Assembly: GCA_011033025.1 (NCBI GenBank)
Contig: WFMF01000039.1
Location: 248,001 to 312,000 of the forward strand
Direction of reading: 5' to 3'
Length of the DNA stretch: 64,000 nt
Origin: Beroe forskalii
Taxonomy: Eukaryota > Ctenophora > Nuda > Beroida > Beroidae
The notes under the pieces are model-generated. The model was not told the DNA's origin. It did no database searches and saw nothing but the letters and a program-made list of their open reading frames with translations. The position numbers and the translations under genes are program-made. Positions 1 to 64,000 of the stretch are shown in pieces. How positions within the stretch are numbered: position 1 is the stretch's first letter; the number at the start of each line of letters is the position of its first letter.

Positions 1-299
1 TTGTTGGTTGTTGCAGTTCTTGATACTGTTTCCCAGAAATTTATAAGAAAAATTGTGCCAATTATGCAATCTTATTGAAATTTCAATGAATCCGCCCAAG
101 CTAAGCCAATAGCATTTCATGCCCAAAATATCGATTCTAGCTCGACGAAAGTTTATAATGATTATCGAATATTCTCCTCTTAATTTAATTTGGTATAATT
201 GAATAATCGTGCTATAGCTTAATTGCACTCTTTTTGCTTCAAAAGAGCTCGCTTCTTAATGCGAGAAACCAATTAATGTTAAGTACAGTCTGATTCGAC

Positions 300-357
300 T
301 TAAGATTTGTAAAATAACTTTCCCAAGTGAACGTGCACTTTAATAACATCCAAGCTT
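300..357 (-). CDS. Possible terminal exon of the cold-shock gene
   Basis: After an acceptor reading tttttccag, 58 nt stay open and end in TAA. The leading single base completes the codon left by the exon ending at 714, so the phase fits. The total coding length with the five better-supported exons would then be 178 codons including the stop. The encoded tail (about 18 residues, with LGKLFYKS near the end) is unlike any domain I know. Phase agreement alone has a one-in-three chance, so this is only a suggestion; the true 3' end could lie outside the window. Confidence 0.2.
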
Positions 358-713
358 CTGGAAAAATGTGTATGCCTGAACCACTGCCAAACCCCGCAAT
401 TTTAAAGTACAACGTGTATGTATTTTCAGCAAAATGCCTCAATTTAATGGTAGACGCTAGTGCTTGGGAAGTTGTATTGTCAAGTACTGGGGCAATTATA
501 AGGTACGAATTTGGGCACTAAATACTACAGTAGCAAAAGCTTAAGTTGGTTGTCAGCATATATTTCATACCAAATTCACATTATAGGCACCACGAAAAGC
601 AACAAAGATATGAAATACTCTAAACCCCGTTTTAAAAGAATTCATGAACCAGGCTGTTTTGTATTGGCATTCACACTCGAGAATAAAGAATATCATGCCT
701 CTCTCCCACGTAC

Positions 714-3700
714 CTGTTCTTTCTTTGCTTCTGGAGGATTCGCATTCTCTTGCGACGCTGACTGCCTAGCACTGATGTTCCTGAAAAGTAGTTTCATGTA
801 GAACAATAGTTCTTTTCTATTATACCACTATTTTACAATGAATAAAATGTAATGATCGAAGCACAAAAGGAAAAACGGTAATTTGAATGATCGTAATTAG
901 CGTTTAAAGGGAGTATCCTTATCAACAAGCAATTAGACAACGTGTCGACTGCTCGGCAATTACATATGTCAAGTAAGAGGCTATCAATATAATATGTCAT
1001 TGTCAGTTTGCACGTCAATAGACATTGATAAACGCCTCCGCCTATCAAGCACCAAACAATGCGTGTGACACATTGCCATGGTTACACTTATATTGTAACT
1101 TCCTGACCATGGTTACACTTATATTGTAACTTCCTGCCTCTTAAATAAAATGTGGAAAATAGACGAAACTAAAGTTTCCGAAGTGCCACATAAGTGGCAC
1201 TCCGGACATAAATGTCTCAATTGAATAATATAGGTAAGAAGTAAAATTAAAACATACTTTCCCCGAATTAAAAACTATTTTGGTTATTTGGCATTAAGTC
1301 GATGAATATATCCTCTATTTTTCCACTCACCCGCAGGGCCGGTTATCTTGCATGCCTCAGGGCCCTTGACAGTGTTCCTGATCTCGTACTCGACCATCTC
1401 CCCGTCGTCTAAACTCCGGAACCCCGCCTTGTTGACGCCGGACTGGTGCACGAAGATGTCCTCGCCGTGCTCGCCGATGATGAAACCCCAACCCTTCTTC
1501 ACGTTAAACCACTTCACCTGCGGAAGGTAGAGGGGTTCAAATGGCAGTAAGGAGAAATAAAAAGAGCAGAGATAAGCCTCTTGGAGTTAAATTAAAACTA
1601 ATAGATTTATCATACAATAGGAAAATTGAATGAACAAATCCACTAAATTTAGCAATTTTCCCCTCTTTCCTATTAAACACCAAAATTCCCCCATTCATGC
1701 CAAATATCTCGTACCTGTCCGGTGATTCTCCGTCCATCAGTCACGGGCTCCTCAGTCTCGTCTGACTCAGCATTGGTGCTGCTGCTACAGTTGCTATCTC
1801 GGAGGGTCTGGGTGCCGCTCTCCTCAAAGGTCTTGGTGTCGTCGTCTGCGGGGGAGGAGGGTGAAATTAAATGGAAAGTACCTTAGTACAGGAAATTAAG
1901 AACTCCGAAAATTAAGAAGGCACAATATTACGCAGCACCAAATTAAGCATTTTTTGTGACCCCAGTGCTTAATTTTATGCTACTTAATTTAATGCTTTCT
2001 TAATTTCCTGCATCGAATTGATTCGAGTTAAATTTAGGCAGTAAGAATAAGACCATTTTCTTTTAAGTAAAGTAACAAAAGTTAATATTAATGATCCATT
2101 GGGCTTCTTAAGTTCTTAATCACATATTTGAATGTTTGAGAACGGATCTATAGTAGCTAGTCTATCGATAGATTCCTACACTCCCGAATCACTCTGAGAA
2201 TACCAGCTCCCTTCCACCCATTGATTATTACTTCCTTCCTTCTTCTGTTTTAAAGAAACCATAAGACTTGGAGATTGCTCGTGCGTGTAAGGGACAAGGG
2301 CTTGAGCTTACTTAAGCATCTGCAATATCCATGGTAGGATTATTGACAACGATTTTTGCAAGAAAACTTGAAAAATATGTCGAAAATTCCTTTTGCTCAA
2401 AAGATTGAATTTTATTTTATTAATCATATCCTAAATCGATTACTGGTGTATCACTTCTGCATCATATTTCTCTGTCTGATTATTTCATGACATGATTAAA
2501 TATGCGCGGTGCACGTTTTGATTTTATTCTGAAATAAATTAAGAACGCATTTAATGTCGGACCATTTAATTTAGAAAGCACATTACTACGTTACATCAAA
2601 TTAAGCATTTTTGGCGGCTTGAGTGCTTAATTTTCTGCTTACTTAATTTCATGTACTAAGGTAAGTGTTTTTCTGGTTTTTGTGAAATTGGGTAGCGGAC
2701 ATTTCATCGCACACTTATTCCTCGTAATAGTTCGACACAGAGCGTTGGGGTCTGGGTTTCAGTTAGGATCAGAACAGTTAATAAGTGAGATGAAATGTCC
2801 TGCTATGAAATGGAGTGGCATAGGTAAGGAGAACAGCGTCAGACGATAACCTAGGACGATTGTGGATTGGAAAATTAACGTTTAAAGCGAGAAAGTTACA
2901 AAGAAACGCACACGTATAAGCAGGGGGAGGAGAGGCCTGGGTATCGGTAAGAGGAGGGCAGTAGGAAGTTTGAGTACCCAGGGAGAGCTGGTTCAGGGAC
3001 TCTGACAGTTCCTCCTCCGGCAGGGGAGGAGAGGAGGGAAGGGAGGACGCCACCACAACCAAATTATTGACAAACACGAACAGTTTGGCAGAAATATCAA
3101 GAAGAAGAGATGTGAAATGTATACAATCGAAGAGGAGATATCAAGTCTTGAAGAGGAGTAATCGACACAAAGTACACAATGAATGAACTGAGCAATGAAC
3201 AATGAAACGGATGTATTAATTACAGATTACACCTAATTAAGGGCGGATGACTGCTTCTGCTTCCTAATTAGGCCGTTATCATGGTCACCCTCCAATCGTA
3301 AAAATGAAACTACCAATTACTACACGTCTAATTGGGGCTAACCAGCTAAATACCGGCAGGTATGTCAATCAGACACCCTCATCGCGCTATCTGAGACACC
3401 CATCTGAGACGCCCTCCTTCCCGATACTCGAGACAGCATTGGACGGGATTGCCCCCCACTAATTTGATGTGCTTACTGAAAACTACTTTGGAGTATGATC
3501 TATCTGCAGGCTGATGGAACGGTCCGAGGTCATCGGCCCCGTGGGTTGGAAGATATCAATGTGATAATGGACCCACACCAAGCAAGTGATTTAAACTCTT
3601 TTCAGCCAAGTGATGACCTGAATTCCTGTAACACCAGGCTCGAATAATGACGTAATATCCATCAGTTGTAACACCAGGAGGCACGTAATATGGTGACGTA

Positions 3701-3789
3701 ATGAACGTTTGCAGCTGCTTACCGTAAGAGAATAGAACGTTGGTGAGTTGGTCGTCTTCATTGTCAAGAGACAATCTGCGCTTAGTCAT
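714..3789 (-). CDS. Cold-shock-domain nucleic-acid-binding protein (Y-box/Lin28-like)
   Basis: Five exons join in phase on the minus strand: 3789-3723 (ATG start MTKRRLSLDNEDD), 3001-2978 (24-nt microexon), 1845-1715, 1517-1331 and 780-714. Each proposed boundary has AG before it and GT after it. The N-terminal leader is acidic and Ser/Thr-rich (TNAESDETEEP), then comes GRRITGQ joined to VKWFNVKKGWGFI. The CSD therefore starts across the 1715/1517 splice junction and contains RNP1 (KGWGFI) and RNP2 (DIFVHQ), with GFRSLDDGE and ending in KITGPAG. A basic cluster (SQRRKRMRILQKQRKNR) follows. The family binds single-stranded RNA or DNA and controls mRNA packaging, translation or small-RNA maturation. 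No CCHC zinc knuckles are visible, so Lin28 proper is not supported; Y-box-like or an ancestral CSD protein is safer. The microexon is the least certain exon. The 3' end is unresolved. Confidence 0.75.
1076..1136. repeat. 31-bp tandem duplication
   Basis: Two adjacent, virtually identical copies of a 31-bp unit beginning ccatggttacacttatattg. They lie in the intron between the CSD core exon and the exon at 714-780. Confidence 0.85.
1331..1517 (-). CDS. Core exon of the cold-shock domain
   Basis: This 187-nt exon is bounded by acceptor ttccgcag and donor GTGAGT, and gives the bulk of the single CSD. The aromatic RNP1 residues (W, F, W, F) and the FVHQ of RNP2 that stack on nucleic-acid bases are all present. 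Its first codon is GTG (Val) immediately after the splice site, so it is not a translation start: the Gly-x-Val-Lys-Trp-Phe-Asn pattern of the family is completed by the upstream exon ending GQ. It ends in phase 1. Confidence 0.9.
1879..2013. mobile_element. AT-rich palindromic MITE-like element, copy 1
   Basis: A ~135-bp hairpin-forming segment. Its left end (taccttagtacagg, then aaattaag) is mirrored by cttaatttcctgca on the right, and the core has caaattaagcatttt facing agtgcttaattt. The same layout recurs at 2531-2664, so it is a dispersed element and not a chance palindrome. It lies in an intron of the CSD gene. Confidence 0.6.
2531..2664. mobile_element. AT-rich palindromic MITE-like element, copy 2
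   Basis: Second, diverged, same-orientation copy of the element at 1879-2013. It shares tcaaattaagcattttt and gagtgcttaatttt in the core and ends cttaatttcatgtactaagg. It lies in the same intron of the CSD gene, about 0.5 kb from copy 1. Confidence 0.55.
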
Positions 3790-3823
3790 GTTTTAAAAGT
3801 TGGAAAAAACCACACAGAGAGAG

Positions 3824-3832
3824 CTTATAAAC
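3824..3832 (-). promoter_or_regulatory. TATA-like box upstream of the cold-shock gene
   Basis: On the minus strand GTTTATAAG lies about 35 nt before the proposed ATG at 3789. If it works as a TATA box the 5' untranslated leader would be only about 10 nt, which is unusually short, so either the box is not used or the leader is really that short. Confidence 0.25.
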
Positions 3833-4459
3833 TCGAAACAAAAGAAGTTAACTATAGTCCTGCTGCTCTCAATATATAAGTAAGAAAGAGTGGTTTAGTG
3901 TCATGTGAGGTGGTTGCGCGTATCTCAAGATTCACACTCCTTTTAGAATGTTTTACTGTTTCTCACTCTCAAAGGAGGGGGTAAGGTGCGGCTAGAGCAG
4001 AGAAATGAGACTCAGATTGAGACAAGGAATATATTTTAAGTTTAATTTTACAATGTTTTAATGGGTTATAAATGGGTTCGCTAAAAGGAATATAAATGTC
4101 ACAGTAACTCTTTAACCGACCATATCTCAAGATACTAAGATATTCTCAAAATCACTAAACCAGTGATATACGTTATGTCCCAAACCGGCGAACTGAGGGG
4201 CTAAAACCCACCCAATCTGGATATGCGTTCCTGTCTCCTGTCTTAATGAGGTTTTGAGAGTGTAGCTTGGGTACCCTACACGAAACATTTGGAGTACCTA
4301 AGTAGTAAGTACCTAAACTTATCCTAGATAACTAGATACAAGACACCTGCAACAGAGTAAGATTTCACTACAACTCAATGATATCCGACCTGGTAGAAGG
4401 TTTCCTGAGACGTTGAGCCGGTTGAGTCTAGCTGAGACCTCCTCCACTTTCTGTTCCAG
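3833..4459. other. Intergenic stretch, no gene seen
   Basis: No splice-bounded coding segment and no strong repeat were recognised between the CSD gene start and the candidate exon at 4460. Confidence 0.5.
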
Positions 4460-4581
4460 GCTACCAGAGCGAGACCACCAAAGCAAAACGTAGGAATCGG
4501 AGTAAAAAGAGCCGAGGAAAGGGAAGCCGTGGAAATGTGGCAGGGTATCCAGAAAGCGGAAATAATAACAAGCAGATGTAA
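4460..4581 (+). CDS. Candidate terminal exon encoding a basic tail
   Basis: A very good acceptor (ctccactttctgttccag) is followed by 2 + 120 nt open to a TAA stop. The product is strongly basic (KAKRRNRSKKSRGKGSRGN) and ends SGNNNKQM. This composition suits an RNA-binding or nuclear-localisation tail. I could not identify upstream exons of the same gene. A 182-codon frame on the opposite strand (4319-4867) is rich in Ser, Leu and Cys and looks like a shadow. Confidence 0.25.
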
Positions 4582-5037
4582 TATCGGAACTCTGCTTGTG
4601 ATGTATCAACAATACTTCGTACTCAGAGATAATACAGAGATACAACTTCAGAGAGGCGTACCGGGGCAGGAATGTGGAAAGTAACAATGGAATGCGGGAA
4701 ATTGGGCGGGAAACTGATGAACGAGAGAGGGTCAAAAAGTTAACAAAGCACCGGGATAGAATGACCTGGCAAAGGCTTAGATCAGCGGTCCGTGGGGGCA
4801 AAATGATCGAAGAGTCCAGAAGAAGGGGTTTCCTCAGTACACCAGCATACGAAACTACTGCAACCAAAGAAGTTGCGATGGATGCTAAAGTAGTACAAGT
4901 CTCAAAGGGGTGGTATGTATATATATCGTCAATTAGCAGTTGTGTTCAGTCGTTGTGAGATCATCACTTGTTCTTGATGATGCGAGAGATGAGCGTACAT
5001 CATAAATGAGTTGTACACGGACTTTAGAATATTAAAA

Positions 5038-5082
5038 GTGACGTCATTATCAGGTATTAAAATGGAGCGTTGATGATTTCAC
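5038..5082. mobile_element. CRE-bearing palindromic element, core fragment
   Basis: Carries gtgacgtcattatcagg, then an AT-rich centre and gttgatgatttcac. This is the shared core of the small palindromic family described at 34231 and elsewhere; the AATAGGCGGT ends are missing. Confidence 0.5.
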
Positions 5083-5089
5083 AGTGCCT

Positions 5090-8000
5090 ATATTTCAATA
5101 AAAGCGTATCCCCGCTCTCTCTCTCCTACCACGGATAATATCTCACTCAGACAGAGCTCACGTTGTGTACTGTGAGCTGGAACCTTGCCAAGGTTTCTTA
5201 TATCCGGTTTTAGAGTCGTGTTCTGGTGTATGTATTTATTGAGACCACATGATAGGACTTGATAGGTTGGGCGTGCCAGGGTCCTGTGACCTGTTGTCTG
5301 CAGTCTGTTACAGGATTGGTTGTCTGTCCCATTTCATCAGTACCGCACGCGCCAACACAGGGTCATCTAGCAGTAGCAGAAGGGTCACTCTTTCCGGCAT
5401 ATGTATGTATGTATGCTTCCGGCATACTGCAACATTTGATCTTTTAATTAATGTTCATTTGACAATTTGAATGTGGTGGGGGATACTGTCAATACATTGG
5501 TGCAGCGCCAATGCTCCCTACGTATGAAAAAAGGAAGAATGTTAATTCGCTGAGCTCAGACATCAGATTCTCCTTTTGATACTCAATTAGACGATGAGCT
5601 CATCACAGAGAATATCCTTTCATTTCATTTTCTGTAAAATAAACCGCACTAAAGCGAGCCGATCTCGTTTCTAGCATTTTTGCCATTCTTTTCTTTTTCT
5701 ACTATTAGGTTTAATTGAGTGCCATTATGACTTTATGATCGCCAATGAGTAGGACCATTTTGAATTTACTGCCACAGTTTTACATCTGATTGTTTCAACG
5801 CTAGTCACGCTAATGAAATGAAGTGGTTAAATAGCATGAAATATGTGGATAATTGCATATCATTTTCATCTCTCTTCTCGCTATTCGCACCCACTTTCGT
5901 CACTTTCTCCGAGTATCGGATGTCGAGCATGCCTCAATGAGGTTTGGAGGATGGTTTAACAGGAACTTTTGAACTCCTGACTAGACTGCGAGGCGCAATT
6001 TTCAACCATTGCATTCAAACATTTCAACTTATTCTAATTGCATTAGCTAGAAGCATTTCTACTTTTTCATTGCACTACTACTGCAACACTAATGAAACCG
6101 ATGTTATTTTTAGCCGTTACTGACAATCTTCACTACCAAACCCAACACTAACAGTCATACCATGGGGAGGCTGACATCAGTGTGACGTATGGGAGGACAA
6201 GGTGGCTAGAACAATAATCTGAGCAGTTAACACAACAACTCATTACGACAAGCTGACACAAGGTGTGCGTGTGGGTATGGCACATTGTGACAACAGGAAT
6301 GGTTGTAACTATGGCGACTAAATGGATTCCATGACACCAAGTGGTTACTATGACAACCGTGCAATAATTCGGTTTATTGACAACCGATTAGTTACAGTCA
6401 TTCCTCATCATTAGATAAGACATTCACTCATTCACTGCATTATTGCTACAAATCAGAAAACCAATTCATGTTGTCAAATGAAAATTCCAATCCTTCATCC
6501 AAATAAACGAATACAGTTCGTACGTTTTATTTTTAATCCAAATTGACCTTTTTGCGGAATTGAAGGCTAAGAGGTAGGTCACTTTTTCCAAAAATGCCCA
6601 TGTCCAAAGATCGTTTTTCAACTTATTTTTTCCCGCAGCTGTTGCACTGCATTTACATTGTAAAAACATTCGGAAAAATAGTATTATTTACGGCACGGAA
6701 TGCACGTACTGATACGGTTAGCTACAATTTTAATGTTTCCAACAACTTATAAAATATTTGCTTTATGTATAACACATATATTCTTCTTTCAACACGTCTT
6801 GGAGAGCTGTACTACGGGCAACTCGATCAAATATTGTAGGCAGAATATATTAGTATTACGGAGGAATTCGTCTCGGCGCAACGAGCAGATCACGTGCAAG
6901 CTCCACAGGCATTTTCCACTGATGTCAGTATACCAGGACTTGAAATGGTCATTAGATGAGGCTGAGCCGACTGTTTTTAGAGTTTGGTATCTGTATTTAT
7001 AAATAATAGCAGGCTATTAAGCGTTAATTGGTAGAGAAGACAGCACCATGTAGAAGTCTTAAAAATGGAATAGCCCTTCACGAATGCTGTACACAGGAGA
7101 AACATTTTCAGAATTTACAATTTTTCGTGTATTCAGAAACCAATGTACATTTTTATTTCCAAATTTATGGACTCTCGGTCTAATTTTAATGCTAATAGTC
7201 TATTAGTCTGTTTAGCATGTCTTATTCCATGTTTCATAACCCAAGAAGCATGCAAAAATGAGAATTATTTATAATAATCCTTGACCTAATCAATCTCATT
7301 CCATAAACCCAAAACTGATGACACATTTTTGCTTTTCCCCAAACCGACAGTCAATGTTATCCATACAGGCATTGAATATAATGCAGCATTCTTGACGGAA
7401 AACGGTGAATTTCACAGGCAAAACACTCATGACAATAAATCGAGAACCAATAGAAACGGTGACACATAACTGTCAACAGTTCTCCCACTAACTACATGTT
7501 GTTATGGTGACATGTTGCTATGGTGACATGTTGTCATGGTCGCATTCCTCGACCTGGGAAAGGCCTCCATTCTGGGACCATTCCTTCATTGATCTTGACA
7601 AGGTCGCTGACATTGACTATTAAACGCACCGACATTGATTATTACACAATACAATTTGACTATTACAAACTGACATTGACTATTTCTTCATTTCTGACAT
7701 CGAACTTCATAATTTTATACGCCCTTTACTCCAATGCAGCCCTCACTGAATATTCGGGAGCTAAATGCTGGCAGTAAAATATACGATTAACTCAAGAATA
7801 TATGATTATCTCAAAGTCAACTGAATCTGAAGACATCCCCCCACATTCCATCGCTAAAAACTTTCCTCGAACACAGCTGACAGTTGTTTTTGGAACATGG
7901 CTAAAGCGACTGCCTAGCCAAAACACGACTGAAATTCATGCGTTGAAAAGTGCGTGCAATGAAATGCCCCACCTCAGGTCATATCACACTTCGCTACTCT

Positions 8001-8940
8001 GATTCTTTCACTCTTTCAGGCGACGCATGCGAAGCCATTTTAGTGGAATCTCCCACTACAAAAAATGTAATGAAATGTAGTAAAATATAACATGCGATGC
8101 ACATATGTTTGTAATAAAGAAGGCGTGAAATGGTTGATATATGCGTGTAGGGTAGGGTACACCTATCTGATTGTAAAGGAATTCACTAATTTAGTGCTTT
8201 TTCGAGAGAGAGAGATATTCCAGGAAATGGCAACAGCTACTGAAACAGTGAGGGATTCAGGGATTGGTACTCTCATAAAATATTGAGTGAGGATGTGACA
8301 TGAAGTCTCAGACTCATAGCAAGTGTGTCACACGAGCATAAAATATAGGTTCGATGGGAGATGACAAGGAACATTTGAAGTGAAATATTTTCTGATGAGT
8401 TACAACAAACAACTAACGTTAGCTGAAAATTCTAGAGATCTATCTCTGAGGCTTCTTTGCAGCTGGAAGCCTTTTAGAGAATGGTACTTAGCGTTTTTTA
8501 TAATGATTCAGGCGTTTTGACAGGTATTTTAAATCTTTAAAGAGATTTTAATGGGAAGAGGACACTGTAAATAGCTTTTTAGTTGCTTCAATGGGAGAAA
8601 AGAATGAATCTGAATGAGACATGAAGGGTAATATAAAAAGGATCAGGGCAATTTTTCCGAATTCACACAAATAATGGAAATGATGCGATGTGAAAAGACT
8701 GCGAAAGTACAAATTATCCCTGCAATGAATGGGAGGATGACTTTGTGAAAAGACACACGCCAAAATATCTCATAACAAATGAGGGAGTTGGAAAATCCCA
8801 ATAAATGAGAGAAATATTCCTCTCAAAATGTCCCTGCAATGAATAAGAGAAAAGTATCTTACCACTGGACAGAGACGCAGATCTGGGTCTTTTTGTCATA
8901 GCAGTACAATGGTTAGTAGCCGTGTCATTCTGTGGATGGG
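5090..8940. other. Non-coding stretch, no gene recognised
   Basis: Short open frames occur on both strands but none has recognisable domains, good splice borders or coding-like composition. ATGT microrepeats at about 5400 and a 16-bp triplication at 7494 are the only structured parts seen. Confidence 0.45.
7494..7539. repeat. 16-bp tandem repeat, about three copies
   Basis: The unit acatgttgttatggtg is repeated nearly three times with single-base variants. Confidence 0.8.
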
Positions 8941-8945
8941 ACGCC

Positions 8946-9180
8946 CATGGATATACGGTATAATGCCCTACAAGAGGTACAGATTACGATTTAAATAATT
9001 ATTAATTCAAATAATTAAATAATTAAATTAGGACAAGATAAAGTAAATTCGAAAATAAAATAATCATAATAACATTTTATGGATACGGTATAATGCAGTA
9101 CAAAAGGTACAGTATTACGATAATTATTAAAATTTAAAATTTAATAAAGCCGAAGGTACAGATTAAAATAATCGGAATTA
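8946..9180. repeat. Degenerate ~130-bp duplication, AT-rich
   Basis: The phrase ggtataatgc...tacaagaggtacag is repeated at about 8956 and 9084, each followed by runs of aataatta/aaatttaa. The copies are clearly diverged. Confidence 0.5.
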
Positions 9181-12100
9181 TAATGTGTATTCGGAATTAA
9201 TTGGCAATTATACAATCGTACAATATATTTATTACACTGGTCTGCAGACTTCGTAATAGTAAAGCAACGTATATTGACAAATGACAAAATACCGGTTATA
9301 CTAACTGGCGTGTAGTAGTAGCACTAAATGAACTTGCTAAATCCCAAAAATAGTATATTACAGAACGCCGTAGTAATTTACATAATAATATTAGCATATA
9401 TGATATATATTGCCAGACTAATTTCACAGCATCACAGAACTAATTTCGGTAAACTGTAAGCGATTGTTACAAAATGATTGAACTTAATGGTGCATATATG
9501 GCAGCTGAATAGTCCTAAGTCAATGGTGCAAAGTACCTACTTCGCTAAGGCAGGAAATAAATTATATCTTCTGCAGTTCCTCGTTAATATTATTTTCCTA
9601 TTTTGAATTTTAAATAATATTAACGAGAAATATCACTAGAATAAACACGTAGGCAATCAAGGACTCAAGGGAAAGAGAAATCGCATCAATCGATTTCAGA
9701 CAACATAATAAATGCGATAATTTCCACTCGCTGCGGTTACTTGGTCAAAATCAGTACTGTAATATCCATGAATATCACATTCTACATGCAGATTATCTAT
9801 ATATGGCCGAATATAGTGCTAGTGAAATATAAATTATGCAAGACACGTTTGAGTTAAAAGCAGATATATTATTAATATAATATGTACAAGGTAAACATTG
9901 CCTATAAATATATATTAACCTACGCGGAGTATAGGATTGCACATCATGTAATCGCTTACCTACTGTATCATTGGCTTCCTACTATCCCTCCAAAGCAGTA
10001 ATCCAATTAACAGAACCAGGCAATACTGGTAATTAGATTCGCACACTCGGTATACGAGTAATGATGATGAACGATCATTTCATCAACTTGTCATAGGGCG
10101 TGTGTTGGGGTGAAATGAAGTAGGAAATAGAGGTCGAGAATATATCTTATAGCTTGAAAATTGAGATTTGGGCGTCATTCAATTGTGATTTTAGTCAAAA
10201 TTGTACAAATTAAGGAGGTAATCATAAATGAAAATAATTATTAAAATGTACATAATTAAGAAAATGTGAATTTGAGTCTCGCATCATTTTCATGCAGCTC
10301 GGTAGTTTCCAGGCAGAGTGATTTGAAAATTTAAATTAGTCATTAGAAGGTTAGAAGTTTTTTGCTCATTGCGATCCCGGGTTTCTCCCCTCTAAACGTT
10401 GAACGTAATAAACAGATATAAAAAAGCGAAAAACACGACAAATTTATATTTGAGTATGCTTCAGCTGAGTTTTTATCTGCCAATTAGGACCACTAAAAAT
10501 CATTTAAAAACTGGAGAACCGTCTTTAATTAGCGCAATTTAGACTAATGATTGGTCATTGGTAATTAAACAGAAAGTCGACGTCTAAAGCTGTCTGAAGA
10601 CTAAAAATAGATAAGATTTTTACATTTTCGCATGAATTTATTATGTCTAAACTTTTATAAACTCGTTATGCAGAAGAATTAATTATGCTCGTTAATTTTC
10701 AAACCGTGCTCAGGATCGGGGAAATAGCTTCGATTATTACACGACTCAAACTCAGTTCTTCAGTTCGTCATTGGTAGTTGTCGAGAAAACAAAAAAGAAA
10801 CAGAGCCAAAATTTAAAAAAAAAGTAAGGGGCATAGATGAGGTTACATCAGGTAATGATCCAAAGCTTCCAAACCGAGCCAGAAAAAAAATCCTAAAACC
10901 CTCAGTCAACGGTTCTTTTATAAAACGCCAAGTAAGAACCACAACCAGAAATATTGTCACAGTTTACCGAATACTCTTTCCTCGTTTAACAAGTCCCAAT
11001 TATTCTCAATTATATCTCAAATACAGGCACTCCCATCGCTTTTTAGCAACATTTGGCAGAATTATAGTGAGCAGTTACCTGATTCCATGTAAATATTCGG
11101 TAACAGCCGGTGTTACTACATACCGTCTTGCAATCTTGGAAATTTTGAAACTTTCTAACTGCTACTTAGCAGATTTTAGAAGAGGAGAAAATCGTGAAAA
11201 CCTTGCTTTTCCTGTAAAAGTGTTGTTTTTTCGCAGATATTTGAGCTTTGGAGGAGTTACAGAGCTTATGTCGAATTTAAATGAGTCATTATTATTTTTA
11301 CAACCCCCTACAGTGCTATCCTGCATGTTGTAAATAATATTTACATAACGTTTAACTCCATCTGAGCTGACTTACTCAGCGCTGTAATTATTTCTAATTA
11401 CGCGTACTGAAAGCATATTCATAATATGTATCATGATAAATTTCTGCGAATTCATGTCGAATGAACGCTGCATTCATTTGAGACTTGCTAATTTGAAAAA
11501 ACAAATCCGTTTCTTATAAGACAAGATCGCAAAAACACGAATAAAGAAACCGCTTTATGTTCTTTAAATCTTAAAATAGCGATTCATCAATCTGTTAACA
11601 CGTTTTGGTCTTCATCATCTCAACCTTTCTCTATCTGATGCAGAATGTCTGCGAAAAGACAGTCTCAACAATTATAGAATATATAGCTAAAACGTGGCAG
11701 TTGGCGTATGTAGTAGCAATGTCTATAGCTTCTGTATCGAGATATTTACAGTAGGTACATGAAGTCTATTACATACACAGTATCCTAGGTTTGTAACCGA
11801 TATAGTAGCCTATAACTGCTTGTAGCCTAACATACAATGTATCTCTATTCCGATATATAGCTGATATTATGGTGTTGACGACTGTAGTGCGACTTAGCTC
11901 TAGGAACATCTTCAGGTGTCTGTAGCTTGGTAGCTCACTACAGAAACTTGCTGGATCTGGGGTGTTAAGCAATCGCGTGCTTTCGTTAAGTATGCGAAAT
12001 ATGGAGATTGGATGCCATTGCTCAGCCGCCACTCTTGGAAAGTAGAAACTATTTAGCAAAGTAGAAACTTAAGCAAAGTAGAAAGTAGTAAATTCAGGAA

Positions 12101-14341
12101 GTGAGAAAGTAGTTTCGATGTGTTACTGTGTTGGTGTGATACTGTGATGAATCATACCAATGAGAGAGTGAGTTTTCGGCGAAAGGAAATCGTAAAAACA
12201 CGTGCAGTCGCCACTTGCGATTAATATAGGGATGAAATAATGGAAGAACCGGATTTTATTTTTGATAACAACTTGCATTTTTAATGTATTTTGAAGCCAA
12301 AAGTCACTATGCCTATATAATGGCGGATATTCAATGAATAAAATTCAAGTTTTTCATGAGGCATCAAGATGAGCAAAAAGTGAATATGAATGTGGAAACT
12401 TTTATAGTTCGTAATTGTGAAACCTGAATGAATGCTTAGATGGTTTCATTGATTTAGAACAACACAGATATAGATTACTAAATATGGCGTTACATGTACC
12501 ATCTATAAGCAGTAAGAACTTATGAAGGTGAATGAAAACGAAAATGGCTCACAGAAGTCCATTGAAAACTCTTAAAACTTCGTAAAACAGCTCCATAGTT
12601 TCATCCTAACCATGTTCTGTTCCTGCCTGGTTCCCAGTACTTGAATATATGGGAATGTAAAAATTACTTTATCATAAAGTCATAGAACCTAAGAACCTAG
12701 CTGATATCTTCTAATACAATCTGCTTATACCAGTCACCGTATAGCACCGACTTACTACTTTTACGTTTTAGATATAAGTGCTAGAATATAATATGTGGGA
12801 TATAATATGTAATGTGAACGGAGTAAAAAACCTACGTCAGTATAGTTTAAGTTTGTGTGATTTAATGATTTTAAAAAGGGAAATATTGAGGCAGTTAGAG
12901 AAAGTTTTTAGTTAATGCCGTTGAAAATTATTTTTTAGTAAAATATACCGTTGAAGTATTGAGACATATCCGTGAAGCTGTATTTGAGACATATTGCTAT
13001 ATCTACTGTATCAATAGTTATGACTGTGACTATAATCATATCAAATGGAAGTGGAAACCCTGCTACAGTAGTGTGAAACGAGTGACATGCTTCAACGCCT
13101 GGACAGTAGCAGTTTACCAATACTTACTGTAAATACACAAGTTGTAAAAGTATAAAATAGCAGCGAGACATAGGTTCGATGATAGGCAACTTATACATGG
13201 CATATCTGTAGCCGATAGTAAATTATTTTATACCGACGACATGACTCCGAACTACAAAAATTAGAAATAATATTTTTATGCAACTATATCATTAAAGAAC
13301 ACATAAAATACTCGCAACATACTCGCGGAGCTCGCGATCAAAAACTCTCGGAGCAAGATTCAAATAATATGACAAGCCGTAGAAAGAACCGTAGGTAAAA
13401 TATATCAAAATTTAGAATCGGGGAAGCCATTGGAGGCAGCATTGTAAACTAGAATTGTCGCCTGTTCATCACGTGATGGAGTAACGCCGCGCACAAAATC
13501 CATCCATACATTTATATATGATACATATGTGTGTGTATGACAGTAATATTGTAAGGTCCTACTACGATATATAATAGTATAAAACATGTTGCCTGGCGGA
13601 GCTAACGCAACGGTTTTTAATTCCCCACGCGATACACTTCACATGCGACATACCCATATAATTCCGTGCGATTTGTTCCAGTCGGAATCAGTCGAGAGAA
13701 ATAACAAAGCGTGTTTTTGTGAGACTGCAGCTTTATCACACACAAAAGAGAAACTGACACATTTTCCTGGTCTTGATGGCAGTATTTCCTCTTATTGGAA
13801 AGACAAGTTCTATAACGCCCGTAACGCGTCTTTAGTTTGGAGAGAGGAAAATAAGAGAGTGTGGAATTCATCTCACACCCACGCATGGCCAGAGACATCT
13901 CCAACTCAAAGCTTTGACATTTAGAGGAGATAAAAGAGCTAGGAAGAATCAGGAATGCAGAGGAAAAAAGCAGAGCTTGCGTCTTATAGCACGCGTGAAA
14001 GCGGAAAAATATAACGCTCAAGACCAGAGAAGAAAAAGAAGAGTAATGTTATACAAACCCCTTAGGAGTAGAATGGAAGCACCTAAACTTCTCTAAATAC
14101 CGTATAGATACTGAAACTACATACATTAAAACTTTCCAGAAAACATATATGTCATTGAATAATAATAATACAAATATATTACTTATTTACTTATACTATA
14201 CTCTGTAGTCCGTATAATAGTAATAAAACCCACGGCTGCAGCTTCTGATCTCGCTTCTCTCACTTCACACATGGAGTTGAGATAATGCAGGTCTAAAATA
14301 CCACCGAAAAATATACCCAGTTAAACCTCATCAATTCAGCA
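9181..14341. other. Non-coding AT-rich stretch, no gene recognised
   Basis: Open frames at 13586-13924 (plus) and 13617-14021 (minus) overlap antisense and neither has a recognisable domain. Nothing else here looks like an exon to me. Confidence 0.4.
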
Positions 14342-14373
14342 TTTTAAACCATAATAATGACGTCATTATAAAC
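14342..14373. mobile_element. CRE-bearing palindromic element, core fragment
   Basis: Reads ttttaaaccataataatgac followed by gtcattataaac, the reverse orientation of the family core (TGACGTCATTATNATGGTTTA). Confidence 0.4.
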
Positions 14374-14416
14374 TATTTAAAAGCTTTTCTGTGTGCGCGC
14401 GTGCTGCCATCCAAAA

Positions 14417-14466
14417 GAGGAAAAGTAGGACTAGTGGAGGAGGAAAAGTAGGACTAGTGGAGGACT
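14417..14466. repeat. 23-bp tandem duplication
   Basis: Two adjacent copies of a unit containing gaggaaaagtaggactagtg. Confidence 0.8.
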
Positions 14467-15785
14467 AATGCTGCCAAAAATTATACCTCCGCCACACAAA
14501 AGAAGCTGAGAATTAGACACGGAGCTGTATACATAATAAATGTTGAGTATGATGTATTATATTTAACAAGAGGTACACGCGCTTTTATACCAAAATTGTA
14601 TTGTTTTAGGGGGAGGTGTATTGTGAAGTGTAAAGATATAACACAAAACACCCCCTTTTAGAGCTTTAGGAACCAGTAGGTATCTAACAGGTGTGTTATA
14701 TGGCAGCTCGTATTTAGCAGCTCGTATTTAGCAGGTGGGGGATGAGTTCTGAGGAAATGAGTTGGCAGAGAAAGTCATACAGTTTGAGGAAAACGTTGGC
14801 ACATAACTTGCCTATATAATATGGTGGCATTATGTCATATGACGGCTTAGACTGACAGCTTAGTTCTTCAGAAATGCTGTGAAGAGGAAATGAGAGGTAT
14901 AGTGGCATGAAGTCAACATTCAATTACATCGATAATGCCCATGTCAGACAAAAGTCAACTTGAAGCGCGAAGCAAGGGCAACCAGTCCAAGGAGAATTGG
15001 TCATGGTTAGACCCCGGTGTAATGGCACAGAGTCATTTATTTATGGTGAAATAATGGTCCCATCACCCTCATTATATTCCTCTAGTATAGGGCGGTTAAA
15101 GTGGTATCATTATCAGGGTTTGGAATGGTGGAATGGTGAAGTAAACCAGCCTACCCCTCCTCTACGGCACACGCCTCATTACCGAGATATGTCGCAACAC
15201 ACAACACAATAGGGCACTATTAGGGCGCGGTAGCTAGAGCGTAAAGAACTTATAGTCGGATTTAAACTCGCGACTAAATATGTAACCATCTAGACATTAA
15301 CTAACCAACACTGCACCAATAGATGAGGGGGTGATGAAATTACTATGGTTTAGAAAGTGCGGTTGCAATGCCGTCAGCAGCCTATACTTTCACAGCAGAG
15401 TCAGATCTGTAGTTAGACTGAGCAGCATATTACGCCATTATACCAATTTAGAAATTAGACGCGTAGCAACTCCGTAATTAGTGAAATTTTCTCATTATAA
15501 TTACGATATCATATTATTTAGAAGATCTCTGATGACCGGAGCTGTAATTAATTTGAATATACCGAGACACAAAGTCAAGTTTAAACTCTGACATAACTTT
15601 ATTATTTCTTCATATATTACCATGATTTGCTGAGTTCATCAACATAAACAGTTTCATATTGTGTGATGATTATATTGTATCGTATTAAACAATATACAGT
15701 AACAAGTCAACTCATTGCATGCTAACTGTTACTACTGCAGTTTACTGTATACTACAACCACAGGTACTACTACAACTACTAAACA

Positions 15786-15878
15786 CCGCGCACGAGAAAT
15801 AGGCGGATCAACGTCATTAACTCACTGTACAATCATATGATAATGACGTGATCCTAACCGCCTATTTCTCGCGCGTGG
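15786..15878. mobile_element. Full-length palindromic AATAGGCGG element
   Basis: Inverted ends cgcgcacgagaaataggcgg and ccgcctatttctcgcgcg enclose a CRE-type core with acgtcattaactca on one side and atgataatgacgt on the other. It is about 93 bp and non-coding. This copy has the longest matching terminal repeats of the family and is the best guide to its true ends. Confidence 0.75.
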
Positions 15879-16829
15879 CGTATAGTAACTACGACAGTAA
15901 TGAACTACTACAACTATCTGCAGAGGTTTGTAGTAAACTAGTACAACTATATTATAGAGCTCAGGTTTGTAACGGCTCATAAGATACGTGTAACATATAT
16001 CCTGACAGTTTAGATTGATTGGACCAGCAACAGCAAGTGTGTGTTCGTGTGTGTGTACCACACTATGTCATCATTATATTATTAGGTGCTTCTGAGACCT
16101 CAGTACAGCCTAGTCACTCAGCTCATTGACAATTGACTGGTTTCGTCAGTTGACCTAAACTTTGGACCAACGGAAACTTAGAGTATTTGTAACGTAACTT
16201 CATGTTTGCAACAAGGAGGGTGAAGCTCCAACGGTTAAAATCACATTTAATAAATCAATAAGATAAACCAAAATCAAATATTATACAAAATATGATAATT
16301 CCAATAGAGGATTCAGCAGACAAAATTAACAGGTACTTCTGAATACAACCTAGTCACTAGTGGTATAAGTAGTCAATTGGTGGTGAAGATAATCATCATC
16401 AAAATGTAAAATAGTTAATGAACATTTAATTCGCCGGCTGAGTTCAAAACAATCTGAGTGCAATAATAGTGTTATTATTGTCCCATTAATACTTAAAAGC
16501 TTACTTTTAACCTAAAGCTTGAAAAGACTAGGTACAGTATGATTACTCAATCTATATGCCAATATTCAATAAGCATCATGGACAAGACAGGTGTGTTCTT
16601 TATAAAGTTTTAAAAAGGTCGCAGGTGTAACCTTGTTCTTTGATAATGAGACTGGGGCACTTCGATGGCTCTGTTAAGTGTTGTGCCTTGTGGTACAACC
16701 AGGTTATCAATCTCTCCTGAGGCTTATATCACTCGACTTCACCAAAGGGTATTCAAGTAAATGACCCCACTCGGATGGCACCTCGTGGAATTAGAACTGG
16801 TAACCCACTCTACCTCAATTCATAAGTAG

Positions 16830-16895
16830 TTCATGAGGGAGAGTGTCATGTTAGCAATCAACAGGTTGCTGGTTTGATTCCCACCTAGACTACTG
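16830..16895 (+). repeat. Possible tRNA-derived (SINE-like) fragment
   Basis: The string ggttgctggtttgattccca resembles an RNA polymerase III B box (GGTTCGANTCC) and its T-loop context, preceded by an anticodon-arm-like stretch. T-stem pairing is imperfect and no A box is convincing, so this would be a relic and not a functional tRNA. Confidence 0.2.
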
Positions 16896-16945
16896 TGCTA
16901 AGGGAGAGGGCTCTTACCTACAGACGCACACGGTTCACTCATCTG

Positions 16946-19900
16946 TGGGGGGGATTGTAGCCCAAAAAACCTAGCCCAAGATCCCAAATTTAGGGTAGGG
17001 CTTGGTTTTTTTTTGTTTTTTATGTTTTTTAGGTTTGGATTTTTTGAACTTTTCGGACATCTCACACCAATGTGTTATTTGTGTTACTCACATGTTCTTA
17101 TTGATACTCAATGGTTTCCAATCATTACAGATGGCTTAAATTTCAATATTTTAAGGACTTTTAATTAGCATTTTAGGAGCATTTTACTATTTTAAGAGCC
17201 CTCAGTGCTTATTGATAAGGATCAACGGAAAAACATGATATAGCACGGGACCTTGGTCCAACAGTGATTAGATAGGAACAGCAAAGGATCAAAGGATCAA
17301 AATGTGTCGAATCAGACGATACTGGTCTTAACAAGAGAGCCCCGGCCACTCATTACCACGTAGGGGTTAGTCAAGACCCGAGGGTTCTTCAAAATATTTG
17401 TTCTTGCTTCCTTGGCTCACCAGGGGCCGGATGACGAAGAGCCAGGGAGTCACCAAGAGTTTCATTGCATCTCAGGGCGAGGTAAGAGTCAGGGTGGAGG
17501 CTTCATGAGGATGCAGGACTTGTGTCACCAGAGGGCCAGGGAAGTGTTGCAGGGAGTCAAATGGGAGTCACTAGGGGAAGGAATGGACCAACACAGCACC
17601 AGGTGAAGGTCACCAGATGAATTTCGGCCAGTTGAGAGCCATTTAGCATTCTTGCTTCAATGATGATTGACAAAAGTCATACAATGATCATAGAAGACCA
17701 GTTTGTAGTCACTTAGTCACTTAGCAATGATAAAGGCTTCATCAGTCAGCAATGCTTGATTATTGATGCTCAGCATATCTTTCATGAGGTCACAAGGTCA
17801 TCTGTATGGCTAAGAGACACCAGCTTCTTGCGAGACTGCGAGAGTCGACTTGTTGATGAACCGTGTCCAGTGGAGTCATGATTGATAAATTAACACTGGA
17901 AGAAGTGAGTCTGAAAAGGGTGCTGCCAAGAGTCTGGTCAGACTCTGGTTCATGCAGGAGGGTATTTGGCCAGAAGATCAGGTCAGAATGACCAGTGGGT
18001 TACGTGATCAGCTAAGAGTCAGCAGTGGGACAGTCAAGAAATACCAACTGGGTCATCAGATAAGTGTTGTAAACTTGCCACCAGTGGTTTTGGCAAGATC
18101 AGGAGACACCAGCTGTATGTCAGGTAGGATCAGGACATGCCATTTAAGCAGTTATAGGTCAGGTAGGATCAGGAGACGCCAGTACTTCACTTACGATCAG
18201 GAGACACCAGTACACAGTAGTGAGAAGGTCAGTTTGACCTGGCCAGGTAGTATCAGAAGACACCAGCTGTAGGTCAGGCAGGATCACGACACGCCAGTTA
18301 AGCAATTATAGGTCAGGTAGGATCAGGAGACGCCAGTAGTTCACTTAGGATCAGGAGACACCAGAAGGTCATGTAGGATCAGGAGACGCCAGTAGTTCAC
18401 TTAGGATCAGGAGACACCAGAGGGTCATGTAGGATCAGGAGATGCCAGTAGGTCAGGTACGATCAGGAGACGCCATTAGATCAGGTATGATCAGGAGACG
18501 CCAGTAGGTCAGATAGGATTAAGAGGCTCAGGTAGGATCAGGAGACACCAGCTGTAGTTCAGGTTGGATCAGGGCACGCCAGTTAAGCAGTTATAGGTCA
18601 GGTAGGATCAGGAGACGCCAGTAGTTCACTTAGGATCAGGAGACACCAGAGGGTCATGTAGGATCAGGAGACGCCAATAGGTCAGGTAGGATCAGGAGAC
18701 GCCAGCTGCAGGCCAGGTAGGATCAGGAGACGCCAATAGGTCAGGTAGGATCGGGAGATGCCAGCTGTAGGCCAGGTAGGATCAGTAGAGGCCAGTTATG
18801 GGGTAGGTAGGATCAGGAGACGCCAGTAGTTCAGGTAGGATCAGGAGACGCCAGTAGTTCTCTAGGATCAGGAGACACCAGAGGGTCATGTAGGATCAGG
18901 AGACGCCAATAGGTCAGGTAGGATCAGGAGACGCCAGCTGCAGGCCAGGTAGGATCAGGAGACGCCAATAGGTCAGGTAGGATCAGGAGATGCCAGCTGT
19001 GGGCCAGGTAGGATCAGTAGAGGCCAGTTATGGGGTAGGTAGGATCAGGAGACGCCAGTAGGTCAGGTAGGATCAGGAGATGCCAATAGGTCTGCAGCTT
19101 GACCTGGCCAGGTAGGATCAGTCTAAGACACCAGCTGTAGATAAGGTTGGGTCAGGACACGCCAGTTAAGCAGTTATAGGTCAGGTAGGATCAGGAGACG
19201 ACAGTAGTACACTTAGGATCAGGAGACACCAGAAGGTCATGCAGGATCAGGAGATGCCAGTAGGTCAGGTAAGATCAGGAGACGCCATTAGATCAGGTAA
19301 AATCAGGAGACGCCAGTAGGTCAGGTAGGATTGAGAGGCTCAGGTAGGATCAGGAGACACCAGCTGTATGTCAGGTTGGATCAGGACACACCAGTTAAGC
19401 AGTTATAGGTCAGGTAGGATCAGGAGACGCCAGTAGTTCACTTAGGATCAGGAGACACAAGAAGGTCAAGTAGGATCAGGTGAAGCCAGTACGTCAGGCA
19501 GGATCAGGAGATGCCAATAGGTTAGGTTGGATCAGGAGACGCCAATAGGTCAGGTAGGATCAGAAGAGGCCAGTTATAGGTCAGGTAGGGTCAGGAGACG
19601 CCAGTGGATCAGGTAGGATCAGGAGATGCCAGTAGGTCAGGTAGGATCAGGAGGCGCTAATGGCTCAAACGGTTACCTATTCAAGTGTCACTAGTAGGTC
19701 ACGCAAGAAGTACCAGCTGGGCCAACACTCAACAGGAAAGTGTCTGCTGTCACATATGGTCAATGGTCAGGCTATGGTCGAAAGTCGGAAATTAGGACAG
19801 GCAAGAGTTGCCATTAGGCCAGATAAGATTCGTCAGTAGGTCAGGTAAGAATCGTCACTAGGCCCGGTAAAAGTCGCCAGTAGTTCAGATTAGATTCCTC

Positions 19901-20646
19901 AGGAGGTCATGTAGGGTCGTCAGTATGTCAGGTAAGAGACGCCAGTAGGTCAAGTAGGAGGCGCCAGGAGATCAGGTTACAGTTTCCAGTGGTACGATGG
20001 GCAGCTGGGTCATGGGGAGTAACCAGTCAGTGAGGCATTCAGGCAACATGCAGGTCACGATTTGGTCAGGCAAGAGTCACCGCCTGGATCGGTTAAGGGT
20101 CTCCAGTAAACCAATAGGTCAGGCAAAAGTCATCATTCAGTCAGGTAATAGAGCAAGAGGCCCTAGTTGGTCAGGTCAGAGTCACCGATGAATTTGGCAA
20201 GAGTTCCAAAAGCAGCACTCAGCAGGTCAGCCAGGAGTCACAGTCGATTAGGCAAGAGGTCCCATTGAACAGGTTATAGTCACCAGTGAGTTAGGCAAGA
20301 GTTACAACCTGGGTCTGGCATAAGTCACCAGTCACTGAGGCAAGAGTCACCAGAAGGTCATCAAGAGATTCCAATTAGTCAGGGAATATTGTGCATTTCA
20401 CTGTTAGGTGATACCTTAGCCCTTAAAGCTCTGGAAGCATGAAAATAACCGTTTCAAATAAACTTTAAGAGCCACTGAATGTAAAATATAAGTTCAAGAA
20501 CAACTGATTTTTAAGTTAAAATTCATTGGAAAAAGCCCCAGAAATTAATAAAATGTAACCCAAAAAAACCTAAAAAAACAAAAAAAACCTAGCCCAAGAT
20601 TCGAAGAATAGGGCAGGGCTAGGTTTTTTTGGGCTACAATCCCCCA
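16946..20646. mobile_element. 3.7-kb inverted-repeat element (inner) with minisatellite core
   Basis: Left border (16946-17037): gggggattgtagcccaaaaa, then acctagccc and a T-rich tract. Right border (20556-20646) is the reverse complement, ending gggctacaatccccc. The arms are about 90 bp, and each is itself palindromic (AACCTAGCCC facing GGGCTAGGTT). Everything between is non-coding and dominated by the array at 17955-20370. No transposase is seen. Confidence 0.65.
17955..20370 (+). repeat. ~30-bp minisatellite (GGTCAGGTAGGATCAGGAGACGCCAG type)
   Basis: Dozens of variants of ggtcaggtaggatcaggaga cgccagta. The region 18090-19670 is regular. The flanks (17410-17955 and 19680-20370) hold decayed versions in which only gtcag, agtcacca or caagagtcacc survive. 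A longer higher-order unit is marked by gttaagcagttataggtcag at about 18142, 18296, 18581, 19162 and 19392. Apparent open frames here are repeat artefacts. Confidence 0.9.
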
Positions 20647-20759
20647 ACTGTATATTAATTGAATCTTGCCATAGGTGATATTCTATACATATACAAGTCG
20701 AGTATACTAACTCCAAAATAATATACTCAAAACAGTGACTGTTTTGTATATTTCTCATT

Positions 20760-20965
20760 TTTTGACTATCTTAACTCCATTTGTTTCTATCTTAACTCCG
20801 ACTAATATCATTGAAATCATAACTCTGATTATTCTTAAATCCACAAATATCCTATCTCCAGATAATTGAAATACTGATTATCCTAACTCCAAATACTATC
20901 ATTAAAATCAGTAAATTTGAACTATCCTAAATCCACAACTATCTTATCTCCAAATAATTAACAAA
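20760..20965 (+). repeat. Degenerate tandem repeat with core TATCCTAACTCCA
   Basis: Six or more decayed units containing ctaactcca or cttaactcca, spaced by about 25-45 bp. They lie between the inner and outer right borders of the inverted-repeat element. Confidence 0.6.
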
Positions 20966-21214
20966 CCAATTATCCTAACTCCAATTTCAAAAATTCAAAT
21001 GCTGATTTTCCAACCTGCTTTAGCATTGATAAAAAGGCAATGATTGAGATCCATAGACAATAACCCAATATGAAATAATAAATGCTTAAAAAATTTCCGA
21101 TCAAGCAGTATTGGAGGATAATAAGTTTTTTTTGATTATCTCAAAAACTAAAAGTGGGTGGAGATAAGATACTTGGATATAGGATTGTTTTGAACTGGAC
21201 CGGCGAATTGAAGT

Positions 21215-23730
21215 TAGACGTTATCATGATACGCAATATAGGGCTTCTAAAGAGCTGCTCTGAACGAATAAACAGGCTAACACCGGATGAGAGATTGAAA
21301 TCTCATGGTTTCATGGACAATTCTGAGCAATGAAATAATGTAGGTCAGCTCACATGGTAGCTATAGAATAGAAACGCGAGTACCTATAAAGTGAAATCGG
21401 CAAATGTATCACAAATTGTCATAGTTCGACGAATAGAAAGTATGGGTTGACTAAGATAGATTTTAATGAGATTCTCAGCTCTCATCCTTAATTTTCTGAG
21501 GATGGTGCTACCGCACTTTGACGTGATTACATAATCGGATAATGGAACACTTCAAAGGATGGAGGCTTGAAATAATCCACCATTTTATACCATTTCTACC
21601 ACAGAATTAAAGCGTAGGAAAAATGCGCGCGCATGTCTCATATCAATTTGAATAATTTTTCTAGAGCTACCAAGCTCTTTAACTTTTCAGCCTGTCAGGA
21701 AATTATTCAACCAGCGCCCAACTCTGGATAAAAGGAGATGGTTTGCAGACGTTTTGACGTTATCAACTTTTGATACTAAACCATGACAAACTACGAATCA
21801 ACCAGCCGTTTATTTGTCGTGCGGAACCAATAACTATCAGGGAAAGACTTTCCGAAAGGTGCTTGAAGTTTCAACAGCAATAAGACTACCAGTTCTTGAA
21901 ATATCGTCTGCGCAAATCATCATAAACACGACTAATAATAGTTCTGTGAAATACCAATGCCATCAGACAGTCGAAAGATTTTAGTGGGAGAGACATTTCA
22001 TTCAATGTGATATTTTTGCGGACAAACACCCAACACTGTGATTCACAATATTCTTAAACATTTAGCTTTGATTTGCAGCCAATTTGTAGACGGCATACAA
22101 ACACCAAAGATATGAGCGATAGCGCGCCGGTAAGCGTGATTATAGGACAAGCAAAGGCAGGTGCAGCATATAAGAGCATGCAAAATAACTCCGTTCTTTT
22201 CATTAAATGATGGAGGATGAATAAAAGGCAAGGGTCGTATATGTATACGGGGGTGAGCAGAATATATTCTATATATCCCACCATCTAACCAGCCTAAAGC
22301 TGGCTGTAAGGCGGTCCAACACGTAAAGAACACTCCATTTTAAGGTCTGATAATGGTGTCACTTCTTAATGACCACTATGCCTGTACATATGAGTCCACA
22401 TAGCACCCTAGAATAGGTCACGAGCAGAGTACACGGGGATTTGGGGATATAATGGCGTATAATTATTCTAAATCCGTATTATGTGTTGTTATTGTCAACT
22501 GGTTTGTGTGGCTACTCGGCCAGGATATAACCTGGTGAAATGATGAGACCTGAAGAAAGCCAAAGAGAGAAATGAGATAATTGAGATATCTCACAGGCTT
22601 CTTGAGTTGGAGGAATAAGGATAAGTCGCTATTATCACGAGTATCACGAGTAGGGTGATCGAGAGGTATTTAATGAAAACGCAAACCAAAAGTTCAAAAG
22701 CATGAGAACATTACAAAAAGCGTGTCAAGAACAACTCAAAGCAGGATACACGTTTCCTGCAACTAAAACGTGACCAAATACAACTCTCAGGCAAAAAATG
22801 TTCTTACGTTGAGAGAGGGAGAAAGTGTAAAGGATTCCATTTATAACACTTGTAGAATTTCCTTGAAACCAGCTGGCGGTTTCTTTGTTAGGATGCCGAA
22901 ATGCAAAGCTGGGAAGAGGCAACTAATCATTACGAGAGTGACTTATATTTGGAGAGAGTTACAGCTGTCTAGAAGTAGATGTGAGAAGATCAATTACATT
23001 TTATAAAGGAGCAATTTAACGGGTGTTTATATGCGCCCAGACATTTTGAAAGGATTCAAATTCCGATATTGATGAGGCATGAGTCACCCTGGTTCAGGTA
23101 AAACTATTTCTTGCTACAGTTCTTATGGGATTATAAGATTTTATTGCAAACACTTTCGATTGTTATGGGCATTGAAAGGCTTACAGAATGACAGATCACG
23201 GGTGCAACACTTCGTTTCAAGTGTGGTTCCTAGATTAAAATACAGTAACACAGAAAAATTACAAGCAAAACTAAGCATCCTTCGTTGATCAAACATTATG
23301 ACTTTATTTCGAACCAGAGACCTGGGGCACTCTCTATTTCATATTTAGATAGTTGTGTACGCAAGATATTTCAAAGTTCTCTATTTATCATGATTTGAAC
23401 GAAGGGTATAAATGCTATTGCGCTTGATATATAACTAATTGACCCATTGTTATAAACCTCCCATTTAAATGCCTGGAAGTTATGAACACACAGAGACTGC
23501 TTATCATATCGTGTGGCAAGAGAATATAAACAAAAGCAAGCGAGCTGGGACAAAGTGTGTAGGTACACATTATAGATGGGTGTGTATCATGGGAAATATA
23601 TTGTGTAGGCAAATATAAACAACGCGTACAATATTGTCGCTTGAAACAATGTCTTGACCCCAATACAAATAACTCCAAGGAATGATACAATGGGAGGGTG
23701 GAAGTGACGCGTTACCATTGTTTAGTGACA
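21215..23730. other. Non-coding stretch, no gene recognised
   Basis: Overlapping short open frames at 22043-22333 and 22725-23006 show no domain or convincing splice borders. Confidence 0.4.
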
Positions 23731-23732
23731 AA

Positions 23733-23770
23733 ATGATGACGTCATTATAATAGTTAAATGATGAAGTTAA
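23733..23770. mobile_element. CRE-bearing palindromic element, core fragment
   Basis: Has gatgacgtcattataatagt followed by taaatgatga; ends missing. It runs directly into the tandem repeat at 23757. Confidence 0.35.
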
Positions 23771-23870
23771 GGTAGGAAAATGAGTTTGAGTAGCAAATAC
23801 ATGAAGTTGAAGCTAGCAAAATGATAAAGTTTAAGGTAGCAAATTGATGAAGTTTAAGGTAGCAAAATGA
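23757..23870 (+). repeat. ~26-bp tandem repeat
   Basis: About four units of gatgaagtttaaggtagcaaaa with base changes. Confidence 0.75.
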
Positions 23871-24672
23871 CGACGATGTCTCAATCTTCCTGCAAGGTAA
23901 TATGAGCCAAATGGTGACCCCACCAAGACAAAAAGAGGAAAAGAGAGAGGTAAGGAGGTAGTTACGAAGTTTGGAAAAGAGAAGGGTAAGTACCTACCTA
24001 GTTAAGGTTAGAGAGTTTATTGAGGAAGGAATGTAATCAATCAAGTTTAATTGGATTAAATGGCGAGATATAATGTAGCTCTTTCGCGGTGTTTTTACAT
24101 GAATCACAGGATATAATTGGTTAATTTAATCAGTGGTTGTAGGACTATAAGATAACAGTTTCAATTAGGAACATTAATAAGTTATTATAACGAATAAAGT
24201 TACTTTAATCAGAGGGCCTACTTTCTGTCATAGGCGTTATCTTCCTATTACCGAAAGAGGTATTAAGGTAATAATACTGGCGCGATGATTCAGCCAAATC
24301 ATAAAGATAGGAAATATTTGAAGTGTCAAAATAAGTTTCAATCTTCATCGTATCATCAAAAAGTTTTTCTAGTGCAGAACAGAATAAAGAACACTTTTAC
24401 AAAAAAGAAAAAGTAAATTGAAACGACAATTTCAAGCTGAGCCTTGAACCAACATAGCATTTTGTAAGTCTCTCTCAGCAACTGTATACAGATCAGTAAA
24501 TCTTGCAAGGTAGAAATACTGAGTCAAAACGTACAGAGTTCTTACAGGAGATTACAGGGAAGCAGCTAAATTATAAACTGGAATCGCGCGATAGTTTCAA
24601 CGAAACCAGACAGTGCAGGGATCAGATTCGAATCAAAGGCGACTTCCAACGACACCAACTTATCACACTACA

Positions 24673-24710
24673 CTATGATAATGACGTCATTTTTTAGCCG
24701 CGTATTTTTC
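24673..24710. mobile_element. CRE-bearing palindromic element, half copy
   Basis: Reads actatgataatgacgtcat then ttttagccgcgtattttt, a diverged right half (core plus CCGCCTATTTTT-type end). Confidence 0.45.
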
Positions 24711-24837
24711 ATCAACAACCTAGAACAACCGTAGGCAGTCTCTATATATGTTTTAGAGTTTAGACGGCATTTATTTGAGTTGACGGACACTCGGAAATTA
24801 CAGTAGACAATCACATATTATGTGAGATTCGAGTGAT

Positions 24838-25224
24838 TAACAGGTCAACCGGTACATTAACACTGTACTGGTAAAATTAACAGGTCAACCAGTACATTAA
24901 CACTGAACCAGTTAATTAACACAGTACTGGTAAAATTAACAGGTCAACCAGTACATTAACACTGAACCAGTTAATTTAACAGGTCAACCAGTACATTAAC
25001 ACTGCACCAGTTAATTTAACAGGTCAACCAGTACATTAACACTGAACCAGTTAATTTAACAGGTCAACCAGTACATTAACACTGCACCAGTCAATTTAAC
25101 AGGTCAACCGGTACATTAACACTGCACCAGTTAATTTAACAGGTCAACCAGTACATTAACACTGTAACAGTTAATTAAACAGGTCAGCCGGTACATTAAC
25201 ACTGTACTGGTAAAATTAACAGGT
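24838..25224 (+). repeat. ~40-bp tandem repeat (TTAACAGGTCAACCAGTACA type)
   Basis: About ten units of ttaacaggtcaaccagtaca followed by ttaacactgaaccag. Two unit variants occur, ending accag or actgg, and the last units are shortened. Confidence 0.9.
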
Positions 25225-25804
25225 ACAGAACGGCAGTACTAGTTTACTAGCAAGTGCACTAGTGCTGTAGCAAGGGCAGTAGAATCACAGTACTAGTATA
25301 CTGGTAAGTTGTGGGGAGTACTGGACATTTCAATCCCTAAAGTACAGGGAGATTATCAAATGAAGACCAATAGGCTGGTTATTGGCTTCGTGAATGATTC
25401 TACAGAGAAATATCGTCAATGCGACAAATAGATAGTTGATCAAAGCAAACAATATTGGCACCATGCATGCAACAAACAGTCTTGCTAAATGAGGACTTAA
25501 ATTTACTGCATACAGAGAAGCTTTGAGAAAACAACTGGGATTCGATGGAGATTGATCAGCGAAACCTTAGATAACGTTAAATAGCGGCAAAGAGCAATGC
25601 TGATTTACCCAACAACTGTCAATTTCTGGGAATAAAACTCGTTATAAAATCAATTTTCGCCCCCAGAAAATTTGCGATAATCTGCGAAACCAAGAGTGAA
25701 GCTAAATTAAAAACCCTTTTCACGCTATGTCCAATGTGTTATTTTGACAAAGCACAACAATATCGACAGTGTACTAACCTATCCGTAGGATCCCGAAATC
25801 GTCA

Positions 25805-25925
25805 AGACATCGACCAATCAGCGCTCGAGTTTGCCTTCAACTCGCACGCTGATTGGTCAATGTCATATCAACCTGTGGGAAAGCTCATCTTGGGCAATGG
25901 CCGACACTGCACGTATATAGACATC
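25805..25925 (+). promoter_or_regulatory. Promoter-like block: paired inverted CCAAT boxes plus TATA
   Basis: GACCAATCAGCG and its exact reverse complement CGCTGATTGGTC are separated by about 25 bp. About 60 bp further on is cgtatatagac. This spacing is like an NF-Y-type CCAAT plus TATA promoter. No confident gene follows, so its target is unknown. Confidence 0.3.
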
Positions 25926-26050
25926 AGGTGACAGACCTTGTACGAACAGACTGTACCAATACATGACATGATCACTTTTATAGTGGCGGATTTTGGATAC
26001 TGGTAGTGCTAGGCAACAACTAAAATACACGTGCACAAAAATATAGACGG

Positions 26051-26096
26051 TGTGACGTCATCAACTCACCACTTTGAGTTGTGATAATGACGAAAT
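26051..26096. mobile_element. CRE-bearing palindromic element, core copy
   Basis: The core tgtgacgtcatcaactcac and its partner gtgataatgacg face each other across actttgagtt. The outer AATAGGCGG ends are lost. Confidence 0.5.
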
Positions 26097-26904
26097 CTTG
26101 ACTGCATTTTGATTTTGGTTGTCGAGCTTAAAATCATTGTATTTGAGGATGTGTCAACGATTGTACTTTTTATTGATTTAAATAAAGTTCATGACCATTC
26201 AACACAACGAACAATTTAGTTTTTACTATCATTTATTATGGGATCAAAATAGGGTTCATATATTATTGTAGAGTTTTATAACTGCTATAACTGCTATGTC
26301 AATTTATTGAGGCAATGCTGGATTTTGTTATGGTTCCATCATTGAGCACTTCTATCTTCACATGCTCGCAGACTGAAAGCTATCAAATCCCGATTATGAA
26401 ACCTGCCAAGGTCCACGCGTTAACTTAAAACACCAATTAAATCGGAAAGCTGTTAATCGACGCTTGGTTATCGGTAAATTTAAGATAGTTTATTGAAGCC
26501 GATAGCAGGATAATTCAGGGCATTGAGTTTGAGCTGTGATGAATATGAAGAACTGGAAGGTTCGTTGCTATCGGACCGTAGAACCGTAGAAAATCTAGAC
26601 TGAGTGAGTAAGTGGGTCAATGCCTAGTGATTGTTCGGCGTGCTTGTGGGCCAGAATAAATTGTTCCAAAGACATCTATGTGACAAACCGAACACGTTTA
26701 TTTTTTAATGTGCTCAAATTAATATTTTCATTTGAACGTATAAAACTTCAGCTAACCTGTAACCCTGGAGAATAAGGGGGCAAGCAAGAAAAGATTGGCA
26801 GGCTGCAGTAAACAGTAGGATTGTTAGGGTGTACAAAAGTCATTACTGCAAAAGACCCTGCCGCGAGATTATTAACGACCCTGTACACCCTCGCTAGTAC
26901 ACTC

Positions 26905-26995
26905 TGCGCACGAAAAATAGGCGGTTATTTCCAACAATTTGGCAGCGCGCATAGTGTTAATGACATCATTTCGACCGCCTATTAATTCATGCGCA
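26905..26995. mobile_element. Full-length palindromic AATAGGCGG element, GCGCGC-core type
   Basis: Ends gcacgaaaaataggcggt and accgcctattaattcatgc. The core is the second subtype of the family, with ttggcagcgcgc then atagtgttaatgacatcatt. Confidence 0.7.
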
Positions 26996-26999
26996 TATT

Positions 27000-28510
27000 A
27001 GTCACACAGTACGTAGTATACCGGGTTTTCCCTCCTAATGTCACAGTTCGCACCTACTGTCCCCCAGTAGTAATACACAGTAAGATTTGCATTATAGGTG
27101 AGTGAGTACTAAGAAGCCTTCCACAACCCGTACAACCAAGAAGGATTTCCCTCAGTCACGGGGCTATGAGGGGTTAATTGATGAACCGCCACCAGATTCG
27201 CGCGCGCGGTTTCTATGGTGCCGGTGGACGTTTCGGTCATGGAATTCTGGGCACTTTTAACGTTGGTAATCAGTGGCCTATGGTCCCTAATGGGATGGAC
27301 TTTGGTTCGTGAAATAGACTGACATAGTAACAAACCCCACGTATGCTGGTCACATGACAAGTCTTCTAATTAGTGAAACCCGCCTGCCATGAATATCTGG
27401 TGCAATACGAGCATTTGTTACTTTGTTCGGAAGCTACGACACGTCCTTAATTCATGTTGCTTTATTGGTATTAAATGTGAGCTGTACTTGTGTAGTTAAT
27501 CCTGTTTACCATAAATTTATACTATAAGTCTCGGGACTACATGACTATTGACTATTTCATTTCACATTAAAAGTCTGCATGTCACGAATTCACATAAGTC
27601 TCAAGTCACGAAATCGCACATCATTTAAAATGCTTTGGCGTAAGAAAGAAGACTCAATCCTGAAAGAAAACCAGTAATAACTGAGTTTAGAGTTTTATGG
27701 GTCAAGCTGACGCTAGATTAAGGTCCTTAGGGCTAACAAAAGGCATCTGACGTATAAGTCATTATAAACAATGAATTGAACGAAAAAGATTGGAAAGAGG
27801 CTATGAAAAAGAAAAGAGCAAAACGTTTTCTCGTACAGGAATCATAAGTCACGGTAGAAAAAGTAGAGCTGTTGACAACACAAACTTTCACCTGCACTAT
27901 ACAGTATAGTGTGAGTTTAACTTTAAAAACCACCCAATTCCAAGGAAGTTGACATTATGTTGGCATAACGAGCACAGAAAATACAAGAGAAGAGAACGAA
28001 ACGGAATGGAATCTATATACAGGAGCTGCGCTTGAAAACTTGGCGTTCAAGAGTTGTCAACTGAGCAGTTTAAATCTTGAAAGTGACTGCCTCAAGCTGA
28101 CAGCTGCATGTTTTTCATAAAACAGAAGATAGTTATTATCATAGTCTAGCTACACTTTTCAAAGCTCTGGTATCGACCATGACTTTGCACGGAATAATTA
28201 GGACAGAATTATATGGAAGTAGCGTTGCGATATTTTACGTTTAGAATTATAGAAATCTGGATAAAAACAAGCAACTAGATTTGGAAACACAGTTATTATT
28301 ATTATTATCGTCATTTCTCCTGGAACAATTTAAAGCTTGTTCCGGTGAACGTACTATATAGGCTGAGGAAACATAGACGCGATGAAGCCATATCTGACTC
28401 AACTTCATTCGATATATTGTACGTTTACATTTACTGTAGTTTTCAAAAACTTCGAGAAAATAATTCACAACAATACACCCACGTACTCACACACCAGGAT
28501 GAAGAAGCAG
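27000..28510. other. Non-coding stretch, no gene recognised
   Basis: An 83-codon frame at 27109-27360 (minus) has no domain and no splice support. Confidence 0.4.
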
Positions 28511-29263
28511 TGGCGGGCAAACACGGCAAATAATTCGGAGATTTGATTAATAAAAACAAGAGATGCGGGGGTCAAACCCAGCAGAAACACGTATATATTC
28601 CAACTGAAGTAATCTGAAACCCGCGAAACATACAAAATAATCAGCTCCGGGCCAAACTCTAAGCTCGCAAGTGCGAAATATATGCAACATATATAATATT
28701 TTGTAGTGTACATGGGAGTGAATTAATTGATAATGTATGTAGGAGGTCGGGGTGCCCCTTTGTGGTATGTGCACCACTGATAATTGCAAAAATTTAATTG
28801 GAGACAAAGAGAAGGAACGTATGTTTGGCTCAGCGTCAAAAAGATTTCAAGGGTTGCAGGAGATGAACTCAGAAGTTAAGATTTTTATTCGAGTGGTTCG
28901 AAGTGTTTATAGCATTTGGCTGCTCCTCGTGCAATAATCAAAATAATTTGCCCTCGGCTTCTCCTCGCCTCGTGTAATCATTTCAACAATCGCACTTCCA
29001 GTAATCCTATTATACTGAACAAGATACATTTGATACAACTTGAAACTTCAGGGGTTACATAGTTGGAACGGAACACATAGAAATTAAAACATATCAATTT
29101 GTATGAGTGCTTCGAGAGTGCTTCGCCTGAGTGACCCGGTAACACTCTACCACCGTTACAGTTGCACTTGTGACACGCGCCCTTAATTCTACTGTGGTTC
29201 CAGACGGAAAATAGGCGGTCGAGAGCGACGTCATTATCAGTGTTTAGAATAGCCAATTGATGA
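28511..29263. repeat. Segmental duplication, copy 1
   Basis: Matches 30571-31306 nearly base for base with small indels, from tggcgggcaaacacggcaaa to the half palindromic element ending ttgatga. No coding potential is recognised. Because it flanks a nonsense homopolymer block, haplotype duplication in the assembly is as likely as a real duplication. Confidence 0.9.
29208..29263. mobile_element. CRE-bearing palindromic element, left-truncated pair member
   Basis: aaaataggcggtc, then cgacgtcattatcag and tttagaatag, ending ttgatga. It marks the right edge of the duplicated segment. Confidence 0.6.
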
Positions 29264-29544
29264 GTTGTTTCAAAGGTAATCAAAGTCAGATGACCTATGC
29301 AAATATAAATTTCTTGAAATCCCCTAATTTCTAAAACATCAAATGAACTTACATGCTTCACAGATTTCATCGTAGATTTCTGTTCCCTATTTATTGAGGC
29401 AGTGAGAAACCGGTATCACTTCGTCATTGTATCACCCGAATAGGGCTACAACTCTAAGTTTCAGTCTTAAACGTAATTTCAAGCATTTTGGCAGTTACAT
29501 TTTAGAAGCCTCCTGCGACAAAAGAGTACCGACCGATCATATAG

Positions 29545-29820
29545 GAGAAAAACCCCTTTTTAAACCCTTTTTTTAAAAAAAAATTTAAAAAACCTTTAAA
29601 AAAATTTTAAGGGGGGAAAAACCCAAAAAAAAAAAAAAGGGGTTTTTTTTAAAAAAAACCCAAAAAATTTTTAAAAAATTTTTTTTTTAAATTTTTTTTT
29701 TTTTTTTTTTTTTGGTTTTTTTTTTTTTTTTTTTTTTTTGGTTTTTTTTTTTTTTAAAAAAAATTTTTTTGGGGTTTTTTTTTTTTTTCTTTTTTTTATT
29801 TTAATAATAATTTTTTGTAT

Positions 29821-29867
<47 letters not shown>

Positions 29868-30535
29868 AAAAAAAAACCCAAAAAAAAAAAAAAAATTCCC
29901 CCTTTTTTTTTTTTTTCCCTTTTTTTTAAAAAAAACCCCCCCCCAAAAAAAAGGGGGAAAAACCCCAAAAAAAAAAATAATTGGGAAATTTTTAAAAAAA
30001 AAAAGAGATGGGGGCCCCCCCCAAAAAAAATTTTCCCTTTAAATTAAAAAAAAACCCAAAAAAAAAAAATAACCCCCCCCCCGGGGAAGTGCAAAAAAAA
30101 AAAAAAATTTTTTTTTTTGGGGAAGGGGGGGGTTTTTTTGGGGGGGGGGTTTTTTTTTTTTCCCCCCCTTTTTTAAAAAAAAAGGGGGGAAAAAAAAGGA
30201 ACTTTTTCCCGGAAAAAAAGGGGGGGGCCCCAAAAAAATTTTTTTTTTTTTTTTAAAATTTTTCCCTTTTTTTAAAATAAAAAAATTTTTCCCCCCCCCC
30301 TTTTTTTTTAAAAAAAACCCCCCAAATTTTATTTTAAAAAGTTTTTTTTTTTTGGGGGAAAAAAAAAAAAAAAAAAAATTTTGGGGGGGGTTTTTTTCCC
30401 CCCCCAATTTTTGGGGGCCCCTTTAAAGGGTTTTTGGGGGTTTTAAAAGGGGGGGAAAGGGGTTTTAAAATTTTAAATTTTTTTTTAAATTTTCCCCCCC
30501 CAAAAAAAAAAGGGGAGGGGGGGGAAAAAAAAACC
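29545..30535. other. Homopolymer-run block, probable sequencing/assembly artefact
   Basis: About 1 kb made almost wholly of runs of A, T, C or G (many of 8 to more than 30 bases) with hardly any mixed sequence. It lies between two copies of the same ~750-bp segment. No genomic process I know gives this texture; it looks like uncorrected low-quality consensus. Open frames rich in F, K and G here are meaningless. Confidence 0.85.
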
Positions 30536-30570
30536 CTTTATGCACCCCGTATGAAGCAGTGAGTTCGAGC

Positions 30571-31306
30571 TGGCGGGCAAACACGGCAAATAATTCGGAG
30601 ATTTGATTAATAAAAACAAGAGATGCGGGGTCAAACCCAGCAGAAACACGTATATATTCCAAGTGAAGTAATCTGAAACCCACGAAACATATAAAATAAT
30701 CAGCTCCGGGCCAAACTCTAAGCTCGCAAGTGCAAAATATATGCAACATATATATTTTGTGGTGTACATGGGAGTGAATTAATTGATAATGAATGTAGGA
30801 GGACGTGGGGTCCCTTTGTGGTATGTGCACCACTGATAATTGCAAAAATTTAATTGGAGACAAAGAGAAGGAACGTATGTTTGGCTCGGCGTCAAAAAGA
30901 TTTCAAGGGTTGCAGGAGACGAACTCAGAAGTTAAGATTTTTATTCGAGTGGTTCGAAGTGTTTATAGCATTCGGCTGCTCTTCGTGCAATAATCAAAAT
31001 GATTTGTCCTCGGCTTCTCCTCGTGTAATCATTTCAACAATCGCACTTCCAGTAATCCTATTATACTGAACATGATACATTTGATACAACTTAAGGGGTT
31101 ATATAGTTGGAACGGAACACATAGAAATTAGAACATATCAATTTGTAAGAGTGCTCCGAGAGTGCTTCGCCTGAGTGACCCGGTAACACTCTACCACCGT
31201 TACAGTTGCACTTGTGACACGCGCACTTGATTCTACTGTGGTTCCAGACGGGAAATAGGCGATCGAGAGTGACGTCATTATCAGGGTTTAGAATAGTAAA
31301 TTGATG
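30571..31306. repeat. Segmental duplication, copy 2
   Basis: Second copy of 28511-29263, slightly shorter because of small deletions. It begins soon after the homopolymer block and ends in the same half palindromic element. Confidence 0.9.
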
Positions 31307-31308
31307 AC
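31251..31308. mobile_element. CRE-bearing palindromic element, second member of duplicated pair
   Basis: gggaaataggcgatc, gtgacgtcattatcagg, tttagaatag, ttgatgac. It keeps the exact CRE octamer, where the copy at 29208 has a one-base change before it. Confidence 0.6.
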
Positions 31309-32119
31309 TTTGAATCGTCTAATTTTCGCAGACGACACATCTTTGGTAGAAAAGAGATGGGCAGATGAGAAGCTCGACAATTTATATAGTGCACCTGCTG
31401 CACACAAAGCGCCATCCTTTATGATATTCTAATTGGATTCTGTTGTTCTGGGGTCGGAACTTCAAACAAACACGCACGGGCTGCGCGAGGGTGCGCGGGG
31501 TGATTAGGGTTATTCCATGGATGTATAAATTGCACCTATTTCTTGCTTGGAGACATTTTAGGATGAGCATTAGACATACTGGAGCTACAAAAGAAACAAG
31601 CTAGCTGAAAACGAACAGGTGTAAAACGACGAGGTACGTGAGCGAAAGCGTCATGTGTATTGGGGTATAACATAAAAGGAATGGTAAACAATAGCAAATG
31701 TAAGCATTTGGAGCAACTTTTATCCTCATTAAAGCACAACTTTACTGAACCAAAAGGGGCAACATCAAACCACGGCGAGAAATATTCGAATGGTTAGGAT
31801 TCAAATTCAAATGTTGTAGCTCAGGTTTGCCAACCCCAAGCAAAGGTAGAAAATTTAGCGATAATTTAATTTGCGATATAATTTTCGTATATTGTCAAAA
31901 TTTCCTTCTGGGTTACTTCCAGTAACGGAACATGAAAGAAATTCCGCCGACAAAACTGATTGAAAACTCGCCTAATATGCCCTATAACTACAAAACATTA
32001 CTCGTAAAAGTTCCAACTTCATATAGTATTAAACATTAAAGTTTCAAGCTATAAAATTTAAATTCACTATATATAAAACATAACTATATCCAGCGAGACA
32101 GATAGTTTATAACCAGCTC

Positions 32120-32203
32120 CTGAAAAATAGGCGGTTATTCTCAACAATTGGCAGCGCGCACAATGTTAACGCCGTCATTGCGACCGCCTATTTATTCTGC
32201 GAG
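32120..32203. mobile_element. Full-length palindromic AATAGGCGG element, GCGCGC-core type
   Basis: Ends tgaaaaataggcggtt and cgaccgcctatttattc; core ttggcagcgcgcacaatg then ttaacgccgtcatt. Same subtype as 26905 and 42186. Confidence 0.7.
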
Positions 32204-33174
32204 TTTACCGTATGAAGTTTACCTCGGGAGAGGTGAAGTGTGCAGTTATGAGCAACATAAATTGCTTCTATCAACGCGGCAATTAATTAATTTGAAAGCC
32301 TGTCATTATAGAGCCCACTCGAATGACAGACGCTGAATGTTCAGCTCCTGAAATTGACTTCACTCCCCCTAGGTTTGAAGTTATATTAGTTATATCGACA
32401 TGGTGAGACATTTGAATTCTCCAATTTATGTAAGCTGAGTCAGCTGCATAATATTTTACATAATAAGATAATATTATATTTTTTATTGAAATGGGAAACA
32501 TATTTTCACGCAAAAAGCAGCAAAAACTGAATATTGATTTATATTTATAGAAACACGAGTTCAGCAGAAGTTATATAACCCTGAATTGACCCTCTGAATA
32601 ACTCCAAAAATGTCCTCATTGCCAGAACTTATGAATCATACATTCTGATACCATAAGACTTCTTGATGAAATATATAATCAATAAATATATAACTGGCAG
32701 AAGCTCCGAAAGTCTAATGCCATACTTTTTACGATCAGAGTCTACATACTTACATACTACTGCTGCATCTATTCTATTTCTATAAGAAATTCAGAGTGAG
32801 GGATTGGTCGAAAGAGACGTATACGAGGATACTACGACTATTTATGCTGTCTAGATCTAGAAACCTCCCTGTTACGAAAAACCTGAAAAAAAAATCATGA
32901 AATCTGTAATTCGGCAACTTCTCCTATCAGAAATTACAGTACAAAAACTAAAACACGAGCCATCTCAGCACTATATAGAAAGACGCCTGTACAAGTAACG
33001 AAAGCAGATGCCTACACTAACACCACACAAAATATGAAACTCAAATGTATGGTTGTAAAACCCGCTGACAGAGCTAATATTGACACAAACTTATACATTA
33101 AACTGTACAATATATTGCACCTTGTAGCGGCTTCCGCCACCGAGAATTGCCTTTTTGGAGTCAGCAATCCGCCG

Positions 33175-33216
33175 TTGTAAACTATGATAATGAAGTCACT
33201 CTAAACTGCCTATTTT
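33175..33216. mobile_element. Palindromic family, half copy
   Basis: gtaaactatgataatgaagt then cactctaaactgcctatttt: diverged core plus right end. Confidence 0.4.
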
Positions 33217-33785
33217 GTAGTTATACCAGCAACTAGTGGCAATTTCTAAGACACACCACCCTTCTGCCAAACTGATGGTCTATAGCTTGGGTGGTGGTGT
33301 TAGCTACACAAATTGCAGATACATTTGGTTTCTCGGAATTTCGAAAACTTCTAGCTTTTTACTGATTAAATGTGCCAAAAAGTGTCAAGTGATGATGCTT
33401 TTGGACCAGGATGTCCTCTAATCTCTATCCTGATCTTTGGGTAGATAAACACACAAAATCACGAACGTTTTATAACGGTGGGAGGTCTCGACTGGTCTCA
33501 AAGGTCAGAAGTTTTAAGGCTGAAGTCGGCTTAATACACAACCCTAAACTATGTAACTATACAAGTTTTATACAATGGGCTGTACATAATAACTTAATAA
33601 GCTAACCCCTGGATCCCCAATAAGCCAGAGCTAGCTGTTACCAGTGACTTACTAGTAACTTACAGGTAACTTAGTAACAGCTAATGATGATTCATATCCT
33701 CACTTCCCCATAGGGATCGCAACAATAACAGGTTTGAGGGTTTATCCCTAATCTATCTACGAACGAAAATAGCTGGTGTCTGTTG

Positions 33786-33826
33786 GTGACGTCATTATCA
33801 TGGATTAGAATGGTAAATTGATGACG
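33786..33826. mobile_element. CRE-bearing palindromic element, core copy
   Basis: gtgacgtcattatcatgg, attagaatggtaa, attgatgacg. Near-consensus core, outer ends lost. Confidence 0.5.
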
Positions 33827-34230
33827 AAGCATGTTTTTCGGCACGAAGTACGCTATAATGCGAGTGTGGTAATAGCTAATGCAGCTGTAGCAACAAAAGG
33901 CTAATGGCAGGGATGAACCAAATGCCTGAAGTCTGTACTATATGTGATTAGTAGTACTAATATACGAGCAGGGTAGTCTATATGGTAAGGCACCGCTCGC
34001 GCGCAGATAAAAACTAAACGGTTGTCGGCATCAACAGACCACGTTAACTTCTGATATTTTCGTCATTTCCGCCTGCCTACATTTCAAGACCAACCTTTTA
34101 GTATGTTTCTGGTGGGAGGCAAGTGATCCTCTTCTACTGCAAGTGATCGAGGGTATAAACATTAATATAAACCCTCCCTCTTCTCATCGCCAGACTAAAA
34201 TAACCCATCCTCCTCAACGGTAACATGCCA

Positions 34231-34322
34231 AAAGGAGATTAATAGGCGGTTAAGATGACGTCATTACTATAGCACAATGTAGTGAGTATTGATGACGTTG
34301 GACCGCCTATTTTTCGTTTTCG
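34231..34322. mobile_element. Full-length palindromic AATAGGCGG element, CRE-core type
   Basis: Ends aataggcggttaagatgacg and gatgacgttggaccgcctat enclose a ~25-bp centre. It has the CRE octamer TGACGTCA on the left and TGACGT on the right. No coding capacity. Confidence 0.75.
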
Positions 34323-34448
34323 AGGTTTAATTGTCTTCTTGGCAACTTAAGGACGGCGCGACAGGGAGAAAGAAAACCATGATATATATCTTCTTGGGTT
34401 GTTCTCTTTTAGTTTTACCCGGGATAAGGTCTCGCGAAAGCAGAATAT

Positions 34449-34490
34449 GTGACGTCATCAATTCATCACTCTAAACCATGATAATGACGA
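34449..34490. mobile_element. CRE-bearing palindromic element, core copy
   Basis: gtgacgtcatcaattcatca, then ctctaaaccatgataatgac. Only about 130 bp from the full copy at 34231, in opposite orientation. Confidence 0.5.
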
Positions 34491-36887
34491 CACAAGTCAC
34501 CGTTTCTTTAATCGTGAGCAGCTGTTTATGAGGCAGTGCAGCACTATGCGACCGTTTAAAAAACCCATCTCTCTTTCTCTGAATTACAAGCAAAAACTCA
34601 AACGATAGATATAATCTATATATGCAGGAGGAAAGAAAAACACAAATAGTTCAAATACTCTATTACGCACAAGCACATATATTATGATTTTCTCAATTTA
34701 ATTTCCTCGGTTTAATTCAATCACATAAACAACACGAAGACAAACGTCGTTTAAACGAATTTGGAGCTATTAAATGACGAAAGCTTTTGACGAGAATATA
34801 ATAGACCATGTTTATTTGGGTACTTAGTCAGGGATAGCATCACGTACAACGAACAAGAACGAAAATTAGTTCGTTATTAAAACAATGTGAAAATAGTGCT
34901 GACATTAAAACACATTGCGTGCAGCTCTGTAAAAAACGATTAACTTGAGAATTTAACCACAGCTAGATTTTAATGATCATATCAGAGGAATATTTTTAAT
35001 GATTTTTGAGATGAAATATTAAACAAAGTTCAAAATTCTAAAATATCAGAGTTACAAATAATGCACATGCAAAGCCACCAATTAATGCAAATCCGCAATT
35101 ATAAGCCATTGCATGAAATTAAGTGCGTTTCCATGGGGAATTAAGTGCGGTATTGCTATACGCCTATACGGATTGAATAATAGAGGAGGTGGTATTGATG
35201 GAGGTTGTCAATAGTGTCAATGCAATCTCCCCTGAAGAAGCTTGTGTGATTGTAAACTAACAATAGCCCCGACATCAATCTACTCTGGGGGTATATCGGA
35301 AGGGCTGCATTATAGTACAAAGGGGAGGGCTAACCTCACAATGGGGTGCTGTCGAGGACATCTATACCTATATTTATACCTATATTTATATCCCCTGCCT
35401 AGAAGCACACTAGACGTATCAACAAACCAGCACCCTACATCTCTATCTATGTAAGCCGTAAGACGTATCTAAGTAACACGTATCAAATAGACACAAGACT
35501 GTAGGAAATGACTCCCCTTTGTGTAGGTTTTCAATAATAATTGCAAGGGGGGTCGCCCCCTCCCCCGTAATTTTGATAAGCTTCGATGCCAATGATCCCA
35601 AGAAACGTATCAATAAACCAGCGCCCAAAGTCCCTACGTCTCTACAGGTGCAAAGGTAAAGAGATAAAATGTAAGTTTTATTATATTCTACACACCCCCA
35701 GCCTACAACTCCTCCTCGTCTTACCACATACATATACACCCCGCCCTAGTATGATATACACTGTCAAAGCTGCTGCCACTCTAACTGCAACAGCAATCAG
35801 AGTACCTGTTACACCAGCTGTTGTTACGATACATCACTGCCACTAGAGCTGAGTGACAGTATAAGATTCGAGTAAAATGGCGATTAAACGTCTCCAAGTC
35901 GTTACTTTAAACTCTAATAATGACGAAACACTCAGTGAGTCGTCTATTGTATACGACACTTTATATCACTTTATATTAGTGCAATAGTAACTGTAGCACG
36001 ACTGGCACGGTTAACGGCCTCAGGTTTTCATTTCAATAGTGTGGATACTTATACGTGGAGAAATGCAAGTGAAATGATAGTCAGTTGGTATTATTGGCGA
36101 TGAAAAATCAAACAATTACGTAACGAGGAAAAAGAGGAGAAAAGAAAAAGAGAAAGAAGTTTAGGTATGGTAAACGAAACAAGCATCTACAATGCCAAAA
36201 ACAGAAATACAGCGTTGAACTGCGCATCTCCAAAACCAGCAGTGCCATATAGAAACGCAAACAACAATCTAACAATGGACTAAACCCAGTCATTTGTCCA
36301 CTTTTTAAAGCTTATATGCGATCTGTTCACATATATTCACGTTTACGGGAATCGAAAATTCGAGCGTCGCGGCTTCGCACCAACATACTAACGCACCAAC
36401 ATACTAACGCAACAAAAAACGGAGTTTTTCACTCTTTGTACAACGTGACCTGCCTTGGATTGGCAGAATATTGCTCTGTTGAAGTATGACAGGATAAAAT
36501 CATCACCTAGTCACTGTGTGTACAAACTACACAGTGTAGGAATAACAAGTTGAAGATGTGGTGTTGCACGTGTGACTTCGACGAAATGATCATCTACTTT
36601 CATAGACAGTTTCCAAGACGCAAACGTAAAGAAATGGAGGTTATAAGCCAAGGTTACTACCAATAGAACTTAAACGAGTTTATTTTGAATTCTATAAATA
36701 AATCCGGTCCCCGATATCGGGCAAAGCAAGAGCAGTTATACAATTTACAGAACTATAAACTGCATAGAAACTCAAAAAACCGCTATCTCTCTAATGTCAC
36801 TATGTGTGCGCGCGGTCTCTTGAGGTTCGGCGGTAAGTCTCCATTTAAAGTTCGGGAATAACTAAGTTAAGCAGTAGGTACTCTAGA

Positions 36888-36945
36888 TTGACGGCATTAT
36901 AATGATTTAGACTGGTGAACAGATCACATTAACCCGCCTATTTTT
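36888..36945. mobile_element. Palindromic family, diverged copy with right end
   Basis: gacggcattataatgattta then a diverged centre and acccgcctatttttagg. Confidence 0.45.
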
Positions 36946-38103
36946 AGGAGAGGAATCTGTATCTTGCATGCGTTTCCTCGAAAAGAAGAAGGCGGTCTCT
37001 AACGTATATCTCTCTTTCCCCACCGTTAATATTTTACAACTGTGTCGGGTATTAGTACCAGCATCGCAAATGATGCCATTTCGGCAGATGCCCGGCTCAC
37101 TCGCACGACTTTATCAGGGCTAGTTCTTGTGGTTTTCATACGAGACACGCTACATAGCACTCAGAGAGCTCTTCCTTTAAACCGCGGAGACACGCATTAG
37201 AAGAAGCTGATAGACAGGGGCAATATGGAGAACTTATGGTGAAAATAGTCAGTCACCCAGACTGTGCGATATGAGAGATGGAACTTCAATCCCTCGCATG
37301 ATATTTGGGAAGGAAAGAGGAGTCTTGAAGGAGTTAAGGAGTCGTGGAGGAGTCTGTCAATATATAAACTGGGGTTGTGGGATATACGTAAACTTCCCCG
37401 TTTGAGACTGATATAAACATTAAACGGAATATATTCTGTCACTTTACCAGGCAAAGTTTTGGTTAGTTTACTGAAAATATAAAATGTGACCGTCTATTTA
37501 AAGACCGGAGGAAAGAGACAGTTGACCATTTAAGAAACCATCTCGGGGCCGATAATGCCATCAATATACGCGATCAAAACAGGAAGACGGGCGAAGAAAA
37601 CATGCTCAAGTAAATATCCTGGTATAACCTGGTAAAACCCAAAATGTAGAAAAAACCCTAAAAAGCCTAAAACACGACCAAATCTGTGTTCGGCGCTCCA
37701 ATTCCGGGAAAGATTATTGCTGATTGCAGTGAAAAATCACGAATGCATCTCATTATAAAGCAGTAGGTGAGAGAGAGAGCGACTATTAGCTCTTGACTTG
37801 TTTTCCATAATACCATAATTCACTAAAATATAGTACTGTACCTTCCGAGCAGGTCTATAATATACAATTTGAATATTCGTCTTTATATATTTAAAAGCTT
37901 CTGATTTTGATTTCACTCATGACAGTACGTTCGCGTTTAAAATATAGGTAGCTCTATTAGGCCATCTAGTAAAACAGTTTTTTGGGGGTGCCTTTTGAAG
38001 TTTTATAAAATCATACTTCGTAGCAGCTAATGGCTGGTGTGATTACTGGGATGGTTAAGAAGTAGGCTGCGAGAAGGGTGATGATTTGAGAGCATCTAAA
38101 AAC

Positions 38104-38200
38104 AGTATTTACAGAAAAAGTCATTTATTCATTGTCAAATAAACTAGCACTTTTCACAGTATTTACAAAAAAAGTCAACTATTCATTGTTTGATAATATA
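38104..38200 (+). repeat. ~52-bp tandem duplication
   Basis: cagtatttacagaaaaagtc and attcattgt recur once, with a few differences. Confidence 0.7.
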
Positions 38201-40159
38201 TTGGCGTTTATTCAATCATCTCAAGATACTCCAGAGATAATAGTTTTATTTTAAAAATAGATCATGCCACCTGTGGCACTCGAAAGTGGTGTCAGCTTTT
38301 TGCAGCTATATCAAAAGCATCACTGGCACATACGATCAGATCTGAAGGAATGGGAAACTGGAATTTAAAAGTTATTAAACAAGACATTTGATTATAAATT
38401 GTCAAATGTCATCATCATGACATCTGACAAACCAATAAAGCAAGAACAGGAGTTATTGTCATTATTGTATTTGAATATAATATTATCAAGCTCAGTAATC
38501 AGAATAGGGAACTTCGAACGGTGAGCAATCAAAGTAATTCACTTGAGTTAATCGAATTTCTAAATTGTCAGCGCCATAAAATGGCTGCTTGTGTGTTATA
38601 GTAGAATTTTCGATTAGCTTTTTTAAATTTTCCAAAGTTTTTGGTGAGCTTTAATACATGATTGCAAACAAAAAAGGCGAGGCACCACAAAATAAAGAAA
38701 CAAACGGAAACCAAAGGAATGATAAAATTATATCTGACACGAAAAACCAAGGCCTGATTTGAAATTCAGCGCAGCCAATTCCATATAAATTTTTAATAAA
38801 TTAAGTAATTGGTTCATACCAAACAACCGTGCTGTATCAAATGGCGACTCAGATTCCTAATTCTTATCAGCACCATGGTCCCTGATAAAATTACAACTTT
38901 AAAATGAAACAAATTAGGAATAAAACAGTTGGAATTGCCAGAATGAAACAAATTAGGAATACCTTAAGCAGAACTGGAAATCACTCAAATTTATTCAATC
39001 GTCCTGGTAGACTAGTATACGGAGCAAGCATATATTGATTGTACAGCAATTCTAAATTGTATGTGTTAAGCATTTTATCCACCATTACAATTGCATATTA
39101 TAAATGTGCTATACACGTGTACAATTTGATGTATGCACAGCCAAGTCGGCGTAAAATAATAAGATGTGGTTAATCGCGCAAACATCTCAAAAACAAGCAA
39201 TCCTTCAAGATGGGTAAATCATGTGCTGCCAAAATGAGACGCTTTGCATATTTTGTAAAAGGTTATCTCTCTGCGCGCGGAGATATAAATCCTTTTATTA
39301 AGACCCTAACGGCTAACACGGTACACGTTCATACTAATCGGTCCCTTAGTTGAGGTCTTAGTTTTCAATGAAATATAACTTCAACATCCACGTAGATATA
39401 CCAGAGATCCTAGGACAGTGTCTTTATGCGAGCAGTGCTTAGCATTTACATATATATTGCAACAATAAGTCAGTAGCATGCAGCACAAATGAAATGTGAT
39501 TGTGTTTTACAGTTTTTACAGCTTTTCATGTTAAGATCGCAGCTGTGTAGAGATTAGATAATTGTATTTTACCATCATCGAGGGAGATGTGATGATGCTA
39601 TATAGCTTCGATGCTAGGGTAGAAAAATATATAGTCGTCGCAAAGGCCAACTTTTTTTCCATTTATTCCGACAGATTTCATAAAACAAAATATGTGGGAT
39701 AATTATTTTTTGAGCCTGTTAGATAACGTATATTGTGAGACAATATCTTAGACGTGGTATAAATATGTTCAGGGCTATGTATGGAGGTCAGGGGGAGCTG
39801 ATTGAAAGTTTTCAATAAAATGCATAGATAAGCACCTATCGGGTACATTTTGTCATTTTAGGATACTTCCCGAGGGTGCAAACCGAGGGATGTATCCGGT
39901 TTAGACCTGCAGCCCGAAGATGCGTTGATGATATTATCGTTGTCTATATACTAACTGATAACGTGCAACATATGCCGATATAACGCATGGAAATTAGGAG
40001 CAAATCGCGAAACTGCAACTAATTATGAATTTAATTTTTTGTCATTTCTCGCGGACAATACAGAAAGAACAATAGCTCAGTGGTGTGAATTTTATATGTA
40101 TTATGTTAAACTGCCACATCTCTGCGGTTTAAGTGCTGTGGCGCCAATAGACGCTTCAA

Positions 40160-40218
40160 AGTGACGTCATTATCATGGTTTTTAATGGAGAATTGTGAGA
40201 GTTTTTACGTCTATTTTT
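40160..40218. mobile_element. CRE-bearing palindromic element, diverged copy
   Basis: gtgacgtcattatcatggtt, then a changed right half and gtctatttttcac. Confidence 0.45.
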
Positions 40219-42185
40219 CACAAACAACCTCGCAATCTCTCGACAGGCACCGCGCTGAGCGAGGAGAGACATTTTAAAAACTAACAATATAAAAACACGT
40301 GCACCGAATATCGAGTACAATAAAATGCGGTTTGGAGCAGCATAGCTATGCATTGTTCTAGTACCGTGGTGTAAAACTGGAAACTATACAGTCACGTGTT
40401 TTTACAACTGTGTGATGTAGAAGAGTAGATGCGTATCTGATCGTGTATAGCTTAACTACAGAGAATAATAAAATAATATCTCGTGCAGAGTAGATAAGTA
40501 TCGGATCAGAGGATAAAAAGTGATGTTCATGATGTTGCATGTGCGAATCTGTCTTTGCATTGGGACAGGTGCAGTGGCCGATCATTACAGAATAAGACTT
40601 AGTATCTTAGATCTAACGCAATCTTTAAATCTTAAGATCTAAGACTACCTGAAATCTTTAATCCTGATCGCATTCGAGCGATCACAAGGATTAAATCCAC
40701 TGCACAAAATCAAGGAAGATGCAAGCGGTGCACAATCAGTATCCAGATACAATAATTAAGTAATTACTCACTTACATTTGTCACTAATCGCGAAATAATC
40801 GGGAAACTGATCACCGAATTAGCGATCAATTTTCTGATTATTCCGCCTAACTTGTGTATGACTAATTGAAGTCATGCCTTGATTTCCAGCGAATTTCATG
40901 ATTACATCTGACATGCAGTCAGCAGTGAATCGAGCTACGGAGAGGAAATCATAGCCGGAACGGACGGATCGTTTAGAGATTAAGACCATAACTTACACTA
41001 GGAACATTAGAAGAGACTGATGAAACTTGGTAAAAATAATCAAACACGGGTAATTACTGCAACCTTGGGTAGAAATACATCTCAAGAAATGGATTTGAGT
41101 TAATCACCGTCATGTAGTCCGGTCAGTGTGTATGATTACAGAATTTGTAAATTTCATATATTTAAGATAAAAACATCTAACACAATACTGTAGCGGGAAT
41201 AATATTAATATTAGCATGTTAATCTGATAATATTTAAATGACAAGTTTTAAAGGAAATCTTTACACAATATATACATGTGATCGCTTTTCCATAATATTA
41301 TGCACATCAATAATTCATAAGAATATGATCCACCCTCTTTTGTTGCGATGACTTTTACACATCTTGGAAATTTCATTGGACGGATAAAACTGTATGCTGG
41401 AGAAAGCTGAACACTGAAACAAAGCAGAAAATACTGATATTTTCTTTTCCAAGCACAAATTGTCTCAGAAATAACTAAATGACGACTGACGAGCCACAGA
41501 CGATTCGTTAATATCAAAATCATCAAAATCGAGTAGGTTAGTATAATTTCTACCGATCAGAGACATATCAGACTCTAACTCAAATACAGAGCCTGCAGAA
41601 CAGACAACAGTGGATGCTTATAGATGAGCTCTTAGAGATAGAAACAAACATAAACCCGAATCCCAACAATGAAGAATGAGGAACGGAATCCCACAGAGAT
41701 ATTATGTACATACTTACATAATGCCTTTACTATACCCAAAACTCGGACTATATTTAGTTCCAATTTCTATCGACTGAGAGACTGGGGAATAAATGGAAAG
41801 AACGCGACCGAACTCCGCATTTCTTACCATCTAACTAACTAGTTATGTACGCAATATATGCCTGGTTCAGCTACAAAGAATAACTATATATTTATCAAAG
41901 GTAAAACTATGTGAAATTGGTCTGCACAGCGTTCGTAGAGTATATGCCCACTTCTAAAACTCGAGCTGGAAAAAGTAAAACTTCCGCGTACTGCTGCGTA
42001 TTGTAGCGAGCGTATATTACATATTTCAAAACGAAACATCACCGGAAGGATGAGAACAATAGTTATATATACTGCTCGAGAAGAGGAAACACACTTAGAG
42101 CGAGGGAATATAGACGGTCGGATGGGAACAATTAACCATTTCAACCCCTGAAAATGATGTCACTGATCCCGGAGGATGGCTAAAA

Positions 42186-42275
42186 AGTTACAAAAATAGG
42201 CGGTAAAATTTTCAAGGATTTGGCAGCGCGCACACTGTTAATGACGACATTTCGACCGCCTATTTTTTCCGAGCG
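42186..42275. mobile_element. Full-length palindromic AATAGGCGG element, GCGCGC-core type
   Basis: Ends acaaaaataggcggt and cgaccgcctattttttcc; core ttggcagcgcgcacactg then ttaatgacga. Confidence 0.7.
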
Positions 42276-42494
42276 GATATATCCGAGGCTAGGGTCGGCG
42301 GAACCCTTCTCCGGAGATCCACTGCGTGTTGTACGCAGGAAGATAAAACATATATTAGACTCGTGGTGACCTGAACAGTTCCTCCACCGTGTATCCAGTG
42401 CTGCTTTAATTTGAGGGTAAATGGGCAGGATGCGGAGCTCGTGATGGTAAAGCGTCGCGAGAGGAAAAAGTGCGGAATGACGGAAGTAATGAGC

Positions 42495-42538
42495 CTCGTT
42501 AAACTCTGATAATGACATCATTTCGTGTTCCGCCTATA
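42495..42538. mobile_element. Palindromic family, half copy
   Basis: ttaaactctgataatgacat then catttcgtgttccgccta. It lies about 65 bp upstream of the open frame at 42603. Confidence 0.4.
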
Positions 42539-42602
42539 GCTCCGTGTACCGCGGGTCTCTAGGTTTTGTCAATTACAGGACTCCTTCCCTGGAGAATGCC
42601 AT

Positions 42603-43307
42603 ATGCAGGTGTATTGTAATGAATTAAATGAGGGCATTAATACCACGCAGGGGGACCATGTTGTATGTTGCAGATTCTGGCAGGAGAGCTCGGCTAACCA
42701 GTGTTACAATGCCTCTGTGAGCGATCATAGCTTCAGAATTAGACTTGTTAGAGCGGCTGTTAGAGTGCTAAAATACCTCCAGCTTCCTTACAGTCCATAC
42801 AGAAACAATAGGCGCTTTCCTAACCCTAACCTTAACCAGAAACCACCGCCTGTTTTTCCTGTGCGACCTGAGAACCGAACCTCCATTTCCCTTACAGACC
42901 GTAATGCGGTCCAACTCTGTACTCACATGAGCATAAGAAAGTGTTTCTTAAAGAAACGACATGGACAAAAGACAGCTGCCGGACAAGCCGTAGCTGGTAC
43001 TACCTACTCCCTCGAGAAGAGAAAGTACCGGAACAAACCACGCAATTGTCAGCGGAATGTTAACCGCTTTATTAACAGGGATCAATTCAACCCGAGGAAC
43101 CTTGCGCTCACTGAAACTCAGACCAGAGATCAACATCCCAAAGATAAGGGCAAAGAGAATCCTGACTTTTATGCCGGGTTAATATGTAATGAACAAACAA
43201 AAGGAGAAACACATAAATTGAGGAGAAAACACACGCGTACATCTAACGCTGCTAATTCACAAGCTGGGTGTACATATTATGAGATAGTTACTACTCCTCA
43301 TTATTAA
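42603..43307 (+). CDS. Unidentified 234-codon open frame
   Basis: The longest ATG-to-stop frame outside repeats that can be read without splicing in this window. The product is hydrophilic and basic: Asn/Arg/Lys/Thr-rich, with a short Pro stretch (NQKPPPVFPVRP) near residue 80 and scattered Cys. There is no signal peptide, membrane segment or domain that I recognise. A possible acceptor (tttgtcaattacag) lies just upstream, so it could instead be a terminal exon. In AT-rich DNA a frame this long is unlikely but not impossible by chance, and this stretch is more GC-rich than its surroundings. Confidence 0.35.
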   Translation: MQVYCNELNEGINTTQGDHVVCCRFWQESSANQCYNASVSDHSFRIRLVRAAVRVLKYLQLPYSPYRNNRRFPNPNLNQKPPPVFPVRPENRTSISLTDRNAVQLCTHMSIRKCFLKKRHGQKTAAGQAVAGTTYSLEKRKYRNKPRNCQRNVNRFINRDQFNPRNLALTETQTRDQHPKDKGKENPDFYAGLICNEQTKGETHKLRRKHTRTSNAANSQAGCTYYEIVTTPHY

Positions 43308-43722
43308 TATAAGCGACAATATTACTATTACCTAACACACCACTATTACCCGACACGCTGACAAACATTTGACACTTACAAACACAACACACACGTTTCC
43401 CATTGATATATGGCTGGGTTTGGGTTTACTGAAATTTGAATGACAGCAATTTAAGTAATCGAGTATTCTTATTTCCTTACTAATTTCCTTACCTAATCTT
43501 TCAATTGAAATGGAAATAGGAATGTTTTTTTAAACAATTTGCCTAACTAAGAATTAACTTAAAATTGAGGACCCTGAATATACCTCCCTGGTCTTGGGGG
43601 ACGGCGAATTTTCCTTTTTAACATTTTTATGGCGCTGTTCATCACGTTTTGACGCTTTTCTGCCAGTTTTGACTCTTTCCTGCGCCTCATTGTCACCGTA
43701 GTCCGTAGCCCTAGAAATTTGG

Positions 43723-45735
43723 GTATAAAACTGCATCATTATTCGGTTCTAGTGCACTCTCTGCAATGCAGTCACATGGGAAAAATCAGTTTAACACCAT
43801 ATTATTGGTCTTTTTGGCCAATTATGGACAAAAAAGTCCTTTTTAGCCCCAAAATGGGTGTTTTTAAGAGGCTGTAAATCCTGAAAATGGACGAAATTCA
43901 AAATTCTGAAAGCAGAATTTTCTTAGTTGGATCAAACTGTACTGACCTGCAAAATTTCATGAGTTAACTAGTAAGTTTAGTAGGACGACCCCCCCCCCCC
44001 CAGGAGAAACTGATTAACATTCAGAAAAAACTCTGACACAATTGGACTTGGGGAAAACTCTGTGTATAAATGCATCATTAATTGGTTCTAGTACACTCCC
44101 TGGAAGGCAGTCACATGGGGAAATAGCAGTTTTCAGCTTTATTTTTGGTCCTTGTGGACAATTATAGACAAAGAAGTCCATTTTAGGCCAAAAATGGGGT
44201 TTTTAAGAGGCTGTTAATCTTGAAAATGGACGAAATTAAAAATTCTGAAAGCAGAGTTTTCTTAGTTGGATCAAACTGTACTGACCTGCAAAATTTCATG
44301 AGTTAACTAGTAAGTTTAGTAGGACGACCCCCCCCCCCCCAGGAGAAACTGATTAACATTCAGAAAATACTCTGACACAATTGGACTTGGGGAAAACTCA
44401 GTGTATAAATGCATCATTATTTGGTTCTAGTACACTCCCTGAATGGCAGTCACATGGAAAAAAACAGTTTTACGCCATATTTTTGGTCTTTTTGGCCAAT
44501 TATGGACAAAAAAGTCCATTTTAGGCCAAAAATGGGATTTTTAAGAGGCTGTAAATCCTGAAAATGGCTGAAGTTCAAAATTCTGAAAGCAGCATTTTCT
44601 TAGTTGGATCAAACTGTACTGACAAGCAAAATTTCATGAGTTAACTAGTAAGTTTAGTAGGACGACCCCCCCCCCCCCAGGAGAAACTGATTAACATTCA
44701 GAAAAAACTCTGACACAATTGGACTTGGGGAAAACTCTGTGTATAAATGCATCATTATTTGGTTCTAGTACACTCCCTGAATGGCAGTCACATGGGGAGA
44801 AAACAGTTTAACGCCATATTTTTGGTCTTTTTGGCCAATTATGGACAAAAAAGTCCATTTGAGGCCAAAAATGGGGTTTTTAAGAGGCTGTAAATCCTGA
44901 AAATGGCCGAAATTCAAAATTCTGAAAGCAGCATTTTCTTAGTTGGATCAAACTGTACTGACCTGCAAAATTTCATGAGTTAACTAGTAAGTTTAGTAGG
45001 ACGACCCCCCCCCCCAGGAGAAACTGATTAAAATTCAGAAAATACTCTGACACAATTGGACTTGGGGAAAACTCTGTGTATAAATGCATCATTATTTGGT
45101 TCTAGTACACTCCCTGAATGGCAGTCACATGGGGAGAAAACAGTTTAACGCCATATTTTTGGTCTTTTTGGCCAATTATGGACAAAAAAGTCCATTTTAG
45201 GCCAAAAATGGGGTTTTAAGAGGCTGTAAATCCTGAAAATGGACGAAATTCAAAATTCTGAAAGCAGAATTTTCTTAGTTGGATCAAACTGTACTGACCT
45301 GCAAAATTTCATGAGTTAACTAGTAAGTTTAGTAGGACGACCCCCCCCCCCCCAGGAGAAACTGATTAACATTCAGAAAAAACTCTGACACAATTGGACT
45401 TGGGGAAAACTCTGTGTATAAATGCATCATTATTTGGTTCTAGTACACTCCCTGAATGGCAGTCACATGGGAAATAGCAGTTTTCAGCCTTATTTTTGGT
45501 CCCTGTGGACAATTATAGACAAAAAAGTCCATTTTAGGCCAAAAATGGGGTTTTTAAGAGGCTGTAAATCCTGAAAATGGCTGAAGTTCAAAATTCTGAA
45601 AGCATTTTTCTTAGTTGGATCAAACTGTACTGACATGCAAAATTTCATGAGTTAACTAGTAAGTTTAGTAGGACGACTGATTAAAATTCAGAAAATACTC
45701 TACCCAATTGAACTTGGGGAAAATCTGTACAAAAG
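43723..45735 (+). repeat. 338-bp satellite, about six units, with C-tracts
   Basis: Units recur every 335-340 bp, as shown by aggacgacccccc at about 43982, 44321, 44658, 44998 and 45333, and a last unit at about 45670 that lacks the C-tract. Each unit also contains gcatcattatttggttctag, a pair of ggccaattatggacaaaaaa and ccaaaaatgggg phrases, and ttcatgagttaactagtaag. The C-tract is about 11-14 bases. Unit-to-unit divergence is low. No coding potential. Confidence 0.93.
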
Positions 45736-46482
45736 TGAATATCGAAGATAATCTAAATTCTTAATTGAGTTATCTTCACTTACCATCACAATCAGAGCAG
45801 CTGAGTAGCTTCAAAGTCTTCCCCATTGTGAAGAACAATTCACTCAACTTCAATACGGACGGTTCAGGGATCAACCAGAGACAAGAGCCGAATGGGATAA
45901 GTTGACAATCGGTGTGCGGTACGAAACAACATGGAAGTGGAAGAACAAAAGAAGAATTCCCATGAGAACCGATTCCTCATTATTACCAAGTTCGATCGAA
46001 TGTAACATGTATACTACTACACTGTGTATCGTGACGTAATGTCTAGGATTTCAGACAAAATGTTCTTTATTGCGCCGCGCGCGCGGGAACTTTGGTGTGA
46101 TCAGCTGATGGGCATTAGCCAATCAGATCGCAGCAAGGCACCTGAGCTAACGCAGTCACGCGGAACATCTTTGAAGTTGATTTGGAGATTTTGAACTAAG
46201 TTCGACTTTGATTTTGATTTGAGATTTGAAAATGTTGTCGGTTTTTGCTCTCTCCCATTTCTCCATTTCGAAGTTTTGACCATATTTTTTGACAGCATTA
46301 AGTCAATGTTTTGTACATTTAGATTAGATCAGTAACGAATGCGATGCTGTTCTGTGGTTAATTAAGAACCGATCCCATAACTAAAAAAAGTTCGAAACAA
46401 ACTCTGTATAGTCCATGAAAAGCTTCTGACTTATTAAACTTGTTCACCAACGTACCATGCATATTTAAAAACTTCATTCTGT
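45736..46482. other. Intergenic stretch downstream of the polyketide synthase gene
   Basis: No gene is recognised. It holds a GC-rich patch near 46075 (gcgccgcgcgcgcgggaa) and a CCAAT motif at about 46110 (ttagccaatcagatcg) that could belong to a promoter of an unseen gene. A 65-codon minus frame (46101-46298) begins near there but has no domain. Confidence 0.35.
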
Positions 46483-48718
46483 TCATCTGATCCGTTCTAT
46501 AGATACAAACCCTATCTCGACCCCTGGGCCTGGCCCCACTAGACATGCGATGTCTTTAGAGTCAGTGTCCCTGAAGACCCTCTCCAAGACAAAGAGTAGG
46601 GTGGCTGAGACCAGGTTACCCTTCTCCCTCATGACTTGAAAGGAGTGTCGGAGACTGTGAGGGCTGAGGGGTGGGGATAGCAGCGTGAAGGTTTCCAGGA
46701 TAGCTGGGATAGAGGAGTTAGAGTTGAGAGGATGACTTGATGAGTGTAAAGAGTTAGATACTCTACGATTTGAGAAAAGCCTTAAACTCTTGAAAACATT
46801 TAATTCGAAGTCTGAAGATTATGCAGCCATCACTAATTACAATTTCTACCAAATTATGCGTGGACAAGGCCATTTGTTAAGGGCGTATTTGTCATCTGAT
46901 CCATTCAACAGCAAACTAAAACAGAGCATCTATCACCTTTGCCTCCCGGATGAATAACCCACTCGACCCCCTCCACACCTCTCATCACCTCCCCTCCTTC
47001 CCTATTTCCACTCTCCGGTATCAGGGTCTTGAGAATACCCGGCCATCTGCTGCTAAGTTCCCGATACAGAGTGGGAACCAGGTCTTTTGAGAGGTTCAGG
47101 TAGTAGCCTGAATCTGAGAGCTGAAGGGGAATTGGAGTAGTAACACCAAAGAATTGGAGTGTGATTTTAAACCCCTTCATCGCCATCAACTTATCAAAAG
47201 TTTTCGAAGCGGTTCAAGGAATAGGCGTTGAAATTGAGCATCATGAATGCATCTTATGGTTAATCATGAGTACCTTCATATCTATGTAGTTGGAAGTCTC
47301 CATGTCCAGCAACTGACACTGCGGCTCATCAATCCGCCAGGACCCAGGCTCCCTCTTGTTGGTTATGATCATAGCCCCCGCTCCATCCCCAAACAGTAGA
47401 TTTGGGAGGATATCCTCCATTTCAACACCAGGCACCGTGTTCAGATGGGGACTTGCACAGTCTGCAAATGTTTGGGGTGGTCAAATGAGTCAAAGGGCCA
47501 TCTGCCAGCCATTTGGGTGTTAGATAAGTAAGTTGGTTCAGGTAGGCAAGTTCGCTAGCTTACGCCAGCCATGGCCCCGTTTTTTAGCCATAAGCTGGCC
47601 AATCATAGCCATAAGTTGGCCGTTGGGATTTCTTAGAGCTACATTCGATGAAATTTTTCTGCTCTCTACAACGTTTTAACTCACCAACTGTCACGACCAG
47701 GATACAGGCTGCTCTTCCAGCAAGGATGACAGACCGGGCCACATCCAAACACGAGATAGCTCCCCCACACCCAGTGTTGTCCAGGGAGTAGTTACACCTG
47801 ACGTTGAGAAGTGTGAGTTCTCAGTAATTAGTAAGTGGTTACTGATTGAATTGGGGATTTCTATCGAGTCATATAGTGGCTGAGATTTTGTCATTGTGTT
47901 AAGATTGCGGCGTGCCGCGAGGGTTCAGAAACCTGATTATGATAGGTCGTTGACCATAACTTATCGCCGATTATTGAAAAATTGACGAGAAAATGGTGAG
48001 CGAGCTGTCGCAATGAGGTTCCTTAGTACCTGACGCTGAGGTTGAGTTGCTGAGGCAGCCAGGTGCTGAGGTTAGGCAGCATGACCCCAGTAGAAGTGTT
48101 GGTGATAACGCAGTCTATGTCGGATGGAGGAGTGTTGCTTCTCGTGATAACTCCCTCTGCTGCCCTCACACTCAGCTCCTGCGAGTTTTAGTGTGGGTCA
48201 ATGGGGTGAATAGCATTTAATTCGTAGCTTCAATTAAGTAAGCTGAAAGTAAAATGCATGGCCTAAAAAGCACGAGGCCCGTCACTGTAGCCTTAAATTG
48301 GAACCCCATCAGGCCGTCCACTATTGCAAAAACGAGCAAACTCAGTCAACTCAGGGACCGACTCATTGCATTACTCAACCTCGTATTTAGATCTCTTTAG
48401 ACTTACCTTAGCCGCCCTCTCCCACACTACAGCCCTGTCTCCCATTGAAGGTCTGAAAGGTTCTGGGGCACCTCTAAAGAGGTTGGTAGCATCTGGGTAT
48501 CCTTCTGACCCTGATCCGGCGTCTACTTTCTCCCAGAACTGGTCAAAATTGACACAAGTCGGCCTGCTTTCGATCTTCATTGAGGCTATGATCTTCTGGA
48601 TTTTCTTAACTTTTTCTTCTGAGTATTCGAAGTTGGGAAGACTGTAGAGGTTCATCAGCTGCTTCGAGGAGACCTGGAATTCTGGAAATGCACAGAACAC
48701 TTCTTTGATGAACGCCAT
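46483..48718 (-). CDS. Type III polyketide synthase (chalcone synthase-like)
   Basis: Six exons join in phase: 48718-48407, 48178-48030, 47797-47685, 47461-47274, 47120-46937 and 46703-46483 (TGA). All introns are GT-AG and 153-233 bp long. The 388-residue product has the usual length for this homodimeric ketosynthase family, which condenses malonyl-CoA units onto a CoA-linked starter. The catalytic Cys is residue 164 in NTGCGGAIS, His311 is in VEWVIHPGG and Asn345 is in EKGNLVSATLLFVL. LFGDGAGAMII (215-225) and the C-terminal loop VGPGPGVEIGF match the family's LFGDGA and GFGPG motifs. Start: ATG after a short AT-rich leader, with no signal peptide, so cytosolic. The substrate cannot be read from sequence. 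Residue numbering follows plant chalcone synthase closely at the Cys; the sequence otherwise looks remote from plant enzymes. Spliceosomal introns rule out a bacterial contaminant. Confidence 0.94.
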
Positions 48719-48757
48719 AGTCGGTCTCTTTAAATGTCCTTTTAGCTTTTTAACGTT

Positions 48758-48774
48758 TTCCGTGACTCACGGAA
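48758..48774. promoter_or_regulatory. Perfect palindrome with AP-1-type site upstream of the polyketide synthase
   Basis: TTCCGTGACTCACGGAA is a perfect 17-bp palindrome 40 bp before the start codon, containing TGACTCA, the classical AP-1 (bZIP) element. An AT-rich stretch (ctttttagctttttaacg) lies between it and the ATG. Function is inferred from position and motif only. Confidence 0.45.
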
Positions 48775-49235
48775 GAAGACTATGAAGTAAGATTATCACG
48801 GGGGTTTCAGAACGATAAATACGAAATCGTACAATTAAGATCCAGGCGAAAGCGAAGGTATACTGTGAAACTTGCGACTTTACAACAAAACCGTTTGCAC
48901 GTCAAATTATTTAGGTGTGTCAGGCAATTGTGGCTTTAATTATAACATTTGTAGGCCAAACTGAAGCTAATGTCATAACCACCATTGTTACGTTGTTACC
49001 TGTGAGTTGGAGACGCAAAAACTTTCACTTGCATCATTGTTGATAATGATAACTCTTTCTCGAAACGTCATGCTGCTTTCGTTGCTGTTGCCATAGCTAC
49101 GTATTGTTAGTATTTCACAATATGAAATTGACTATGAGAAGGTAGTAAACACAAAAGCTTAAAATAGTTACCGTCTATTTATATATGCAATTATTTTGCA
49201 ACTGCAAGACAACTGGTTGCAGTTGCAGTTGGAGA

Positions 49236-50290
49236 CAGCGAACCTCAACCACTTCAACCAGGGTGGATTCTGGGTTGGGACAGTGAACCAGGATGGACTC
49301 TGGGTTGAAGACATGGAACCAGGGTGGACTCTGAGTTGGGACAGTGAACCAGGGTTGACTCTGGGTTGGGGACAGCGAACCAGGGTGGACTCTGGGTAGG
49401 GGACAGTGACCCAGGGTGGACTCTGGGTTGGGGACAGTGAACCAGGGTGGACTCTGGGTTGGGGACAGTGAACCAGGGTGGATTCTGGGTTGGGGACAGT
49501 GAACCAGGGTGGACTCTGGGTTGGGGGCAGTGAACCAGGGTGGACTCTGGGTTGGGGGCAGTGAACCAGGGTGGAGCTCTGGGTTGGGGACAGTGAACCA
49601 GGGTGGTCACTGGGTTGGGGACAGTGTACCAGGGTGGAGCTCTGGGTTGGGGACAGTGTACCAGGGTGGAGCTCTGGTTTGGGGACAGTGAACCAGGGTG
49701 GTCACTGGGTTGGGGACAGTGAACCAGGGTGGACTCTGGGTTGGGGACAGCGAATCAGGGTGGACTCTGGGTTGGGTACAGTGAACCAGGGTGGACTCTG
49801 GGTTGGGTACAGTGAACCAGGGTGGACTCTGGGTTGGGAACAGTGAACCAGGACTCTGGGTTGGGTACAGCGAATCAGGGTGGACTCTCACTCTGGGTTG
49901 GGGACAGTGAACCAGGGTGGACTCTGGGTTGGGGACAGGGGACTAGGGTGTACTCTGGGTTTCGACGGGCGATGTCCGAATGTGGAACGTTGCGCCGCGC
50001 GCGCGAGGGTAGGGTAACATCCTACGATCTGGGTTGGGAATTGTAGGATGTTACCCTACCCGCCGCGCACACAACGTTTTCCGCGGCGACCCTCCTAATT
50101 TCCGAGTGTTGCGCGCTAGGGATGGGAGAAATCCATCAAGATTGGGAACAGTGAACCAGGGTGGACTCTGGGTTGGGGACAGTGAACTTAGGTGGACTCT
50201 GAGTTGGGAGAAGTGAACCAGGGTGGACTCTGGGTTGGGTTCATGAGAGAACCAGGGTGGACTCTGGGTTGGGGACAGTGACTGTGAACC
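49236..50290 (+). repeat. 31-bp minisatellite, main block
   Basis: More than 25 units of ggttggggacagtgaaccag ggtggactctg. Variants of 30-31 bp include ggagctctg and ggtcactg for the last part. The array is interrupted at 49968-50137 by a GC-rich hairpin. Long open frames on both strands (GWTLGWGQ-like and SLSPTQSPPWF-like) are by-products of the repeat. Confidence 0.95.
49985..50080. repeat. GC-rich hairpin inside the minisatellite
   Basis: gaacgttgcgccgcgcgcgc plus gagggtagggtaacatcctac faces gtaggatgttaccctaccc plus gccgcgcacacaacgtt. The ~17-bp loop is itself a piece of minisatellite unit (ctgggttggga), so the arms appear to flank array DNA. Confidence 0.7.
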
Positions 50291-50857
50291 AGATGTGTTA
50301 GGGTACCGTTTCATCGGTCATTTGACTTATCAGTACTAACACGTTGACGTACCTTGCTGTTATAGCCCAAATTTCAATTATTATGAAATTTGCGTACGTT
50401 GATCTTTCTCTAGCACAGGTGTGATTTGCTCATCAAGCAATATCCATATAGCCGTGTAAAATGCACTTGTTTCTAGCAAGTCTCCTTGTTACACTGCTAA
50501 CTTGCAACTTGGAAAGTTGGCAAGAGGCGTGTCTTGATACAACCTATCTTGAGATATCGTGTCTTGAGATACCGGGTGTGTTGCTGTTCGATTCAGCAAT
50601 AGTTCAATAAATTTATTGATACACCTCTATCGAGACATTCTACACGCAAGCACGGCTACATGCATTGTCCTGTCTAAGGAGATCACGTGGGCTTAGGAAA
50701 GAGCCAATCAGAAAGAGGCACGCGCACGGATTATCGTGACCGCAAAAGGATAGGAAAAGGGGCGTTCGGGCTACTTGTTTTCACTTCTTATATTTTACAA
50801 TTCGGAAAAGTCATATCTCTGGTTTATCTTCTCCACTATACTAGAGTAGAACATTAA

Positions 50858-51090
50858 CAGGGTGGATTCTGGGTTGGGGACAGCAAACTTAGGTGGTCTC
50901 TGGGTTGGGAAAAGTAAACCTGTGTGGACTCTGGGTTGGGGAGAGTGAACCAAGGTGGACTCTGGGTTGGGTTAAGTGAACCAGGGTGGACTCTGGGTTG
51001 GGGATAGAGAGAACCATGCCAGGGCCGGGTGGACTTTGGGGACAGTGAACCAAGGAGGACTCTGGGTTGGGTTAAGTGAACCAGGGTGGC
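50858..51090 (+). repeat. 31-bp minisatellite, second block
   Basis: About seven more degenerate units of the same 31-bp repeat, separated from the main block by about 560 bp of unrelated sequence (50300-50850). That spacer holds no recognisable gene; it has a CCAAT motif near 50702. Confidence 0.85.
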
Positions 51091-51149
51091 ACAGTGGCTG
51101 CGTAGTAACAAAGTATCGCGCGATCACGAATTTCGCGCGCTCCGAAAAA

Positions 51150-51252
51150 GGAATTGCAAACATTCGGCAAAAAATTTGCCAATTGTGACACTGCGCGGCG
51201 CTTGTGCCGCGCATTGTCACAATTGGCAAATTTTGCATTTGTCTGAATTCCG
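51150..51252. repeat. Hairpin with GC-rich tip
   Basis: tttgccaattgtgaca then ctgcgcggc faces gccgcgcat then tgtcacaattggcaaa. Pairing continues more loosely outward to ggaattgc and gaattcc. It begins right at the end of the second minisatellite block. Confidence 0.75.
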
Positions 51253-51287
51253 CAGCGTAATTCGGGTTTTTATTGATATTCATTCAT

Positions 51288-51660
51288 AAGGATCCGGAAT
51301 TTGTATTGTTTACCTTTATATTTATATTCCCAAAGGCTAGAAGTTGAAACCTCGAGTTTAAATTATTATATGAATACAAAAGTTAACATTCCGGGTCCTT
51401 ATAATTTATAAGGACCCGGAATGTTAACTTTTGTATTCATATTGGCTAAGGCGACGCGATATTTTCGGTTTATAAGAACGCTGGAAGTGGAATTTTCAAT
51501 TTTATTCATCGTTCACAAAGGCGAAATCCTCGAGTCCGTTGACAGTTGATAAGGATCCGGAAAATTATTATTACCTTGAAGTTTAAAATCGCAAAGGCAA
51601 GATCCTCGAGTAAGTTCACAACGACCCGGAATGTTTACAACAACCCGGAGTGCTTTTAAA
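51288..51660 (+). repeat. Degenerate repeat with GGACCCGGAA and CCTCGAGT landmarks
   Basis: Four to five diverged units of roughly 70-110 bp. Each has aaggatccggaa or gacccggaatgt near the start, a caaaggc phrase in the middle and often cctcgagt near the end. A perfect hairpin (51368-51442) sits among them. Confidence 0.55.
51368..51442. repeat. Perfect 37-bp-arm hairpin
   Basis: Two 37-nt arms are exact reverse complements with a single-base loop at 51405. The arm begins atatgaatacaaaagttaac and ends gggtccttataa. Confidence 0.92.
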
Positions 51661-52351
51661 AATGGTCACGGTTAGGGTCTGGGTACGGGTTTTCATGAGG
51701 GCCAGGGTCTGTAGCTGTGTAAGATTTGCATTCACTGATCGTAAAATCCACAATAATAATCAGTGCGTTTATAGGTACCTACCTATTGATTCATTAGTTT
51801 AATAGTTTATGATTGCCCTAACCAGGACCTTGGTTTATGAGCATGATTTTAAATGAGCAATTATAGCATTGATCGGTATCAATCTAATCATCAGCATCAT
51901 GAAATTCAACAGTGTCTGCGTGCCGCCTTTTTCATTTTTCACTTTGCAAATACAAAACACGTCCCGCTACAAATAACTCCTGCACTTTATAATTGTACAA
52001 AAGCTTGAGCTTCATCGTATCACTATCAGATCTCAATCTATCATGATGTACCGATATACGTAATATTTTACCAATTATATATATGCCTGCACTGAATGTT
52101 TGGAATTTGTCACTTGGTTACACCCATTTCCCTTGAAAAGAAATGAGACAATTCCTACTTTAATTTCATAAATATTTTGTGGTTCCGGTTGTCTGGGGTG
52201 AGGAAACTCTTAGCTCCAGCTATATCATGACTTCAAAGCCATGAGCTCTTGCTGCGCAGTTTGAATTTAGATGTTAGATCATCATCTAATTCTGACATTC
52301 TAATGTTGTTTAATCAGGGGGCTGGCAAGCCCCCCGCGGCGGTTTGCGAGC
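51661..52351. other. Intergenic, no gene recognised
   Basis: AT-rich sequence without exon signals that I trust; it ends in a small GC-rich hairpin (gggggctggcaagcccccc). Confidence 0.45.
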
Positions 52352-52480
52352 CCGAGGGCCCGAAGGGCCCGAGGGCGAGCATTGGACGGCGAACCTAACA
52401 GTGCGAGGGCTGAAGGCCCGAGCTGCAGCCTGAGGACCCAGAAGGGTCCGAGGGCGAGCATTGGACAACGATTCTAACTA
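52352..52480 (+). repeat. GC-rich ~79-bp tandem repeat, two units
   Basis: gagggcgagcattggac occurs twice 79 bp apart, each preceded by a gaagggcccgagg-type string, in otherwise AT-rich surroundings. Confidence 0.7.
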
Positions 52481-53527
52481 GAGAAATCTCATGTATTTCC
52501 CTCATTTCACGAAGAAATTTGGGCAATTTCCCGTTATTGATTTCCACCAAAATCTATACGTCGCATGTTTGAGGGTCAAAGGCGCAACTGTCAAAATTTC
52601 AGATCAATTGGATAAAAAATGACCATATTATAACAACTTATTCACACCGAAATCGTACACGCGATGCGTACGCATCGCTGCGCTTACAGCCCCCAACTAT
52701 ATGTTTTCATGGATTCGCCGAATTTCAAAATTTTTACGGTACGTTCCCCGACGATCAAATTAATTGAAAATTGAGTTTCCGCGCCTTCGCTGTGCGCACG
52801 CTCGGAGTTTAAAATTTGAGATCAATTCGTTCAGAAATGGCTGAGTTATAACTACTTGAAATCGCCAAAATTGAGGGTGTTCTTGTTAAAAAGGGTTACG
52901 ACGCTGCAGATACATATCGAGAGACTTTTTTAGTGAAAGAAGTGTACCCTATTTAGAAGGCGATATTTCGTGAACCATAAAAGATACAGAGCTCATCGAC
53001 CCAGCGTTGGAAAGTAGAAAGATAGAACTTACGAAAAATGACCTTAAAAAGTATCTTACGTCATGCCAATGACGTCATAATGACGTCACAAAACTAAGAA
53101 TTTCAAATGTCAATTTTCCCAAAAATGGGCGTTTTTCAACGCAATTTTTCGGTATGAAGCTTTCGAGATAGGAAAAAATGCTCCTCCTAGCGTGGAAAGG
53201 AAATTTAATGTACTTTTTAAAAATGTGGTTGAAAAGTTCTGAGCTCCCCAGCATCCTTGAGATATATGCGATTGTTTGAAACACTTTGACACGAAAAATA
53301 TCCCAAAAGATGGCAAAACTTGTGAAGCTAGTGGAGAGAGAACGGGACAACCCCAGAACTTCATCTTTGGATATGTTGTCGGTCATAGTCCCAATTGTGT
53401 TAATGAATGGGTCTCAGATGGCTTATCTAATTTTATGACGTAATTGTGACGTCATCATTGATGCTAGGTAACGCGAATTTTTACGCGCGATTTGACGCCA
53501 AATTTCAATATCTGGGCACAGAAAAGG
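52481..53527. other. Non-coding repeat-like stretch with an internal echo
   Basis: caaaatttcagatcaattgg (52594) is echoed by taaaatttgagatcaattcg (52810), each followed by an aaaaatgac/aaatggctg phrase and a tataac-acttg phrase. This suggests an ancient ~218-bp repeat. Several TGACGTCA octamers lie near 53068-53090 and 53436. Overlapping minus frames (53075-53386) show no domain. Confidence 0.4.
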
Positions 53528-53811
53528 GTGATATTTTTTCCCAAAACCAAAAATTTGGTTGTGATGGTCCGCGGCGGTTTTAAGGCGTTCTTTACTGTAA
53601 AACCCATGATATGAGAAAGAACGCGACGGTTGAAACTGCCGCAACGGCACTTTCTTGATGCATTAAAGTTACGTGAATGCTGTATATTGTGACGTTGCAG
53701 CAGTTTTAACCGTCGCGTTCTTTCTCATATCATGGGTTTTACAGTAAAGAACGCCTTAAAACCGCCGCGGACCATCACAACCAAATCCTTTTTGGTTTTG
53801 GGAAAAAATAT
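53528..53811. repeat. Fold-back element with ~115-bp arms
   Basis: The left arm (53528-53645, starting tattttttcccaaaacc) and right arm (53696-53811) are near-perfect reverse complements over about 115 bp, with one ~4-base indel and a couple of mismatches. The ~50-bp loop starts ggcactttcttgatgcatta. It is probably a MITE-like element. Confidence 0.85.
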
Positions 53812-54689
53812 TATTAATACTTAGGTACCAGTTCCCCAGTACTAAAGTAGGAACAGCTATTTTATGATATATGATGCTCATAATATGCTTTGAGTGCAGT
53901 GCTCCATCGGTATCCTTAAACTCTTAAAAGTTAAAAGCTTAAATCCTGACACATACGATCGCGCGGAAAATCATCGCGCAAATAACGGACGTACAATTTT
54001 TCGTGCGATCATTTCGCATTTTATTTTTAGTACCTAATTCCTAAAAACTCATCCAACCAAGGAGGGAACCAAGGAGGAAGTAAAATGATTTGCAATGGGA
54101 ACCCACGTGCTGCAATGGGAACCCACGTGCTGCAATGGGAACCCACGTGACCGCAATTATCCCGCTCCAGCCTAAGCAACGTCACGTGACTACCACGTTA
54201 CCGCGCGCATATCATGTAAACATGCGGCACGCAGGTCACGTGACCGCGCTTGATATTCGATACACCTCGGGGAAGAGCGGTGCAATGTTATTGTATGATA
54301 CACCTAGCATGTAGGATATAGAGTGATGGGGTGCAATGTAAACCTATGATATATTATATATCTATGTAAATACAGTGTATCGGAATGTGAGTGCAATGTA
54401 AACGTATGTTACACTTACACTGAACATGTCGGTTGATACACAGGAGCGCTCAGCCTTTGCAGTTTTACAGAAAAGTGTGCAACAAGCGTACGATGGAGAC
54501 TGTAGTAAAACAGTAAAGTAATGAATAAATTTAAATGTCAAGAAGTATTACAAGGAAATTTCATTCATTGAAAGACATTCCGACCTCCTCAACTGTCAAA
54601 TTGTTTAGTGTACGTGCATGTTTTATAGTAGGTAAGTACTAGGTACCTATAGTTTACGTTCACTCTAGTCGAAGCAGCGGGGAACGGAC

Positions 54690-57665
54690 ATTTCATCTCT
54701 CGACACTTCATCTCACGACATTTCATCTCGCGACATTTCATCTCCGACACTTCATCTCAAAGTACGACATTTCATCCCCAGGGTTTTTGAAGTACGACGT
54801 TTCATCTCCAGGGTGCGACGTTTCATCTCAAAGGGTACGACACTTCATCTCCTACTGTAATTTGATTGTACTATAAAGTACGACATTTCATCTCCAGGGT
54901 GCGACGTTTCATCTCAAAAGGTACGGCACTTCATCTCCTACTGTAATTTGATTGTACTATGAAGTACGACATTTCATCTCCAGAGTGCGACGTTTCATCT
55001 CAAAAGGGTACGACACTTCATCTCTAACTGTAACTTGATTGCACTGTAAGGTGCTACATTTCATCTCAGGGTACGACACTTCATCTCAGACTGCGACATT
55101 TCATCTTAGGGTAATGACACTTCATCTCAGGTTACGACACTTCATCTCAGGTACGACACTTCATCTCAGACTGCGACACTTCATCTCAGACTGCGACACT
55201 TCATCTCAGACTGCGACACTTCATCTCAGAGTACGACACTTCATCTCAGGGTACGACACTTCATCTCAGGGTACGACACTTCATCTCAGACTGCGACATT
55301 TCATCTTAGGGACGACACTACATCTCAGGGTACGACACTTCATCTCAGGTTAGAGAGCAAGTTAAAACGTTTAAATGATACGATAAACTTTAAATCAGGA
55401 GCTTTCGAAAATCATGTGATTATCGTCGTCAGCTGAAGATGGAAGGTGAGGATGCTTCATCTCAGGGTACGACACTTCATCTCAGACTGCGATACTTCAT
55501 CTAGGGTACGACACTTCATCTCAGACAGCGACACTTCCTCTCAGACTGCGAAACTTCATCTTTGGGTGCAACATTTCATCTCAGGCTACATTACTTCATC
55601 TAAGGGTACGACACTTCATCTCAGACTGCGACGCTTCATCTCCAGGGTACCTACAACACTTCATCTCAGGGTACGACACTTCATCTCAGGGTACGACACA
55701 CTTCATCTCCAGGGTTCGACACTTCATTTCAGGGGTACCCTAAGATGAAGTGTCATACCCTGAGATGAAGTGTCGCAGTCTGAGATGAAGTGTTGCACTT
55801 GAGATGAAGTGTCGCAATCCAAGATGAGTCACTTATCTCGTGACTGCATACACTTCATTCTGGGTGCGACATTTCATCTTAGGTACCACACACTTCATCT
55901 TAGCTTAGGTACGACACTTCATCTCAGGGTACGACACTTCATCTCAGGTTTCGACACTTCATTTCAGGGTACCCTAAGATGAAGTGGCTCATACCCTGAG
56001 ATGAAGTGTCACGTAGTCTGAGATGAAATGTCGCACCCAGGAGATGAAGTGTCGCAGTCTGGAGATGAAGGTCGTACCCTGAGATGAAGTGTCGCAGTCT
56101 GGATATGAGTTACTCTATCTCAGACTGCGACACTTCATCTCTGGGTGCTACCATCTTAGGGTACCACACTTCATCTTAGCTTAGGGTACGACACTTCATC
56201 TCAGGGTACGACACTTCATCTTAAGTTCGACACTTCATTTCAGGGTACCCTAGTGTCATACCCTGAGATGAAGTGTCGCAGTCTGAGATGAAATGTCGCA
56301 CCCAGAGATGAAGGTCGCAGTCTGAGATGAAGTGTCATACCCTGAGATGAAGTGTCGCAGTCTTTGAGATAAGTCACTATCTCAGACTGCGACACTTCAT
56401 CTTGGTGACATTTCATCTTAGGGTACCACACTTCATCTTAGCTTAGGGTACGATATCTTCATCTCAGGGTACCACACTTCATTGAAGTGTCGTACCCCTG
56501 ATGAAGTGTCAAAAATCTTAAAATGAAAATCGCAGTCTGAGATGAAGTGTCGCAGTCTGGAGATGAAGTGTCCTTACCCTGAGATGAAATGACGAAATGT
56601 CGCACTTTTTTCAATGCAATCAAGTTACAGTTAAAGATGAAGTGTCGTACGCTTTGAGATGAAACGTCGCACTCTGGAGATGAAACGTCGTACTTCAAAA
56701 AAACCCCTGGAGATGAAATGTCGTACTTTGAGATGAATTGTCGCAGTCTGAGATGAAATGTCTCACCCAGAGGGAAGTGTCGTAGCCTGAGATGAAGTGT
56801 CGCAGTCTGAGATGAAGTGTGTCATTCTGAGATGAAGTGTTATACCCTGAGATGAAGTGCTGCAGTCTGAGATGAAGTGTTTGTACCCTGAGATTAGGTG
56901 TCGTACCCTGAGATGAAGTGTCGTACCCTGAGATGAAGTGTCGCAGTCTGAGATGAAATGTCGCACCCAGAGATGAAGTGTCGTAGCCCGAAATGAAATG
57001 TCGTACCCTGAGATGAAATGTCGTACCCAGAGATGAAGTGTCGCAGTCTGAGATGAAGTGTCGTACCCTGAGATGAAGTGTCGTAGCCTGAGATGAAATG
57101 TTGCACCCAGAGATGAAATGTCGCAGTCTTAGATGAAGTGTCGTACATAGAGATGAAGTGTCGCAGTCTGAGATGAAGTGTCGTACCCTGAGATGAAATG
57201 TCGCAGTCTGAGATGAAATGTCGCACCCAGAGATGAAGTGTCGTAGCCTGAGATGAAATGTCGTACCCTGAGATGAAATGTCGTACCATGAGATGAAGTG
57301 TTGCAGTCTGAGATGAAGTGTCGTACCCTGAGATGAAGTGTCGTAGCCTGAGATGAAATGTTGCACCCAAAGATGAAGTGTCGCAGTCTGAGATAAAATG
57401 TTATACCCAGACATGAAATGACGTACCCAGAGATGAAATGACGTACCCAGAGATGAATTGTCGCAGTCTGAGATGTAGTGTTGCAGTTTGAGATGAAATG
57501 TCGTACGTAGAGATGAAATGTCGTACCCGGAGATGAAGTGTCGTACCCTGAGATGAAACGTCGCACCCTGGAGATGAAACGTCGTACTTCAAAAAACCCT
57601 GGGGATGAAATGTCACTTTGAGATGAAGTGTCAGAGATGAAATGTCGTGATGAAGTGTCGGGAGA
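54690..57665. repeat. ~20-bp array (CACTTCATCTCAGGGTACGA) with orientation switches
   Basis: More than 100 variants of cacttcatctcagggtacga or catttcatctcagactgcga. Units read forward from 54690 to about 55735, then switch strand repeatedly to about 56480, then read in reverse to 57665. The outermost units on both sides are a longer ~110-bp form containing ctactgtaatttgattgtac. All open frames here (HLRLRHFIS-like) are repeat artefacts. Confidence 0.95.
55738..56480. repeat. Three ~240-bp palindromic higher-order units
   Basis: Each unit starts near ggggtaccctaagatgaagt, runs through reverse-oriented repeats to a turning point near tatctcagactgcgacac, then forward through cacttcatcttagcttaggg back to ttcatttcagggtaccc. 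Units lie at about 55738-55973, 55975-56249 and 56250-56480. Confidence 0.75.
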
Positions 57666-58083
57666 TGAAATGTCCGTTCCCCGCTGGTTCGACTAGAGTG
57701 AACGTAAATTATAGGTACCTAGTACCTACCTACTATAAAACATGCACGTACACTAAACAATTTGGCTATATACTGGGTGAACTGCAGTTCATATGAAGTC
57801 GCCGCGCACTTCATATGAATTCATATGAATTCATATGAGTTCATTTGAATGCGTTTACCAGTTCAATAAATTTTTATATGAATGAACTTCATATGAACTT
57901 CATGTGAATTCACATGAACTTCATATGAACTTCATGAACTTCATATGAACTTCATGTGAATTCATATGAATTCATTAAACACGGATGAACTAGTTCACCA
58001 AAATTTAGTGAACTGAGATGCATATGAATTCATATGAACTCATATGCATTCCAGTTCGCCTTGAATTCATATGAACTAGGAGT

Positions 58084-58160
58084 TCATCTCGCGGACTCCA
58101 GTTCAACGGAGTTCAACGCAGTTCAACGGAGTTCAACGCAGTTCAACGGAGTTCAACGAA
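58084..58160 (+). repeat. 10-bp tandem repeat GTTCAACGSA
   Basis: Six to seven units of gttcaacgga/gttcaacgca at the inner edge of the left arm of element A. A matching block with the same (not inverted) orientation is at 59755-59830. Confidence 0.9.
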
Positions 58161-58249
58161 TTCATCTCGAAGTTCATCTAGAAGGTCAAAATGTTAACTT
58201 AACAGATATTTCGGGGATGGATCAAAACATGGATCAGCAACGCCACGAG

Positions 58250-58480
58250 AGCGGCACCGCAGTGCCGCGGTGACGCCAGGGCAGTGCCATGGTGAAGCCA
58301 CGAGGACGCCAGTACTGGGCAATGATGAAGCCACAAGGGCGCCATGGTGACGTCATGGCAGTCATGGCAGTGCCACTGTGAAGCCATGGCGTCTTCATGG
58401 CTTCGTCGTGTCGTCCTCGTGGCTTACACCATGGCACTGCCCTGGCGTCGATGTGGCGCACTGGCGCTACCATGGGGCCC
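58250..58480. repeat. GC-rich palindrome of GCCATGG/GTGACGCC phrases
   Basis: cagggcagtgccatggtgaa then gccacgaggac is mirrored by gtcctcgtggc and accatggcactgccctgg. The centre is near 58370 and the outer limits are loose. Confidence 0.75.
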
Positions 58481-58769
58481 TCTTGGCGTTGCTGCTCTGA
58501 TCTATGCCCGATAAGTCTCTCATTCCGGTTGACTGCTGAGTGACGTCACCTATTGAAAGGCTTTTTCAATTTTAAAGAGGCTGTTAAACTTCACCAAATT
58601 AGCTGCATCTTGATCCATTTCACTAAAAGGGCTTCCAAAATCAAATAGTTAAATCAGACTCAAGTCTTGAGCTCTTCCATTTAAACGATTTTTCGTACTC
58701 TTGTTAAGTGTACAGTCACGTGACAACTAAAAAATTTCACTTACGTCATGAATTAACTCTAGTCACTCT

Positions 58770-59515
58770 ACGACCTCTCAGTGACTCGACGACTCAAATC
58801 GACTCGATGCCTCAACTCGACGACTTGATTTGACGACTCTCTGACTTGTCTCGACGACTCGTCTCAACGACTCGACTCGACGACTCGACTCGACTCGACG
58901 ACTCGACTCGACAACTCGACTCGACGACTCGACTCGACGACTCGACTCGACGACTCGACTCGACAACTCGACTCAACGACTCGACTCGACGACTTGACTC
59001 GACGACTCGACGACTCGACGACTCGACGACTCGACGACTCGACTCGACGGCGACTCGACGACTCGACTCGACGACTTGACTCGACGACTCGATCGATGAC
59101 TCGACGACTCGACGACTCGACGGACGACTCGACTCGACTCGACAACTCGACTCGACGACTCGACGACTCGACGACTCGACTCGACTCCAGTCGTCGAGTT
59201 GTCGAGTCGAGTCGTCGAGTCGAGTCGAGTCGAGTCGCTAGTCGTCTAGTTGAGTCGTCGAGTTGTTGAGTCGAGTCGTTGAGTCGAGTCGTCGAGGTGT
59301 CGAGTCGAGTCGAGTCGTCGAGTTGAGTCGTCGAGTCGAGTCGTCGAGTCGTCGAGTCGAGTCGAGTCGAGTCGTCGAGTCGAGTCGAGTCGTCGAGTCG
59401 AGTCGTCGAGTCGAGTCGTCGAGTCGAGTCGTCGAGTCGAGTCGTCAAGTCGAGTCGTCGAGTCGAGTCGTCGAGTCGAGTCAAGTCATGAAGTCCAGCC
59501 ATTGAGTCAAGTCAT
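58770..59515. repeat. CGACT array forming a giant inverted repeat
   Basis: Tandem cgactcgactcgacgactcg on the left half turns at about 59188 into tcgagtcgtcgagtcgagtc on the right half, giving arms of roughly 370 bp. Protein-like frames of Ser/Arg or Asp/Ser/Thr/Arg are artefacts. Confidence 0.93.
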
Positions 59516-59754
59516 TGACTACCTCCGCTGTCAGATAACATTTCTATCTACATTATTATTTTCTCATTCCTAATGAGCTAATGGAATTGGAAATTTGGAA
59601 GGACGTTGCGTAAAATAAGTGCTCGCAGTGGAGTGTAGGTAACACTAACAGTTACATACAGTCGTTTAGGTCTATTCTGTTGCAAAGCTAAGTTTTTCCA
59701 AAATAACATATGTTGTTTCCATTGAGTGACATGAACTCAAATGAACTCAGGTGA

Positions 59755-59830
59755 ACTCCAGTTCAACGCAGTTCAACGCAGTTCAACGCAGTTCAACGCA
59801 GTTCAACGTAGTTCAACGCAGTTCAATGAA
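59755..59830 (+). repeat. 10-bp tandem repeat GTTCAACGCA
   Basis: Seven units next to the right arm of element A, in the same orientation as the block at 58084. Confidence 0.9.
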
Positions 59831-60728
59831 TTCCCAGGTGAACTCCAGTTCAACGCAGTTCATATGAATGAACTAATTATTCATATGAATTCATATGCAT
59901 CTCAGTTCACTAAATTTTGGTGAACTAGTTCATCCGTGTTTAATGAATTCATATGAATTCATATGAAGTTTATGAACTTGGTGGAGTTCATATGAAGTTC
60001 ATATGAATTCATGTGAAGTTCATATGAAGTTCATTCATATAAAAATTTATTGAACTGGTAAACGCATTCATATGAACTCATATGAATTCATATGAATTCA
60101 TATGAAGTGCGCGGCGACTTCATATGAACTGCAGTTCACCCAGTATATAGCCAACAATTTGACAGTTGAGGAGGTCGGCTGGTCGGAATGTCTTTCAATG
60201 AATGAAATTTCCTTGTAATACTTCTTGACATTTAAATTTATTCATTACTTTACTGTTTTACTACAGTCTCCATCGTACGCTTGTTGCACACTTTTCTGTA
60301 AAGCTGCAAAGGCTGAGCGCTCCTGTTTATCAACCGACATGTTCAGTGTAAGTGTAACATACGTTTACATTGCACTCACATTCCGATACCCACTGTATTT
60401 ACATAGGTATATAATATATATCATAGGTTTACATCGCACCTTCACTCTATATCCTACATGCTAGGTGTATCATACAATAACATTGCACCGCTCTTCCCCA
60501 GTGTATCGAATATCAAGCGCGTCACATGACCTGCGTTATACATGTTTTACATGATATGCGCGCGGTAACGTGGTAGTGCGACGTTGCTTAGGCTGGGCAG
60601 GATAATTGCGGTCACGTGGGTTCCCATTGCAGCACGTGGGTTCCCATTGCAGCACGTGGGTTCCCATTGCAAATCATTTTACTTCCTCCTTGGTTCCCCA
60701 ATTGATTTCTCACAAAGACAACACCTAC

Positions 60729-60930
60729 CTGTGATATGTCTAATTTTGCGGTAAATAGAAATTACGAGGGGATAGAAATTTCCATGAAATGGGGCTGGAT
60801 GCCAGGAGAAGCATGTTAAGACTTGTTCCGAGAATAGCAGAAAATCATTGATCCAACGGCCGCCATTACGTGAGGAAGGGAAAATGTTTGCCATTTCCTC
60901 TTCATCACGAATGCAATGGATGTGCTGCAC
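60729..60930 (-). CDS. Candidate internal exon, unidentified
   Basis: The acceptor ccatattcttag and the donor GTAGGTG bound 202 nt with no stop, ending in phase 1. The peptide has HCIRDEEEMANIF, RWINDFLLFSEQV and FSWHPAPFHGNFYP, mixing charged and aromatic residues in a protein-like way. I do not recognise the family and could not find flanking exons. Its donor lies only 30 bp from the end of fold-back element A, which would sit in the following intron. Confidence 0.35.
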
Positions 60931-61177
60931 CTAAGAATATGGGGTGACACATCATTAATTCTTCCAATTTACTGCAGTACAATGTGGTGACATAATTCCT
61001 GATAGCCTATCATTCATGACGTGAATATGATCAGCTTTTAGCTCATCCTAATGACTCATCAGACAATAAAAAGTGAAACTTTAGTAATCATATCACCCAT
61101 CAGGCCTGGAATTTCTCTTTGACGTGTTACTGTTAGCTGGTCTCTGTCTACACAACCTAATTATTTACCTTACTCTT

Positions 61178-61303
61178 GGCTCCCATCCAATCAGCATCAA
61201 GACGGTCCCCACCTGGATAGCTCTGGGCAGCTGTGAGTGGCTAGTCCCCATCCAATCAGCATCAAGACTGCCCCCACCTGATAGCTTTAGGCAGCTGGGT
61301 TCC
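61178..61303 (+). repeat. ~65-bp tandem duplication carrying CCAATCAG
   Basis: Two copies of cccatccaatcagcatcaag plus actg/acgg-ccccacctg and gcagctg. Each contains one CCAAT motif, so a promoter role upstream of the lectin-like exon is possible but unproven. Confidence 0.7.
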
Positions 61304-61414
61304 CGCCCCAAATTTTTGTTGAAAAAAATGCTCTTGAGTGAAAGTGATGCTATTGTAATTGATATCAAATTAAACTTTTCAAATGAAATATGGTGCAGTT
61401 AGCAAGACTTGCTA

Positions 61415-61581
61415 CCCAGGTATCTGAAACAAATCGATGAATCATTGACATCAAATTATCAAAATAACAGTTGTCTTTCTGACTGCATTTTTACACTAAT
61501 TATAAAATTGCAGTCAGAACGACAACTGTTATTTTGATAATTTGATGTCAATGATTCATCGATTTGTTTCAGATACCTGGG
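61415..61581. repeat. 72-bp-arm hairpin spanning a 3' splice site
   Basis: The arms 61415-61486 and 61510-61581 are reverse complements with one mismatch and a ~23-nt loop. The right arm ends in ttgtttcag plus the first nine bases of the lectin-like exon. Confidence 0.9.
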
Positions 61582-61971
61582 CAAAGTTTGGGGGACTTAC
61601 AGCTACAATGAAAAACACCTTTTTATTCGACGATCCATTTCCTGCAAGTAATCTCGTGGATGGGAACTATAACAATTTCGCTCATACAAGAGATTCAGAG
61701 ACGGGTCTATGGTTAAGAGTCGAGTTGGAGAGATCTGCAAATATCAGATTGATTGTGATATATAACCGGCTGGCTTGTTGCCAAGATAGGATAGTAGGAC
61801 TTTCAGTGTTTATCAAAGAAGACGAAACTACCGTGCATAATTGTGGAGAAATCACAGAAGTGAAGAAAAAGTACGAAATAGAATGTTTTGGGAGAGGGAA
61901 TATCGTGGAGCTCAGTAAGGAAGGAGATGTTATAATGCAATCCATCGCTGAGATAGAAGTATTTGGGAACG
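61573..61971 (+). CDS. F5/8C / F-type-lectin-like domain exon
   Basis: A 399-nt exon, acceptor tttgtttcag, donor GGTACAT, phase 1 at both ends as in shuffled extracellular modules. The 133 residues make one domain: SNLVDGNYNN, FAHT, LWLRVEL, then IYNRLACCQDRIVGLSVF and finally AEIEVFG. The His, the Arg of YNR, the vicinal Cys pair and the later Arg match the fucose-binding pattern of F-type lectins. However, the Asp of R-x-D is Ala, so fucose binding is doubtful. Probably secreted or on the cell surface. The rest of the gene (signal peptide, other domains) was not found. A hAT element sits 28 bp after the donor, in the following intron. Confidence 0.8.
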
Positions 61972-61999
61972 GTACATCTTTCTTTCTAACTTTCTAAAC

Positions 62000-62894
62000 T
62001 AGGGTTTCCATTATCGGTAGCAATTTTTTAACGGCGATAATCGATAACTTTTTGTGAATTATCGGCGATACCGATAATTAACGGCGATAAATTTACTTCA
62101 GATTTAAACGTCAACTTATTTCAATTTTTCTCAATTTATGAATTCGCAAACATTAAGTCAGCCACTTTGCTACGTATGGTGGTCGGCGAGCTGTGCGCTA
62201 GGAACTTCTTTTCCCTCATAGCACCCTTAATGAATTATGAAAGATAATTCGTCAACAGCTGCAAGGGCAGCATACATTTCTTCTTCGCATTTTTCTCAGC
62301 ATATGATACGATTTAAAACTTTTGCTGAGTTTTTGGCCGCTTTGCTTTAGACTCTGCCATCTCGGCCTGTGGACGATCAATACTGTGCTTTGCTTTGTGA
62401 TGATACCACAAACTAGAATAACTGCTCTTCGAAGGTGCACCAGATTAAGACTTCGTACACTGCTTGCAGACCACTTCCTCCCCTCTTTTGTAAAGAACTG
62501 TCATGATATGCTGTGGCTTTATATGTTAAATACAAATTGAAGTATCAATCAACGGAGACTCGGAGTAGAACGTGAGTCGAAGGTCAAACGTTTAAAAGAG
62601 TTCAGAAAAATCTAAAAATTAAACTAAGCTTGGGTGTATTTTGTTTTGATAATCATGAGACACAAGGCCGTGAAAAATGCTACAAATTGTTATTCAAACT
62701 GGCCCGTTGCTTGTAGATTAGTTAAAACCGTGAAATTAACTGGTTTTTACTTTATTTGAGTTAAATAAAATGGTTTCAAAAATATTAAATTTTATCGGTT
62801 TATCGGCACAAAATTATCGCCGATAACCGATAACTGATTTTGGTCCAATTATCGCCGATAATTTTATCGGCGATATTATCGGTTGGAAACCCTA
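62000..62894. mobile_element. Non-autonomous hAT transposon with BED-finger remnant
   Basis: The ends TAGGGTTTCCA and TGGAAACCCTA are exact inverted repeats, flanked by a perfect 8-bp duplication TTCTAAAC (61992-61999 and 62895-62902), the hAT signature. Sub-terminal zones are full of ATCGGCGATAA motifs. On the minus strand around 62390-62500 a decayed BED zinc finger is legible: VVCKQCTKS, then after an in-frame TAA, SSYSSLWYHHKAKH. The catalytic part of the transposase is absent, so it would need a helper element. The perfect target duplication suggests a fairly recent insertion. Confidence 0.92.
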
Positions 62895-63007
62895 TTCTAA
62901 ACGCTTGAGTTTTTGATTCACACGACATGTAAAGATTATACAGTAAATTGTGACCATTAACTCATTAATTTGGCAGAATCCCTGCTGCTTGGCATGAATT
63001 TCACGCT

Positions 63008-63040
63008 AACCCCTTATTAACCCCTTATTAACCCCTTTAT
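63008..63040 (+). repeat. 12-bp repeat TAACCCCTTATT, three units
   Basis: Three consecutive taacccctt(a)t units. Too few and too irregular to be a telomeric tract. Confidence 0.8.
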
Positions 63041-63045
63041 ACATC

Positions 63046-63680
63046 CTCAGGAAGTAGTAGTATTCAAATTCCTTTTAATAAATTTCCTTAAGAGAAAGTG
63101 TAGCATTCAAATTCCTTACTCAAACTTTGCTGAGGAAGGCGAGAGTAATATTATTTGAGCTTCGAGATTTGGCAGGAATTGAGGTTTTTATCTTATGAGC
63201 TATTGAGTGACGGTTTGATGGACCAAAACAATTGCCTGGGAATTTTGAAAACTCTGTGTGCTAACATGATTTTCCTTACCGAGTTTCCCAAGATCTAGAT
63301 TATGATAATTATCTCTAACAGGTTTTATAAGCCTCCTGGGGGAATGGTACTTTTTTCAATTCAGTGCTAAAAACATGGTTAAATTAGGAAATACAGTTCT
63401 ATAATGAGCCCCATCTATGCGATATCCCATTTCAAATGGTGATGACACTCATGATGCAAAGACACAACGATGAACCAAACATTGGGCTTTACGGTAAACC
63501 ACTCTCTGTATTAACTGACGGTGAGGTACACATAATATGTAACTCTGTAATATGATAATTTAAATTGATGCCTCATACACTTTTGAGGACATATGTGCCC
63601 ACTGGAGCATAATATAATGTCCTCAGCACATAGTGGCCCCCTTGCCACATCTTGTAAATCAGACATCAATCTCAGGCATT
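63046..63680. other. Intergenic, no gene recognised
   Basis: Contains a ~50-bp spaced repeat of attcaaattcctt at about 63061 and 63106; otherwise no structure seen. Confidence 0.45.
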
Positions 63681-63845
63681 TTCACAATTGTCCCCGAATA
63701 TTAAATCATTGTCACAATTGTCCCCCAATATTAAATCATTTTCACAATTGTCCCCGAATATTAAATCATTTTCACAATTGTCCCCGAATATTAAATCATT
63801 TTCACAATTGTCCCCGAATATTAAATCATTTTAACAGTTGTTCCC
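63681..63845 (+). repeat. 30-bp minisatellite, about five units
   Basis: Units of ttcacaattgtccccgaata ttaaatcatt, nearly identical. Confidence 0.95.
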
Positions 63846-63865
63846 AAAGGCCCGAATATTAATAA

Positions 63866-63918
63866 ACAGCAGAAACTACCAACTCTAAATGAGGTTTAGA
63901 GTTGGTTGTTTCTGCTGT
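63866..63918. repeat. 24-bp-arm hairpin
   Basis: acagcagaaactaccaactc and its partner gagttggttgtttctgctgt, with one mismatch and a 5-nt loop. Confidence 0.9.
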
Positions 63919-63933
63919 CATGAATCATGTGCG

Positions 63934-64000
63934 GACACTGGACAGAGACACTGGACAGGGACACTGGGCAGGGACACTGGACAGGGACACTGAACAGAGA
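63934..64000 (+). repeat. 13-bp tandem repeat running off the window
   Basis: Five units of acactggacaggg with variants; the array continues past the window end. Confidence 0.9.

Follow-up and report, generated by a model that had tools for sequence, protein, structure and literature searches.

An intact predicted gene for a divergent type III polyketide synthase-type enzyme in probable ctenophore DNA

Type III polyketide synthases (PKS), enzymes that build small molecules and are mostly known from plants, fungi, and microbes, exist in several eukaryotes and, to our knowledge, are almost unknown in animals. A preliminary description of the window (the whole stretch of 64,000 nucleotides analysed here) placed a complete, intron-bearing gene of this family in an apparent animal genome. 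The locus raises three questions: whether the gene is intact, whether its product is a type III PKS, and from where it came.

We rebuilt the gene from the raw sequence. It lies on the minus strand, with the start codon at 48718 and the stop codon ending at 46483, and its six exons join to encode 388 residues; the five introns are all of the GT...AG type, with phases 0, 2, 1, 0, and 1. Exon 1 (48407..48718) carries codons 1-104 from the start codon to the donor GTAAGTCT, and exon 2 (48030..48178) runs from the acceptor TCGCAG to the donor GTACTAAG and ends in phase 2. The catalytic Cys164 (codon 47769-47767, aligned to C164 of chalcone synthase, CHS) is encoded by exon 3 (47685..47797), which ends in phase 1 at the donor GTGAGTTA. 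Exon 4 (47274..47461), ending in phase 0, contains the LFGDGAG motif, which by alignment holds the Phe215 position of chalcone synthase. The catalytic His311 (codon 46952-46950) is found in exon 5 (46937..47120) together with the HPGGK motif and an insert of ∼10 residues, and the catalytic Asn345 (codon 46617-46615) in exon 6 (46483..46703) with the GPGPG loop (372-376) and the stop codon. When the protein P0001 of the ctenophore Bolinopsis was compared with the window by tblastn, five collinear pieces of 72-116 bits each covered all six exons between them; exon 1 was aligned over 48718-48386, and exon 2 also had tblastn support. After shuffling of the window, 11 of 60 shuffles gave any match at E ≤ 1 and the top score was 26.2 bits, so the gene is not a chance pattern. 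The window protein and P0001 align end to end; compared with its relatives, the window protein carries the exon 5 insert and shows a gap of one residue where exons 2 and 3 meet. We concluded that, as read from the DNA, this is an intact, well-modelled predicted gene. The six-exon, phase-consistent structure of 388 residues given in the preliminary description proved exact to the base, and the Cys164, His311, Asn345, and GPGPG that it listed are all present.

To which organism does the gene belong? The preliminary description had proposed a protein search against other type III PKSs as a check. In a search of ∼5.8 billion proteins (2900 candidates scored), the top match was Bolinopsis microptera LOC134822070 (P0001), with 59% identity over the full length (E 5e-148), located on a contig of 18.3 Mb. 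Five more proteins (P0002-P0006) matched the window protein at 52-61%, and for three partial proteins (P0128-P0130) the identity was 45-56%. Outside this clade, the listed matches that cover most of the protein (including the best 120 of 5082 in another search and 81 in a further one) show ∼20-31% identity, and those of higher identity, for example P0158 at 40%, span about one third of the protein or less. These results bear on the possibility that the gene is a contaminant from a fungus, an alga, a bacterium, or a prey organism. The ceiling of ∼31% among listed non-clade matches over most of the protein makes such a source less likely, and the five GT-AG introns and the location of the closest named relative on a contig of 18 Mb also speak against it. 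Contamination is in our judgment very improbable. The DNA of the window most likely comes from a ctenophore, in agreement with the animal genome that had been suspected. An exon-by-exon PF00195 search of the gene's own genome gave no matches and missed the window gene itself, and it is uninformative on the number of copies.

Some of the relatives carry hints on intron positions. Two partial clade members, P0128 with 191 aa (contigs of up to 1.4 Mb) and P0130 with 178 aa (contigs of up to 24 kb), are continuous across the places of window introns 3-5 and 4-5, respectively; each is either a spliced gene call or a copy without the introns concerned. P0005 opens with an unrelated MTPHPL, and its homology starts where exons 2 and 3 of the window gene meet; a call starting inside an intron at that place would look like this, which hints at a shared position of intron 2.

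A gene of this kind has been reported in a ctenophore before. Hernandez and Ryan (2018; PMC6005172) listed ML18354a of Mnemiopsis leidyi as a "putative chalcone and stilbene synthase" of bacterial origin, its lineage entered as unknown; it has five introns, had no animal BLAST match at E ≤ 0.1, and spiked in expression at 9-12 h, when the tentacles take shape. The same paper states that each reported transfer also turned up in the transcriptome of one or more further ctenophores, which is a further argument against contamination. The window gene has a full-length ctenophore match, five introns, and the Pfam domain kinds given there for ML18354a (chalcone/stilbene synthase, ACP synthase III, and FAE1/type III PKS), and it is likely the orthologue of ML18354a, as judged by domain kinds and intron count rather than by sequence. 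A ctenophore type III PKS-like gene family was thus already reported in 2018, and the window gene is a further member of it, not a new discovery. The present analysis adds an exact gene model from a further genome, shows the clade to be isolated and to have active-site changes of its own, and speaks against its sharing an origin with the few enzymes of eukaryotes that were sampled. No earlier report of the clade-specific active-site changes was found in the literature searched, where PMC6005172 was the only paper listed on this gene.

Next, we consider whether the product is a type III PKS. In Pfam, the window protein matched Chal_sti_synt_C (49 bits) and Chal_sti_synt_N (39.6 bits), both above the curated cut-off of 27, and FAE1_CUT1_RppA (42.9 bits) and ACP_syn_III (43 bits), also above cut-off. 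All four full clade relatives scanned had both Chal_sti_synt domains above cut-off. The matches listed for the window protein in a PDB sequence search (60 of 123) were type III PKS. A structure model of the Bolinopsis relative P0001, built with a 31-row alignment, had a pLDDT of 88.3 and a pTM of 0.90, and the 50 rows listed in each of two fold comparisons of this model were all type III PKS by description. A type III PKS fold is predicted for the clade, from the model of P0001 rather than of the window protein. None of the NCBIfam families scanned with the window protein came above its cut-off. The best NCBIfam match was the DpgA model NF042429, at 77.5 bits against a cut-off of 425; since each of the five further type III PKS scanned reaches a higher score with this model (143-192 bits), the match is generic, and DpgA was rejected as the closest family. 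An identity as FabH/KAS III was also rejected, the protein having 56.5 bits on NCBIfam fabH (cut-off 292.1) and the clade not being nested among FabH rows. The window protein is predicted to resemble type III PKS in its build and in the way it works, and would represent a divergent branch. The earlier assignment to type III PKS stands on the Pfam domains, the triad, and the predicted fold of the relative; Glu192 and the GFGPG loop, which are conserved in the other rows sampled but lie outside the catalytic triad, are not kept.

A different reading of the same family evidence is that the enzyme is a one-step ketoacyl synthase, not a polyketide-extending one, whose branch would lie between those of FabH and type III PKS and whose role would be in fatty-acid or acyl-CoA metabolism. 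The NCBIfam beta-ketoacyl-ACP synthase III models, matched by the window protein at up to 60.6 bits, point in this direction. However, Chal_sti_synt_C, which the query and the four full relatives pass, had no match in the one FabH control scanned (P0158), and the fold matches listed for the P0001 model are type III PKS. The absence of a match to the FabH C-terminal domain PF08541 from the clade also counts against it; this domain was matched in 5/5 other type III proteins as well as in the FabH control.

The trees bear on this alternative too. One tree had 55 rows: the 35 left of the best 80 loci after a 60% identity filter, 15 P proteins, four PDB rows, and the query. Here the rows resembling P0001 came out as a single clade with a support of 100 and a very long stem of 4.05 changes per column; the stem was 1.85, 1.88, and 2.83 in trees of 40, 41, and 32 rows, respectively. 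In the 40-row tree (23 type III rows, 12 FabH rows, and the clade) the type III rows excluded the clade at 98/91, in a run flagged for a possible long-branch join with FabH. For the 41-row tree (28 type III and 8 FabH rows), nine plasmid-borne type III rows were added, the FabH rows were reduced from 12 to 8, and L011, L017, P0131, and P0132 were dropped; in the best tree the clade again lay outside the type III rows, weakly (77/83, drawn as an open branch) and with a long-branch warning with FabH. Such a position would suit a ketoacyl synthase, but the long-branch warnings on both trees weaken it, and by path the nearest non-clade rows are type III PKS (L028 in the 40-row and L015 in the 41-row tree). 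The FabH rows came together without the clade at 100/99 (40 rows) and 100/100 (41 rows); the latter grouping says no more than that FabH does not enclose the clade. In these sequence-based trees the ctenophore clade is isolated (100/100). We regard a ketoacyl synthase of this kind as unlikely and favor a type III PKS-type enzyme, whose clade may lie either inside or beside type III PKS.

The preliminary description had offered two origins, an old acquisition or retention from an early eukaryote. We compared them by AU tests with groups picked after the first tree had been seen. Constraining the clade to join Steely1, two plant enzymes, and P0007 gave a disfavoured tree both with 41 rows (p 0.0152, log-likelihood lower by 15.8) and with 32 rows lacking FabH and PhlD (p 0.0221, log-likelihood lower by 10.2); a grouping with PhlD in the 41 rows was neither rejected (p 0.279) nor supported. 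Ancient vertical retention, with loss in other animals, would be in keeping with the general knowledge that several eukaryotes have type III PKS, and with the top PDB match of profile A1, Dictyostelium Steely1 at 264 bits, though A1 also contains microbial rows. Against it stand the two AU results and the bacterial origin assigned to ML18354a in PMC6005172, and we consider retention improbable. Because the eukaryote-type grouping is disfavoured, the two origins narrow to acquisition being favoured over retention, on trees without fungal, algal, choanoflagellate, or DpgA rows and in line with the published origin of ML18354a.

We also examined the active site. Cys164, His311, and Asn345 of the window protein align with C164, H303, and N336 of CHS, and the C-H-N triad is found in 55/55 aligned rows, which bears out the intact triad of the preliminary description. 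Other positions were counted in seven clade rows (two of them partial) versus 48 other rows, mostly bacterial. CHS position 192 is Asp in 7/7 clade rows and Glu in 48/48 others; position 338 is Val in 7/7 and Ser in 46/48, respectively; and position 373 is Pro in 7/7 and Phe in 45/48, so that the GFGPG loop reads GPGPG. Gly165 occurs in all seven clade rows and in none of the others, and Ser132 in the 5/5 clade rows with data and in 3/48 others. Position 197 is His in 7/7 clade rows and also in 36/48 others. At position 256 the clade has Met in six rows and Leu in one, and the others have Trp (37), Phe (9), or Leu (2), the alfalfa row being the G256F mutant. The change of an otherwise invariant Glu192 to Asp is a point in favor of the ketoacyl synthase, and, together with the changes at 338 and 373, it may mean that the chemistry is no longer that of polyketide extension.

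What starter and what release chemistry would the preferred type III PKS-type enzyme have? According to a review, T197L/G256L/S338I converts alfalfa CHS to 2-pyrone synthase via a smaller cavity, and G256L together with S338V is found in some acetyl-primed plant enzymes (PMC6274091). Read against these plant enzymes, Val338 and Met/Leu256 may indicate a small starter such as acetyl-CoA, for which we would give even chances. This reading is weakened because His197 and Trp/Phe256 are common in the other 48, mostly bacterial rows, and because several bacterial matches are named alkylresorcinol/alkylpyrone synthase (among the best 120 of 5082 listed), and because Met/Leu at 256 is smaller than Trp. 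Acetyl-primed enzymes such as OKS make long chains too, a further point against it, and the aldol switch of stilbene synthase is described as Glu192-Thr132-water-Ser338, both in PMC6274091. Asp192 with Val338 would break this switch, which would make lactonisation, Claisen closure, or simple beta-keto release likelier than stilbene-type aldol chemistry; we infer that the clade is without a stilbene-type aldol switch.

The surroundings of the gene were searched for partners. A scan of 13 open reading frames (ORFs), 10 exon-like and 3 longer ones, revealed no tailoring enzyme, although introns weaken such a scan. The 10 exon-like ORFs gave only a cold-shock domain and an F5/8 C-like domain, and the 3 longer ones a single match below cut-off. 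The first of these domains lies in an exon at 1287-1586 on the minus strand (Pfam CSD, 80.5 bits, Y-box-like by eye), close to other minus-strand stretches of coding-like character; the second is a galactose-binding NedA-like domain (F5_F8_type_C_2, 47.6 bits) in an exon-like ORF at 61506-61994 on the plus strand. A tRNA scan and an Rfam scan at the gathering score found none in the 64-kb window.

The PKS gene is flanked by tandem arrays on both sides. A 338-bp unit is repeated ∼5.8 times with 93% matches at 43723-45677, ending ∼800 bases downstream of the PKS stop codon, and a 31-bp minisatellite occurs at 49256-49961, 50142-50281, and 50858-51004, the first stretch beginning ∼540 bases upstream of the start codon. 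The minisatellite yields long ORFs in several frames, which are probably spurious. A stretch of ∼3 kb at 54687-57674 is rich in ∼20 bp repeats in both orientations and contains an ORF of 297 aa, the longest from stop to stop in the window and probably no gene. At 58799-59482 a 13-bp array gives way to a second array with the reverse complement of the unit. Two minus-strand ORFs (28550-28846 and 30468-30902) share a nearly identical protein stretch and flank a homopolymer-rich stretch near 30.0-30.4 kb.

Taken together, we think it probable that the window gene encodes an intact, single-domain, CoA-dependent ketosynthase of the type III PKS type, likely the ctenophore orthologue of the bacterium-derived ML18354a, and that it goes back to one old acquisition. 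The donor would probably have been a bacterium, with intron gain and strong divergence to follow. In the proposed mechanism, Cys164, with His311 and Asn345, would load an acyl group from a CoA starter, which would be extended by decarboxylative condensation with malonyl-CoA and leave the enzyme by one of the release routes named above. A triad-intact enzyme in Bolinopsis and, presumably, in the window genome, with a reported Mnemiopsis counterpart expressed at tentacle formation according to PMC6005172, implies an animal-made small molecule. The clade-specific residues provide defined hypotheses on starter and release chemistry. A bolder and only tentative proposal, which we hold less likely than not, is an animal-specific ketosynthase subfamily that combines the triad and fold of type III PKS with a rebuilt second shell and release network (E192D, S338V, F373P, and Met/Leu256 in place of the Trp of most microbial rows), possibly as a branch deeper than the known type III PKS; it would make a ctenophore-only metabolite used at tentacle formation, such as in the adhesion of colloblasts or in chemical defence.

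The distance to known systems varies. For plant chalcone synthase and Gerbera 2-pyrone synthase the identity over the structural alignment is ∼24%; positions 192, 265, 338, and 373 are not those of alfalfa CHS, and the AU tests disfavour a grouping with the plant enzymes. Bacterial type III PKS, mycobacterial Pks18 among them, resemble the window protein in fold (TMq 0.81, for the P0001 model), triad, and motifs, but identity is ∼20-31% and the clade has E192D, S338V, and F373P. ML18354a is alike in its kinds of domains, in having five introns, in belonging to a ctenophore, and in its reported bacterial origin. Bolinopsis LOC134822070 is a full-length orthologue candidate, with 59% BLASTP identity (62% in the alignment) and the clade-diagnostic residues; it differs in being without the exon 5 insert of ∼10 residues and in having a CPC segment.
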